53,891 bases of DNA from a bacterium (GTDB lineage: Bacteria; Deinococcota; Deinococci; Deinococcales; Deinococcaceae): positions 1-53,891 of the forward strand of contig JAJZIR010000017.1 in NCBI GenBank assembly GCA_021810505.1, given 5' to 3'. A model generated the notes under the pieces. It had not been told where the DNA came from, searched no databases, and saw nothing but the letters and a program-made list of their open reading frames with translations. The translations under genes and the position numbers were made by a program. Each line of letters opens with the position of its first letter. Position 1 is the stretch's first letter. Positions 1 through 53,891 of this stretch are shown piece after piece.

Positions 1-1
1 G

Positions 2-30
2 AGCACCTCCAGCTAGAGGCTGGAGGTGCT
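2..30. repeat. Perfect 12-bp inverted repeat at window edge
   Basis: Arms at 2-13 and 19-30 (AGCACCTCCAGC / GCTGGAGGTGCT) are perfect complements around a 5-base loop. The right arm plus the next four bases (GCTGGAGGTGCTGCGC, 19-34) recurs exactly at 233-248. It could be a terminator for a gene left of the window or the edge of a small repeat element; no T-run follows on either strand. Confidence 0.6.
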
Positions 31-80
31 GCGCCTTCTCCTGAGTCCCGAGCCGAGCAAGCCGGTAGCTGCACCCTGAC

Positions 81-195
81 CATCCAGGACACCTACCTAA
101 CCTACCTAACCTACCTAACCTACCTAACCTACCTAACCTACCTAAGGACGCCCATCCAGGACACCTACCTAAGACCACCTACTCAGGACACCTAC
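81..195. repeat. Tandem 9-base repeat inside a direct-repeat block
   Basis: Six exact head-to-tail copies of ACCTACCTA occupy 91-144. A 20-base segment, CATCCAGGACACCTACCTAA, occurs at 81-100 and exactly again at 153-172, with a partial third copy (CAGGACACCTAC) at 184-195. The unit is too short and has no spacers, so this is not CRISPR. It is simple-sequence expansion in a non-coding area. Confidence 0.85.
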
Positions 196-304
196 GGGGA
201 TCAGCTGCAGCTGCCGGTCACCGCCGCCACCAGCTGGAGGTGCTGCGCTGAGGGCCGGGAGGTTAGCACAACCTATTAGGGCCGGTCAGCTGTGGCTTAG
301 GGAA

Positions 305-730
305 GGGGTGGACCTAGGTGGAGTCGTGGCGCTGTACCGCCGAGTCCCTCAGGGTTGATCGAGCGACCTGCGCAAGATTCAGGTCTGGGACCTAGTCCGC
401 TCTCTAGCCCGCCACCTAGGGGTACCGAGTACCATCACCGACAAGGCTCCTACCGCCGACCTCGAACCAGATCAGACTGACGAGGGCGATCTGGGAATCC
501 GCTATCCGCGGGCTGACGCCATCTTGCAGCACCTGATCCTAGGGAGGGATCCAGAGCGTCTGCTGCGCACTGGCTTCCAGCCTTCGCAGGCGACCACGCT
601 CGCCTAATTGGCTGCCTGCGCCGGGCATCGAGCGCGACAAGAGCAACCCACAGTATTGAAAATTGCGCCTTTGCAAAGGCGTAGCTTCTCAGATCCAAAA
701 CACCTCGATATGCGGGACGGGAGCCCGTAG
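305..730 (+). pseudogene. nadE: Decayed NAD+ synthetase (nadE) C-terminal fragment
   Basis: One reading frame from about 305 to the TAG at 728-730 resembles the C-terminal third of NAD+ synthetase. It is broken by in-frame stops TGA (356-358) and TAA (605-607). Recognisable stretches are KIQVWDLVRSLARHLGVP (374-427), TADLEPDQTDEGDLGIRY, which matches the family K.PSADL..QTDE.ELG.Y segment, and a C-terminal PTVLKIAPLQRRSF after the second stop, similar to the usual basic, Pro-rich NadE tail. The ATP-binding SGGxDS region is absent, so the gene is 5'-truncated as well as interrupted. Because the frame is kept across both stops, decay is by point mutation rather than indels. A functional copy must exist elsewhere if the cell makes NAD this way; the window cannot show it. 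Confidence 0.75.
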
Positions 731-783
731 TCACTTCGGATGACCCATGCACAGTGCAAGTTTGATTTCTTGTTAGATTCTAC

Positions 784-1998
784 CTAGACGTGCGCCGCTT
801 CTAACCCGAGCGCGCTGCTGCGGTCCAAGACTTCCCAGCAAGCCCGGCTCTGATGGTAGGGGCACTCCCAGGGGCCGACCTTGACTCCCTGGTAAGGGAC
901 CCCAGAGGGGCTGAGGATTCGGTGCCAGTCCCCACCGATCCGGTCGACGACATGTAGGTCGGTGAAGCGCAAAACACCGTGTAAGCTGTCCCAAAAGACG
1001 GCCGTCCCAGTCTCCTGATAGGCTGCAAGGAAGCCCACCAGCGCTTCGGCTTGCACCCACCAATGCTTGTCGGCGCTGCGTTCCTGGCCGTCTTGTTCAT
1101 AGCAAAGCCCCCCGCTCTGATCGATGCCTGCTAAGGTGGCTTCGGCTACCCGCCGCAGCACAGCCCTGGCGCGCTGGTCCAGCTCGGGAAAGCCCAGCAG
1201 CTCAGCCGCCCGCAGGATCAGCCAACCAGCCTCGATGTCGTGCCCGAAAGAAACGGTCTGGCTCTGAGGCCTCAACTGGCGGTCGAAGAAGGGCCAGAAG
1301 TGCCCCCGATCGCTGTCGAAAAGCTGGGTGGTGGCCAGGCTGGTGAGCTCGGTCAGCCTGGCGCGCAGCAGTGGATCCGGCCAGGTTTCTAGCAGGTTGG
1401 TAAAAGCCTCAAGCAGGTGGAGCAGCGTGTTGAGGCTTTTCTCGCTAGGTGGCTCCTTCGAGGAGAGCCTGGAATCCTCGGCCTCGCTCCACTCCCTGTT
1501 GGAGGCCTCGCGGTATCCCAGCCCCCCCGGGTCGTGGGCTTGCTCCAGCAGTTGGAAGATCGCCTTGGCCTGTTCCTGGGCCCGGGCGTGGCCCAGCTTG
1601 GCGTACTCGCTCAGGCCGTAGATGGCGAAAGCTTGGGCGTAGCTATGCTTGCGCAGGTCCAAAGGAGCATTCTCCTGGTCCAAGGTGAAGAATACCCCTC
1701 CGTAGAGCGGGTCTACGAACTTCTGCAGCTGGCCGTAAGCCCAGTCGGCCAGCGGGCGGTATTCCGAGCCCTGGCGGCGGCTGGCCACCGAGAAGGTCCA
1801 GAGCAGCCGGCTGGCCAGGACTGCCGACTGCGGCAGGCTCTGCTGGGCTGGCTGGCCGCTTCCGTCCAAGGTCAGCAACCTTCCGACCGAGCGGCTGCGC
1901 TCAGCGTAGCTGACCCAGAAAGGCAAGATGACCTCTCGGAGCTGCTGATCGGCCCAGTGGCCGAGGGCCGCGGTCTGCTCTTCAGCGGATGGGGGCAT
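784..1998 (-). CDS. AGE-family sugar epimerase/isomerase
   Basis: A 404-residue protein of the N-acylglucosamine 2-epimerase / cellobiose 2-epimerase family, an (alpha/alpha)6 barrel that interconverts gluco- and manno-type sugars in the cytoplasm. Family signatures include KHSYAQAFAIYGLSEYAK, SFGHDIEAGWLILRAAELL, KHWWVQAEALVGFL and WECPYHQSRACWEVL near the C-terminus; the conserved His residues of these motifs are present. The ATG at 1998 is chosen because AGGAGG lies 7 bases upstream; the ATG at 2004 has that SD directly against it. It is the last gene of the sugar ABC/GH31 operon and touches the stop of the GH31 gene, so it probably epimerises the sugar released by that glycosidase. Whether the substrate is cellobiose, mannose/glucose or GlcNAc cannot be read from sequence. 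Confidence 0.88.
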   Translation of the reverse strand: MPPSAEEQTAALGHWADQQLREVILPFWVSYAERSRSVGRLLTLDGSGQPAQQSLPQSAVLASRLLWTFSVASRRQGSEYRPLADWAYGQLQKFVDPLYGGVFFTLDQENAPLDLRKHSYAQAFAIYGLSEYAKLGHARAQEQAKAIFQLLEQAHDPGGLGYREASNREWSEAEDSRLSSKEPPSEKSLNTLLHLLEAFTNLLETWPDPLLRARLTELTSLATTQLFDSDRGHFWPFFDRQLRPQSQTVSFGHDIEAGWLILRAAELLGFPELDQRARAVLRRVAEATLAGIDQSGGLCYEQDGQERSADKHWWVQAEALVGFLAAYQETGTAVFWDSLHGVLRFTDLHVVDRIGGDWHRILSPSGVPYQGVKVGPWECPYHQSRACWEVLDRSSALGLEAAHV

Positions 1999-2000
1999 GG

Positions 2001-4874
2001 TCATACCTCCTCGGCGCCTGCTCGCAGTGCGCCACCTTGCATATCGATGTGGTGGAGCCGGACTCTCCCCGAGCCGACCTCCACCCGCAGAGTCTGCTCC
2101 CCTGCCTGCAGGGTTACTTGGACGCCCAGATCCTGCCAAGACCCTCCCCCGGCTCTGAGCGGATAGATTGCCCCTGCTAGCTCCAGGCGCAGCTCCGCTT
2201 CTGCGCTCTCGGCTAGGGCGCGTACCTGGAGCTGCCACCGGCCCCCTTGGGGAGCGAAGAAGCTGTAGGCCAGCCACTCCCCTTCGGTGAGGCCGAAGAC
2301 CTCGTAGCCCCCTTCCCGGCTCAGGGTGATGTTGACGTCCTCCCAGCGGTATAGATCCCCCGCGTTCCCGCTCTGCTTGGTGGAGTAGCCGATTCCTTGG
2401 CCGCCGCGGTCGTAGTCGCAGGCGTTCAGCCGGGCGGGGAGGCGAGGCGCTGGAAACAGGAAAGCCCCCCGCTGGGGGACTGCCTGCGCTGGGGCTCCGG
2501 CTCTCGGCCAATCCCCCGGATCTTCTCCTAGAGCCGCCTGCAGCTGCAACTCTGGTCCAGCCGCCACCTCGATCTCCAGCTGGCCTAAGTGGGGGAGGTA
2601 AGTCCAGCCTCCCAACGCCAGTCCAGCTGCAGAGTTACGGCGCTCCAGCAGGGCGCCGCCTAGCCGGACGCTGACCGGTTCCGACCGGATGAGCACCGAG
2701 AAGCGCAACCTTTGCTGGAGCGCCGCTCCCTGTCGCTGAGCGAAGCGCAGCTCCAGGCTGCGCCCAGTTAGCCGGCAGCGCAGCTCGGACAAGCTGCCGT
2801 CCACCGGCCCGTCCCCGGCATCCTGATAGAGCAAAGCCTGGCTCTCCCCGTGGGGGAAGACCAAGATCTCCAGCCGCTCCTCAGGGGGATAACCGGCCCT
2901 GACCAGCGGCGCCAGTGGGATCAGGCTGCCGGCCCGGACGAACAGGGGGATGCGGTCCGCCTCGGCGGGCACGGTGGCTGGTCCCGGCGGATACGCCAGC
3001 TTGCTGTCCCAGTCGATCCAGAGCCCCGCTGGGAAATAGACCTGGCGGCTGACCGCAGCTTCTTCTAAAACGGGAGCGACCAGCAGGGCGTCCCCGAACA
3101 GGAACTGGTCCCCCAGGTCGGCGGTCTGGGGATCTTCGGGATAATCGAACACCAGCGGCCTCAGCATCGGTAGCCCTTCGGTGTGCTGCCTCCAGGCCGC
3201 GGTGTAGATGTAAGGCAAGAGCTGACGGCGCAGCTCCAAGTACCTCCGGCAACCCGCCTCCACTAGCTCCCCGAAGTCGAAGGGTGAGGCTGGCCCGGCG
3301 TGGTGGGCGCGCATGATCGGACAGAAACAGGCGAATTGCAGCCAACGCTGGTAGAGCCGTCCGTGCTGGAAGGGGTCATTGCGGTAGAGGTGAACCTGCG
3401 GTCCTTGCCCTTGGCTTTCCGAGATGAACCCCCCGCTGTCGCAGGTCCAGGGGATGAGGCAGAGAGAGGCTTGCAGCGCCTCCGGTGGGTGAGCGGCTAG
3501 AGTGGGGTAATCGCTGTAGGTGTCCCCGCTCCAGACCACCGCCCCGTAGCGCTGGATCCCAGAATTCCCGGTCCGGGTCAGGATGAAGGGGCGGCGTTCT
3601 GGCGCTTCTCGCTGCTGTATACGGAAGTAGCTCTGGGTGAGCAACAGGGAGTAGATGTTGTGGACCTCGGCCCTGGGGGCGCCGCGGTAGATCGCCTCTG
3701 GGGGATCTCCCTCAGGTTCGGTGAGGTCCAGCCACCACCCAGAGATTCCGGATTTCAGCAGCGGCCGCAGCTGAGGCCAGAGCCAGCTGTCGAATCCGGG
3801 GGCGGTGACGTCCAGGAGATTTCCCCCGTAGTGCCCGCAGCGCACCGGCTGTCCCGAAGGGTCGGTGACGAACAGGCCGAGCTCCAGCGCGCTCGGGTGG
3901 TTGGGGCTGTCCGGCCGGATCATCGGTCCGCTGTTGGAGAGGATCAGGTGGACGCCACTCCTCAGGTACTCGGCCACTTTCTGGGGGCTCTCCGGACCGA
4001 AGCGGGAGTTCCAGCTGAAGTCGTGCAGGTGCGCTGCCCAGTCGTAGTCCAGAAAGAGGCCGTCCAGCGGGAGGCCTCTAGCGGCGAAGCTGCTCACAAC
4101 TTCTTCTACTTCTTCCCAGTTCTGGTAGCTGCAGCGGCTCTGCAAGAAGCCGTAAGCCCACTTGGGGAGCAGGGAAGGCCTGCCGGTCAGCGCGCCGTAG
4201 CGGGCCACCACCTCCCCTGGGCTGGGGCCTGCGATCAGGTAGAAGCGCAGCGGCCCCCCGCTGGCTTCCAGGCAGATTGCCTGCGGATCAGATTGGGCCA
4301 GGTCGGCGCTGAGCCGGTGCGAGCTGTCGAAGAAGACGCCGTAGCTCCCTGCTGCCGGATCGTTGGCCAGCAGGAAAGGGACCGGGATGTCCGCCGTCAC
4401 CTGCCCGCTGCGGATGCGCTGCCCGGTCACCAGATCCCTGCGGCTCCCCCGGCGGTCTAGGTGGCCGTTCCCCTGGTTATCCTGCCCGAGGCCGTAGAAG
4501 TGCTCGCCCGCTCCGACCGAGAAGGTCATCCGGACCTCCGTCCCCTCCCAGCTCAGCTGGCAGCGGTGCTCCTTGCGGTCGCTGGTCCGGAAGCCGAACC
4601 AGCTCTCCCCGGAGCTGAGGTCCATCGTGAAGTAAACACCCCCCGAGCTAGCCCCCAGCTGCGCGCCCTGCTGCCGCGCCTCCAGCTGGCCGGCCGGGAA
4701 TTGGTCGACTGCGTAGGAGCCGGCGCGGAAGCGGCCGGTCTGGTCTAACCAGCAGCGCAGCGCGCCCGGGCCAGCTGCCCGCAGCTCCAGGGCCGGCTGG
4801 CCGGTCCCGGCCAGCCGTAGGCTGGCCGCTCCGGTCCGCTCCCAGGCCAGCACTCCGAGGTCGGCTAACTTCAA
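2001..4874 (-). CDS. GH31 alpha-glycosidase with C-terminal CBM6/35-like domain
   Basis: A 957-residue glycoside hydrolase family 31 enzyme. The catalytic barrel carries the nucleophile in GWWLDLTEPEG (Asp383) and the acid/base in VVWSGDTYSDYPTL (Asp451), both as expected for retaining alpha-glucosidases and alpha-xylosidases. An N-terminal beta-sandwich precedes the barrel, and a C-terminal beta-rich module of about 130 residues (around 815-950, ending LHHIDMQ) looks like a CBM6/CBM35-type carbohydrate-binding domain. No signal peptide is visible, so the enzyme should be cytoplasmic and cleave oligosaccharides imported by the adjacent ABC transporter; a CBM on an intracellular enzyme is slightly unusual. 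Start is TTG at 4874 with GGGGAG a few bases upstream. Exact substrate is unknown. Confidence 0.9.
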   Translation of the reverse strand: MKLADLGVLAWERTGAASLRLAGTGQPALELRAAGPGALRCWLDQTGRFRAGSYAVDQFPAGQLEARQQGAQLGASSGGVYFTMDLSSGESWFGFRTSDRKEHRCQLSWEGTEVRMTFSVGAGEHFYGLGQDNQGNGHLDRRGSRRDLVTGQRIRSGQVTADIPVPFLLANDPAAGSYGVFFDSSHRLSADLAQSDPQAICLEASGGPLRFYLIAGPSPGEVVARYGALTGRPSLLPKWAYGFLQSRCSYQNWEEVEEVVSSFAARGLPLDGLFLDYDWAAHLHDFSWNSRFGPESPQKVAEYLRSGVHLILSNSGPMIRPDSPNHPSALELGLFVTDPSGQPVRCGHYGGNLLDVTAPGFDSWLWPQLRPLLKSGISGWWLDLTEPEGDPPEAIYRGAPRAEVHNIYSLLLTQSYFRIQQREAPERRPFILTRTGNSGIQRYGAVVWSGDTYSDYPTLAAHPPEALQASLCLIPWTCDSGGFISESQGQGPQVHLYRNDPFQHGRLYQRWLQFACFCPIMRAHHAGPASPFDFGELVEAGCRRYLELRRQLLPYIYTAAWRQHTEGLPMLRPLVFDYPEDPQTADLGDQFLFGDALLVAPVLEEAAVSRQVYFPAGLWIDWDSKLAYPPGPATVPAEADRIPLFVRAGSLIPLAPLVRAGYPPEERLEILVFPHGESQALLYQDAGDGPVDGSLSELRCRLTGRSLELRFAQRQGAALQQRLRFSVLIRSEPVSVRLGGALLERRNSAAGLALGGWTYLPHLGQLEIEVAAGPELQLQAALGEDPGDWPRAGAPAQAVPQRGAFLFPAPRLPARLNACDYDRGGQGIGYSTKQSGNAGDLYRWEDVNITLSREGGYEVFGLTEGEWLAYSFFAPQGGRWQLQVRALAESAEAELRLELAGAIYPLRAGGGSWQDLGVQVTLQAGEQTLRVEVGSGRVRLHHIDMQGGALRAGAEEV

Positions 4875-4890
4875 GGCGCTCCCCTGCGCT

Positions 4891-5727
4891 TCACTCGCGC
4901 ACCGCCCCGTTCACGATGCCGGCGAAGATGAAGCGCTGCAAGAGCAGATAGAGCAAGACCACCGGGATGGCGATGATCAGCGAGGCGGCCAGGATCAGGT
5001 TGGGGTGGGCGTTGTAGGGACCTCGGAAGCGGAACAGGGCGGTGGAGACCACCCCCAGGCTGCTGGAAGGCATGTACAGGTAGGGGCTGTACAGGTCGTT
5101 GTAGATCGCGATGGTCTGCAAGATGGCCACGGTGGCGCTAGCCGGCATCAGCAGCGGGAAGATGATCGAGCGGTAGATTCGGAAGTAGGAAGCTCCTTCC
5201 AGCATGGCGCTCTCGTCCAGCGACCTGGGGATCCGGTGGATGAACTGCAGGTAGATGAAGATCTGCACCACGTTGGTTCCCAGGTAGAGCAGCACCAAGG
5301 CATAGGGGGTATCGAACAGGCCCAGCGAGCGGATGATCCCGAAGACGGCCACTTGGGTGGTGATGGTCGGGATGAACTGCACCACCAAGTAGGCGGCCAG
5401 AATCACCCCCTTGAAGGGGAAGTCGAAGCGGCCGATCACGTAGGCCACCATGGTCCCCAGGGTGACGTTGCCGATCACCGACAGCACCACGATGTAGAGG
5501 GTGTTCAGGAAAGCGTGGCCTAAGTCGCCCCCGGCCCAGGCCACCACGAAGTTGTGCCAGTCCAAGTGGATGGGCAACTGCAGAGGTCCTAGCCGGTTGG
5601 AAGCGCTGTTGCTCTTCAGCGCGTTGATCAGCGCCACCCAGATCGGAAACAGCACCACCAGGCCTCCGGCGATCAGGGAGAGGTACTTGAGGGTTCCCAG
5701 CAGCGTGTTCTGCAGCCGCAGGCTCAT
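4891..5727 (-). CDS. Sugar ABC transporter permease (MalG type)
   Basis: A 278-residue inner-membrane permease of the binding-protein-dependent sugar class (CUT1). About six hydrophobic segments are visible, and the EAA loop that contacts the ATPase is present as SLDESAMLEGASYFRIYRSIIFPLL. Its ATG overlaps the stop of the partner permease (ATGA, 5724-5727), indicating translational coupling. It should form a heterodimer with that partner. No ATPase gene is in the operon, so a shared MsmX/UgpC-type ATPase encoded elsewhere probably energises the transporter. Confidence 0.93.
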   Translation of the reverse strand: MSLRLQNTLLGTLKYLSLIAGGLVVLFPIWVALINALKSNSASNRLGPLQLPIHLDWHNFVVAWAGGDLGHAFLNTLYIVVLSVIGNVTLGTMVAYVIGRFDFPFKGVILAAYLVVQFIPTITTQVAVFGIIRSLGLFDTPYALVLLYLGTNVVQIFIYLQFIHRIPRSLDESAMLEGASYFRIYRSIIFPLLMPASATVAILQTIAIYNDLYSPYLYMPSSSLGVVSTALFRFRGPYNAHPNLILAASLIIAIPVVLLYLLLQRFIFAGIVNGAVRE

Positions 5728-6617
5728 ACCGCGTCCCTTCCGATACCGACCAGCCAGCGCTGCAGGATTAGGACCACGAAGACGATGATCAGCAGCACGA
5801 TGGCCATCGCCGAGGCCAGACCGAAGTTATTGAACACGAAGGCCACGTTGACGGTGTTGGTCAGAAAGGTCGCCGTCGGCGGCGAGCCATTGGTCATGAT
5901 GAAGGGGATGTTGAAAGCCTCGATCGCTCCGGAGATAGTCAACAGCAGATTGATCTGCACGATGGAGCGGATGTTGGGCAGAGTGATGTGCCACAGCGTC
6001 TGCAGCCTTCCAGCGCCGTCCAGCTCGGCTGCCTCAAACAGCTCGTGAGGTACCGACTGCAGGGCGGCCAGGTAGATCACCATGTTGAAGCCGAAGTATT
6101 CCCACAGCGAGACGAAGGCTAGAGACCAATTGACCAAGGAGAGATTGCCCAGCCAGTCATGCTCCAGAGCTTTCAAGCCTAGGCCTTGCAGCAGGGCGTC
6201 CAGGGCTCCTTGGTAGCCGTAGAGGAAGCGGAAGATAAACACGACCGCCACCGCGTTCATCACGAAGGGCATGAACAGGACCGCGCGGAATAGGTTTCGC
6301 CCCCGGATTTTGGAGTTTAGGATCAGGGCGAAGTAGAGGGCCACCACGTTCTGGATCAGACCGCCGACCAGATAGGCGAAGTTGTGGCCGAAGGAGCTGA
6401 ACAGCAAGGGGTTGCTGAAGATGGCCTTGTAGTTGGCCAGCCCGACCCAGGGATAGCGGGGGCTCAGGCCATTCCAGGAGGTGAAGCTGTAGAAGATCAG
6501 TTTGAGCGCCGGGTACAGCGACAAGGTGGCTAAGAGAACGATGGGGAGGATCAGGAAAGCGGCGATCAAGACCGCCTTCTGGGCCTTGTAGCTCAGGCTG
6601 AAGCGTTGTCTGCTCAC
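5724..6617 (-). CDS. Sugar ABC transporter permease (MalF type)
   Basis: A 297-residue CUT1 permease with an N-terminal cytoplasmic basic stretch (SRQRFSLSYKAQKA), about six transmembrane segments and the EAA motif in HELFEAAELDGAGRLQTLWH. Start is GTG at 6617, preceded by GGAGGGG five bases upstream. The initiation region is duplicated about 70 bases upstream (see the 6609-6704 repeat). It lies between the binding protein and the MalG-type permease, and its order in the operon is typical for oligosaccharide importers. Confidence 0.93.
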   Translation of the reverse strand: MSRQRFSLSYKAQKAVLIAAFLILPIVLLATLSLYPALKLIFYSFTSWNGLSPRYPWVGLANYKAIFSNPLLFSSFGHNFAYLVGGLIQNVVALYFALILNSKIRGRNLFRAVLFMPFVMNAVAVVFIFRFLYGYQGALDALLQGLGLKALEHDWLGNLSLVNWSLAFVSLWEYFGFNMVIYLAALQSVPHELFEAAELDGAGRLQTLWHITLPNIRSIVQINLLLTISGAIEAFNIPFIMTNGSPPTATFLTNTVNVAFVFNNFGLASAMAIVLLIIVFVVLILQRWLVGIGRDAV

Positions 6618-6704
6618 CTTTTCCCCTCCGGGTAGCGCCGAGCCGCACGGGGAATGTCATTCGCCCGCGCGTATTCCTCTGCTCACCTTTTCCCTTCCGG
6701 ATAG
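6609..6704 (-). repeat. Duplicated permease initiation region (27-base direct repeat)
   Basis: Segments 6609-6635 and 6678-6704 are 25/27 identical and both contain, on the minus strand, an SD-like GGA(A/G)GGG followed by AAAAG and GTG AGC AGA. The 6609-6635 copy is the real start of the MalF-type gene; the other copy starts a 9-codon ORF. A short local duplication explains both. Confidence 0.85.
6657..6686 (-). CDS. Nine-codon upstream mini-ORF made by the duplication
   Basis: GTG at 6686 has the same SD and the same first three codons as the MalF-type permease, then runs VSRGIRAGE to TGA at 6657-6659. It sits 40 bases upstream of the true start in the operon mRNA and just below the 21-bp stem. 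It may load ribosomes ahead of the permease or be a neutral relic. No conserved peptide function is claimed. Confidence 0.4.
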   Translation of the reverse strand: MSRGIRAGE

Positions 6705-6745
6705 TGTTGGTCCGGTGCCTAAGAGCACCGGACCAACACTATCCG
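6698..6745. other. Perfect 21-bp stem-loop between binding protein and permease genes
   Basis: Arms 6698-6718 and 6725-6745 are perfectly complementary around a 6-base loop (CTAAGA), one base beyond the binding-protein stop. No U-run follows in the transcript direction. In sugar ABC operons a strong structure at this place protects the 3' end of the binding-protein message and reduces downstream expression, as for malE-malF; that role is inferred here. Confidence 0.85.
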
Positions 6746-6746
6746 A

Positions 6747-8024
6747 TCATTTGGAGGCGAGGCCCAGCAGGCTCCGCGCTGAAGCCCAAGCCTGATTCAT
6801 CTGTTGCAGCGTAGCGTCCAGGTTGCTGCTGGTAAACAGCGGCTGGACTGCGCCCCCGCCGGTCAGGTCGAGTTGGGCGGCGTTGGCGATCTTGGTCCAG
6901 GTGGTCGATCCGGGGAGAGCGGTCAGAATCTTGGAGGCGTCGCGCTCGAACTGGGCGATCTGCGGGACACTCGACTTCTGGCTCTTCAGCGGCGGGAGGC
7001 CGCCAGCGTAGTTGGCGTAGCCTGAGTCCTCGATCATCCACTTGACGAAGGCCATGGCAGTGGCCAGGTGCGCGCTGTGCTTGTTGACGGCGTACATCCA
7101 GTCCGGCCCGGCGATCGCGATGTTCTTCCCGCTGTTGCTGGTCGGGAAGGGAAAGAAGCCGATGTCCTTGCTGGGAGCCCCGGCGCCGATGATCTGAGGA
7201 ACCGCCCAGTTCCCCAGGAACATCATCGCGAACTTGCCCTGAGCCAGCATCGGCTTGGAGGTATTCCAGTTGGTGTTGAGCGGCTGCGGCTCGGCCCAAC
7301 CGTGGTGCACGATGTTATAGACGATGGTCAGGGCTTTGCCCATGGGGGTGTTGGGTGAGAAGGGTGCGTTGGAGTGGACCATGGTGTTCTCCCAGTTGGC
7401 GTTCTGGGCGATCAGGTCGGGCAGGACGTTGCTCCAGTTGGCTAGCGGCCACTTGGCCGTGTAGTTCAGCGCCATCGGGACGATACCGGCCTTCTTGAGC
7501 AGGGCCATGTCCTTGTAGAGCGCGTTCAAGGTAGTGGGGACGTGGGTGATCCCGGCTTTCTTGAAGGCGGCCTTGTTGTAGACGATACCGTTGACATCGC
7601 CGAAGGAGGGGAGGCCATAGACCTTTCCCTTGTACTCGTTGAAGTTGGCGAAGTAGACCTTGTGGTCGAGGCCTAGGCTGTTCAGCGGAGCGAAGTAGGT
7701 GGACAGCTCCGGCTTGGTGATGTTGGGCAGGATTAGCATGACGTCGGGATAGACCCCGCCGCTCATCTGGGCTTGGACGGTGCTGTTATCGACGAAGGTC
7801 TGCCACTTCACGGTGGTGCCCGGATAGAGCTTTTCGAACTCTTGTGAATACTTGGCGAGCATCCCGTTGGCCTGCATGTCGGTCCGGTTGCTCAGGACGG
7901 TGATGGTGCCGGTGATCGCCGAACCCGCAGCCAAGGCTCCGCTGAGTGGCAGCAGAGCTGCAAAAGACCCGAGAAGGCCAGCTACCTTGATCGCCGAGGT
8001 GACCCGATTGCCCACTTTCGCCAT
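6747..8024 (-). CDS. Sugar ABC transporter solute-binding protein
   Basis: A 425-residue family 1 extracellular solute-binding protein. An N-terminal Sec signal peptide (MAKVGNRVTSAIKVAGLL..., hydrophobic core, cleavage around ALAAG) is followed by a two-lobe binding domain with the usual early ITVLSNRTD strand and YPGTTVKWQTF. The preferred ATG at 8024 has AAGGAGG about 11 bases upstream; an in-frame upstream extension would run through the promoter at 8062-8090 and is rejected. It is first in the operon with two permeases, GH31 and AGE genes, so an alpha-linked oligosaccharide is the likely ligand. The 21-bp stem after the stop fits overexpression relative to the permeases. Confidence 0.92.
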   Translation of the reverse strand: MAKVGNRVTSAIKVAGLLGSFAALLPLSGALAAGSAITGTITVLSNRTDMQANGMLAKYSQEFEKLYPGTTVKWQTFVDNSTVQAQMSGGVYPDVMLILPNITKPELSTYFAPLNSLGLDHKVYFANFNEYKGKVYGLPSFGDVNGIVYNKAAFKKAGITHVPTTLNALYKDMALLKKAGIVPMALNYTAKWPLANWSNVLPDLIAQNANWENTMVHSNAPFSPNTPMGKALTIVYNIVHHGWAEPQPLNTNWNTSKPMLAQGKFAMMFLGNWAVPQIIGAGAPSKDIGFFPFPTSNSGKNIAIAGPDWMYAVNKHSAHLATAMAFVKWMIEDSGYANYAGGLPPLKSQKSSVPQIAQFERDASKILTALPGSTTWTKIANAAQLDLTGGGAVQPLFTSSNLDATLQQMNQAWASARSLLGLASK

Positions 8025-8061
8025 ATCCCTATACGCCTCCTTTTGATTACTAAACAAAGTG

Positions 8062-8090
8062 ATACTAGCATCTCCGCGCCGGCCTGTCAA
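8062..8090 (-). promoter_or_regulatory. Sigma70-type promoter of the sugar operon
   Basis: On the minus strand a consensus TTGACA (8085-8090) is 17 bases from TAGTAT (8062-8067). A near-palindrome GATACTAGCATC (8061-8072) overlaps the -10, and ATTACT-N6-AGTGAT covers the start site around 8046-8063. Either could bind a LacI-type sugar repressor, but no such gene is next to the operon. Confidence 0.85.
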
Positions 8091-8221
8091 GTTCGGGTGG
8101 CTGCGCCCGAGATGGAGCTCGTGCCGGTAGCTCTACAAGGGCACCACTAATCTCGAGGCGGCTCGGGCTGGGTCCGGCGGGTATTCGCTGCTCCCGCCCC
8201 GCTGCAGTTTCAGATTGGGAG

Positions 8222-8239
8222 CCAGCTCGGGCGAGCTGC
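8222..8239. other. Short inverted repeat downstream of the ArsB-type gene
   Basis: CAGCTCGGGCGAGCTG (8223-8238) forms a 7-bp stem about 25 bases beyond the stop of the pump gene. It may terminate that transcript, but it lacks a U-run. The rest of 8091-8261 shows no gene. Confidence 0.35.
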
Positions 8240-8261
8240 GGGACCGGCCCGGCAGGGGCCC

Positions 8262-9545
8262 TCAGAGCAGCAGCCGGAGCTCCAGAACAGCCAGGGTGAG
8301 CAGCAAGGTAGGGATGGTCAGGACCAGACCGGTCGCCAGGTAGCGGCCCCAGCCGACATGCAGGCCCCGCTTCTCCAGGACGTGCAGCCAGAGCAGCGTG
8401 GCCAGGCTGCCGATCGGGGTCATCTTGGGCCCGATGTCGACCCCGACCAGGTTGGCGTAGACCAGAGCGCGCCGCTGCAGGCCGTGGGCGTGCAGCTTGC
8501 CGATGGCCAGCAGCCCGATCAGGACGGTGGGGAGATTGTTGAAGACGGCGGAGAGGAAGGCTGAAGTCAGGCCGGTCGCGAAGATGGCCGAGCTCAAGCT
8601 TCCCAGGTGGGCGCTGAGCCAGCGGCTCAGCAAAGCGGTGAAACCAGCGTTGTTCAGCCCAAAGACTACCAGATACATGCCCAGCGAGAAGAGCACGATA
8701 TTCCAAGGCGCTCCGCGCAACACCGGGCCGACCGTCTTGGGGAGCTCTTTTCTGGCTACTGCCAGCAGCAGGCCGGCCAGCAGCAAGGTGATCAGGCTGA
8801 CCGGCAGGTGCAGCGGACTGGAGAAAAAATCTCCGATCAGCAGCAGTGCGCTCGCAGCCAGACCCCAGCGGAAGACCACCTGGTTCGCGATGGCTGTCTT
8901 GGGCGCCGGTAGCTCCCGCTGCTCATCTCTCCCCCTGAGCTGGGCGCGGAAGTACCAGCTGAGGACTAGAAGGGCGGCGAGCAGGGCGCCCAGGTCGACT
9001 GGGACCATCACGCCGGCGTAGCGGGCGAACCCGATCCCCTCGTAGTCGGCGCTGATGATGTTGGTCAGATTGGAGATGACGAAGGGCAGGCTGGTCGCGT
9101 CGGCCACGAAGCCGATCCCCAGGACAAAGGCTAGAGACACCGCGGCCGGGTAGCCCAGCAGGGTGAGGACTTCTAGGACGATCGGGGTCAGGATCAGCGC
9201 CCCCCCGTCGTTGGCGAAGATCCCCGAGACCAGGGCGCCCAAGGCCATCAGCAGCAGGTACAGGCGCAGCCGGCTCCCACCTGCCCACCGGGCCACGTGC
9301 AGGGCCGCGTAGCGAAACATGCCGGCCTTATCCAACAGGCCGCTGAGCACGATCAAGCCGATGAAGGTCAGGGTAGCGTTCCAGGTGATCTCCCAGACCT
9401 GCACCAGGTTGTGGATGGAGACCAAGCCGCTCGCCAAGGCGACCAGCGCTCCGGCGGTGGAGCTGATGGAGATATCTAGTCCCTTGGGCCTCCAGAGGAT
9501 CAGGCCCAGGGTCAAGGCGAAGAGCGCGGTGGCCAGGGCCTGCAC
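8262..9545 (-). CDS. ArsB-type arsenite/anion membrane transporter
   Basis: A 427-residue integral membrane protein with about 11-12 hydrophobic segments, the same length as E. coli ArsB (429). Hallmarks are GIFANDGGALILTPIVLEVL, SLPFVISNLTNIISADY and NLVGVDIGPKMTPIGSLATLLWLHVL, which match the ion-transporter (ArsB/NhaD, SLC13-like) superfamily and particularly ArsB. No arsR, arsA or arsC is adjacent, so arsenite export is likely by family but the physiological substrate is unproven. Start is GTG at 9545, placed exactly 6 bases after an extended -10 (TGC-TATGCT, 9552-9557) with no Shine-Dalgarno, so the mRNA is probably leaderless. Confidence 0.87.
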   Translation of the reverse strand: MQALATALFALTLGLILWRPKGLDISISSTAGALVALASGLVSIHNLVQVWEITWNATLTFIGLIVLSGLLDKAGMFRYAALHVARWAGGSRLRLYLLLMALGALVSGIFANDGGALILTPIVLEVLTLLGYPAAVSLAFVLGIGFVADATSLPFVISNLTNIISADYEGIGFARYAGVMVPVDLGALLAALLVLSWYFRAQLRGRDEQRELPAPKTAIANQVVFRWGLAASALLLIGDFFSSPLHLPVSLITLLLAGLLLAVARKELPKTVGPVLRGAPWNIVLFSLGMYLVVFGLNNAGFTALLSRWLSAHLGSLSSAIFATGLTSAFLSAVFNNLPTVLIGLLAIGKLHAHGLQRRALVYANLVGVDIGPKMTPIGSLATLLWLHVLEKRGLHVGWGRYLATGLVLTIPTLLLTLAVLELRLLL

Positions 9546-9551
9546 CGGCCC

Positions 9552-9557
9552 AGCATA
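9552..9557 (-). promoter_or_regulatory. Leaderless -10 box of the ArsB-type gene
   Basis: Minus-strand TATGCT, preceded by TGC (extended -10), ends 6 bases before the GTG at 9545. No -35 consensus is visible at 9575-9580, consistent with extended -10 promoters. Confidence 0.55.
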
Positions 9558-9558
9558 G

Positions 9559-9585
9559 CAGCGCCCAGAAAATTTCTGGGCGCTG
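9559..9585. terminator. Hairpin after the pilin cluster
   Basis: CAGCGCCCAG (9559-9568) pairs with CTGGGCGCTG (9576-9585) around an AAAATTT loop, about 11 bases after the PilX-type stop on the minus strand. It has no trailing U-run in the minus direction. It probably ends the pilin transcript before the ArsB promoter. Confidence 0.65.
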
Positions 9586-9596
9586 CCGGCGGGCGG

Positions 9597-11588
9597 TCAG
9601 GGGACCTGCTGCTCGCTGCTCTGGTAGACGATCGGCTGCGCCGAGGTGACCACGCTGACCGACGTGGTCGTCGGGAAGTAGGGGGGAGTGAGCCCGTTCC
9701 CGAGCCGGGGGTCGTAGGTGAAGCTGGTGAGCACTCCGGTCGAGAGCCCCCCGCTGGGGTTGGCGTAGCCGTAAATCCCGTCGGTCCCGTCGATGACGCC
9801 GCCCAGCAGCGAGAACCGACCGGTCTGGGTGGGGCTCACCGTGTTCCAATTCTCCTGATCGACGGTGTTGGTGGCCATCAGGCTGGCGTCCACGGTCAAG
9901 TTGGTCGGCGCCGTCTCGCCAGCGGCGCTGCCGTTCCCCAAGCAGATGGTGCCGCCGCCGTAATCCACCCCGTTCTGCTGCAAGAGGTTGCAGACCCCGT
10001 GCTTCCCGCTGCCCCCCGAGCTGTAGATCCCCAAGACGTTGAGGGGCCCCGAGGTGGCGCAGGTGGGGATCTGCACCGTGCCGTTGCTGTTCCGCTGCAG
10101 GGCGCCGTTGCAAGGATCGTTCTGGTACTTCAGGTCGCCAGTGATCCGGACGTCCCCTTCGGCGGTGACGTTGAGCTGGGCGAAGCTGGCGACAGCCGGC
10201 GGGGCGCTGGCCGGGTCGGTGGGGTTGCTGCGCGGAGGTCCCAGCAGCCGGTGGACGTTGCCGGCAGTGTAGATCACCCCGTTGAAGCTGGAATCCAGGT
10301 TCGTCCAGGTTCCGCCGGAGCCCTGCTGTTGGAGTGGCCCGTTCTGGGTGTAGCGGTAGAGGGTGGGAGTTGGGCAGATTCCGCTGTTTACGGCCGTGGA
10401 GCAAGCCTTGATGTATTGGTAGAGCGTTCCGCCGCTCTGGGTGACCCACTGCCCGCTGGAGAGCGTGAGCGGGTTGCCAGCCGGCCCGCCGGCGTAGAGC
10501 TCGAGCGAGTACAGGCCGGAGCTGAACAGCAGGCCCGAGTTCTCCGCCGCCACTTTCTGATTGTTGGAGTTGGTGGGGAAGGGAATATCGGCGGCGTTCC
10601 AGTCGACCCCCTGGGTGAAGTCCGGCTGGGTGTTGCCCTTGCTGGGCGGGCTGAGCCGCGAGGGGCTGAAGAAGCGGAACGCTCCCCGGGTGTAGTACCA
10701 GGCCCCCGGCCTCCCGGCGTCCGTAACCCCTGCGCTGCTGACTGGACCGCCGAAGTAGACCTGCCCGGATCCCGGGACGTTTTGGCTGTAGGTGGAGCCG
10801 GCGAAGGCGAAGTTGCCGTTGGTGTGGACCGGCCCGTCGTAGAGGTAGCTGCCGTTCAGGAAGTTGATGCCGCCTCCGGCCTGCTCGGCGTTGGTGAACG
10901 AGGCGTAGCGCGAGAAGCTCCCGGCCCCCAGGGTGAAGTCGTACTGGCCGCCGATGACCAGGGTGCGCCTGTGGGCGGTAGCGCTGGTCGCCGTCACCAC
11001 CATGGTGTAGGGCAGGCTGTAGGTCTGCTGCCCGTTGGCGGCGCCGCTCAGATAGGCGCCGAAGGCCAGGGGCTCCTTGAGGGCCGGGGAGTTCCCGCAA
11101 GACGGCAGGTTGTCAGGGGTGGTCGAGTTAGACCTGACGAAGCTGATCTGCAAGGTGAGCTGTTCGCTGGATCCCAGCGGGATACCGCTCACGCAGCCCT
11201 TTCCCGGTAGGGCGCTCTGCAGGTTCTGGCCCACCGTGGCCAGGTTGGTGGCCACGGTTCCGGGATCGGGCTGGCTCCCCGAAGACCCGGGATCGAAGGC
11301 CCAGGTCCCGGAGTTGCCGATCTCGCCCTTGCTGTCCATGCTCTCGACCACGCTGTTGAGGTCGCTGCGGACCGGTCCGCTGAGCAGCGCGGCCCCGTAG
11401 TTCTCCCCGGCCTGGGCGGCGGCCAGCGTCCGGCTGATCGCCAGATCGCTGCGGCTGTGCTGCAGGTCGCTGACGGTGAGATAGCTGCCCAGCACCATCA
11501 GGCCGGCCAGGACTGCTGCGATCACCAGCACGGTGATCAGAGCCAAGCCGGACTGGTGCCCAGGTGTTCCTAGGCGCGGCCGGTTCAC
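9597..11588 (-). CDS. Large PilX-like minor pilin with DUF4900-type body
   Basis: A 663-residue pilin-like protein. The N-terminus has a short leader ending ...HQSG followed by a hydrophobic helix (LALITVLVIAAVLAGLMVLG) and a PilX-like SDLQHSRSDLAISRTLAAAQAGENY helix; it lacks the usual Glu5 of major pilins. The long C-terminal part is Gly/Ser/Asn-rich and contains YDGPVHTNGNFAFAG, typical of DUF4900-like pilus/secretion proteins of Deinococcus-Thermus. It is last in a FimT-PilV-PilW-PilX order, the usual type IV pilus tip/priming set. The GTG at 11588 overlaps the preceding TGA (GTGA) and is preferred to the GTG at 11594. Role: minor pilin or pseudopilin at the pilus tip, possibly adhesin-like. 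Confidence 0.82.
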   Translation of the reverse strand: MNRPRLGTPGHQSGLALITVLVIAAVLAGLMVLGSYLTVSDLQHSRSDLAISRTLAAAQAGENYGAALLSGPVRSDLNSVVESMDSKGEIGNSGTWAFDPGSSGSQPDPGTVATNLATVGQNLQSALPGKGCVSGIPLGSSEQLTLQISFVRSNSTTPDNLPSCGNSPALKEPLAFGAYLSGAANGQQTYSLPYTMVVTATSATAHRRTLVIGGQYDFTLGAGSFSRYASFTNAEQAGGGINFLNGSYLYDGPVHTNGNFAFAGSTYSQNVPGSGQVYFGGPVSSAGVTDAGRPGAWYYTRGAFRFFSPSRLSPPSKGNTQPDFTQGVDWNAADIPFPTNSNNQKVAAENSGLLFSSGLYSLELYAGGPAGNPLTLSSGQWVTQSGGTLYQYIKACSTAVNSGICPTPTLYRYTQNGPLQQQGSGGTWTNLDSSFNGVIYTAGNVHRLLGPPRSNPTDPASAPPAVASFAQLNVTAEGDVRITGDLKYQNDPCNGALQRNSNGTVQIPTCATSGPLNVLGIYSSGGSGKHGVCNLLQQNGVDYGGGTICLGNGSAAGETAPTNLTVDASLMATNTVDQENWNTVSPTQTGRFSLLGGVIDGTDGIYGYANPSGGLSTGVLTSFTYDPRLGNGLTPPYFPTTTSVSVVTSAQPIVYQSSEQQVP

Positions 11589-12469
11589 GGGCACCCCGTG
11601 GCTTGTGTGCTGGAAGGGTAGAAGGTGATGGCCTGGCCGCTGGCCCCGAAGACCGAGTAGCGGTTGGTCAGCTCGATGTAGCCGGTCAAGGAGCGGCTCG
11701 GTTGCCCACCCTGCCCGGCTGCGGTCATCTTGATGGCGATCTGGCTCACGTAGTCTCCTGCTGGGACGCTAGCGATGCTGGAATAGGCCACCCCCTGGGA
11801 GATGTAGCTGACCTGGAACCCGCTGATGTCGAAGGCGACCGGCTGGGTATTGCTGGCGCTCAGGCCGGTGCTCTCGACCAAGATCTGGTGGGCAGCGTCG
11901 TAGTGAAAGCCCAGGGCGGTGGCCTGCATGGCCACAGTGTTGGGGCTGAAGCAGACCGCGTTGTATTGGCGCGGCTGGTTGTGCACCACGTTGTAGTAGT
12001 TGGCGGTCTGGCTGATCTGCGAGGCGGTGATGAAGGTAGCCTGATGGGCGTCGGGGTTGAGCAGGATGAACGAGGTGCCTGTACCCCAGCTCAGCGTAGG
12101 GGCGTAGATGTTCACGTTGTCCGCGCTGGTGAAGCAGCTCGACTGCCGGCAGCCGGTGGCCCCGACGGTCTGGTAGGCTGCGGTGGAGTTGGCGTCCAGC
12201 ACCGAGATGTCGCTGGAATCGGAAGGGTAGGGAACCGAGGCCAGGATGCCGAAGCTGTCGTTACGGATCGCCTCGGTGACGATCTCCATGGCCCTCCTCA
12301 AGTTGCTGCTCTGGCTGACGAAAATCTGCTGGGCCCGGTTGGTGTTCAGGTATACCTGGCTGGCGACTAGGCCGACCACTAAGACGACGGCCAAGACCGC
12401 CAGGGCGATCAGCATTTCCAGCAGGGTGAACCCCTCCTGCCGCCTACTCCAGGGTGGTTGCGTGGACAC
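11585..12469 (-). CDS. PilW-like minor pilin
   Basis: A 294-residue protein with a class III prepilin signal: basic leader ...WSRRQEG then FTLLEMLIALAVLAVVLVVGL, with Glu5, cleaved by PilD after Gly. The C-terminal domain has a paired-Cys segment (ATGCRQSSCF) and ends ...STQATGCP. Start is GTG at 12469, overlapping the end of the upstream PilV-like gene by 26 bases. With its neighbours it should form the pilus priming complex in the inner membrane. Confidence 0.85.
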   Translation of the reverse strand: MSTQPPWSRRQEGFTLLEMLIALAVLAVVLVVGLVASQVYLNTNRAQQIFVSQSSNLRRAMEIVTEAIRNDSFGILASVPYPSDSSDISVLDANSTAAYQTVGATGCRQSSCFTSADNVNIYAPTLSWGTGTSFILLNPDAHQATFITASQISQTANYYNVVHNQPRQYNAVCFSPNTVAMQATALGFHYDAAHQILVESTGLSASNTQPVAFDISGFQVSYISQGVAYSSIASVPAGDYVSQIAIKMTAAGQGGQPSRSLTGYIELTNRYSVFGASGQAITFYPSSTQATGCP

Positions 12470-12890
12470 AGGCCTCCCCTCCTCCTCGGCTACTCCAGCA
12501 CACCGCGACGTAGTAGGAGTTCATCGGCGTGCTGAGCAGGCTGCTGGGGTTGTAATCCCCTTGGTTGGTCGCTGTCCCGCAGAACTGGTCGGGGTGATCT
12601 CCACCCGATAGGTAGCTCGAGCAGGACGAGGGTGGCGATCCGCTGGACAAGACGGTGGTATGCGGTGTATAGAGGAAGACCTGGGAGCTGCTGGGGGCGA
12701 GCAGGATCTGCTGCTGCTCGATCTGCGCGGTCAATGTGCTCAGGATCTGGGACGCCTGGGTCTGCAGCGAGGCGTTGCTGGCGCTCTGCAGGTTGAAGAT
12801 GAACGGCGCGGTGATCGAGACCAAGACGATCGCCAGCACAGCCACTGCGACCAAGACCTCGACCAGGGTGAGGCCGGAGCTGCGGTTCAC
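12444..12890 (-). CDS. PilV-like minor pilin
   Basis: A 148-residue prepilin with leader VNRSSG followed by LTLVEVLVAVAVLAIVLVSITAPF (Glu5 present). The GTG at 12890 overlaps the TGA of the upstream gene (GTGA) and gives a normal six-residue leader, so the longer in-frame extension is rejected. The C-terminal half has paired Cys residues (SSCSSYLSG, QFCG). It is the second gene of the minor-pilin operon. Confidence 0.82.
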   Translation of the reverse strand: MNRSSGLTLVEVLVAVAVLAIVLVSITAPFIFNLQSASNASLQTQASQILSTLTAQIEQQQILLAPSSSQVFLYTPHTTVLSSGSPPSSCSSYLSGGDHPDQFCGTATNQGDYNPSSLLSTPMNSYYVAVCWSSRGGGEACVHATTLE

Positions 12891-13378
12891 GATTTCACCT
12901 GACCGCTGACCGCCACGATCAGCTGGCGGCTGATCCCAAAGCCGCTCAGCTCGATGCACGGGAAAGTGTAGGTGCTGTCATAGGGGCAGGTCGCCGGAGC
13001 GGGGCTGGTGGGGAAACTGACCACCCCCGGGGGGGACATGCACAGCCACCCCGTGCCGCTGCTGATTCCGGACGGCGCAGCGATCTGGCCGATGGTGGGC
13101 GCGACGCTGGGCTGCCCCCCCTCGCACTGTGCGATGGTCCCCCCGGTGGGCCCCCACTGGATCCCGCTGGGCGAGTAGAGCAGGGCGTAGACCTGGTCGT
13201 TGGAGTTGGCCTGAGTGGTAGCCAGCGAGATGTTCTGAGCCACCGCGCTGCTGTACTGATTGAAGGCTTGCTGGTGGATCAAGTTGCCGATGACCGGAAT
13301 GCCTATAGCTGCCAGCACGCCGGCGATGAAGACGACGAGTAGCAGCTCGAGCAAAGTTAAGCCCGACGAGAAGTGCAT
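12887..13378 (-). CDS. FimT/GspH-like minor pilin
   Basis: A 163-residue prepilin: short leader MHFSSG then LTLLELLLVVFIAGVLAAIGIPV, a canonical type IV pilin N-terminus with Glu5. FimT/GspH-like proteins are pseudopilins that in some bacteria bind DNA during natural transformation. ATG at 13378 is preferred because a -10-like TACCCT (13385-13390) ends exactly 6 bases before it; a GTG at 13402 would give a 14-residue leader and cannot be excluded. It is the first gene of the cluster, after the hairpin at 13408-13435. Confidence 0.8.
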   Translation of the reverse strand: MHFSSGLTLLELLLVVFIAGVLAAIGIPVIGNLIHQQAFNQYSSAVAQNISLATTQANSNDQVYALLYSPSGIQWGPTGGTIAQCEGGQPSVAPTIGQIAAPSGISSGTGWLCMSPPGVVSFPTSPAPATCPYDSTYTFPCIELSGFGISRQLIVAVSGQVKS

Positions 13379-13384
13379 GAGATC

Positions 13385-13390
13385 AGGGTA
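13385..13390 (-). promoter_or_regulatory. Possible leaderless -10 of the minor-pilin operon
   Basis: Minus-strand TACCCT lies 6 bases before ATG 13378, with TAGTCA 17 bases upstream as a poor -35. No SD precedes the ATG. Confidence 0.4.
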
Positions 13391-13407
13391 GCCGGGTCTC
13401 ACCTCGC

Positions 13408-13435
13408 TGACTATCCCCCAAGTGGGGGATAGTCA
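13408..13435. terminator. 13-bp hairpin at the end of the molybdate operon
   Basis: Arms TGACTATCCCCCA (13408-13420) and TGGGGGATAGTCA (13423-13435) are perfect complements separated by 2 bases. The right arm includes the stop codon of the permease gene. It separates the molybdate operon from the minor-pilin operon; no U-run follows. Confidence 0.7.
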
Positions 13436-14185
13436 GGCCGGGGCGGCCGCGGCCCGGCCGAAGCGCAGCAGAGCCAGAGCGGGCAGGGACAGCGCCAGCA
13501 GCGCCCACAGCAGCGGGAACACCGCCCCGAGGCCCTGATCTTGCAGGTTGACCCAGAGGCGTACCGGGATTCCTTGCGGGAAGTAGGCGATCAGCAAGGC
13601 GATCCCGAACTCGCCCACCGCCCTGACCCAGCCGATCACCGCCGCCGCGGCCAGCCCCCCTGCGGCTACTGGGAACTCGACCCGCAGCGCCGCCCGCAGG
13701 GGACTGCTCCCCAGGCAGCGGGCCGCCGCAGCCAGCTGAGGGTCGACCGACCGGAAGGCGGCGCGGGCAGCGATCAGGAAGTAGGGGAGAGCTGCGTAGA
13801 ACTGCGCGATCACGAAGGCGGCCGGGGTGTTGTCCAGGCTCCAGCCCAGGGTTTGGCTTAGAACCCTGCCGGCTGGGCTCCCCGGCCCGGTGAGCAGGAT
13901 CAGGAGCAGGCCCATGGCCAGGGGCGGTGTCACCAGGGCGAAGAGGGTGATCAGCTCGGCGGCCCGGATCCAAATGCCCTGAGCCCTGGCCATCCAGTAG
14001 GCGGCTGGGACTCCGATGCAGGCGACGGCGCCCAAGGCGAGCGCGCTCAAGCTCAGGCTGGTCCAGATCGCGGCCAGATCCCCTGGGCTCAGAGGGCCTG
14101 GCTTTCCGGTGAGCAGCAGGGCCAGAAAGGGCAGCCCCAGCAAGCAGGCGCTCAGCGCGGTCCAGATTCCCCCCAGGCGGCTCAA
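13433..14185 (-). CDS. Molybdate/tungstate ABC transporter permease
   Basis: A 250-residue ModB/WtpB-type inner-membrane permease with about six transmembrane segments and the conserved loop AAARCLGSSPLRAALRVEFPVAAGGLAAAAVIGWVRAVGEFG, the ATPase-contact region with the ARAxGEFG hallmark. Its ATG overlaps the stop of the binding-protein gene (ATGA, 14182-14185). It should form a homodimer with a ModC/WtpC ATPase, but no such gene is adjacent; the stop codon lies in a hairpin and pilin genes follow. Confidence 0.88.
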   Translation of the reverse strand: MSRLGGIWTALSACLLGLPFLALLLTGKPGPLSPGDLAAIWTSLSLSALALGAVACIGVPAAYWMARAQGIWIRAAELITLFALVTPPLAMGLLLILLTGPGSPAGRVLSQTLGWSLDNTPAAFVIAQFYAALPYFLIAARAAFRSVDPQLAAAARCLGSSPLRAALRVEFPVAAGGLAAAAVIGWVRAVGEFGIALLIAYFPQGIPVRLWVNLQDQGLGAVFPLLWALLALSLPALALLRFGRAAAAPA

Positions 14186-15057
14186 AGGGGCGGGCCGCTC
14201 GGCGGGCCGTAGCCGTAGGCGGAAAAGGCCGCTTGCCCAGCTTGGCTGCGCAGATAGGCGAGAAACGCCTCTCCCAGCGCCGGGTCCGGCGCCGTCTTGG
14301 GCACCGCCGCGTAGAACACCAGGGGCGATACCTTGACCTGGCTGCCGCCCGGCAGCTGGAGAGCGACCTGCTGGTAGAAGCGCTCCAGCGCCGGATCGCT
14401 CAAGTTGACCGCTCCAGGGAGCGGAATATAGGGCAGGTGCAGCGATTTGACCGCGCTGAGGTACCCCGAGGTGGCGTCGATCTGCCCGGCCTGCAGCCGA
14501 GCCAGCAGCGAGGTCTCGGTGAAGATCTCGGCGGGGTTGAGCAGGGGCCCGAGGACCTTCCTCTCCAGCCCGGGCTGGTGGTAGTAGCGCTCGGCCAGCA
14601 AGAAGGTGAAGACGATGTTCTGCCCCTGAGGGTCGGTGCGCGGATCGGTGCGGCCGAAGCGCAGCCCTGGAGTCTCGAGGACCTGGTACCAGGGGAGCCG
14701 GCCGGCTGCGGCGGCGGCCAGCTGCCCGGCAAAGCGGCTCTTGGGGCTGTAGGCGATGACCATCTGGGTGCTGGCTACCGGGACGGCCCGCCGGATCAGG
14801 CCGCTGCGCAAGAGCAGCTCCATCGGCCCCTCGGTGATGGCGAGGAAGACGTCGGGTCGCAGCTGGCCGGAGGCGATCAGCCTGGCCAGGGCGTAGGCCC
14901 CCTGGCCTTCCCCCTGGTACGTCACCCGGTGCTCGGCTGCGAAGGCCGGGCCGATCGCCCGATCCATCACCGTCCCCATGGACCCGGCATAATCGACGGT
15001 GAGCGTTCCTGTCCCGCTGGCTAACCCAGCTGCGCTCAGCAGCGCGAAGCCGGCCAC
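14182..15057 (-). CDS. Molybdate/tungstate-binding protein (WtpA/ModA type)
   Basis: About 291 residues. After a hydrophobic N-terminus (VAGFALLSAAGLASG) the mature part reads LTVDYAGSMGTVMDRAIGPAF and includes GEGQGAYALARLIASGQLRPDVF, FGRTDPRTDPQG and ATSGYLSAVKSLHLPYIPLP, close to the WtpA/TupA oxyanion-binding family. The GTG at 15057 is the first start after the upstream regulator stop, but it leaves a signal peptide without basic residues. Initiation inside the regulator gene (as far as ATG 15192) would supply Arg/Lys residues, so the start is uncertain. It is followed by its permease with a 4-base overlap. Confidence 0.83.
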   Translation of the reverse strand: MAGFALLSAAGLASGTGTLTVDYAGSMGTVMDRAIGPAFAAEHRVTYQGEGQGAYALARLIASGQLRPDVFLAITEGPMELLLRSGLIRRAVPVASTQMVIAYSPKSRFAGQLAAAAAGRLPWYQVLETPGLRFGRTDPRTDPQGQNIVFTFLLAERYYHQPGLERKVLGPLLNPAEIFTETSLLARLQAGQIDATSGYLSAVKSLHLPYIPLPGAVNLSDPALERFYQQVALQLPGGSQVKVSPLVFYAAVPKTAPDPALGEAFLAYLRSQAGQAAFSAYGYGPPSGPPL

Positions 15058-15064
15058 CAGGGCC

Positions 15065-16066
15065 CTAAGGGCCGAGCTGGCGGTAGCCCTCCAGGCTGGC
15101 CAGCTGCCTGCGGAAGAGGGCGCTGCCCAGGCGCTCGAGCAGCTTGAGGATTTGAGGTGAACCAGCCCTTTCTTTGGGGTAAACCAATGCATGGATCTCC
15201 TCTTCCAGGGGAAAGCAGGTGAGGTCTCGCGCTTTCGCTAGGGCCAGCGGAGCGATTCCCAGGTCGGCGCCGCCGCTGGCGATGGCCGCTGCCACCTCGC
15301 TGGGGCTCCAAGCTATCCGGGTCGCAGCTGGGAGCGGCCTGCCCGATCGGGCCAGCAGCTGGTCCAGGATGCGGCGCGCCCCTGAGCCGGCTTCCCTGGC
15401 GACCAGCCGCAGCTCCGGCCTGGCCAGGTCCGGCGGTCCCGAGACGCCCAGGGGATTGGCCGGGGCTGCCACCAGGCAGATCGGCTGGGTCCAGATCGGA
15501 AGGCCCACCAGGTCTGGGTGCTCTTGTTCGGTGGCGCTCGGCCCGTGCACGGTGGCGGCGGTGAGCGCGCCGCGCCGCAGCCGAGCGGCGGCGCGGCCGT
15601 TCCCCAGCTCCTCCCAGCGCAGCCTCTCGGAGCGCAGCAGGCCCAAGGCTGGGTCGCACCCACCCACCGTGACCGCTCCCGCGAGCTGCTCCTCCGGGAC
15701 CAGGAAGCGGACCCGCCCCCCCTCTTCCACGACGCCGTCGGCGGGCTGGATGGGCGTGTTCCTGAGCGGCTCAGCCCACCAGCCCTGCGGCGTGCGGCTG
15801 ATCCGGACCCGCGTTCCCGCCGCCAGCGGTCTCTCGGAAAGGATCCCCTGCCCTTGCCAGAACAGCGCGCTGACCTCGGTGTCCAAGCAATCGGCCAGTT
15901 TCAGGGCTACGGCGACGCTGGGTGCGTGGCGCCCCTGCTCGATCGCGCTGAGGCTTTGGCGGGATATCCCAGCTCGCTCAGCCAGCCCGCTCAGGCTCAG
16001 GCCGTTCCGCCTGCGCAGGGACGCGATCCGGTTGTGTAGGCCGGGCTCTAGCTGCTTGGCGCACAC
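15065..16066 (-). CDS. XRE-family regulator with periplasmic-binding-protein-like oxyanion domain
   Basis: A 333-residue protein. Residues about 12-65 are an XRE helix-turn-helix (GLSLSGLAERAGISRQSLSAIEQGRHAPSVAVALKLADCL). The C-terminal two thirds form a PBP-like domain (LVAREAGSGARRILDQLLARSG, VAAAIASGGADLGIAPLAL), related to the molybdate-sensing domains fused to regulators and MoeA-like proteins. It lies directly upstream of the molybdate/tungstate binding protein and permease, so it probably senses the oxyanion and controls this operon: a ModE replacement. Start is GTG 16066, exactly 6 bases after TACAGT of a consensus promoter; upstream in-frame codons lie inside that promoter and are rejected. 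The transcript is predicted leaderless. Confidence 0.86.
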   Translation of the reverse strand: MCAKQLEPGLHNRIASLRRRNGLSLSGLAERAGISRQSLSAIEQGRHAPSVAVALKLADCLDTEVSALFWQGQGILSERPLAAGTRVRISRTPQGWWAEPLRNTPIQPADGVVEEGGRVRFLVPEEQLAGAVTVGGCDPALGLLRSERLRWEELGNGRAAARLRRGALTAATVHGPSATEQEHPDLVGLPIWTQPICLVAAPANPLGVSGPPDLARPELRLVAREAGSGARRILDQLLARSGRPLPAATRIAWSPSEVAAAIASGGADLGIAPLALAKARDLTCFPLEEEIHALVYPKERAGSPQILKLLERLGSALFRRQLASLEGYRQLGP

Positions 16067-16072
16067 GCCCGG

Positions 16073-16101
16073 ACTGTAATGTATATACACAGGTTTGTCA
16101 A
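16073..16101 (-). promoter_or_regulatory. Consensus leaderless promoter of the oxyanion regulator operon
   Basis: Minus-strand TTGACA (16096-16101), 17-base spacer, TACAGT (16073-16078), then 6 bases to GTG 16066. The spacer contains the perfect palindrome TGTATATACA (16080-16089), and the -35 is one arm of TGTCAA-N6-TTGACA (16096-16113). Both palindromes are candidate operators for autoregulation. Confidence 0.85.
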
Positions 16102-16149
16102 TTAAAGTTGACAGACCGCGCCCGAGAATCCCTGAGCCAGCTTCGCCCC

Positions 16150-16155
16150 TATGAT
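16150..16155 (+). promoter_or_regulatory. Leaderless -10 of the BNR-repeat gene
   Basis: TATGAT ends exactly 6 bases before GTG 16162. No good -35 lies 17 bases upstream; the TTGACA at 16108-16113 is too far away to pair with it. Confidence 0.5.
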
Positions 16156-16161
16156 GGGAAG

Positions 16162-17106
16162 GTGCGCCGTCCCTTCACCTCGCTGCTCCTCGCGCTGTGT
16201 GCGGTTGGAAGCTCCCTGGCCTGGTCGGCTCTGCCCCAGAGCCCCCATAACTTCACTGTCTTAGCGGTCTCTCGAGGCACCCTCTGGGCGGGGACTTACC
16301 GGTCCGGCGTCCTGCGCTCGCGGGATGGTGGTCTCCGCTGGCGGCCGGCCGGGTTGCGCGGCGACTACGTAGCGGCTCTGGCCGCCCGCTCCGGCTACCT
16401 GTACGCTGCGGCGCAGCGCTGCAACCATCAAGGGCTCTGCCGCAACCTGGGCATCTTCCTGCGCAAACCGGGAGGTCGGTCTGGCTGGCTACCGGCCGGC
16501 CTAGCGGGGCGGCAGGTCACCGCCATCTCCATCTCCTTGACCACCCCGTTCCTGCTCGACGCAGCTACCCTGCAGGGGGTCTACGGCAGCCGGGATGGGG
16601 GTGCTCGCTGGAAGCTTTTGCTGCCCCAGCCTGCCCTGAGCTTGCAGGTCAATCCAGCCGACTCCAACCAGGTGCTAGTCGGGACGGCTGGGCAAGGGCT
16701 CTGGTATACCGAAGACGGGGGGGTGACTTGGACCTTGGTGCGCAAGAAGGGCCTTTGGACTGCGGTCGCCTATAACCCCCTGCAACCCGGAGAGCTGTTG
16801 GCCGGCCGTTCGCGTTGCGGGGATTCCGGTTGCGTCGGGGACGTCTTCGTCTCCTACGACGGCGGCAAGAGCTTCGCGGCTGCCGGTATCCCAGGAGCTG
16901 GGCCCGCCCAGATCCTGGTAGGAGCTGGAGGTCAATTGGTGGTGCGCACCTTCAACAACGGTCTGTACCTGAGCGCCAAACCTGCCCCCCCTTGGCGGCA
17001 GGAGCAGCCCAGCCCGGACCGGTCCGACGTCACCGCAGCGGCGTTCTGGGACCACCAGCTGCTCGCCAGCTACTTCGGGCGCGAGCTCTACCGGGGACGG
17101 CCGTGA
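16162..17106 (+). CDS. Secreted BNR/Asp-box beta-propeller protein
   Basis: A 314-residue exported protein. The N-terminus VRRPFTSLLLALCAVGSSLAWSALP is a signal peptide. Repeated Asp-box motifs (SRDGGLRWRPAG, SRDGGARWKLL, TEDGGVTWTLV, SYDGGKSFAAAG) define a sialidase/Ycf48-like beta-propeller. Such folds bind sugars or assemble membrane complexes; no sialidase Arg triad was recognised, so no enzymatic activity is claimed. The start is set at GTG 16162, after the signal-peptide-consistent Arg residues and 6 bases after TATGAT. The following amidase gene overlaps its stop (GTGA), which suggests a shared envelope role. Confidence 0.75.
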   Translation: MRRPFTSLLLALCAVGSSLAWSALPQSPHNFTVLAVSRGTLWAGTYRSGVLRSRDGGLRWRPAGLRGDYVAALAARSGYLYAAAQRCNHQGLCRNLGIFLRKPGGRSGWLPAGLAGRQVTAISISLTTPFLLDAATLQGVYGSRDGGARWKLLLPQPALSLQVNPADSNQVLVGTAGQGLWYTEDGGVTWTLVRKKGLWTAVAYNPLQPGELLAGRSRCGDSGCVGDVFVSYDGGKSFAAAGIPGAGPAQILVGAGGQLVVRTFNNGLYLSAKPAPPWRQEQPSPDRSDVTAAAFWDHQLLASYFGRELYRGRP

Positions 17107-18284
17107 GCCGGTGGCGCCGAGCGGTTCTGGGATGGCCGCTGGCGGCCCTGCTCTGCTCGGGTCTGGCGGCTGCCCGGCTCAACCCGTCGCCGGCCCTGCT
17201 GAACAGCGAGCCGCTGCAGGCCCCCCTGGTCCTGCCGGCCGTCCCCGCGGCGCCTCCCAGCGCCCAGCTGGCTAGCCCGGCTGCCGCCCCCATCGTCGTC
17301 ATCGATCCGGGGCACGGCGGCTGGGATACTGGGACGATCTCGCCCCAGACCGGATTGACTGAAAAGTCGGTCACGTTGGCGATTTCCCTGGATTTGGCCC
17401 AGCTGCTGCGGGCGGCTGGGTTGCGGGTCCGGCTGTTCCGCTCGCAGGATACTGCTCACGCCCCGCCGGGCAACGTGCTGCTCAACCTGCAGCGCCAGGT
17501 CGAGCTGGCTAGACCGCCTTACAGCCTTTTCGTCGGTATCTACGTCAACTCCTGCCCCCACCACCTCTGCCCGGGCGTCGTTGGCCCCCACACCTACGAT
17601 CTGGGCGGTCCGGTCAGCCCTGCCCTGTTGCTGCCCCAGGCTGGAACGCTGGCCCTGGCCCAGGCCCTGAGCGCTAGGAACGCCGCTCTGAGCGAGGTTT
17701 TGGCTGCGGATCTGCAGCTGGCCGCGTCGCTGAGGACGGGGTGGCCGGACAACGGCGTGTCGCCGGCTCCTTTTTACGTGCTCCGCTTCGCCCGCATTCC
17801 CGCCGCCCTGATCGAGGTCGGCTACATGACCGATCTAGCTGAGGCGCAGCAGATGGCGCTCCCGGCTTGGCAGTGGAGAATCGCGCGGGGCTTGGCTCAG
17901 GGGATTCTGGCCGACTTAGCGCAGCCCGAGGAGGCCAGCCAGCCGCGGCCGCTGCCCGCCCAAGCCGCCTCCCTCGGCCCCGAGCCGCCGCCGGGGCTCT
18001 CCCGGACGCAGGCAGCCCTGGCGCCGCCGCCCAGACTCCAGCTCAGCACCAGCCCGCTCCCGGCGGTGACGGTTCCAGGTGCTGCGTCCGCCCCCGAGGG
18101 GACCAGCTCCTCTCTGGTGCCCTACGTGGTGCGCTTAGGGGACACTCTCTACCACTTGGCCTTGGAGACAGGGAGCTCGGTTGCGGCCCTCATGGTCCTC
18201 AACGATTTGGCCTCTCCCAAGATCCGAGTGGGTCAGCATCTCCTGCTGCCCGCTGAACCGGTGGCGCCGCCGGCGCTGCCTTAA
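17103..18284 (+). CDS. N-acetylmuramoyl-L-alanine amidase with LysM domain
   Basis: A 393-residue secreted cell-wall hydrolase. After a signal peptide (VSRWRRAVLGWPLAALLCSGLAAA) and a Pro/Ala linker comes an Amidase_3 domain: IVVIDPGHGGWDTG (zinc His), the Glu region LTEKSVTLAISLDLAQLL, SLFVGIYVNSC, and FARIPAALIEVGYMTD (catalytic Glu). A Pro-rich linker leads to a C-terminal LysM (YVVRLGDTLYHLALETGSSVAALMVLNDL) that binds peptidoglycan. It cleaves the MurNAc-L-Ala bond. Start GTG 17103 overlaps the previous stop. Confidence 0.92.
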   Translation: MSRWRRAVLGWPLAALLCSGLAAARLNPSPALLNSEPLQAPLVLPAVPAAPPSAQLASPAAAPIVVIDPGHGGWDTGTISPQTGLTEKSVTLAISLDLAQLLRAAGLRVRLFRSQDTAHAPPGNVLLNLQRQVELARPPYSLFVGIYVNSCPHHLCPGVVGPHTYDLGGPVSPALLLPQAGTLALAQALSARNAALSEVLAADLQLAASLRTGWPDNGVSPAPFYVLRFARIPAALIEVGYMTDLAEAQQMALPAWQWRIARGLAQGILADLAQPEEASQPRPLPAQAASLGPEPPPGLSRTQAALAPPPRLQLSTSPLPAVTVPGAASAPEGTSSSLVPYVVRLGDTLYHLALETGSSVAALMVLNDLASPKIRVGQHLLLPAEPVAPPALP

Positions 18285-18324
18285 GGAGGTACTCACCTGG
18301 ACGCCCGATACTGAGGCGGTCTGG

Positions 18325-18341
18325 GCCCATTGTGGATGGGC
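18325..18341 (+). other. Small hairpin in the amidase/secreted-repeat gap
   Basis: GCCCAT (18325-18330) pairs with ATGGGC (18336-18341) over a 5-base loop. It precedes the strong SD at 18371-18377. Function unknown; it may be a weak terminator or leader structure. Confidence 0.3.
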
Positions 18342-18378
18342 GCCTTGCCCCCAAGATGTCCCGGAGCTGAGGAGGAGT

Positions 18379-19458
18379 ATGCTGCGAACTGCTACCAGCT
18401 TTTCCGTCGTTATGGCCCTTCTGGCCGGCTTATCCCTGGCTAAGGGATCTTCCGGGATGGCGGCTATGCCAGCTGAATTGGCTAGGCTCGGTTTCTCGGA
18501 GGTGCTGGCTACCGTGACCGTCTATCCGGAGCAGGGGGCCAGCCTGACGCTACCCGATCAGGCCACCACAGGGGCGCCGGCCGGCTACGCTACCTTCGAC
18601 ATCGCCCCCGGAACTTTTGGTCAACCGGTGGAGTTCCAGGTGTTGGCAGGTTCCAACCTCTCTTTCGACCGGCTGGTTTCCAAGAACCTCTTGGTTGTCG
18701 CTAACTTCGCTTATCGGGTCGTCTCTATCAAGACTGGGATGCTGGTTACCCGCTTCCTGCAGCCGATCACCTACGCTCTCAGCGACAGCATGGTCAATGC
18801 GCACACCCAGTACTGGGCCCTGATCCCCGGGACGACGCCTAAAGTGATGAAGACCTCGGCCCGGGTGGCGATGCAGGGGACGACCTTGCGCGCTGGCCAG
18901 GCGACGGCCTCAGTCGGCTGGCTGATCACCACCCCCAGGAGCGATCTAGCCGAGATGATGGGGACACCTGGGAGTTCTGCGCTGTCTTCTCCGGGGATGC
19001 GCGCGCAATCGGGGAGCAAGAGCTCGGCTAAGCCCTCTTCGGGGAGCATGGGCAGCCCGGCCAAGCCGTCCTCCGCGCCCACTGGTATGGTCACCCCTCT
19101 CGCGCCGGTTCGAGTCGGCCGAGCGCTGGTGGGCGGTAAGAGCGAGGCGGTGTTGGTGGACGCCGCCGGCATGACCCTGTACTACTTCACACCGGACAGC
19201 GCCCAGGCCTCGATGTGCACCGGTGTCTGCGCCAAGTTCTGGCCGCCGCTGCTGCTGAAGGGGATGACCTCTCTGCCTGCGCACCTCCCCAGCCTGCCCG
19301 GCAGCTTGCGCCTGCTCGAGGAGGCTGCGGGGCAGCAGTTAGAGTACAACGGCCACCCGCTCTACACCTTCTCCGGGGATAAGAAGCCGGGTCAAGCCAG
19401 GGGCGAGGGACTGGTCGGCAAGTGGTTCGTGGCCACTCCGGGGTTGGCGCAGCAGTAG
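18379..19458 (+). CDS. Exported protein with C-terminal secreted-repeat (PF03640-like) domain
   Basis: A 359-residue exported protein. An N-terminal signal peptide (MLRTATSFSVVMALLAGLSLA) is followed by a roughly 170-residue domain of unknown function that appears once, a Ser/Pro/Met linker (about residues 195-245), and a C-terminal secreted-repeat domain: VLVDAAGMTLYYFTPDSA, MCTGVCAKFWPPLLL, YNGHPLYTFSGDKKPGQ, GLVGKWFVATP. This domain, often in lipoproteins, is uncharacterised; the two Cys in CTGVC probably form a disulfide. ATG 18379 has GGAGGAG just upstream. Convergent with the next gene, four bases between stops. Confidence 0.8.
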   Translation: MLRTATSFSVVMALLAGLSLAKGSSGMAAMPAELARLGFSEVLATVTVYPEQGASLTLPDQATTGAPAGYATFDIAPGTFGQPVEFQVLAGSNLSFDRLVSKNLLVVANFAYRVVSIKTGMLVTRFLQPITYALSDSMVNAHTQYWALIPGTTPKVMKTSARVAMQGTTLRAGQATASVGWLITTPRSDLAEMMGTPGSSALSSPGMRAQSGSKSSAKPSSGSMGSPAKPSSAPTGMVTPLAPVRVGRALVGGKSEAVLVDAAGMTLYYFTPDSAQASMCTGVCAKFWPPLLLKGMTSLPAHLPSLPGSLRLLEEAAGQQLEYNGHPLYTFSGDKKPGQARGEGLVGKWFVATPGLAQQ

Positions 19459-19462
19459 CGCA

Positions 19463-19687
19463 CTACGGCGGGTCCTGCCCTTGGCCCTCGTCGGAGGCGC
19501 CTTGATCACTCCGAGAAGGGCGCTTCCTGGCCACTCCGATAGCGACTGAGCCGCTCAGGACAAAGAGGATCACGAAGAGCGGGGGCAGGACGACCAGATA
19601 GACCATGACCAGAGAGACCACCATGACTGCGAGCAGAGCGATCAACACCACCCGTTTGGCGCGCAGGACCTGCGGGTCACCTTCCAT
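19463..19687 (-). CDS. Small two-helix membrane protein of unknown function
   Basis: A 74-residue protein with two adjacent hydrophobic helices (VVLIALLAVMVVSLVMVYLVV and LPPLFVILFVLSGSVAIGV) and a basic, then acidic, hydrophilic tail (RKRPSRSDQGASDEGQGQD). No family was recognised. ATG 19687 lies 6 bases after a TAGGCT -10 that overlaps the end of truA, so it may have its own leaderless transcript. Confidence 0.6.
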   Translation of the reverse strand: MEGDPQVLRAKRVVLIALLAVMVVSLVMVYLVVLPPLFVILFVLSGSVAIGVARKRPSRSDQGASDEGQGQDPP

Positions 19688-19693
19688 GCCCCC

Positions 19694-19699
19694 AGCCTA
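19694..19699 (-). promoter_or_regulatory. Possible leaderless -10 of the small membrane protein
   Basis: Minus-strand TAGGCT ends 6 bases before ATG 19687, just beyond and touching the truA stop. No -35 match. Confidence 0.4.
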
Positions 19700-20536
19700 G
19701 TCCAGATCGGTAAGCCCCGCGCTACCTTCGCCGGGGTAGAGCGCCCCCTCGAAGTACAGGCCCTGGGCGGGGAGGTTGGGATCTCCTCGGCTGCGGGGTT
19801 GGCCGCGCAGCAGGGCAGGCAGCTCTTCCGGATCGCGCCGCCCATATCCCACCTGCAGCAGCGTCCCGGCCAGACCGCGAACCATCTGGCGCAGGAAGCT
19901 CTCGCCCTCTAGCTGGATCTCGACGAGCTCCCCTCCTGCCAGCGGCTCGCTTCGGATCTCGACTTGGTAAAGCCGCCGCTCGGGATTTCTGGTCTCGGCT
20001 GTCGCCCACGCCGAGAAGTTGTGCTGCCCGACTAGAATCTGGGCCGCCCGGCGCATCGCGGGTAGGTCCAGTGGCCCCTTGACCCAGTGGCAGCGCCCCC
20101 GCTCTAGTGGCAGCGCTTGTGGGCCGACCAGCAGCCGGTAGCAGTAGCGCCGGCTTAGGCAGCTGTAGCGAGCGTGAAAACCCGGGGGAGCCAGGCGCAC
20201 CGCCAAGACCTGCAGGTCTGGGGGTAGCCGGGCGTTCAGCGCCGCAGCGATCCTGGTCGCCTCCAGCCGCCAGCTTGAGCCATCGAGGTGGCAGGTCATG
20301 CAGCGGGCGTGCACCCCCGCGTCCGTCCGCCCAGCTGCCACCGGCCGCTGAACCTGGGCGGCTAGGGGGAGGCTAGCTGCCAGCAGGGTGTCCTGTACCG
20401 TGCGCAGACCCCTTTGGGCCTGCCAGCCCCAGAAAGCTGAGCCGTCCCACTGCAGCTCCAAGCGTAGCCGTAGCCATCCGGGATCTGGCCCCCTGCGCTG
20501 CGCCAGCTCCTCTGGATCGGCGGTAGCATGGGGCAT
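19697..20536 (-). CDS. truA: tRNA pseudouridine(38-40) synthase TruA
   Basis: A 279-residue TruA, which converts U38-U40 in the tRNA anticodon arm to pseudouridine. The catalytic Asp is in GRTDAGVHA (about residue 71); other family segments are WDGSAFWGWQAQRGLRTVQDTL, FHARYSCLSRRYCYRL, HNFSAW and GESFLRQMVRGLAGTLLQVG. Normal length is about 250-270, so a short N-terminal extension ([16 protein letters not shown]...) is present. Its ATG (20534-20536) overlaps the ATG of the divergent CoA-transferase gene by two bases, and TAGGAT lies 6 bases upstream inside that gene. Confidence 0.93.
   Translation of the reverse strand: MPHATADPEELAQRRGPDPGWLRLRLELQWDGSAFWGWQAQRGLRTVQDTLLAASLPLAAQVQRPVAAGRTDAGVHARCMTCHLDGSSWRLEATRIAAALNARLPPDLQVLAVRLAPPGFHARYSCLSRRYCYRLLVGPQALPLERGRCHWVKGPLDLPAMRRAAQILVGQHNFSAWATAETRNPERRLYQVEIRSEPLAGGELVEIQLEGESFLRQMVRGLAGTLLQVGYGRRDPEELPALLRGQPRSRGDPNLPAQGLYFEGALYPGEGSAGLTDLD
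20524..20529 (+). promoter_or_regulatory. Leaderless -10 of the CoA-transferase operon, inside truA
   Basis: TAGCAT is 5 bases before ATG 20535 and lies within truA codons. A matching -35 is not obvious. Confidence 0.5.
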
Positions 20537-21233
20537 GGATAAATCCTACCCGAGCGCTGCGGCGGCGCTGGCGGACCTGCTGAGAGACGGGATGACCCTG
20601 GCGGTGGGCGGCTTTGGCCTGTGCGGGATCCCCGAGGCCCTGATCGCGGCAGTCGCGGCCAGCGGTGTGCGCCACCTGACGGTGATCAGCAACAACGCTG
20701 GCGTGGATGATTTCGGCTTAGGTATCCTCTTGAGGCGGCGTCAGGTGCGCAAGATGATCGCTTCCTACGTGGGCGAGAACGCCGAGTTCGAGCGCCAACT
20801 GCTCAGCGGCGACTTGGAAGTCGAGCTGATCCCCCAAGGGACCTTGGCCGAGCGGCTGCGGGCGGCGGGTGCTGGGATCGCCGCCTTCTACACCAGAAGC
20901 GGGGTGGGGACTGCGGTAGCTGAGGGGAAACCCACCGCCGAGTTTGGCGGGGAGCTCTGCTTGCAAGAGCTCGCCCTCCCCGCTGACCTCGCCCTGGTTC
21001 GGGCTGAGCTGGGTGACCGCCACGGTAACCTGGTCTACCGCAAGACTGCCCGCAACTTCAACCCGCCGGCCGCGATGGCCGGGACCGTCACCGTCGCCGA
21101 GGTCCACCGCCTGCTCGACCCCGGTCAGCTCGACCCCGACCAGGTGCACACCCCGGGTGTCTTCGTGCACCGGGTGGTGTGCAACCCCCAGGCCGAGAAG
21201 CGCGTCGAGCAGCGCACGCTGAGGAGCGCCTGA
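20535..21233 (+). CDS. 3-oxoacid CoA-transferase subunit A
   Basis: A 232-residue family I CoA-transferase alpha subunit (AtoD/ScoA type), moving CoA between succinyl-CoA or acetyl-CoA and a 3-oxoacid. Hallmarks: [22 protein letters not shown] (glycine-rich CoA loop), [58 protein letters not shown] and [17 protein letters not shown]. Start is ATG 20535; in-frame sequence upstream lies inside truA antisense and is rejected. Stop and the next ATG overlap (TGATG). Either succinyl-CoA:3-ketoacid or acetoacetate specificity is possible. Confidence 0.93.
20543..20548 (-). promoter_or_regulatory. Leaderless -10 of truA, inside the CoA-transferase gene
   Basis: Minus-strand TAGGAT is 6 bases before ATG 20536 and lies within the third to fifth codons of the divergent gene. 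Transcription from it would cross the opposing promoter at 20524-20529. Confidence 0.5.
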
Positions 21234-21865
21234 TGCCCTGGTTGCGGGAACAGATGGCCGCTAGGGCCGCGAAGGAGTTATGGGACGGCGCTTACGTCAA
21301 TCTGGGTATCGGGCTGCCCACGCTGGTGGCCAACTACATCCCGCAGGGCGTCCAGGTCGTCCTGCAGTCCGAGAACGGCCTGCTCGGGATCGGACCTTAT
21401 CCGACCGAATCGGAGCTGGATCCTGACCTGATCAATGCCGGTAAGCAGACGGTCACTGCCCTGCCGGGAGCCTCCTTTTTCGACAGCGCCACCAGCTTCG
21501 CCATGATCCGCGGCGGCAAGATCGACCTAGCCATTCTGGGCGCCATGCAGGTGAGCGCTCGGGGCGACCTGGCCAACTGGATGATCCCCGGAAAGATGGT
21601 GAAGGGGATGGGGGGAGCCATGGACCTGGTGGTCGGTGCCAAGCGGGTCGTCGTCCTGATGGAGCACCGCACCCGGGACGGATCTCCCAAGATCCTGCCT
21701 TCCTGCACGCTCCCCCTGACCGGGCGCGGAGTGGTCGACCGGATCATCACCGACCTGGCCGTTCTAGACTTGCTGGAGGAGGGAGGGCTCAGCTTGGTGG
21801 AGCTGGCTCCCGGCGTCTCGTTGGAGGAGCTAGAAGCGGCGACGGCGGTGCCGATCCGCCGCTAG
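21233..21865 (+). CDS. 3-oxoacid CoA-transferase subunit B
   Basis: A 210-residue beta subunit (AtoA/ScoB type). The catalytic Glu that forms the glutamyl-CoA intermediate is in [16 protein letters not shown]; further family segments are [68 protein letters not shown] and [20 protein letters not shown]. Its ATG overlaps the alpha-subunit TGA by one base, which fits stoichiometric synthesis of the heteromeric enzyme used for ketone-body or 3-oxoacid activation. Confidence 0.94.
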
Positions 21866-21882
21866 GGTCGCTCTCCTTCAGC

Positions 21883-22479
21883 TCATTGCGTGTAGGCGCT
21901 GACGGACACGTTGGAGGCGCTGACCGAAAAGCTCTGGCCTTTGGTGTCGACTCCGCTGAAGGTCAGATCCATGGTCTGGGTGAAGGAGGAGCCTGGATTC
22001 TGCTCAGACAGGGTGACCGCCTGCTGCCCGATCAGGTTGAGCTGGACCTGGACCGGGCTGCCCAGCGCCGGGGTGGTGCTGGAGTCGGTGAGCGGGCAGA
22101 TCGGTCCAGGGAGCGGGTTATTGCAGGTCTCCCCGGCCGGCACGAAGGCCGCGACCGACATGGTGGTGTCGGGTAGGGTCTCATCGATCGCGGTTCCGCC
22201 GGAAGGCGTTCCAGTCACTACGTCGTGGGTGACTGAGACGCTGGTGATCTGGCCGCCCATGGAGCCGGGAGCGGCCTGAAAGGTGATGGTGGCCGGAGTG
22301 TAGGTCGGGGTGAACGAGGTGGTGGTAGCCCCGTTGCTGTTCGTCACCGTGGTCGCGGTGATGGAGACGCCGGCATTTAGGGTGCTGGCCGAGACGGTGA
22401 AACTGGTGGCCGGGGCGAATTGGTAGGTTCCGCAGGACGCGAGCAGGACGCCGGTCAGAGCGAGCAGGGCTGTTTTCAC
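21883..22479 (-). CDS. Predicted lipoprotein of unknown function
   Basis: A 198-residue protein with a lipoprotein signal peptide (MKTALLALTGVLLASCG; lipobox LLASC, lipidated Cys about 16). The mature part is Ser/Thr/Gly-rich with beta-strand character and two Cys close together (ETCNNPLPGPICP). No domain recognised. GTG 22479 has AAGGAGG four bases upstream. It is convergent with the CoA-transferase operon, and a -10-like TATACT lies upstream near 22550. Confidence 0.7.
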   Translation of the reverse strand: MKTALLALTGVLLASCGTYQFAPATSFTVSASTLNAGVSITATTVTNSNGATTTSFTPTYTPATITFQAAPGSMGGQITSVSVTHDVVTGTPSGGTAIDETLPDTTMSVAAFVPAGETCNNPLPGPICPLTDSSTTPALGSPVQVQLNLIGQQAVTLSEQNPGSSFTQTMDLTFSGVDTKGQSFSVSASNVSVSAYTQ

Positions 22480-22614
22480 GCGACCTCCTTGAGTCTCAGG
22501 GACAAGCTGCTTGCTGGCGGCAAGGGCTGGGGCTTCATGTGAAACCCAGTATAGCCTATAGTGCAGCGCGCTGCGTCAGGGGATTCGGCCACAGTCGGGT
22601 ACAGGGCGGTGCCT

Positions 22615-22620
22615 TAAGCT
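22615..22620 (+). promoter_or_regulatory. Leaderless -10 of the aldo/keto reductase gene
   Basis: TAAGCT ends exactly 6 bases before ATG 22627; no SD precedes the ATG. Confidence 0.45.
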
Positions 22621-22626
22621 GTCGCC

Positions 22627-23532
22627 ATGCACGACGCAGCGAACAACCTGGCAGTTGCGGCCAGTGGCACCTTCCGCTTGGGTACCCTCGAACTCCACCG
22701 CCTGGGATTCGGCGCCATGCGCCTGACCGGTCCTGGGATCTGGGGGCCACCTGCCGACTTGGCAGAAGCGAAGCGGGTGCTGCGGCGGCTCCCCGAGCTC
22801 GGTATCAATTTCATCGACACTGCGGACGCCTACGGTCCTTTCGTCAGCGAGGACCTGATCCGTGAGGTGCTCTACCCGTACCGGGGTATGGCGATCGCCA
22901 CCAAGGGCGGGCTCACCCGGCATGGCCCAGACATCTGGAGGCCGGTGGGCCGCCCGGAGTACCTGCGCCAGTGCGTGCTGATGAGCCTGCGCCGCCTCGG
23001 CCTGGAGCGGATCGAGCTCTGGCAGCTGCACCGCATTGACCCCCAGGTACCGAGAGAGGAGCAGTTCGGGGCCATCGCCGAGATGCAGCGCGAGGGGCTG
23101 ATCCACCACGTCGGCCTCAGCGAGGTGACGGTCCCCGAGATCGAAGCCGCCCGCGCTTACTTTCCAGTAGTCAGCGTACAGAATCTGTATAACCTGGTAG
23201 TCCGCAAGAGCGAAGCGGTGTTGGACTACTGCGCTGCGCAGGGTATCGGCTTCATTCCTTGGTTCCCGCTGGCCGCGGGGAGCTTGTCTCAGCCGGGTGG
23301 CCCGCTGGGGCGCGTCGCAGACCGGATGGGAGCGACACCCAGCCAGGTCGCCTTGGCCTGGGTCCTGCAGCGCAGCCCGGCGATGTGGCCCATCCCCGGG
23401 ACCTCCCGGGTTGACCACCTGGAGGAGAACGCCGGAGCGGCCCAGCTGCGCCTCTCCCCCGAGGACTTCGCCGAGCTGGACGCCCAGGGCCGCGCCGAGT
23501 GGAAGCGCCAGGAGGCCGCTGCAGCCGGCTGA
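22627..23532 (+). CDS. Aldo/keto reductase
   Basis: A 301-residue TIM-barrel oxidoreductase that uses NADPH to reduce carbonyls. The catalytic tetrad is visible: Asp and Tyr in [12 protein letters not shown], Lys in IATKGGL, His in WQLHRID. The cofactor end is present as [19 protein letters not shown]. It resembles the general-stress/IolS-like AKR group. A TetR regulator follows 33 bases later in the same direction. Substrate unknown. Confidence 0.9.
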
Positions 23533-23565
23533 AGCTGCGTGTAGACTGGCTGGGGGAGGCGGCTG

Positions 23566-24147
23566 GTGGCAAAGACCCGCAAGGAACAGATCTACCAGGT
23601 CGCCGGCGAGCTGTTCAAGCAGAAGGGTTATCACGCCACCAGCATGCGCGACCTCGCTTCCCAGCTGGGTATCCAGGGCGGGAGCCTCTACGCCCACATC
23701 AGCGGCAAAGAAGAGCTGCTGGTCGAGGTGATCGGCCATTCTGCTGACCTATTCGACGCTGCTCTAGAGCCGCTCCGCCACCTGGAAGCTCCGCCCACCG
23801 AGCGCCTGCGCTTGGCTCTGGCTGCCCACATCGACGTGGTGGCGCACAACCTCAACAGCGCTACGGTCTTCTTCCACGAATGGCAACACCTCAGCCCGGA
23901 GTCGCACCGCAGGCTTGCCGAGCGCCGTGACCGCGTGGAGAGCTTCTACCGCGACCTGTTGGCCGAGGGGATGGCGACCGGGGTGTTCCGGCCCGACCTG
24001 GACATCAAGCTGGCCGCCTTTCTGATCCTCTCGGCAGCCAACTGGACCTACGTCTGGTATAGGAGCGATGGCCCTTTGGGTCCCCAAGATATCGCCGACC
24101 GCTACACCGCGATGCTGCTGCGCGGCCTGCTCCTCAAAGCCCCGTAG
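23566..24147 (+). CDS. TetR/AcrR-family repressor
   Basis: A 193-residue regulator. Residues about 5-50 hold the TetR helix-turn-helix (EQIYQVAGELFKQKGYHATSMRDLASQLGIQGGSLYAHISGKEELL). The C-terminal ligand domain resembles KstR2/FadR-like groups that respond to acyl-CoAs. GTG 23566 has GGGGGAGG 6 bases upstream, and a TAGACT -10 just before the SD gives a short leader. Possible targets are the neighbouring reductase or the nearby CoA-transferase; this is inference from position only. Confidence 0.88.
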   Translation: MAKTRKEQIYQVAGELFKQKGYHATSMRDLASQLGIQGGSLYAHISGKEELLVEVIGHSADLFDAALEPLRHLEAPPTERLRLALAAHIDVVAHNLNSATVFFHEWQHLSPESHRRLAERRDRVESFYRDLLAEGMATGVFRPDLDIKLAAFLILSAANWTYVWYRSDGPLGPQDIADRYTAMLLRGLLLKAP

Positions 24148-24153
24148 CCGGCC

Positions 24154-24185
24154 GGAGGGACCTAGGCCGAGCTGGGGGTCCCTCC
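24154..24185 (+). terminator. Hairpin after the TetR gene
   Basis: GGAGGGACC (24154-24162) pairs with GGTCCCTCC (24177-24185), 9 bp with a 14-base loop, 6 bases after the stop. Only TGTTG follows, so termination efficiency is uncertain. Confidence 0.55.
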
Positions 24186-24274
24186 TGTTGGGGGGCGGTC
24201 TGCACCGCCGCCGCGCCCCGGGGACCTTTCCTGGACCAGGAGGAAGCTTGCAATGCGATTCCCAAGCCCAGTGC

Positions 24275-24280
24275 TAAACT
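24275..24280 (+). promoter_or_regulatory. Leaderless extended -10 of mutS2
   Basis: TAAACT, preceded by TGC, ends 6 bases before ATG 24287; there is no SD. Confidence 0.55.
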
Positions 24281-24286
24281 CAGAAA

Positions 24287-26572
24287 ATGCGGCTCGCTGA
24301 GCTGGAGCGACAACTCGACCTCGGCCTGATCCGCCAGGCCCTAGCAGAGCGCTGCGCGTGCGCCTTGGGGCGCGGCGCTGTCGCCGAGCTAGAGATCTCC
24401 TCGGACCCGGCTTGGATCGCTGCCCGCCAGGATGAACTCGAGGACGCTCTCTTTCGGGTCACCCCCCACTTGGGGGGAATCAGCGATATCCGGTCGCTGC
24501 TCTACCGGGCCCGTCAAGGCGGCAACCTGGAGGTGTTGGAGCTGCTGGAAGTCGCCGATACCCTCAGCTCGGCCGTCGAGCTGGCCGCCAGGATCGCCGA
24601 GGCCTCGGGAGGGCCCTTGTTGGCGGTCTCCGGGAGGATCGGCAACCACGGCTGGCTGATCGGGCGGCTGCTGGCTGCCCTGGACCGCAGCGGAGCCGTC
24701 CGGGACGACGCCAGCCCTCGGCTGGCCGCTCTCCGCAAGCAGTTGCCGCTGCTCCGACAGGAGATTTTGCAGGGCTTGCAGGCCGCTCGGCAATCCTGGG
24801 GAAGGGCGGTCCAGGACCAAGTCACCATCCGCCGCGACCGCTTCGTGCTGCCGGTCAGGGCCGGTGCCCTCCCCAGAGGCGCTGCGATCGTGGTGGACGT
24901 GTCGTCCAGCAGCTTGACCCACTTCGTCGAGCCGGTCGCGGTCCTTCCCCTGAACAATCGCTGGGTGACGCTGCGCCTGGAAGAGGAGCAGGAGGTGCTG
25001 CGCATCCTGGCCGACCTGACCGGCCAGATCGCTGCGGATCCCCAGATCGAAGCCACCCTGCAGGCTCTGGGCGCGCTGGATCTGATCGCGGCCGAGGTCG
25101 GATTGGTCAAGGACTGGCGGCTGAGCCGGCCGGCGCTCTCCGGTGAGGGTCGGCTCAGCCTGATCCAGGCTTGGCACCCGGGGATCCGCGGCCAACCGGT
25201 TCCCAACGACTTGGTTCTAGACGCCGAGCACCGGATCCTGCTGATCTCCGGGCCGAATATGGGCGGCAAGACCGCGACCCTCAAGCTGGTCGCCCTGGTC
25301 GCGGTGATGCACCAGCTCGGCCTCTACGTGCCCGCGAGTTCGGCTGAGCTGCCGATCTTTCAGGAGATCCTGGCCGATCTCGGAGATGAGCAGAGCCTGG
25401 AGGGCAGCCTCTCCACCTTCGCCGCCCACCTGGGGCGGATCTCGGCCATCCTGACCGGTGCGGGTCCCCGCAGCTTGGTCTTGATCGATGAGCTGGGGAC
25501 GGGGACCGATCCCGGCGAAGGCTCCGCCCTCGCCCAGGCTCTGCTATCCCGCCTGGCTGCCCGCGGCCTGTTGGGGGTGGTCACTACCCACCTCGCGTCG
25601 GTCAAGCAGTGGGCGAGCCAGATCGCCGGCCTGCAGAACGCCAGCATGGGGTTTGACCTCTCTTCCCTGGCCCCTACCTACCGGCTGGAGGTGGGGAGTC
25701 CGGGCCGTTCCCACGGCTTGGACGTGGCCGCGCGCCTGGGCTTACCTCCTGACCTGATCGCCGAGGCGCGCTCCTGGCAGCAGCGCGGCGAGGGGATGCT
25801 CGACGCTGCCCTGGAGGAGATCCGACGCCAGCGCGAGGAGCTGGCCGAGCTCCGGGGGCAGTTGGACCGGGAGCGCGCCGCTCTGGAGGCCGAGCTGGCC
25901 CGGGCCGCCGAGGAGCGGACTCGCCAGGAAGCCGAGCGCGAAGCCCTGCTGGAGCAAGCCCGGCTGCAGGCCGAGCGCCTCTACGCCGAGGCTCTGGAGC
26001 GCAGCCGCAGGCTGGGCCGCCAAGCCAAGCAGCCCGGCCAGCGCGGGACTGCTCTGCAGGAGCTGACCCTGCAGCGCCAGCTGCTGGGCGCCAAAGCGCC
26101 CAGCCCACCGGCCGCCCCCAGCGGGATCGGTCCAGGGTCGTCGGTCCGCCTGCGCGATTACGGGACCGCCCGCGTTCTGGAGCTCCGCGGCGATCAGCTG
26201 CTGGTCCAGGCCGGCCCGCTCAAGCTCAACGTTCCGATGGGAGCGGCCACCCTGCTGGACCAACCGCAGCGGCCGGCTCCCTCGCTGGACCCGGTCCGCA
26301 GCTTCCTGCCCGAGATCGATATCCGCGGTCTACGCGCCGAAGAGGGCCTCGAGCAGGTGGAGAGCCTGCTTCGGGAGGCGGCAGCGCTGGGGAGCTCCCC
26401 GGTGCGGGTCCTGCACGGCAAGGGGGAGGGGGTGCTGCGCGCGGCCATCCGCCAGCGCTTCGGGTCGGACCGGCGGGTCGAGCGGCTGGAGGACGAAGCC
26501 CCCTTTCGGGGCGGCCACGGGGTGACCGTGATCCATCTGAGGGAGCGCAGCCTGGCTGGGGGCCGGACTTGA
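24287..26572 (+). CDS. mutS2: Endonuclease/ribosome-rescue ATPase MutS2
   Basis: A 761-residue MutS2. Domains in order: MutS core/lever helices (1-300), ATPase with Walker [13 protein letters not shown] (about residue 323), Walker [26 protein letters not shown] and [13 protein letters not shown], a long Glu/Arg-rich coiled coil (about 500-600), a KOW-like segment ([25 protein letters not shown]) and a C-terminal Smr nuclease domain ([20 protein letters not shown] ... [16 protein letters not shown]). The family acts on collided ribosomes and suppresses homologous recombination. It starts the long plus-strand block and overlaps rlmN by 4 bases (TTGA). Confidence 0.94.
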
Positions 26573-27642
26573 GCGCCGCGGCGCTGCGCCAGCTGGCCGG
26601 CCTCTTCCCGGAGGAGCTCCCCCTAGGTGGCTACCGCCTGGAGCAGCTGCTGGGCTGGGTCTACGGCCGGGGTGTTACCGATTTCTCCCAAATGCATACT
26701 CTGCCCGCTTCGCTCCGCGGGGAGCTGGCCGCCGCGTTCTCCTTACAACCCTTCGCGGGCCTGCAGCGCGTCGACGCCGAGGATGGCAGTAGCCGCTACC
26801 TCTTCACCTTGCTGGACGGCCAGCGCACCGAGGCGGTCTACATGCCCTACGCCGGCCACTCCACGCTCTGCGTCTCCTCCATGGTGGGATGCCCGGCGGC
26901 TTGCCGCTTCTGCGCCACCGGCGCGATGGGCTTCGGGCGCAACCTCAGCGCTGCGGAGGTCGTCGGCCAGTTGCTGGCGGTAGCCGGGGACCAGGGAATT
27001 TCGCCGCGCAGCCTGCGCAACCTGGTGTTTATGGGGATGGGTGAGCCGCTCCTCAACCTAGCCCAAGTGAGGCGCGCGGCCGAGATCCTGCTGCACCCTA
27101 GGGCGCTAGGGATGTCGGCTAGGCGGGTCACCTTATCCACGGTGGGGTTACCTGCTAAGATCCTGGCCCTGTCGGCCAGCGGGCCCCACCTGCGGCTGGC
27201 TATCTCGCTGCACGCCCCGGACGAGCCCACACGGCAGCGCATCATCCCCACCGCCCATGCCCACCCCATCGCCGAGATCCTCTCGGCGGCCTCGGCTTAC
27301 CAAGAAGCCACCGGGCGGCGTATTTCTTTCGAATACAGCCTGCTCCGAGGCGTCAACGATCATGATTGGCAGGCAGATCTGCTGGCAGAGCTGCTCCGCG
27401 GCCTGATCGCTCATGTCAACCTGATCCCCCTGAATCCCTGGCCGGGCAGCCCCTATCGAGCCACCAGCGAGGCGGGTCTGCAGCGCTTTCTGGATCGCCT
27501 GGCCCTGCGCGGTATACCGGTGAGCGTCCGCCGTTCTCGGGGCCGGGAAGCGGGTGCTGCTTGCGGCCAGCTGGCCTTAGCCGCTGCCCCCAGAGCCGAT
27601 TCCGCGCGTGGCCTATCTGCTCAGAATTCGAGTAGACTATGA
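26569..27642 (+). CDS. rlmN: 23S rRNA/tRNA adenine-C2 methyltransferase RlmN
   Basis: A 357-residue radical SAM enzyme that methylates C2 of A2503 in 23S rRNA and A37 of some tRNAs. The CxxxCxxC iron-sulfur motif is in [22 protein letters not shown] (Cys about 108, 112, 115). Other segments are [34 protein letters not shown] and [14 protein letters not shown], with [15 protein letters not shown] near the end containing the second catalytic Cys. Start is TTG 26569, overlapping the mutS2 TGA. A roughly 20-residue Ala/Ser-rich tail is added at the C-terminus. Confidence 0.94.
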
Positions 27643-27676
27643 CCTGTACGAAGCTGGGGCTGATTAAGGAGGATGT

Positions 27677-29191
27677 GTGCGTAGACCATCGAAAGACTTC
27701 AGCGCGCGACCGCTCCGGATCGCCGCCTTTTTGGGGTTGACCCTGCTCGGGGCCGGGCTGGCGGTGGGTTCGGTGACGGCTTCGTTGTTGTCTTCCGGTC
27801 AGCGCCAACTGGCTGCCGGCCAATACGCCGCCGCCCGCGAGACCTTTCAGGCTGCGGTGACCCGCCACTACTCGGACGCCGCCGCCCACTTCGGGTTGGG
27901 TCTGGCCCTGGATCACCTGAAGGATTACCAGGCTGCCAGATTCGAGTTTCAGGAAGTGCTGAGGCTCAAGCCGGGCCTTCCCGAAGCCGAATACAACCTG
28001 GGAGTGGTCTACCAGCAGCTGGGCAACACCTCCGCCGCCATCGTGGCCTACCGGGCAGCGCTGGGGGGCTCCTCCAAGCTGACCGCGGCCCAACGGCTGG
28101 AGACCAACCGGAACTTGGCGGCGCTGGAGGTCCAGGCGGGCAACCACGCCGCAGCGGCCAAGCTGGATCAGGCTGCACTCAAGCTCGCCCCCAAAGACCT
28201 CAAGCTGTGGCTGGATACCGCGGAGCAGCTCTATCTGGCTGGACAAGCGGTCTCGGCTAGCTCTCCGCTCCACCTGGGCGGTACGGCTACTGCCTTGCCC
28301 TACGCCTACCACGTCCTGGCTCGGCAACCCGGCAACGTCAAGGCGGTGGAGCTGATCGCCGATGTCTACCTCTCCCAGAAGCTGACCAACCAGGCGCTCC
28401 AGGTCCTGCACGGTGGGATCGCGGCGGCGACCACCCCGCTGGACCGCGCCGCTCTCCTGCGGGCGCGTAGCCGGATTGAGGAGTCGGGGGGTCAGGTAGC
28501 CGCGGAGCTGGCGGATCTGAAGCGGGCCGTGAGGCTGGTCCCGGGAGATGCCAGCGGCCAGCTGCTCTACGCCCAGGCGCTGCTCCGCAACGCCCAGCCG
28601 CGTAGAGCCCTGGTGCACTTCGAGGCCGCCCTCATGGCCGATTCGACCAGCGGCGCGGCCATGTTGGGGATCGCCCTGGTCGAGGAGCACCTGGGCGCCA
28701 ACCTCCTCGCTGCGGAGGACGCTGCCTCGGCAGTTCGGCTCACCCACACCGCCAGCGTCAAGCGGGCCGCACAGTTTCTGGAAGCTCGCAGCGACTACCG
28801 CAGCGGCCATTTCACCGAAGCCCTCCCCCTCCTCCAGGAATTGGCCGCTCAGAAGCCAACGGTCAGCGTGCAGCTCTGGCTGGGCCTGACTGAATTCTCG
28901 CTGAAGAAATACTCGGCGGCCATGCGGTCCCTGGCCGCCGCCGAGCAGGCTGACCCCCAGAACCTGCTGATCGCTGCCGATTTGGGCGGCGCGGCCTTAG
29001 CGGCCGGGCACTTCAACGCTGCTGCCAAGGTGCTGCGCGCCGTGGTCCAGGCGCAGCCGAAAAATGGCCAGGCCTGGTACAACCTGGGATGGTCCCTGCG
29101 GGGTCAGGGCCACCTCCTTCAGGCTAAAGCCGCGTTCAAGAAAGCGTTGGCCTTGGGGTACGCTCCGGCCAAGGCCGCGCTGGGAGGTTAA
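27677..29191 (+). CDS. TPR-repeat protein with N-terminal membrane anchor
   Basis: A 504-residue protein. A hydrophobic segment at about residues 15-40 (IAAFLGLTLLGAGLAVGSVTASLL) anchors or exports it, followed by about a dozen degenerate tetratricopeptide repeats (AAAHFGLGLALDHLKDYQAARFEF, AEYNLGVVYQQLGNTSAAIVAYR, AWYNLGWSLRGQGHLLQAKAAFKKAL). These make helical scaffolds for protein-protein contacts, often in the envelope or pilus assembly. GTG 27677 has AGGAGG four bases upstream, with TAGACT near 27632 as a possible -10. It is followed 6 bases later by a SPOR-domain protein, suggesting a shared envelope or division role. Confidence 0.82.
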   Translation: MRRPSKDFSARPLRIAAFLGLTLLGAGLAVGSVTASLLSSGQRQLAAGQYAAARETFQAAVTRHYSDAAAHFGLGLALDHLKDYQAARFEFQEVLRLKPGLPEAEYNLGVVYQQLGNTSAAIVAYRAALGGSSKLTAAQRLETNRNLAALEVQAGNHAAAAKLDQAALKLAPKDLKLWLDTAEQLYLAGQAVSASSPLHLGGTATALPYAYHVLARQPGNVKAVELIADVYLSQKLTNQALQVLHGGIAAATTPLDRAALLRARSRIEESGGQVAAELADLKRAVRLVPGDASGQLLYAQALLRNAQPRRALVHFEAALMADSTSGAAMLGIALVEEHLGANLLAAEDAASAVRLTHTASVKRAAQFLEARSDYRSGHFTEALPLLQELAAQKPTVSVQLWLGLTEFSLKKYSAAMRSLAAAEQADPQNLLIAADLGGAALAAGHFNAAAKVLRAVVQAQPKNGQAWYNLGWSLRGQGHLLQAKAAFKKALALGYAPAKAALGG

Positions 29192-29197
29192 GTTCGC

Positions 29198-30136
29198 ATG
29201 CGTTGGTGGTCTCGCAACTGGCCTGACGTCATCATCGTCTTCCTGATCTTGGTGCTGATTGCGGGATTCGTCTTGGTGCTCAGGGGAGGTCTCCACCAGG
29301 CTGCGCCGGGGCAAGCGGCTGGGAGCCCTGCCGGGGCGACGCCCCGGCAGGCTCCTGCTCAGCGGACGAGTCCCCTCGCGGTCTCCCCGGCGACGGCTAC
29401 CCCATCCGCTTCTCCCCCTGCAGCTGCGAGCACCGCCCCTGGGGCGAGCAGCACCCCTTCTGCGCCGAATGCGGTGCCCACCATCCCAGCCCAGCAGGCC
29501 CAGCCCTCCCAAGCTACTTCCAGCAGCTCGGAGGCCAAGACCAGTCGGCGCCGGAGCGGTCCGGCCAGTCCGGCCCCACAGCCTGTTGCTGGGCGGGCGC
29601 CTTCTCCTAAGTCCCTGATCAGCGCCCACCACCCTCCTACCGGAGCGGACTACCGGATCAGCGCCGGGGTCTTTCGGATCCACGGCGACGCCCGGCGCAT
29701 GGCTGCGGCGGTCGAGAAGACCGGCTTCCCGGCATACATCTTGACCAGCTCGGGCCATCAGTACGCTGTGCTCACCGGTCCTTTTGCGACCCGAGCTGCG
29801 GCTGAGCAGGCTTTGAAGGAGCTGAAGGTGGCGACCCCCAATCTCTTCATCTATGCTCCCAATCCGGGGAGCTCTTCCCCGGCGGCCTCGGCCTTCTCGG
29901 CGCATTCGGGCGCTGCGCCGGCGCGCAAAGACCTCCAAGTCGGTGCCTTTTCTCGCCAATCCGACGCCTCCAGGATGGAGGTGCAGCTGCGCGCTGCGGG
30001 TCTGCAGCCGACTCTGCGCGTGCAGGGTAGCCTCACACAGGTGCTGCTCGGCCCCTTCGGCCCTTCCGGGCTCCAGCGCACCGAACACCTCCTCGCCAAG
30101 CTGAAGATCCCTTACTTCGAGGTTCCACCGACGTGA
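29198..30136 (+). CDS. SPOR-domain cell-envelope protein
   Basis: A 312-residue bitopic protein: short cytoplasmic start MRWWSRNWPD, one transmembrane helix (VIIVFLILVLIAGFVLVLRGG), a Pro/Ala/Ser-rich linker (about 35-140), then two SPOR-like modules (YRISAGVFRIHGDARRMAAAVEK... and LQVGAFSRQSDASRMEVQLRAAG...VLLGPF). SPOR domains bind denuded septal peptidoglycan, so a cell-division role is likely. Its stop overlaps the rex GTG (GTGA, 30133-30136). Confidence 0.85.
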   Translation: MRWWSRNWPDVIIVFLILVLIAGFVLVLRGGLHQAAPGQAAGSPAGATPRQAPAQRTSPLAVSPATATPSASPPAAASTAPGASSTPSAPNAVPTIPAQQAQPSQATSSSSEAKTSRRRSGPASPAPQPVAGRAPSPKSLISAHHPPTGADYRISAGVFRIHGDARRMAAAVEKTGFPAYILTSSGHQYAVLTGPFATRAAAEQALKELKVATPNLFIYAPNPGSSSPAASAFSAHSGAAPARKDLQVGAFSRQSDASRMEVQLRAAGLQPTLRVQGSLTQVLLGPFGPSGLQRTEHLLAKLKIPYFEVPPT

Positions 30137-30858
30137 CGTCCAACATCCCCAAGGCCACCATCTCCCGCCTAGTGACCTATCTGAGAATCTTGGAGAGCCT
30201 GGAGTCTGAGGAGGTGAACCGGACGAGTTCAACCCAGCTGGCCGAGCAGGCCCAGGTCTCAGCCTTCCAGGTGCGCAAGGACCTGGCTTACTTCGGGCGC
30301 TTCGGCACCCGGGGTATGGGCTACACCGTCAAGGTGTTGCAGCGCGAGCTGCGGCGCATCCTCGGCCTGGACCGGCCCTGGAGCGTCGTGATCCTGGGGG
30401 TCGGCCGCTTAGGCCAAGCGATCGCCAACTATCCCGGGGCCAGCGATTACCACTTCCGCTTCGTCGGCCTGTTCGACGTGGACGCGGCCAAGATCGGTCA
30501 GCAGGTCGCTGGGATCACCGTCCAACATGTCAGCGCGCTGCCCGACTTCCTCGCCGGCCGGCGCGCCCGCAGCCTGGATGACGAGAAGATCATGGGTTTC
30601 TTGGCGGTTCCGCCTGAGCAGGCTCAGGCGGCTGCGGATAGCCTGATGGCCGCAGGGATCCGGGGTATCCTCAACTTCGCCCCCGTGGTGATCCAGACTG
30701 GTCCCCGCCAGGCCCAGGGTCAGGGCGCGGAAACCCACGAAGACTGGAAGGGCGTGGTGGTCGAAAACGTCGATTTTCTTGCCGGGATGAAGCGCCTAGC
30801 TTTTTTCATGCTCAACCCCGGCTTACGCGAGGATATCGCCCTCGCTCTGGAGGACTAG
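30133..30858 (+). CDS. rex: Redox-sensing transcriptional repressor Rex
   Basis: A 241-residue Rex. The N-terminal winged helix (PKATISRLVTYLRILESLESEEVNRTSSTQLAEQAQVSAFQVRKDLAYFGRFGTRGMGY) binds DNA; the Rossmann domain (VVILGVGRLGQAIANYPG, about residue 85 on) senses NADH/NAD+. The domain-swapped C-terminal helix ends in FFMLNPGLREDIALALED. Somewhat longer than the usual 210-residue Rex because of inserts around ARSLDDEK and GPRQAQGQGAETHEDWKG. No TTGTGAA-type Rex operator was seen in this window. Confidence 0.93.
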   Translation: MTSNIPKATISRLVTYLRILESLESEEVNRTSSTQLAEQAQVSAFQVRKDLAYFGRFGTRGMGYTVKVLQRELRRILGLDRPWSVVILGVGRLGQAIANYPGASDYHFRFVGLFDVDAAKIGQQVAGITVQHVSALPDFLAGRRARSLDDEKIMGFLAVPPEQAQAAADSLMAAGIRGILNFAPVVIQTGPRQAQGQGAETHEDWKGVVVENVDFLAGMKRLAFFMLNPGLREDIALALED

Positions 30859-30859
30859 G

Positions 30860-30883
30860 GTGCGGCGGAGTCAGCTGCTGTGA
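30860..30883 (+). CDS. Seven-codon bridge ORF between rex and the c-di-AMP receptor gene
   Basis: GTG at 30860 lies one base after the rex stop, encodes VRRSQLL and stops with TGA (30881-30883) that overlaps the GTG start of the next gene (30880). The next gene has no good SD, so terminating ribosomes could be handed on. One of three such bridges in this operon. Confidence 0.4.
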
Positions 30884-31209
30884 AGCTAGTTTTTGCGATC
30901 GTCCAGGATGCCGACGCCGCCCATCTGATCCGTCGCCTCAGCGAGCAGGCCTTTGAGGTGACCAAGCTGGCCTCTACCGGAGGGTTTCTCAGGGAAGGGA
31001 ACACCACCTTGTTGATGGGCATCGATGAGGAGCGCTTGGATGACCTCAAGCGCCTGGTGCGGCAGGTTTGCCGCACCCGGACCAGGCTGGTCAGCCCGGG
31101 GATCGCCCTCTCCGAGCAAGCCGAACCGTTGCTCAACCAGCCGATCGAAGTCCCGGTCGGAGGCGCGGTGCTGTTCGTCCTGAGCATCGAGGAGTTCGTC
31201 AAAGTCTGA
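30880..31209 (+). CDS. Cyclic-di-AMP receptor-like protein (DarA/PstA/YaaQ family, DUF970)
   Basis: A 109-residue PII-like protein close to the DarA/PstA/CdaR family that binds c-di-AMP in Firmicutes. Sequence: [19 protein letters not shown], the glycine-rich binding loop [18 protein letters not shown], and the hydrophobic C-terminal strand [16 protein letters not shown]. It should form a trimer. GTG 30880 overlaps the TGA of the bridge ORF. It sits between the redox regulator rex and the ribosome quality-control factor gene rqcH, and its effector is unknown. Confidence 0.88.
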
Positions 31210-31222
31210 CCTGGGAGGCGAC

Positions 31223-32692
31223 GTGGAAGGACTGCTGCTCGCCGCTGTCTTGGAGCGGCTCGCCCCGCTGCTGCCTGCCCCGACGGCCGGTTGGACCTGC
31301 CTGTCGCCGGACCAGCTGGTCTTGCACCTGGTTCCTGACTGCGATCTCTGGATCGACGCCGCTCCGGGTAACCCGCAGCTCGCCCTGAAGCCCTCTCGGC
31401 GCGAGCTGCCAGGGACGGCACCGAACCCCTTCCAGCGGGCAGTGATTGCCCGCTTGAGAGGACCCCTGCAGACCGCTTTCCAGCACCGCTTGGACCGAGT
31501 GGTGTGCTTGGAGTTCGGCGCGCAGCCGGGTTTTGTCCCGACCCCGGGCGGGCGGTTGGTCTTCGAGCCGGCTGGCCGGCAGGCTAACTTGTACCTGCTC
31601 GGCCCCGGAGAGGGGCTGGAGGGGCGCCTGTTGGCGGTGCTCCGCGAGACGGCCCCCGGCCGGAATAGATACCGGCAGCTCCGTCCCGGCCAACCCTATC
31701 TTCTACCCCCGGCGTACTCCAAGTTCGACCCCAGGCAGCTGGATCCGGACGCGCTCGCCCAGCTGGCAGCTTGTGATCCCGGGGAGTGGTACCGGCTGCT
31801 CGACGGGCTCAGTCCCCGCCTCTCCCGTGTCCTAGCCGAGCAGGCGAGCCGGTATGAAGAGGGCCCCTCCGAGCTGTTGGCCTGGCTGCTCTCCCAGATC
31901 CAGAGCGGTCACCTGGATCCGGGGACGGGATCGGTACCGGCTACACCGGCCGCTGCGCAGGGCGGCAGGATAGTTGCCCTGGAGCACCAGCTAGCTGAAC
32001 TGGAAGGCCTGCCCGCACCGGACCAGAGCGCCCTGCGCGCCGAAGCCGACCTGATCTTGGCCGCCGCCTCATCGCTCCCGCGGGGCAGCCGAGAGCTGTC
32101 GGTGCCCGATCCGGTCACCGGAAACGCCCGGGTGATCGCGCTGGACCCGGCGCTCGATGGGGCTGAGAACGCTGCGCTGCGCTACCAGCGGCTGCGGCAG
32201 GAGATTCAGGAATACCGCCGCCGCCAGGCCAGAATTCCTCAGCTGCGCGCTGAACTGAGCCGCCTGCGCTCCTTGCAGGCCGATAGGGCCCGCCGCCCCC
32301 GCTCGCCCAAACCCCAGGAGCGCCTCCACGGCCTGGTTTACCGCCTGCCTTCCGGTGTAGAGCTGCGGGTTGGGCGCAACGCCGCCGAGAACGAGGCCAT
32401 CCGTCGGCAAGCAAAGAGCCAAGACTACTGGTTTCACGCGCAGGGTAGCCCGGGTTCCCACGTGATCGCGCTGGCAAACCGGAAGCCGCTTCCGGTCACC
32501 GACCTGCTGGCCGCGGCCCAGGTCGCCGCTCACCACTCTCGCTTGGCCGGGTCTGCCCAGGTACTGGTCGACTACACCCTGCTCAAGCATGTCTGGAAGC
32601 CCAAGGGTGCCAGGCCGGGTGAGGTGCACTTCAGCCACCAGAAGACGCTGGTGGTCAGGCCCGACCTGCCCGAGGGCGTTGTAAAGTTGTAG
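31223..32692 (+). CDS. rqcH: Ribosome quality-control factor RqcH (NFACT protein)
   Basis: A 489-residue NFACT protein, shorter than the roughly 570 residues of Bacillus RqcH. N-terminal NFACT-N domain (LDRVVCLEFG..., NLYLLGPGEG), a central helical coiled coil (about 250-370), and the C-terminal NFACT-R domain (FHAQGSPGSHVIALANRKPLP, EVHFSHQKTLVVRPDLPEGV). RqcH binds split 50S-peptidyl-tRNA complexes and adds C-terminal alanine tails. GTG 31223 has GGGAGG upstream. With mutS2 in the same block, ribosome rescue functions cluster here. Confidence 0.88.
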   Translation: MEGLLLAAVLERLAPLLPAPTAGWTCLSPDQLVLHLVPDCDLWIDAAPGNPQLALKPSRRELPGTAPNPFQRAVIARLRGPLQTAFQHRLDRVVCLEFGAQPGFVPTPGGRLVFEPAGRQANLYLLGPGEGLEGRLLAVLRETAPGRNRYRQLRPGQPYLLPPAYSKFDPRQLDPDALAQLAACDPGEWYRLLDGLSPRLSRVLAEQASRYEEGPSELLAWLLSQIQSGHLDPGTGSVPATPAAAQGGRIVALEHQLAELEGLPAPDQSALRAEADLILAAASSLPRGSRELSVPDPVTGNARVIALDPALDGAENAALRYQRLRQEIQEYRRRQARIPQLRAELSRLRSLQADRARRPRSPKPQERLHGLVYRLPSGVELRVGRNAAENEAIRRQAKSQDYWFHAQGSPGSHVIALANRKPLPVTDLLAAAQVAAHHSRLAGSAQVLVDYTLLKHVWKPKGARPGEVHFSHQKTLVVRPDLPEGVVKL

Positions 32693-32694
32693 GG

Positions 32695-32766
32695 GTGGAG
32701 GAAGAAGCGCCGCTGATCCTGCACGGTCAGGCCGTAGGGCCCAGCCGCTTGGCCGCGCAGCGGTGA
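32695..32766 (+). CDS. 23-codon bridge ORF between rqcH and the acetyltransferase gene
   Basis: GTG 32695 follows the rqcH TAG by two bases, encodes VEEEAPLILHGQAVGPSRLA plus AQR and ends with TGA at 32764-32766, overlapping the GTG at 32763. No SD precedes that GTG. The peptide could also be a relic of an acetyltransferase N-terminus (PLIL.G), but it is out of frame with the enzyme. Confidence 0.4.
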   Translation: MEEEAPLILHGQAVGPSRLAAQR

Positions 32767-33359
32767 GTGCGACTGCCCGGCCCGGCGAAGACGTGGTGTA
32801 TGGCCAGGTCGCCCTGCGGCCGCTGGCCAAGCTCTCCCAAGACGACTGGAAAGTTCTCTACAGCTTCTATAGGGATAGAGAGATTGCAGCCTGGAGCAGC
32901 GCCAAGCCGATCCGGATTCCCCTGTGGCTCTTTCGCAAGATGTCTCTCCTGGAGGAAGCTTCCGGCGACCGCTTCGGCTTCGGCATTTTTTTGCGGGAGA
33001 CTGCGCAGCTGATCGGCGGCGCGGAGCTCTATGACCTGGGTCCGGCGGGGGCTTCGCCGCCCCGATTTGCCACCTTGGGCATCATGATCGGGCGCAAGGA
33101 GCTCTGGAGCCAGCACTACGGCCGTGCGGCGGTGACGGCCCTGCTGCTGTTCGCTTTTGTCCACTTAGACCCGCCGTTGGAGCGGGTGCGCCTCACCACC
33201 CTGCAGTTCAACCAGCGCGCCCAGCGCGCTTTTCTAGCGGCTGGCTTCCGCGTGGTCGGCCGTGACAGCCCTCCCAGGCAGCCTCGCCTGCTGATGGAGT
33301 GTACCAGAGAGGAATGGAATGCTAGACACCCACCCGATCCTAGTTCACGAGCGCTATAG
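32763..33359 (+). CDS. GNAT-family N-acetyltransferase
   Basis: A 198-residue GNAT protein, RimJ/RimL-like in order: VYGQVALRPLAKLSQDDWKVLYSFYRD, FGIFLRETAQLIGGAELYDLG (beta4), FATLGIMIGRKELWSQHYGRAAVTALLLFAF (motif A region) and LTTLQFNQRAQRAFLAAGFRVVGRDS (C-terminal Asn-containing helix). It likely acetylates a protein N-terminus or small amine; the substrate is unknown. Its end overlaps the next gene by 41 bases. Confidence 0.85.
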   Translation: MSATARPGEDVVYGQVALRPLAKLSQDDWKVLYSFYRDREIAAWSSAKPIRIPLWLFRKMSLLEEASGDRFGFGIFLRETAQLIGGAELYDLGPAGASPPRFATLGIMIGRKELWSQHYGRAAVTALLLFAFVHLDPPLERVRLTTLQFNQRAQRAFLAAGFRVVGRDSPPRQPRLLMECTREEWNARHPPDPSSRAL

Positions 33360-34248
33360 CGGCCTCCCGGAGGTTCCCGGGGTTCGCTGGATCTTCTACC
33401 GAGGGGAGCCGGCTAGCCCGGAAGCCGAGGGCCTCATCCTCTGGCCACCCCAGCCGGCCGAGCTGCAGAACTGGTTTGCCGGCCTGCCCAGACTCCAGTT
33501 CGTCCAGACGGTCACCGCTGGGGTAGACCGGCTGCTGCCGCTGGACTGGCCGCCCGGGGTACGGCTGTACAACGCGGCCGGCTTGCACGATCAGGTGGTC
33601 GCCGAGCACGCTCTGGCCATGATGCTCCAGGTGACCAGGAGCCTCTACCCGGCTAGGCAGGCCCAGCAGCGCCGCAGCTGGTCGCATGCTTATCCGCTGC
33701 GCAGCCTGGCCGGGCAGCGGGCTCTGATCTGGGGGTTGGGCCGCATCGGGCGCAGGCTCTCGGAGATGCTCGGGGCGATGGGGATGCGGGTGGAAGGGGT
33801 GCGCACCCGGGGCGGGGAAGAGGCGGGGATCAAGGTCTGGGGTCAGGGGGAGATCGAGGCTGCCCTGCCCGGCTGCGACTGGCTGATCTTGCTCCTGCCC
33901 AGGACCAACCAGACCGTGCGGATCCTCGATGCGGGCAAGCTCGCCCGGCTCGGCCCTCAGACTTGGGTCCTCAACCTCGGCCGCGGGGACGCCATCGACC
34001 TGGAAGCCCTGGAGCGCTCCCTCGCCTCCGGCCGCTTGGGTGGCGCCGCGCTGGACGTGACCGATCCCGAGCCGCTTCCCCTGACCTCGGCGCTCTGGGG
34101 GATGGACCAGGTGATCCTGACCCCGCACCTGGCGGCCCTGAGCGACGACCTACCCAGGCGTACCCTGGCTTTCCTGGCGGAGAACGCCAGGCGCTTCGTC
34201 CAAGGCCAGGCGATGGTCGGCGAAGTCGACCGTTCCAGAGGCTACTGA
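33319..34248 (+). CDS. D-isomer-specific 2-hydroxyacid dehydrogenase
   Basis: A 309-residue NAD(P)-dependent dehydrogenase. Segments: VQTVTAGVDRLLPLDWPPGVRLYNAAGLHDQVVAEHALAMML (substrate domain), ALIWGLGRIGRRLSEMLGAMGMRVEGVRT (nucleotide-binding GxGxxG), LLPRTNQTVRILDAGKLARLG, VLNLGRGDAIDLEALERSLA (catalytic Arg region), ALDVTDPEPLP (Glu) and VILTPHLAALSDD (catalytic His). ATG 33319 has AGAGGAAT upstream. It probably reduces glyoxylate/hydroxypyruvate-like 2-oxoacids; the exact substrate is unknown. Confidence 0.9.
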   Translation: MLDTHPILVHERYSGLPEVPGVRWIFYRGEPASPEAEGLILWPPQPAELQNWFAGLPRLQFVQTVTAGVDRLLPLDWPPGVRLYNAAGLHDQVVAEHALAMMLQVTRSLYPARQAQQRRSWSHAYPLRSLAGQRALIWGLGRIGRRLSEMLGAMGMRVEGVRTRGGEEAGIKVWGQGEIEAALPGCDWLILLLPRTNQTVRILDAGKLARLGPQTWVLNLGRGDAIDLEALERSLASGRLGGAALDVTDPEPLPLTSALWGMDQVILTPHLAALSDDLPRRTLAFLAENARRFVQGQAMVGEVDRSRGY

Positions 34249-34299
34249 ATGGTCTCTCAGCGCAGCGGCGACGCCCGCGCCCTTGGGGCTTCGCGGTGA
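34249..34299 (+). CDS. 16-codon bridge ORF before the homoisocitrate dehydrogenase gene
   Basis: ATG 34249 directly follows the TGA of the dehydrogenase gene, encodes [16 protein letters not shown] and ends with TGA 34297-34299 overlapping GTG 34296. The downstream GTG has no SD. Confidence 0.4.
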   Translation: MVSQRSGDARALGASR

Positions 34300-35291
34300 A
34301 GACCATCTGCCTGATCGAGGGGGACGGGATCGGTCACGAGGTGATCCCGGCCGCGGCCGCGGTCCTCGCCGCGCTGCAGCCGAGCTGGAAGCTGATTTCG
34401 GCTGAGGCGGGCTATGACTGCTTCCGCCGCAGCGGCGAGAGCCTGCCGGCTAGGACCTTGGAACTGGCCAGGGGGGCGGACGCTGTCCTGTTCGGAGCGG
34501 CGACCAGCCCCTCGGTCCCGGTAGCAGGCTTCCGCAGCGCTATCCGCACGCTGCGCAGGGAGTTAGACCTCTTCGCCAACCTGCGCCCGGCCTTGAGCTT
34601 GCCTTTGGAGGGTCACAGGCCGGGTACCGACCTCCTGCTGGTTCGGGAGAACAGCGAGGGCGCCTACGTCGCCCAAGAACGCCGCTACGGTGACCTGGCT
34701 ATCGCCGACGTCGTCATTACCAGGGCGGCTTCCCTGCGGATCGGTGAGGTAGCGGCCAGGGAGGCCCTGCGCCGCCGCGGCCGGCTGACGGTCGTGCACA
34801 AGGCCAACGTGTTGCCGGTCAGCCAGGGGTTGTTCCGCCAGAGCGTCCTCGAGGCTGCGGCTGGCTTCGCCGGCCTGGAAATCGAGGAGAGGATCGTGGA
34901 CGCTGCCGCGATGGAGCTGGTCATGCACCCCGAACGCTTCGACGTTCTGGTCATGACCAACCTGCTGGGTGACGTCCTCTCCGATCTCTGCGCCGGCCTG
35001 GTGGGCGGGCTCGGCCTAGCTCCCAGCGCCAACCTGGGTACAGTCCACGCCCTCTTCGAGCCGGTGCACGGCTCCGCTCCGGACATCGCCGGCAGGGGAG
35101 TTGCCAACCCGTCGGCGGCGCTCCTCTCGCTGGCCCTGCTGCTGGAGCACCTGGGACAAGCCACCGCCGCGCAGCGGCTGCGCCGGGCCCTGTTGGCCAG
35201 CCTGCAGGCTGGGGTGCGCACGCCGGATCTGGGGGGGCAGGCGACCACGGATCAGCTGACGGGAGCTGTCCTGGAGCGGCTGGGGACCTGA
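34296..35291 (+). CDS. Homoisocitrate/isocitrate dehydrogenase (LysB/HICDH type)
   Basis: A 331-residue NAD-dependent beta-decarboxylating dehydrogenase. It resembles Thermus homoisocitrate dehydrogenase more than LeuB or Icd: [88 protein letters not shown] and [19 protein letters not shown]. In the alpha-aminoadipate lysine pathway it makes 2-oxoadipate from homoisocitrate; related enzymes also use isocitrate. GTG 34296 gives [18 protein letters not shown], the normal N-terminus; a longer in-frame extension overlaps the preceding gene and is rejected. Confidence 0.85.
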
Positions 35292-35296
35292 TCTGC

Positions 35297-35302
35297 TAGA
35301 CT
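35297..35302 (+). promoter_or_regulatory. Leaderless extended -10 of hisF
   Basis: TAGACT, preceded by TGC, ends 5 bases before ATG 35308, in the 16-base gap after the dehydrogenase stop. It would allow hisF-hisIE transcription independent of the operon. Confidence 0.5.
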
Positions 35303-35307
35303 CAGCC

Positions 35308-36087
35308 ATGCTGATCAAGCGGATCATCCCCTGCCTCGACCTGCAAGCCGGCCGGGTGGTGAAGAATGTGCGCTTCTTCGCCGACCACCGCGACGCCGGC
35401 GACCCGGTGGCCCTGGCCGAGCGCTATGAGGAGCAGGGGGCTGACGAGTTGGTCCTCTACGACATCAAGGCGTCTGCGGAAGGACGCAGGCTTACCCTGG
35501 AAGCGGTCTCCAAGGTGGCTGAGCGGGTGATGATGCCGCTGACCGTCGGCGGCGGGGTCGCTGGGGTGGGGGATTTTCGCGCCCTGCTGTTGGCCGGGGC
35601 CGACAAGGTCAGCGTCAACAGCGCCGCCCTGCGCCGCCCGGCGCTGATCGCTGAAGCCGCGGAGCACTTCGGATCGCAGTGCGTGGTGCTCAGCGTGGAC
35701 GCGAAGCGGGGGAGCGGGCCGCTCCCCCGCTGGGAGGTCTTCGCCCAAGGGGGGGGCCAGGCGACCGGTACCGATTTGCTGGAGTGGGTGGTCCAGGGAG
35801 AACGCCTGGGCGCTGGCGAGATCGTGCTCAATGTGATGGACGCGGACGGCACCCAGGAGGGTTTTGACTTGTTGGCTACGCGCCTGGTGGCTGAAGCGGT
35901 GGGTATCCCGGTAGTCGCCTCGGGCGGGGCTGGGCGGCTGCAGGACTTTGTCCAGGTCCTCCAGGAGGGCAAGGCGGACGCGGCGCTGGCTGCGACCGTG
36001 CTCCACTTCGGGACCTTCACCATCCCCCAGATCAAGGATTACCTGGCCGCTAGCGGTGTCTCGGTGCGGCGAGGGCTCCATGCTTGA
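35308..36087 (+). CDS. hisF: Imidazole glycerol phosphate synthase cyclase subunit HisF
   Basis: A 259-residue TIM-barrel cyclase that forms imidazole glycerol phosphate and AICAR in histidine synthesis, with ammonia from HisH. Catalytic Asp residues are in [18 protein letters not shown] and [14 protein letters not shown]; phosphate loops are [16 protein letters not shown] and [14 protein letters not shown]. HisH is not adjacent. It overlaps hisIE by 8 bases. Confidence 0.96.
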
Positions 36088-36724
36088 GGAGCTGCGTTTT
36101 GGGGAGGATGGTCTCCTCCCGGTGGTCGCGCAGGACCTGAACAGCGGAGCGGTCTTGATGCTGGCCTGGGCCAACCGGGAAGCCATCGAGCTGACCCTGC
36201 GCACCGGTTGGGGCACCTACTATTCGCGCTCCAGGCGGGAGCTCTGGATCAAGGGAGCTACGTCTGGGAACCGCCAGCGGGTGGTGTCGGTTCTCCAGGA
36301 CTGCGATGCTGACAGCCTGCTCTACCAGGTGGAACAGCGGGGCCCGGCCTGCCATACCGGGCAGCCCACCTGCTTCCACGTTCCGATCCTGGGGAGCGCC
36401 CAACCGGTCGGTCAAGGTGTCCTGGAGAGGATCTATGAGACAGTCCTGCAGCGCCTCGCTGCCTCGCCGCAAGACAGCTACGTAGCCAGGCTGCATCAGG
36501 GTGGGATCGACCGGATTCTTAGGAAAGTCGCCGAGGAGGCTGGGGAGTTTCTTCTGGCAGCCAAGAACGGCGTCCAGAGCGAATTGCAGTCGGAGGCGGC
36601 CGACTTGGTATTCCACGTCCTGCTAGCCCTGGCCGAGTGCGGGCTCGGATGGGACCAGGTGCTCGGGGAGCTGGGGCGGAGGGAGGGCCGTTCTGGCCTC
36701 AAGCCCCCCAAGCCCGCTGGCTAG
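36080..36724 (+). CDS. hisIE: Bifunctional HisI-HisE (PRA-CH/PRA-PH)
   Basis: A 214-residue fusion for histidine steps 2 and 3. HisI (1-about 110) has [54 protein letters not shown] and [14 protein letters not shown], whose Cys and Asp residues bind zinc and magnesium. HisE (about 115-200) has [41 protein letters not shown] and [13 protein letters not shown], the MazG-like acidic motif. ATG 36080 lies within the end of hisF, indicating coupling. Confidence 0.95.
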
Positions 36725-36762
36725 CCGGCCTTAACCCGAGATCCCGGACCGCGGGTAGCTGG

Positions 36763-38118
36763 TCAGACCTCGGCCGAGAGGACCGCTGCGCCGGCGCGGC
36801 TGATCCTCAGCATCTCGGCCGGATCGCTGATCTTGACCCGGGCGCAACCCAGCTGGCTTCCCAGCTGCAGCTCGTAGCTGTCCAGCCTCTTCCAACAACT
36901 TAGGTCCAGGCTCTGGATCCCGCGCTCTTCCAAAGCGACCTCGATGGGGAGCGCGCCTTGAGGCTGCTCCAGCTGTTCCAGATCGGCCAACAGGCTGGCT
37001 ACCGTCTCAGCCGCGTCGGCCTTGTTGGTTCCGATGACCCCGCTGGGCCCGCGCTTGATCCAGCCGGCCACGTAGTCGCCGCTGCGCCCCTCCACCCGGC
37101 CGGCTCGGTTGGCCACCACCTGTTTGCTCGGGTCGAAGGGGAGGCCGGGAACCGGTTGGCTGCGGTACCCCACCGCGCGCACTACCGTCCCGACCGCCAG
37201 CTCCCGGCGCTGTTCTCCCAGAATCGCTTCCTGGGCCGGGCCGAGATGAGTCCGGCCCAGCTCCAAGCGCTCCGCGGAGGTGGAGCCGAGCACGCGCAGC
37301 GGAGCCCAGCGGAACAGCAGGTGGATACGCCGCCGCTTTCCGCTGGGCCGCTGCGCTGCGAAGCTGCGCAAGATCTCTAAGTTGCGCTGGACCTGGGGGC
37401 TGCGGTCGGCCTCGGCCTGGCTGACCGGGTCGAGCTCCAGATCGGCCGGATCGACGTGCACATCCGCTTCCTGGAGCTCGCCCAGCTCGCGCAGCTCCTT
37501 GGGGGTGAAGCGGGCCTGGGCCGGCCCTCTGCGCCCGATCAGATAGAGGTTCTCGACTGGGCTCTGCGCCAGCGCGGACAGCGCGGACCGGCTGATGTCG
37601 GTGGGGGAGAGCTCGGCGGCCGTCTTGGCCAGGATCCGGACGACGTCGATCGCGACGTTGCCCGCGCCGATCACAGCCACTGCTGGGCTGAGCCGCGGCG
37701 ACAGGTGGCGGTAGTCCGGGTGGCCGTTGTACCAACCGACCAGGGCGGTCGAGGAGAGGTTTCCGTCCAATTCCTCCCCGGGGATACCGATCGCGCGGTC
37801 CAGAGAGGCGCCGGTGGTGAAGATCCTGGCCTGGTAGCGCGCCTTCAGGTCTTGGTAGCTGAAGGCGCTGCCGTACTCGGCCCCGGCGAAGAGGCGGACC
37901 CCTGCCTGCTCGAACACCCGCCCCAGGCTCTGGGTGACCGACTTGATCTTGTAGTGATCGGGCGCTACGCCGTAGCGGACCAAGCCGAAGGGGGCTGGAA
38001 GCCGCTCGAAGATATCGATCTCCAAGTCGAGCCCTGCGCCCTGCTTGAGCAGCGCCTCTGCGGCGAACAGGCCGGCCGGACCGGCCCCGATGATGGCCAC
38101 TTTCAAGGGACAGCTCAC
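36763..38118 (-). CDS. fprA: Ferredoxin/adrenodoxin-NADP+ reductase (FprA type)
   Basis: A 451-residue FAD-dependent reductase of the adrenodoxin-reductase/mycobacterial FprA type (about 456 residues). FAD-binding GxGxxG is in VAIIGAGPAGLFAAEALL; NADP-binding is in AVAVIGAGNVAIDVVRILAK; further signatures are PFGLVRYGVAPDHYKIKSVTQSL, LDGNLSSTALVGWYNGHPDY, RRGPAQARFTPKELRELGEL and GWIKRGPSGVIGTNKADAAETV. It transfers electrons between NADPH and ferredoxin. GTG 38118 has GGAGAG three bases upstream. No ferredoxin gene is adjacent. Confidence 0.92.
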   Translation of the reverse strand: MSCPLKVAIIGAGPAGLFAAEALLKQGAGLDLEIDIFERLPAPFGLVRYGVAPDHYKIKSVTQSLGRVFEQAGVRLFAGAEYGSAFSYQDLKARYQARIFTTGASLDRAIGIPGEELDGNLSSTALVGWYNGHPDYRHLSPRLSPAVAVIGAGNVAIDVVRILAKTAAELSPTDISRSALSALAQSPVENLYLIGRRGPAQARFTPKELRELGELQEADVHVDPADLELDPVSQAEADRSPQVQRNLEILRSFAAQRPSGKRRRIHLLFRWAPLRVLGSTSAERLELGRTHLGPAQEAILGEQRRELAVGTVVRAVGYRSQPVPGLPFDPSKQVVANRAGRVEGRSGDYVAGWIKRGPSGVIGTNKADAAETVASLLADLEQLEQPQGALPIEVALEERGIQSLDLSCWKRLDSYELQLGSQLGCARVKISDPAEMLRISRAGAAVLSAEV

Positions 38119-38169
38119 GTTCTCTCCGTCCCCACGCTGTGTATCCCTGTCACAGGCCCTCCAGCGACG

Positions 38170-38199
38170 CTGAGTGGTCGGCTTTAGCCGACCACTCAG
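38170..38199. terminator. 14-bp hairpin between crp-like gene and fprA
   Basis: Arms CTGAGTGGTCGGCT (38170-38183) and AGCCGACCACTCAG (38186-38199) pair perfectly with two bases between. It is 57 bases past the Crp/Fnr stop on the minus strand and upstream of the fprA start. It probably terminates the regulator transcript; no U-run. Confidence 0.65.
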
Positions 38200-38255
38200 G
38201 GATAGCACGGACTGCTGGTTCGGTCGCGGGCTTTGCCTACACAGACCAGCTAGCT

Positions 38256-38855
38256 TTACTCCTCGGCGATGCGCTGCAGGGCGGCGCGGTCCAGCAGGCG
38301 GATTTTACCGTACCCCGCCGCGATGATGTGCTCCCGGGAGAGCTCGCCGACTACCTTCGTCACCGTCTCGCGGACTGAGCCCACCGCCGCGGCCAGCTCG
38401 TCATGGGTGGCGTAGATGACCACTTCACCGGCTTCATCTCGGGTCGCCAGAGCCGTCTCAGCCAACTCCAGCAGTTCGGCGGCGATCCGGCTGCGCAGGC
38501 GCTTGCCGACCAGCCGGTAGATCGACTGGTAGGCCCGGCCCAACGCCTTCACCAAGTGGGTGGTGACGTCTAAGCTCTCCTCGGGGCTGAGCAGAGCCGG
38601 ATTCATCACCTGCACCACGCTCTCGGTGACGGCCTCGGCGAAGTAGCTGCGCTCCAGACCAGCCAGCGCCTCCTCGCCGAAGTAACCTCCGGGTTTGACG
38701 TACCGCAAGGTGAGTCCATTTCCATCGTCGTCGACAGTGTGCACGCGCACCAAGCCGCTGTGCACGCGGTAGAGCAGTTCGCTCGCACCTGGGTAAAGGA
38801 TCACCGCTCCAGGGCGGTAGCTGACGGAATCGATTAGGGTCTGCTCGAGAATCAT
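38256..38855 (-). CDS. Crp/Fnr-family transcriptional regulator
   Basis: A 199-residue regulator, shorter than Crp. An N-terminal cyclic-nucleotide-binding-type barrel (VILYPGASELLYRVHSGLVRVHTVDDDGNGLTLRYVKPGGYFGEEAL) lacks Fnr cysteines, and the winged helix (about 140-190) is THDELAAAVGSVRETVTKVVGELSREHIIAAGYGKIRLLD. Ligand-free relatives such as Thermus SdrP respond to oxidative stress; that similarity is by overall pattern only. ATG 38855 is preceded by AAGGGG. A TTTACA-17-TACACT promoter and an AT-rich upstream stretch precede it. Confidence 0.88.
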   Translation of the reverse strand: MILEQTLIDSVSYRPGAVILYPGASELLYRVHSGLVRVHTVDDDGNGLTLRYVKPGGYFGEEALAGLERSYFAEAVTESVVQVMNPALLSPEESLDVTTHLVKALGRAYQSIYRLVGKRLRSRIAAELLELAETALATRDEAGEVVIYATHDELAAAVGSVRETVTKVVGELSREHIIAAGYGKIRLLDRAALQRIAEE

Positions 38856-38893
38856 ACGACACCCCTTCTGGGGCCCCCTCGGACCTCGGTCCT

Positions 38894-38922
38894 AGTGTAG
38901 CGCAGTGACCGATTTTTGTAAA
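38894..38922 (-). promoter_or_regulatory. Promoter of the Crp/Fnr gene
   Basis: Minus-strand TTTACA (38917-38922), 17-base spacer, TACACT (38894-38899). Upstream is an AT-rich region (38917-38960), rare in this window, possibly an UP element. It holds a 13-mer shared with the argG region and CTTCTA-N6-TAGAAG (38945-38962), candidate operators. Confidence 0.78.
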
Positions 38923-38935
38923 GAAAAAGTATCTT
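38923..38935 (+). promoter_or_regulatory. 13-mer shared with the argG/carB intergenic region
   Basis: GAAAAAGTATCTT directly abuts the -35 of the Crp/Fnr promoter. The same 13-mer in the opposite orientation occurs at 45528-45540. In an otherwise GC-rich window this looks like a shared binding site. Confidence 0.45.
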
Positions 38936-39087
38936 TAATTTTGCCTTCTACTACTATAGAAGCCTGGGGAGAGGCGGACCGGCTGCTGGGTTGCGCGCGC
39001 CGGGAGGCAGAATAACCCCGCTCCTGCTGCGCCCATGACCGGGAGCGCCCCCCAGCTGCGGCCTCGGATGCCCGTGCGCAGGGGATC

Positions 39088-41568
<2,481 letters not shown>

Positions 41569-41664
41569 AGGATTTTCTTCCTCGCTGCCACGCCCCGATT
41601 TCGGTCCCAGAGCGTGGTGTTCGGGTTGCTGAGGTGGGCCTTGGACCCGAAGACTCCCCCTAGT

Positions 41665-42357
41665 TTAAGGCTCCGGCGGGTCCAGGTCAGCCAGATGGAC
41701 GGCCTGTGACAGCAACGCATCGAACATCGGGGCGGTCAGGCGGCCGGTTTGGGTGTTCCTGGCCGAGACGTGGTAGCTGTCCACCAACCAGCGGTTTTCG
41801 GAGAGGGACCAGCGCTGGCCGTGGCCGAAGCGGTGCTGGCTGGGCCGCAGCCCCAGGTAGGCCAGCAGCGCGTCGTGGGCGATCTGGCCCAGCGCGAGGA
41901 ACACCCGAATCGGCAGATCTGCGAGTTCCTGGACCGTCCAATCGGCGCAGTTGGCCAGCTCCTCCCGGGTGGGCAGGTTCCCCGGCGGGACGCAGCGCAC
42001 TGCCGAGGTGATCCAGATCCCGCGCAGCTCCAAGCCGTCACCGGGGTGCAGGGACTCAGCCCGGTTGGACAGGCCACAGCGGTACAGCGCCGGGTAGAGG
42101 AAGCGCCCTGAAGCGTCGCCGGTGAAGGGGCGGCCGGTCCGGTTGGCGCCGTGAGCACCGGGGGCGAGGCCGATCAGGAGCAGGCGGGCAGCCGGATCGC
42201 CGAATCCCGCCACTGGGCGGCTCCAGTAGCTTTGGTTGCGGTACGCGGCCCGCCGGACTCGGCCGACCTCCTCGCGCCACTGCACCAGCCTGGGGCAACG
42301 CCGGCAGGCAGCGATCTGCTCGGCGATCTCCGGTAGCCGCCCGCTCAGGACAGCCAT
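41665..42357 (-). CDS. Uracil-DNA glycosylase family 5 (UdgB type)
   Basis: A 230-residue uracil-DNA glycosylase that removes uracil (and often hypoxanthine) from DNA. Family 5 signatures: cysteine pair in [19 protein letters not shown], motif [26 protein letters not shown] (no polar catalytic residue, as in family 5), [14 protein letters not shown] (further Cys for the 4Fe-4S cluster) and a C-terminal [18 protein letters not shown] 42357 lies inside the end of carB, overlapping by 13 bases, so the gene is translationally linked to carB. Such enzymes are typical of thermophiles and Deinococcus-Thermus. Confidence 0.88.
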
Positions 42358-45300
42358 TCCTGCAGCGGGGTGACCTGCAGGTCGCAGCGGCTCGCGGCCA
42401 AGATAGCGCGCGCGGTCCACCGCGCTGCTTCCTTGGTGGTGACGATCGGCACCCCGCCCTCCAGCGCTCGCCGCAACAGGGAGGAAGCGGTCAGGTCAAT
42501 CAGCAGCTCTGGTAGGGCGCCGGCGGCATCGGCCGGTTCACCTTCTGAGACCTCGAGGCCAGCTTTCCGCAAGTCCCCAGCCACCTCTTCCAGTCCCGCA
42601 CCGACCAACCAGGCCGTCCCGGAGCGGGGTAGCCGCTGCCCTGCCCCGAGGGCCGCTCGGTAGTAGGCCAGCTCCGCGAGCGCGTCGATCCCCATGCTCT
42701 CCCCGGTCGAGCGCATCTCAGGCCCCAGCTGCGGGGCGACGCCTGCGAACTTCAGGAAGGGAAGGTGGACCTCCTTGACGCTGTAGTGTTTGGGGGCCGG
42801 GGGGCTGTGGAGGCCGAGGTCGTCCAGGCTCTGGCCGGCGGCGATGCGGGCGGCGTACTTGGCCAGCGGCCAGCCCACCGCCTTCGAGACGAAGGGGACG
42901 GTCCGGCTAGCCCTGGGATTGGCCTCCAGGATGTAGAGCTGGCCGCTCTGGACCGCGTACTGCACGTTGAGCAGGCCCTTTACCCCTAGGGCGAGGGCCA
43001 GGCGGACCGTGGAAGCCTCGATCTCGGCCAGCAACGCCGCGCTCAGCGAGACCGGCGGGAGGACGCAGGCGGAATCTCCGGAGTGTACCCCGGCCGCCTC
43101 GATGTGCTCCATCACCCCTGCGATTAGGGCTCTACGGCCGTCGCAGAGGCAATCGACGTCGATCTCGGTGGCATTTTCCAGGAAGCGGTCGAGCAGCAGA
43201 CTGGGTTGGCCGGCTAGGTTCTTGTAGACCGAGGTGAGGTAGCTCTGCAGCTGGCTGGGGGAGCCGACTACCTGCATGGCCCGTCCACCTAGGACGTAGC
43301 TGGGGCGGACCATCAGCGGGTAGCCCAGCTGCCCAGCCAAGGTAAGCGCTTCCTCAGGAGTTTTGGCCACCGCTCCGGCAGGCTGGCGCAGGCCGAGCTC
43401 ACCGCACAGTGCGTGGAAAGCGGCGCGGTCCTCGGCCCGGTCGATCGCGGTCGCCGGAGTTCCCCAGAGCGGAGCTCCCGCCTGGCTGAGCGGTCCAGCT
43501 AGCTTGAGCGGAGTCTGGCCGCCCAACTGCACCAGCACGCCGACCGGCTGCTCGCGCTCAACGACGTTCAGGACGTCTTCGAAGGTGAGAGGCTCGAAGT
43601 AGAGCCGGTCGGCGGTGTCGTAATCGGTCGAGACCGTCTCGGGATTGGAGTTCACCATGACCGTCTCGTAGCCCAGCTCGGACAGCGCCCAGACGGCGTG
43701 GACAGTGGCGTAGTCGAACTCCACACCCTGCCCGATCCGATTGGGTCCACTGCCGAGGATCAGCACCCGCGGGCGCTCGGCTTCAGCGACCTCGTCCTCT
43801 AGGTCGTAGCTGGAGTAGTGGTAGGGGGTGTAGGCCTCAAACTCAGCTGCACAGGTGTCCACGGTCTTGTAGACCGGCCGGACCCCTTGGGACTTCCTCA
43901 GGCTGCGGATGGCGGTGGGGTCCGATCCGGTCAGCTCCGCGATCGCCTGGTCCGAGAAGCCCATCGCCTTGACTTCCCTCCAGATCGCCGCACTCCAAGC
44001 AGCCGGGTCGCCGCTCGCCCGAATCTCCGCCTCCGCCCCTACCAGCTCGGCCAGCTGCCAGAGGAACCAAGGATCGATGCCGGTCGCTCCGCGGAGCAGA
44101 TCGACCCCCCAACCGCGCCGCAACCCCTCGAGCACCGCCTGGATACGCCGTGGATTGGGTCTGAGCAACTCCCCGAGCTCCCGGTCATTCAGCTCGGCCA
44201 GACCCAGGCGGACGTCGCTCTCCAAAGACCGCAGCGCTTTCTGGAAGGACTCCTTGAAGCTGCGGCCGATAGCCATCACCTCCCCCACGCTGCGCATCTG
44301 GGTCCCTAACCAGGGCTCGGCGCCGGGAAACTTCTCGAAGGCGAAACGGGGAATTTTGGTGACGACGTAGTCGATGGTCGGCTCGAAAGCGGCGGGGGTG
44401 ACTCGGGTGATGTCGTTGGGTAGCTCGTCGAGCCGGAAGCCCACCGCCAGGAGCGCGGCGATCTTGGCGATCGGGAAGCCGGTGGCCTTGGAGGCCAGCG
44501 CTGAGGAACGCGACACCCTCGGGTTCATCTCGATGACCAGCGTCCGCCCGTCGGACGGATCGACCGCGAACTGGATGTTGCTGCCGCCGGTCTCCACTCC
44601 GATCTCCCGGATGATCGCGATGGCGGCGTCCCGCATCCGCTGGTACTCGACGTCGGACAAGGTCTGGCTGGGCGCGACGGTGATGCTGTCGCCGGTGTGT
44701 ACCCCCATGGGATCCACGTTCTCGATGGCCGTGATCACCACGACGGTGTCTGCCAGGTCGCGCATGACCTCTAATTCGAATTCTTTCCAACCCAGCACGC
44801 TCTCCTCGATCAGCACGCTGTGGACCGGGGAGCTTTGCAGGCCCTGCTCCACTATCCGCCAGAACTCCGCCTCGGTGTGCGCGATCCCGCCTCCGGTTCC
44901 TCCTAGGGTGAAGCTGGGGCGGATGACGGCCGGGAGGCCGAACCTCTCCAGGGCACCCCGGGCCTGATCGGTGCCGTGGACCAGCTCGCCCCTAGGGGTT
45001 TTCTGCCCGATCCCGTGCATGGCCTCTTGGAACCTGGCCCGGTCCTCACCCTTGTCGATCGCATCGGCCTTGGCTCCGACCAACTCCACCCCGAAGTGGG
45101 CTAGCGTGCCGTCCCGGTCCAGCTCCATGGCCAGGTTGAGGGCGGTCTGACCGCCCAGGGTCGGGAGCAGCGCATCGGGTCGCTCCTTCGCGATCACCAG
45201 CCGTACGAAGTCGGCAGTGAGCGGCTCGAGGTAGGTAGAGTCGGCTAGATCTGGGTCGGTCATGATCGTCGCCGGGTTGGGGTTGATCAGCGCGATGCGG

Positions 45301-45425
45301 TAGCCGAGCCGCCGCAGGGCTTTGAGCGCCTGCGTTCCGCTGTAGTCGAACTCGGCGGCCTGGCCGATCTGGATTGGCCCGCTTCCCAGGATGAGCAGTT
45401 TGTGGAGATCGCTGCGTGCAGGCAT
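42345..45425 (-). CDS. carB: Carbamoyl-phosphate synthase large subunit
   Basis: A 1026-residue CarB with two ATP-grasp halves: [27 protein letters not shown] ... GGTGGGIA and [28 protein letters not shown] ... [13 protein letters not shown]. The C-terminal MGS-like allosteric domain is short (ends about residue 1026; E. coli 1073), though it keeps the [17 protein letters not shown] part. Makes carbamoyl phosphate for arginine and pyrimidines with CarA, encoded about 3.4 kb away on the other strand. ATG 45425 is preferred; the upstream region shows a TGC-TATGCT extended -10. Confidence 0.95.
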
Positions 45426-45527
45426 TCCAGCCAAGCAGCATAGCACGTTGCTGGGACCGCTATTCAGGAAGCGCCCGCCTCGCTGCCCCCCTGACCCGGG
45501 GAGTCAGTCAAAGTAGACCCCGTCCCC

Positions 45528-45540
45528 AAGATACTTTTTC
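45528..45540 (-). promoter_or_regulatory. 13-mer shared with the Crp/Fnr promoter
   Basis: AAGATACTTTTTC on the plus strand is the reverse complement of the 13-mer at 38923-38935; both have the same orientation relative to the gene they precede (argG and the Crp/Fnr gene). Confidence 0.45.
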
Positions 45541-45574
45541 ACAGATAGGGCTGGGAGCCCTGCTGTCCAGCAAT

Positions 45575-45603
45575 TTGTATTTTTATCCAACCAAGTGTAT
45601 AGT
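45575..45603 (+). promoter_or_regulatory. argG-argH-argA-carA promoter
   Basis: TTGTAT (45575-45580), 17-base spacer, TATAGT (45598-45603), start near 45610. A palindrome CTGCCCGG...CCGGGCAG (45607-45641) lies over the start and early leader, with an inner CCCGG-GAAT-CCGGG alternative. Confidence 0.8.
45576..45589 (+). promoter_or_regulatory. ARG box (ArgR operator) overlapping the argG -35
   Basis: TGTATTTTTATCCA matches the ArgR/AhrC consensus TGNATWWWWATNCA at every defined position and covers the -35 and spacer. ArgR with arginine would occlude the promoter. argR itself is not in the window. Confidence 0.7.
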
Positions 45604-45668
45604 GAGCTGCCCGGGAATCCGGGAACTTTGCTGCCGGGCAGGTAGCGAAGGCCGAACCGAGGTGGAGC

Positions 45669-46868
45669 GTGAAGGTTGTTCTGGCATATAGCGGTGGACT
45701 CGACACCAGCATCATCCTCAAGTGGTTGCAGATCGAGCGAGGCCATCAGGTCATCGCGTTCACGGCGGATCTGGGTCAGGGGGATGAGGTGGAGCGGGCC
45801 AGGCAGAAGGCCCTGGCTACCGGGGCGGTGAAGGCCTACACCCTGGATCTCCGGGAGGAGTTCGTCCGCGATTTCGTTTTCCCGATGCAGCGCGCCAGTA
45901 GCCTGTACGAGGGCGCCTACTTGCTGGGTACTTCCATCGCCCGGCCTCTGATCGCCAAGCACCTGGTCCGGATTGCCCAGGAGGAGGGCGCAGATGCGTT
46001 GGCCCACGGCGCGACCGGTAAAGGAAATGACCAGGTCCGCTTCGAGCTCTCCGCGTACGCGCTCAAGCCCGACATCGTCACCATCGCCCCCTGGCGGGAA
46101 TGGAGCTTCCGCGGCCGCCAAGACCTGGAAGAATTTGCCAGACAGCACGGTATCCCGGTACCCACTACCCCCAAGGACCCCTGGAGCACCGACGCGAACT
46201 TGCTGCACATCAGCTACGAGGGGGGCCTCCTCGAGGACCCCTGGAGCGAACCTCCGGAGCACATGTTCACCAGGACGACGGATCCCCTGAAGGCTCCGGA
46301 CCAGCCCGAGTACGTCGAGATCGACTTCGAGAAGGGGGATCCGGTCGCGGTGAACGGCGAGCCCTTGGGGCCGGTGGCGCTGCTCTGCCTGCTCAATACG
46401 CTGGCTGGCCGCCACGGTGTGGGCCGGCTCGACCTGGTGGAAAACCGCTTTGTGGGGATGAAGTCCAGAGGGGTCTACGAGACGCCGGGAGGGACTGTGC
46501 TGTACCACGCTCGGCGGGCAGTCGAGTCGCTCACCCTGGACCGTGAGGTCCTGCATACCCGTGACCAGCTGGCGGTCAAGTACTCCGAGCTGGTTTACAA
46601 CGGCTTCTGGTTTTCCCCGGAGCGAGAGGCGCTGCAAGCTTATCTGGATCACGTCGCCGCTTCGGTGACCGGGACGGCTCGGCTCAAGCTGTACCGAGGC
46701 GGCCTCCAGGTGGTGGGTCGGCGCAGCCCGCTGAGCCTGTACAGCCAAGAATTGGTCACCTTCGAAGCCGATCAGGTGTACCGCCAGAGCGACGCCGCTG
46801 GCTTTATCCGCCTCCAAGCCTTGCGCCTGCGGGTGCGGGCCGAGCTGCAGGAGAGGGGCCGGATTTGA
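45669..46868 (+). CDS. argG: Argininosuccinate synthase
   Basis: A 399-residue ArgG, joining citrulline and aspartate with ATP. N-terminal P-loop-like [16 protein letters not shown], aspartate/citrulline segments [39 protein letters not shown], and [32 protein letters not shown] 45669 has GAGGTGGA upstream. It overlaps argH with TTGA and heads an arginine operon. Confidence 0.97.
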
Positions 46869-48274
46869 GCCCTGGGCAGAGCGGTGCCCTCTGGGGCGGC
46901 CGCTTCGGCGAAGGAGTCGATCCTGGCTTCCAGCAGTTCGGCGCGTCGGTGGGCTTCGATCGCCGCCTAGCCGACCAGGATCTGCGCGGTAGCCTGGCCC
47001 ACGTCGCCATGTTGGTGCAGCAGGGAATCCTCAGCGGTCCCGAAGGCGAGCTGCTGCGCCAGGGCCTAGAGGGGATACGAGCCGACTTGGAGGCGGGTTC
47101 GCTGCAGTGGTCGGTCGCCCAAGAGGACGTGCACCTCAACATCGAGACCTGGTTACACCAGCGCATCGGCCCGCTGGCCGGTAAGCTGCACACCGCCCGT
47201 TCCCGCAACGACCAGGTGGCTACCGACTTCCGCCTCTTCGTCAAGGAGGCGGCTGGCCAGCTGGAGCTGGACCTCTTGGAGCTGCAGCGCACCCTGCTGG
47301 CCCAGGCGCGGCTGCACCTAGCGGCAGAGACGCTTCTCCCCGGCTATACCCACCTGCAAGTGGCGCAGCCGATCCTCTTGGCGCACTGGTTGACCGCGTA
47401 TCTGGAGATGTTCGCCCGCGACCGAGCCCGCCTGCAGGATGCGAGAGCGCGCATGGACGAGTGCCCGCTGGGAGCTGCTGCCTTGGCCGGGACGTCTTGG
47501 CCGATCGACCGCTGGGCCACTGCCAAGCAGCTGGGTTTCGCCAGGCCCATGGCGAATTCGCTCGATGCGGTAGCCAGCCGCGACTTCGCCTTGGAGTTCC
47601 TGGCCGCCTGCGCCATCGGGGCGTCCACCCTGAGCCGCCTGGCCGAGGAGCTGATCCTCTATGCCAGCTTGGAATTCGGCTTCGTGGAGCTGCCGGACCG
47701 CTTCAGCACCGGGAGCTCGATCATGCCCCAGAAGAAGAACCCAGATGGCCTGGAACTGATCCGCGGCAAGAGCGGGCGGATCTACGGCGACCTCATGGCC
47801 TTGTTGGCTGTGGTCAAGGGGTTGCCGCTGGCCTACAACAAGGATCTCCAGGAGGACAAGGAACCGGTCTTCGACGCCTTCGATACCCTCCACGCCAGCT
47901 ATAGGCTGCTCTCTGCGCTGCTCGGGGTCTTGGCCTGGAGAGCGGAAGTCACTGCCCGGGCGGCCGGGCGCGGTTACGCTACCGCCACTGACCTGGCTGA
48001 CCGGTTGGCCCAGCAGGGCCTGCCTTTCCGAGAAGCGCACGCTGTCGTGGGCCGTTTGGTGGCACTCTGCCTGTCCAGAGGCTGCAGCTTTTCGGACCTC
48101 AGCGCAGCTGACCTTGAGGCCGTGCACCCGCAGCTGACCGAGGAGATGACCGGGTTGCTCAGCCCCCAGGCCAGCGTGGCTTCCCGGCGCTCTCTGGGGG
48201 GTACTGCTCCGGAGCAGGTCGCCTCGGCCTTGGACGCCTGGGAGAGCAGGCTCTCCGTGGAAGGGGGTGTCTGA
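46865..48274 (+). CDS. argH: Argininosuccinate lyase
   Basis: A 469-residue ArgH that releases fumarate to yield arginine. Superfamily signature [23 protein letters not shown], with the catalytic Ser at the start; [17 protein letters not shown] and [12 protein letters not shown] are further conserved segments. TTG 46865 overlaps the argG stop and the 3' end overlaps the acetyltransferase ATG (TGATG). Confidence 0.97.
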
Positions 48275-48801
48275 TGGCGCTCAGGATCCAATCCGTTCCT
48301 CTGGACTTCCATCCCGGTAACCTGAGTTTGCGGCGGGCCCGGCTCTCTGACCTGGGGGAGATCCACCAGCTGATTTCTTACTGGGCGGCCCGGGGGCGGA
48401 TGTTGGTCCGCAGCGAGGCGCTCCTGGCCGAGACCATCCGCGATTTCTTCGTCCTCGAGGACCAGCTGGCCCCCGGCGAGGACCGCTTGGCCGGAGTAGT
48501 GGGCCTCCACCTGCTGGGGCCGGATCTGGGCGAGGTGCGGGGGCTCGCTGTGCACCCCGAGTACCAGCGGCGGGGTTTGGGGCGCTGGCTGGTGCTGGCC
48601 TGCGAGCGCGAGGCCAGAGACCTGGCCCTACCCAGCCTGTTCGCCTGGACCTATGAGCAGCGCTTCTTTGAGGCCTGCGGCTTCGAGCGCATTGACAAGA
48701 GCCACCTGCATCCCCGAGTCTGGAGTGAATGCCAGCGCTGCCCGTTTTTCGAGAACTGCCAAGAGATTCCGATGCGCAAAGTGGTCGCGCCGGGGGACTA
48801 G
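48274..48801 (+). CDS. N-acetylglutamate synthase-like GNAT acetyltransferase
   Basis: A 175-residue short GNAT similar to the ArgA-type domain found fused to ArgH or ArgJ-linked in many bacteria. GNAT core GEVRGLAVHPEYQRRGLGRWLVLACEREARDL, then FEACGFERIDKSHLHPRVWSECQRCPFFENCQEIPM with the Cys pattern of this group. It would make N-acetylglutamate for arginine synthesis. ATG 48274 overlaps the argH stop by one base. Confidence 0.86.
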   Translation: MALRIQSVPLDFHPGNLSLRRARLSDLGEIHQLISYWAARGRMLVRSEALLAETIRDFFVLEDQLAPGEDRLAGVVGLHLLGPDLGEVRGLAVHPEYQRRGLGRWLVLACEREARDLALPSLFAWTYEQRFFEACGFERIDKSHLHPRVWSECQRCPFFENCQEIPMRKVVAPGD

Positions 48802-48825
48802 CCCGGCTTCTGGGAGGAGGTAAGC

Positions 48826-50001
48826 ATGCTCGGCCGTGAGAGGGCGCTCTTGGTGCTGGAAGACGGGACGGTCTATCGCGGTTACGCTTTCGGCCACCGG
48901 GGGGAGACGGTGGGCGAGGTGGTCTTCAACACCTCCATGACCGGCTACCAAGAGATCATGACCGACCCGAGCTATTACGGTCAGATCGTCTGCATGACCT
49001 ACCCTCACATCGGCAACTACGGGGTCGCCATCTACGATATGGAGAGCAACAGACCCTACGTGCAGGGCATGATCGCCCGGGAGTTCTCCGAGCACTATTC
49101 CAACCAGCGCGCCCAGCAGTCGATTGAGGAGCTGATGCGCGACCACGGGATCGTCGGCATCTCCGGCATCGATACCCGGGCGCTGGTGCGGCGGTTGCGC
49201 AGCGGCGGGGTGCTCAAGGGGGTGATCCTGCACCGGTCGGTCATTCACCCGGACGACCCGCTGGGCGATTTTGATCCTGAAGAGGAGCAGGCCTGCGTCC
49301 TGGCAGCTCTCCGCCATCCGGACATCGATGGGCGTGACCTGACCCCGGAGGTCACCTCGCCGCTGCCCCACGCCTTCCCAACCCTGCACCGCGGCAAGCG
49401 GGTGGTCTTGATCGATTTCGGTATCAAGCACACCATCATCGAGCGGCTGGCCGAGGTCGGCATCGAGCCGATCGTCGTTCCAGCTCAGACTTCTCCCAGC
49501 CAGATCATGGCACTGCAGCCCCACGGTCTGTTCCTCTCCAACGGTCCGGGTGACCCAGCTGTCCCCCGCTACGCCCACGAGACCGCCTGGAAACTTTTGG
49601 GCCTGCTGCCCACTTTTGGGATCTGTTTGGGCCATCAGATCCTGGGCTTGGCGGTGGGCGGGCGCACTTTCAAGATGAAATTCGGGCACAGAGGGGCTAA
49701 CCAACCGGTCAAGAACCTGCTGACCGGCCGCATCGAGATCACCGCCCAGAACCACGGCTACGCCGTGGATCTGGAATCTATCCCTGGGCAGCAGTTCAGG
49801 GCTACCCACCTCAACCTCAACGACGGTACCCTGGAGGGTATGGTGCACGCCCGCTACCCGGTCTTCAGCGTGCAGTATCACCCTGAGGCTTCTCCGGGAC
49901 CGCATGACTCGCGCTACCTGTTCGACCGCTTCGTCGAGGAGATAGATGCTTTCGACGGCGCGACCGGATTGCCGGTAGCACGCGCTAAGTCCCTGATCTG
50001 A
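48826..50001 (+). CDS. carA: Carbamoyl-phosphate synthase small subunit
   Basis: A 391-residue CarA, the glutamine amidotransferase that passes ammonia to CarB. N-terminal domain: [42 protein letters not shown]. Class I glutaminase triad: Cys267 in [16 protein letters not shown], His and Glu in [19 protein letters not shown] 48826 has GGGAGGAGG upstream. Fourth gene of the arg operon; its partner carB is divergent from argG. Confidence 0.97.
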
Positions 50002-50005
50002 ACTC

Positions 50006-50034
50006 TTGCAACAGCGGGTTCCAGCGCCTATCCT
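50006..50034 (+). promoter_or_regulatory. tRNA promoter
   Basis: TTGCAA (50006-50011), 17-base spacer, TATCCT (50029-50034), start near 50041, 20 bases before the tRNA. Confidence 0.7.
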
Positions 50035-50060
50035 GGTTAGGCCAGGCGGGGCGCTCCCGC

Positions 50061-50137
50061 GGCGATGTAGCTCAGCTGGTCAGAGCGCACGACTCATAAT
50101 CGTGAAGTCGACGGTTCAAGTCCGTCCATCGCCACCA
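50061..50137 (+). tRNA. tRNA with CAU anticodon (elongator Met, or Ile2)
   Basis: A complete 77-base cloverleaf including encoded CCA: acceptor GGCGATG/CATCGCC, D arm GCTC-GAGC, anticodon stem CACGA/TCGTG with loop CTCATAA (anticodon CAT at 50095-50097), T arm GACGG-TTCAAGT-CCGTC. The paired first base and lack of GGG/CCC in the anticodon stem exclude initiator tRNA. Elongator tRNA-Met is most likely; a lysidine-modified tRNA-Ile2 cannot be excluded. Confidence 0.95.
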
Positions 50138-50197
50138 AACCCCAGAGCACCCTGGCCTCCCTGGATTTTCGCGCCCCGCTCGTATCATAGAATTTTC

Positions 50198-51925
50198 ATG
50201 TCTTTCTCCTACACTTCGGGCATGTCTAGATTTTCTAGAAAGTTCAGGCAGTGCGCCTTGGTGTCGGCGCTAGGGGCCGGTTTGGCTGCAGCTCCTGCTC
50301 TGGCGGCGCCTTCAGGCACCCTGGTCTACGCCCTCCCCCCTGCGACCAACATCACCTACCTCAACCCGGTTACGCCGACGAACTACTACGACGTGGTCAA
50401 CGCCTGGGCGTACGAGAGCATGTACAAGCCCCTGTTCTGGGTAGATCACCGCATCCAGGTCGATTACGCTCGCTCCATCGCCAGCTCGATCACCACCAAG
50501 GACGGCATCCACTACTTCATCACCCTCAACCCCAAGTGGCACTGGTCGGACGGCAAGCCGGTCACCACAGCCGACGTGATCTTCGATTACCAGCTGATCA
50601 AGAGCATCAGCCTCAAGAACTCCTCGAACTACGGCGGCTGGGGGATCGGCGGGATTCCTAACGACGTGGTCTCGGTGAAGGCCCTAGGGCCCTACCGGAT
50701 GGAGATTACCCTCAACCAGGCTTACAGCCCCAACTGGTTTATCCTGAACGGGGCTGCCCAGCTGATCCCCCTGCCCAAACAGGCTTGGGACAAGTACCCC
50801 GGGCACCCGGCTAAGACCTTGGCGTACCTGCAGAAGCGCGGCGACAGCCTGGCTTTCTTCCGGGCGAGCCCAATCGACGGCCCCTTCCGGATGACCCAGT
50901 CCCAACACAATGTGCAGTTCGTGATGACTGCCAACGCTGAGTATGACGGGCACATGCCGCAGTACCACAAGCTGGTCTTCCGCTATTTCACCTCTTCCGA
51001 CTCCGAGTTCAACGCTCTGCGCACCGGCCAGCTGCAGATCGGCTACGTCCCCTTCCACCTCTACGCCGAGTACCACAAGCTGTCCGGATACCGGCTTGCC
51101 CCCTCGACGTCCTGGGGCATCACCTACATCTACCCCAGCTTTCTCAACCCCTCCGCCAAAGCGCTGAAGGATCTGGTGGTGCGCCAGGCCCTGCAGATGG
51201 CGGTGGATCAGTCTGCCATGGTCAAGGTGATCTACCACGGGCAGGCGGTGGCCCAGTACGGACCGGTGCCCAGCCAGCCTTCTACCTACCTGAGCCCGTC
51301 GCTTAAGAGCGGCAAGGTTCCTTATCCCTACGACCCGGCCAAGGCCAAGGCCATGCTCGAGCAGGCCGGTTGGCACCCGGTGCACGGCGTGATGACTAAG
51401 GGATCCGAGCGGCTCGCCTTCAGTATGAAGTACGCCAGCGGATCGGCCTCCACGCAGCAGGTCGCCGAGCTCTTCGCCTCCGCGGCGGCCCGGGAGGGTA
51501 TCAAGATCACGCTCGCTCCCCAGCCCTTCGATACCATCATCGGTGAGCTGGCATCGCCGAAGACTTGGGACCTGCTCTACTACGGCAACGGCTGGGTCTA
51601 CTACCCGGACGTCTATCCGACCGGTTACGGGCTGTTCGGCACCGGGGGCGGATCGGACAGCTCGGGGTATTCGAACCCCACTGCGGACCGTTTGATCGCG
51701 GCCACCCACGCTTTCACTTCAGCCAAGAAGTCTCTGCAGAGCCTCTACGCCTACCAGGACTTCTTGGCCAAGGACTTGCCGGTGATCTCGCTTCCGGAAG
51801 CAGCCGGCTCCTACACCGGAGCGGTGGGCGCGCTGACAGTCTACGCCTCCGGCGTCGGCGGGATCTTGAACCACCTCAACCCGGTCGGCCTGCTCTCACC
51901 GCAGTACTGGACCCTCTCCAAGTAG
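50198..51925 (+). CDS. ABC transporter peptide/oligopeptide-binding protein (SBP family 5)
   Basis: A 575-residue exported family 5 solute-binding protein (DppA/OppA type). Signal peptide MSFSYTSGMSRFSRKFRQCALVSALGAGLAAAPALA, then the large bilobal domain: INP-like start ATNITYLNPVTPT, KWHWSDGKPVTTADVIFDYQLI, LVVRQALQMAVDQSAMVKVIYHGQAV, YPYDPAKAKAMLEQAGW. The ATG at 50198 follows TATCAT and TAGAAT closely (nearly leaderless); ATG 50222 is an alternative. The 3' hairpin and lack of permease genes mean it is a single-gene unit here, serving a transporter encoded elsewhere. Confidence 0.92.
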   Translation: MSFSYTSGMSRFSRKFRQCALVSALGAGLAAAPALAAPSGTLVYALPPATNITYLNPVTPTNYYDVVNAWAYESMYKPLFWVDHRIQVDYARSIASSITTKDGIHYFITLNPKWHWSDGKPVTTADVIFDYQLIKSISLKNSSNYGGWGIGGIPNDVVSVKALGPYRMEITLNQAYSPNWFILNGAAQLIPLPKQAWDKYPGHPAKTLAYLQKRGDSLAFFRASPIDGPFRMTQSQHNVQFVMTANAEYDGHMPQYHKLVFRYFTSSDSEFNALRTGQLQIGYVPFHLYAEYHKLSGYRLAPSTSWGITYIYPSFLNPSAKALKDLVVRQALQMAVDQSAMVKVIYHGQAVAQYGPVPSQPSTYLSPSLKSGKVPYPYDPAKAKAMLEQAGWHPVHGVMTKGSERLAFSMKYASGSASTQQVAELFASAAAREGIKITLAPQPFDTIIGELASPKTWDLLYYGNGWVYYPDVYPTGYGLFGTGGGSDSSGYSNPTADRLIAATHAFTSAKKSLQSLYAYQDFLAKDLPVISLPEAAGSYTGAVGALTVYASGVGGILNHLNPVGLLSPQYWTLSK

Positions 51926-51937
51926 AGGCTCAAGGTA

Positions 51938-51970
51938 CGCCTCCCCGGACGGGACCCGTCCGGGGAGGCG
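51938..51970. terminator. 15-bp hairpin between convergent SBP5 and sufE genes
   Basis: Arms 51938-51952 and 51956-51970 are perfect complements around a 3-base loop, 13 bases after the SBP stop. It is followed by CTTTC in the plus direction and can also end the sufE transcript, whose stop is at 51974. Confidence 0.8.
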
Positions 51971-51973
51971 CTT

Positions 51974-52399
51974 TCAGCTGGCCGGACCGATCAGGCTGGC
52001 GGCTTGCCGCTTGATCTCGCGAACGATTGCACCCATCCCGCGCAGCCTCAACGGTGTGATCAGCTCGCCTAACCCCATGTCGAGGTAGAAGGTATCGGGT
52101 AGCTCCCCGACCTGCTCCGGGGAAGTCCCCCGTAGCCCCTGTTGCAGGATGTGGGCGTAGCCCCGAACTGTGGGCGCTTCTGCCGGGACGTCGAACTCCA
52201 ATACCAGTCCCTGCGCGCTTCTCTGAACGGTGACGAAGAAGGGACTCTGGCATTCGTGGACCTGAGCCATGGACGCCGATAGGTGGTCCTTGGTCACCAG
52301 TTTTTTGGAGTGATCGAGTAGGAGCGGCAAGCGCAAAGCCTTCGGTGCTTTGGTGAACTCCTCTACAATTTCAGCCAAGGGCTCTGGCAGAGCGACCAT
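51974..52399 (-). CDS. sufE: SufE-like cysteine desulfuration protein
   Basis: A 141-residue SufE, which takes persulfide from SufS and stimulates iron-sulfur cluster assembly. The acceptor Cys50 is in SASMAQVHECQSPFFVTV; other segments are RLPLLLDHSKKL, VRGYAHILQQGLRGTSPEQV and LGLGELITPLRLRGMGAIV. ATG 52399 lies 6 bases after CATTGT of a consensus promoter. The neighbouring rhodanese gene is divergent; both handle sulfane sulfur. No other suf gene is near. Confidence 0.9.
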   Translation of the reverse strand: MVALPEPLAEIVEEFTKAPKALRLPLLLDHSKKLVTKDHLSASMAQVHECQSPFFVTVQRSAQGLVLEFDVPAEAPTVRGYAHILQQGLRGTSPEQVGELPDTFYLDMGLGELITPLRLRGMGAIVREIKRQAASLIGPAS

Positions 52400-52405
52400 G
52401 ACCCG

Positions 52406-52434
52406 ACAATGCGCGCTAGGGCCCGCGCTGTCAA
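52406..52434 (-). promoter_or_regulatory. Consensus leaderless promoter of sufE
   Basis: Minus-strand TTGACA (52429-52434), 17-base spacer, CATTGT (52406-52411), then exactly 6 bases to ATG 52399. One of the two clearest leaderless promoters in the window. Confidence 0.8.
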
Positions 52435-52556
52435 CCAGTGCGCCCACAGTGAGCTAAGCCATGGCGCCGGGAGCCGCCCCTTACCTATAGTTGAACCGCC
52501 CTGCCTCGCGGCGCTCACTGAGCGCTTATTGGCCGGAGCAGGGCTGAGGAGTGTCT

Positions 52557-53405
52557 ATGAACTATGCGCACTCAGAGGCGTTGGTGGATACCCAGTGGGT
52601 GGCGGACCACCTGCAGGACCGTGCGGTGAGGGTAGTCGAAGCAGACGAGGACGTCTTGCTCTACGAGGTGGGCCACCTGCCAGGAGCGGTCAAGGTCGAC
52701 TGGCACCTGGACCTGCAGCGCGAAGACGCTCGCGATTTCATCGACGAGGGCGGATTCGCCGCCTTGATGTCTCGCCTGGGGATTGCGCCGGACACCACTG
52801 TGGTTCTCTACGGAGATCAGAATAACTGGTGGGCGGCCTACGCTTTTTGGTTCTTCGCCTACAACGGCCACACCCACCTCAAGATCATGGATGGGGGTCG
52901 GGCCAAGTGGGCGGCTGAAAACCGGCCACTCACTGCGGAGGTTCCCAGCTACCCTCCGGCGCCGTACCGAGTTCCCTACCGCGACGAGAGCATCCGGGCT
53001 TATCGCGATGGCGTCCTCAAGCACCTGCTGAAGGTGCGCGACGGCAAGGGTGCGCTCGTCGACGTGCGCTCACCGGATGAGTACAGCGGTAAACTCACCC
53101 ATATGCCCAACTACCCCCAGGAAGGGGCTTTGAGGGCCGGCCATATCCCCGGCGCCCGGAGTATCCCTTGGGCCCGAGCGGTCCGGCCCGACGGTACTTT
53201 CAAGAGCGCCGATGAGCTGGCCGAGCTCTATCGGGACCAGGGAGTGACCCCGGACAAGGATGTGATCGCGTACTGCCGCATCGCTGAGCGCAGCAGCCAC
53301 ACCTGGTTTGTGTTGAAGTACCTATTGGGCTATCCCAAGGTGGCCAACTACGATGGTTCCTGGACCGAGTGGGGCAACATCGTGGGTATGCCGATCGAGA
53401 AATGA
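52557..53405 (+). CDS. Thiosulfate/3-mercaptopyruvate sulfurtransferase
   Basis: A 282-residue two-domain rhodanese. The inactive N-terminal domain has [24 protein letters not shown]; the active Cys240 is in [22 protein letters not shown], the loop typical of SseA/CysA-type enzymes of Actinobacteria and Deinococcota. It transfers sulfur from thiosulfate or mercaptopyruvate to cyanide, thioredoxin or SufE-like acceptors. ATG 52557 has AGGAG five bases upstream; the GTG at 52551 is in frame but without spacing. TATAGT at 52486-52491 may be the -10. Confidence 0.92.
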
Positions 53406-53728
53406 CCCAGGCTCTTAGGTGAAGCGGGGGCTATAGCGCAGAGCGAAAGGGCGCGGGCGGCTGCAAGAGCCGTGGACCCGCCGTGCGGGATCGCTCTCTG
53501 ATCCTCCTGGCGGTGCGCGGATCCGCGCACCGCTGCCCTACGCTTGTTTCCCCGCTCCGCCGGATGCCTTTTCTGAACTGCGGGGGCTGCGGCGGAGACT
53601 GTCCCGAAGCAGGTTGTTTCTGCCGGACGCCCCCTGGTACTGCTGCTTTCCGGAAAAGTTCGGCGGCTGCTTTTTGCATTGCAGTGTGCCGGTCCGCGTA
53701 GTAGAATTTCCAGGAAAGCGAGGTCTAT
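53406..53728. other. Intergenic region with a 24-base palindrome
   Basis: No convincing gene. A perfect palindrome, centred on GGATCC, spans 53510-53533 (each arm 12 bases) and may end the sulfurtransferase transcript or bind a dimeric protein. A 72-codon plus-strand frame (53483-53701) would encode a Cys-rich stretch, NCGGCGGDCPEAGCFC, but it has no SD and crosses the palindrome and promoter; it is not called as a gene. Confidence 0.5.
53679..53707 (+). promoter_or_regulatory. Promoter of the terminal sugar-binding protein gene
   Basis: TTGCAG (53679-53684), 17-base spacer, TAGAAT (53702-53707), start near 53714, then CGAGGT before GTG 53729. Confidence 0.72.
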
Positions 53729-53891
53729 GTGAGGAAACGAGTACCTGCGGTTGTCTCTGTATTGTCCGCTGCCCTGATCGCCCCCTTGGCCCAAGCCGCC
53801 TCGGTCCACCTCACCATCTGGTCCTTCTTGACCCAGCCCGAGGTCAACGTGGTCCAGAAGCTGGCTGATCAGTGGGCCAAGGCCCACGGAG
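53729..53891 (+). CDS. Extracellular sugar-binding protein, 5' part only
   Basis: The first 54 codons of a gene cut by the window end. The signal peptide VRKRVPAVVSVLSAALIAPLAQA is followed by ASVHLTIWSFLTQPEVNVVQKLADQWAKAHG, the typical start of family 1 sugar-binding proteins (VTLTIWS..., then helix ending in the binding lobe). Start GTG 53729 has CGAGGT four bases upstream. It probably opens a second sugar ABC operon. Confidence 0.82.
   Translation, partial: MRKRVPAVVSVLSAALIAPLAQAASVHLTIWSFLTQPEVNVVQKLADQWAKAHG

Follow-up and report, generated by a model that had tools for sequence, protein, structure and literature searches.

A duplicated translation start between the binding-protein and permease genes of a sugar importer operon in the Deinococcaceae, most likely the relic of a small local duplication

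Why should the gap between two genes of one importer operon hold the translation start of the downstream gene twice, and does the extra copy do anything there? The question is raised by a stretch of 53,891 nucleotides from a member of the Deinococcaceae (positions 1 to 53,891 of contig JAJZIR010000017.1, NCBI GenBank assembly GCA_021810505.1; hereafter "the window"), in which three genes of an ABC importer lie in series on the minus strand. The first in the operon, listed as an open reading frame at 6747–8090, encodes a sugar-binding substrate-binding protein (SBP; SBP_bac_1, Pfam PF01547, matched on 6747–8030 with E 3.1e-35). Its stop codon occupies 6749–6747; the listed frame opens with a TTG at 8090, and the true start is likely the ATG at 8024–8022, which is preceded by AAAGGAGG at 8043–8036. 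There follow a MalF-type permease of 297 aa (BPD_transp_1, PF00528; 5724–6617, start codon GTG at 6617–6615) and a second, MalG-type permease of 278 aa (PF00528; 4891–5727). A promoter-like site precedes the SBP gene at 8090–8062 (two sites in the 2.8-kb region, both strands, vs. 0.6 expected), and none of the four proteins scanned reached an NCBIfam cut-off. Directly downstream of both permeases, at 2001–4874, lies a family 31 glycosidase with a CBM35-like domain, a neighbor that hints at an alpha-glucoside or alpha-xyloside as the transported sugar.

The gap from the SBP stop to the permease GTG measures 129 bases and reads, on the minus strand, SBP stop, a hairpin (H1), a first copy of the start block, a 9-codon ORF, a second copy and the permease. 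The upstream copy (copy 1; 6678–6704) and the downstream copy (copy 2; 6609–6635), both read directly from the letters and recovered by the repeat search, agree at 25 of 27 bases and are spaced 69 bases start to start. Copy 1 is made up of 7 bases of the H1 3' arm, GGAAGGG (one G of which is common with the stem), a spacer and GTG AGC AGA; copy 2 has GGAGGGG, a spacer and then the GTG AGC AGA that opens the permease gene. Translated from copy 1, the 9-codon ORF (6657–6686, minus strand) reads GTG AGC AGA GGA ATA CGC GCG GGC GAA TGA, i.e., VSRGIRAGE-stop, with its GTG at 6686–6684 and its TGA at 6659–6657; it is in the frame of the permease, from which this one TGA, 39 bases before the permease GTG, alone parts it. 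The initial annotation had reported a 27-base segment repeated about 70 bases upstream and encoding this short peptide, and both statements stand. The unrepeated 42-base spacer between the copies (6636–6677, minus strand) can form a small hairpin at 6644–6671, as stable in 31 of 500 shuffles and so not clearly beyond what composition gives, and an assembly search for the origin of the spacer returned only short matches of chance level.

Is the repeat beyond chance? Among 20 first-order Markov shuffles of the window, no pair of 27-base segments reached 25/27 at spacings of 27–500 bases (best 20–21), and the other such pairs in the real window all belong to a tandem repeat near base 89. Near this contig end, positions 91–195 carry a perfect 9-base tandem repeat, ACCTACCTA, in 6.1 copies (91–145), followed by a 27-base repeat (136–195). 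For comparison we examined 60 loci, seven of which (L093, L006, L010, L012, L016, L058, and L060) were dropped because the gap exceeded 400 bases, was 10 bases or shorter, or had no upstream gene. In the 53 gaps that remained the upstream gene was the longest ORF ending there, of whatever kind, so that its identity as an SBP gene is assumed, and start codons were set by the best Shine-Dalgarno (SD) sequence. Five gaps were too short for the block test, which leaves 48 with the window included: the window scores 25/27 and the other 47 score 6–16/27, and a copied start block is conserved in none of these 47, ortholog loci L083–L092, L094, and L095 included. Across the assembly, the core pattern GGRNGGGAAAAGGTGAGC matches exactly at the two copies only, and with up to three mismatches it has 20 hits vs. 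9 for a reversed control. As one of the three-mismatch matches is the start of a paralogous permease (L056), the likeness of the copies may partly be a common style of start site.

Short local duplications do occur in this genome. We searched 20 stretches of 20 kb, together 400 kb out of 2.31 Mb, for pairs of at least 24/27 lying 27–300 bases apart. They yielded a CRISPR-like array (on L104), repeats within open frames of 405–617 codons (L097, L105, L107, and L114) and two more short, near-perfect duplications, with offsets of 39 and 61 bases, in sequence without clear signs of coding (L104:16165, across which the longest frame has 111 codons, and L104:16720, within a 244-codon open frame). 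Both of these lie on the same stretch as the array (L104:27–7400, contig C16 of genome G000), whose roughly 100 units are about 72 bases apart; near it stands an ORF (L104:13604–15928) that we take to be a Cas3-like helicase. A mobile or dispersed repeat was considered and rejected, as a 181-base query holding H1, the copies and the spacer found, in the assembly, itself and its own palindrome, the other matches being nine of chance level (14–29 bases, E at least 0.68). A literature search for ribosome binding sites or Shine-Dalgarno sequences in duplicate or in tandem gave papers that look unrelated by title and opening lines, which, given its narrow phrases, is weak evidence of absence. The duplication is real, non-chance and local, and it sits in a well-known kind of operon gap; the repeat, its score against chance and the operon content together bear out the earlier description of a translation start duplicated locally within an SBP–permease operon.

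What, then, is ordinary about this gap, and what is new? H1 (6698–6745, minus strand) follows immediately on the SBP stop as a perfect 21-bp inverted repeat around a 6-base loop, and the 161-base region containing it folds at −87.4 kcal/mol (z −8.35), a stability equaled by 0 of 200 shuffles. A scan of 5500–8300 found no terminator-like site, and H1, which has no T-run and continues into GAAGGGAAAAGG, is therefore not a textbook intrinsic terminator. Its one match to a known RNA family was a sub-threshold microRNA (20.9 bits vs. a gathering score of 104). The malE–malF structure of Escherichia coli is of the REP type; H1 occurs once in the assembly and is thus not a dispersed repeat of that type. 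By one fixed rule, a strong hairpin is present in 38 of the 53 gaps, the window included, vs. 0–3 of 53 in ten rounds of dinucleotide-shuffled gaps; by group, it occurs in 11 of 13 gaps of the ortholog set, 8 of 15 beside further permease matches in this genome and 19 of 25 from relatives. The rule allows loops of 3–10 bases and no bulges, and it missed hairpins that are visible on folding the gaps of L086 and L087. H1, the longest stem among the 38, is accordingly an ordinary part of the gap, a stable stem-loop that recurs in related operons despite differing sequence.

The relatives of the permease point the same way on the hairpin and another way on the second start block. The closest found are those of Alicyclobacillus sacchari, A. 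hesperidum and a Bacillota MAG (64–68% identical), with two further genomes at 68–70% among the 121 searched. In L083, L084, and L085 the gap runs SBP stop, hairpin, RBS, permease; in L086 and L087 a hairpin stands in the predicted gap fold, L087 (permease 68% identical) having two in series. None of these five closest relatives (L083–L087) carries a second start block, their best block scores being 11, 11, 11, 15, and 13 of 27. Nearer in taxonomy, the class search matched the permease in none of the other 110 genomes at E ≤1e-60, and the phylum search, whose listed genomes were the same 110, gave no other at E ≤1e-70, in each case among the at most 21 candidates scored per genome. At a looser cut, related permeases appear in 41 of 41 genomes, a comparison set in which none is of the same genus, with the best 35–38% identical. 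A permease with Alicyclobacillus-type Bacillota kin and none close in the 110 genomes searched of its own class suggests transfer between distant lineages (4891–8090).

Since the 69 bases between the two starts are in frame, an N-terminal extension of the permease was also considered, and rejected. The N-termini of relatives L071, L072, and L073 align with the permease as read from copy 2, and the predicted starts of three relatives, set in part from the match and the SD, lie 3–6 residues inside the copy 2 start; with relatives' starts further in than copy 2, no extension is expected.

The order of events can be read, with some care, from the edge of the hairpin. The final 7 bases of the H1 stem also belong to copy 1, and copy 2 repeats six of these seven (CTACCCG vs. 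CTATCCG) with no 5' arm beside them. Because copy 2 thus bears bases like the H1 foot but lacks the arm that would pair with them, the simplest order makes the hairpin-side block the older one and derives the permease-side block from it, which on the sequence appears a reasonable reading. The dimensions of the gap are consistent with this order: the window gap has 129 bases and its scored stem ends 79 bases from the start, vs. 43–101 and 12–56, respectively, in the eight same-genome gaps with a scored hairpin; less 69 bases, the gap would be 60, inside the same-genome range, and the stem-to-start distance 10, just under its range; other genomes supply three gaps (L020, L024, and L027) with such a spacing (10–11). 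One might instead take copy 2 as the original and let copy 1 arise beside or together with H1, e.g., by palindrome-building template switching, for the perfect 21-bp stem, free of mismatches and the longest of its set, looks young and its foot belongs to copy 1. However, a gap less 69 bases is of the usual size, and as hairpins are general in this position (38/53), a hairpin beside an RBS probably came first; we consider this reverse order unlikely.

The account that we favor, and hold to be probable, is an ordinary SBP–hairpin–permease gap that underwent one in-frame local duplication or insertion of 69 bases, of which the upstream copy would be the relic. The ancestral gap would have had 60 bases, running from the SBP stop through H1, the RBS and GTG AGC AGA into the permease. 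By analogy with published cases, H1 most likely fixes the ratio of SBP to permease, either by shielding the SBP mRNA at its 3' end or by attenuation, so that SBP would exceed permease. The event would have copied the 27-base start block, with the 7 bases of the H1 foot that it includes, together with 42 bases. The downstream copy 2, with the better SD, would now start permease translation at about 80 bases from H1, and copy 1, pressed on H1 and with a weaker SD, would yield at most a few VSRGIRAGE peptides.

Whether copy 1 is as quiet as this account would have it depends on the predicted properties of the two sites, and these are mixed. Paired with the canonical anti-SD, which is assumed here as no 16S gene was found in the assembly, the bases before the start codon give −6.2 kcal/mol for copy 1 and −10.0 for copy 2; if the start codon is also allowed to pair, the predicted values are −9.0 and −10.0. 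In the three folding contexts, the SD is predicted to be unpaired with a probability of 0.40–0.90 for copy 1 and 0.08–0.59 for copy 2 (higher for copy 1 in all three), the GTG with 0.00–0.03 and 0.00–0.31, and the initiation region (−20 to +13) with 0.20–0.49 and 0.20–0.48, respectively; copy 2 can also fold locally on itself, CCC against the GGG in its SD. Predicted pairing strength favors copy 2 and predicted SD accessibility favors copy 1, so that prediction alone leaves the choice undecided. With the SD of copy 1 predicted to be the more accessible and the GTG of copy 2 predicted to be mostly paired, initiation at copy 1 is possible.

Bacterial leader ORFs act by re-initiation or translational coupling, and the 9-codon ORF may resemble them, being short and having an SD of its own, predicted to be weaker than that of the permease, ahead of a gene whose start follows its stop at 39 bases. 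On such a reading copy 1 would be translated, and ribosomes ending at its TGA (6659–6657) would re-initiate at copy 2 or hold the spacer unfolded, thereby tuning the permease. The SD-like block and GTG retained in copy 1, the 39 bases from its stop to the permease start and the higher predicted accessibility of its SD all speak for this. Against it, and unlike in leader ORFs, the permease is served by an SD that is its own and predicted to be stronger, and does not need coupling; the ORF is not conserved in the gaps tested, no other gap having such a copy; the spacer fold to be held open is not clearly beyond chance (31/500); and, since by simple arithmetic about half of all random runs of 14 codons contain a stop, a short ORF needs no selection and is no sign of design. 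We regard translation-dependent control of this kind as doubtful.

Copy 1 might serve without being translated, as a purine-rich standby site that gathers 30S subunits below H1 and passes them on to copy 2. The sequence GGAAGGGAAAAGG indeed lies just below H1 and its SD is predicted to be partly unpaired, but the pairing that masks copy 2 varies with the stretch folded (its SD ranging over the values above), so that there is no firm ground for supposing a standby site to be needed, and the 47 other tested gaps manage with one start block; such a role seems very unlikely. Equally improbable, in our view, is a two-step valve in which H1 would set the ratio of SBP to permease mRNA and the duplicated start would hold ribosomes below it, tuning translation or guarding a processed 5' end. 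The further proposal of the initial annotation, that the extra copy may tune the yield of the permease or act as a ribosome landing site, found no evidence in its favor: copy 1 has the weaker predicted SD core, abuts the H1 foot, has a start codon predicted to be paired, and is without counterpart in the comparison gaps.

Some points nonetheless weigh against a relic. The ancestral state would be reconstructed from relatives at most 70% identical and none of the same genus; copy 1 is predicted to be only slightly the weaker (−9.0 vs. −10.0) when start-codon pairing counts, and its SD the more accessible; and the gap modeled without the 69 bases would be no more open than the present one (SD 0.38 and GTG 0.00 unpaired). 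Evidence for the decay of copy 1 is likewise thin, as 25 of 27 bases are kept and just one of the two changes falls in the SD. On balance, the duplication is most likely a relic with little effect and not a new control device.

Previous studies provide the frame for H1. In the ABC importer operons of Ruminiclostridium cellulolyticum, as far as the available text describes them, stem-loops usually lie downstream of SBP genes as putative internal terminators and differ from canonical terminators in the lower U content of the 3' tract and in longer GC-rich stems (PMC9045158). H1 resembles these in its position between the two genes, immediately behind that of the SBP, and in its long GC-rich stem (PMC9045158), but, on sequence alone, differs from internal terminators of this sort in showing no terminator-like U-tract in the scan and in being followed by a purine-rich RBS. 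The words "ribosome binding" are absent from the text of that paper, and no duplication of a start block is mentioned in the parts available (PMC9045158). In E. coli malEFG, the structure between malE and malF is described as stabilizing malE mRNA (PMC5927463), and H1 is like it in being stable and placed between the binding-protein and permease genes; an effect of H1 on decay would follow by analogy. More generally, in the parts available, hairpins between SBP and permease have been published as setting the binding protein above the permease (PMC9045158, PMC5927463).

Set against these systems, the locus would be a tidy example of how a small local duplication can put distance between a start codon and a stoichiometry hairpin without breaking the operon. 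If the extra copy were active after all, it would represent a simple natural tandem start site for setting transporter subunit ratios.
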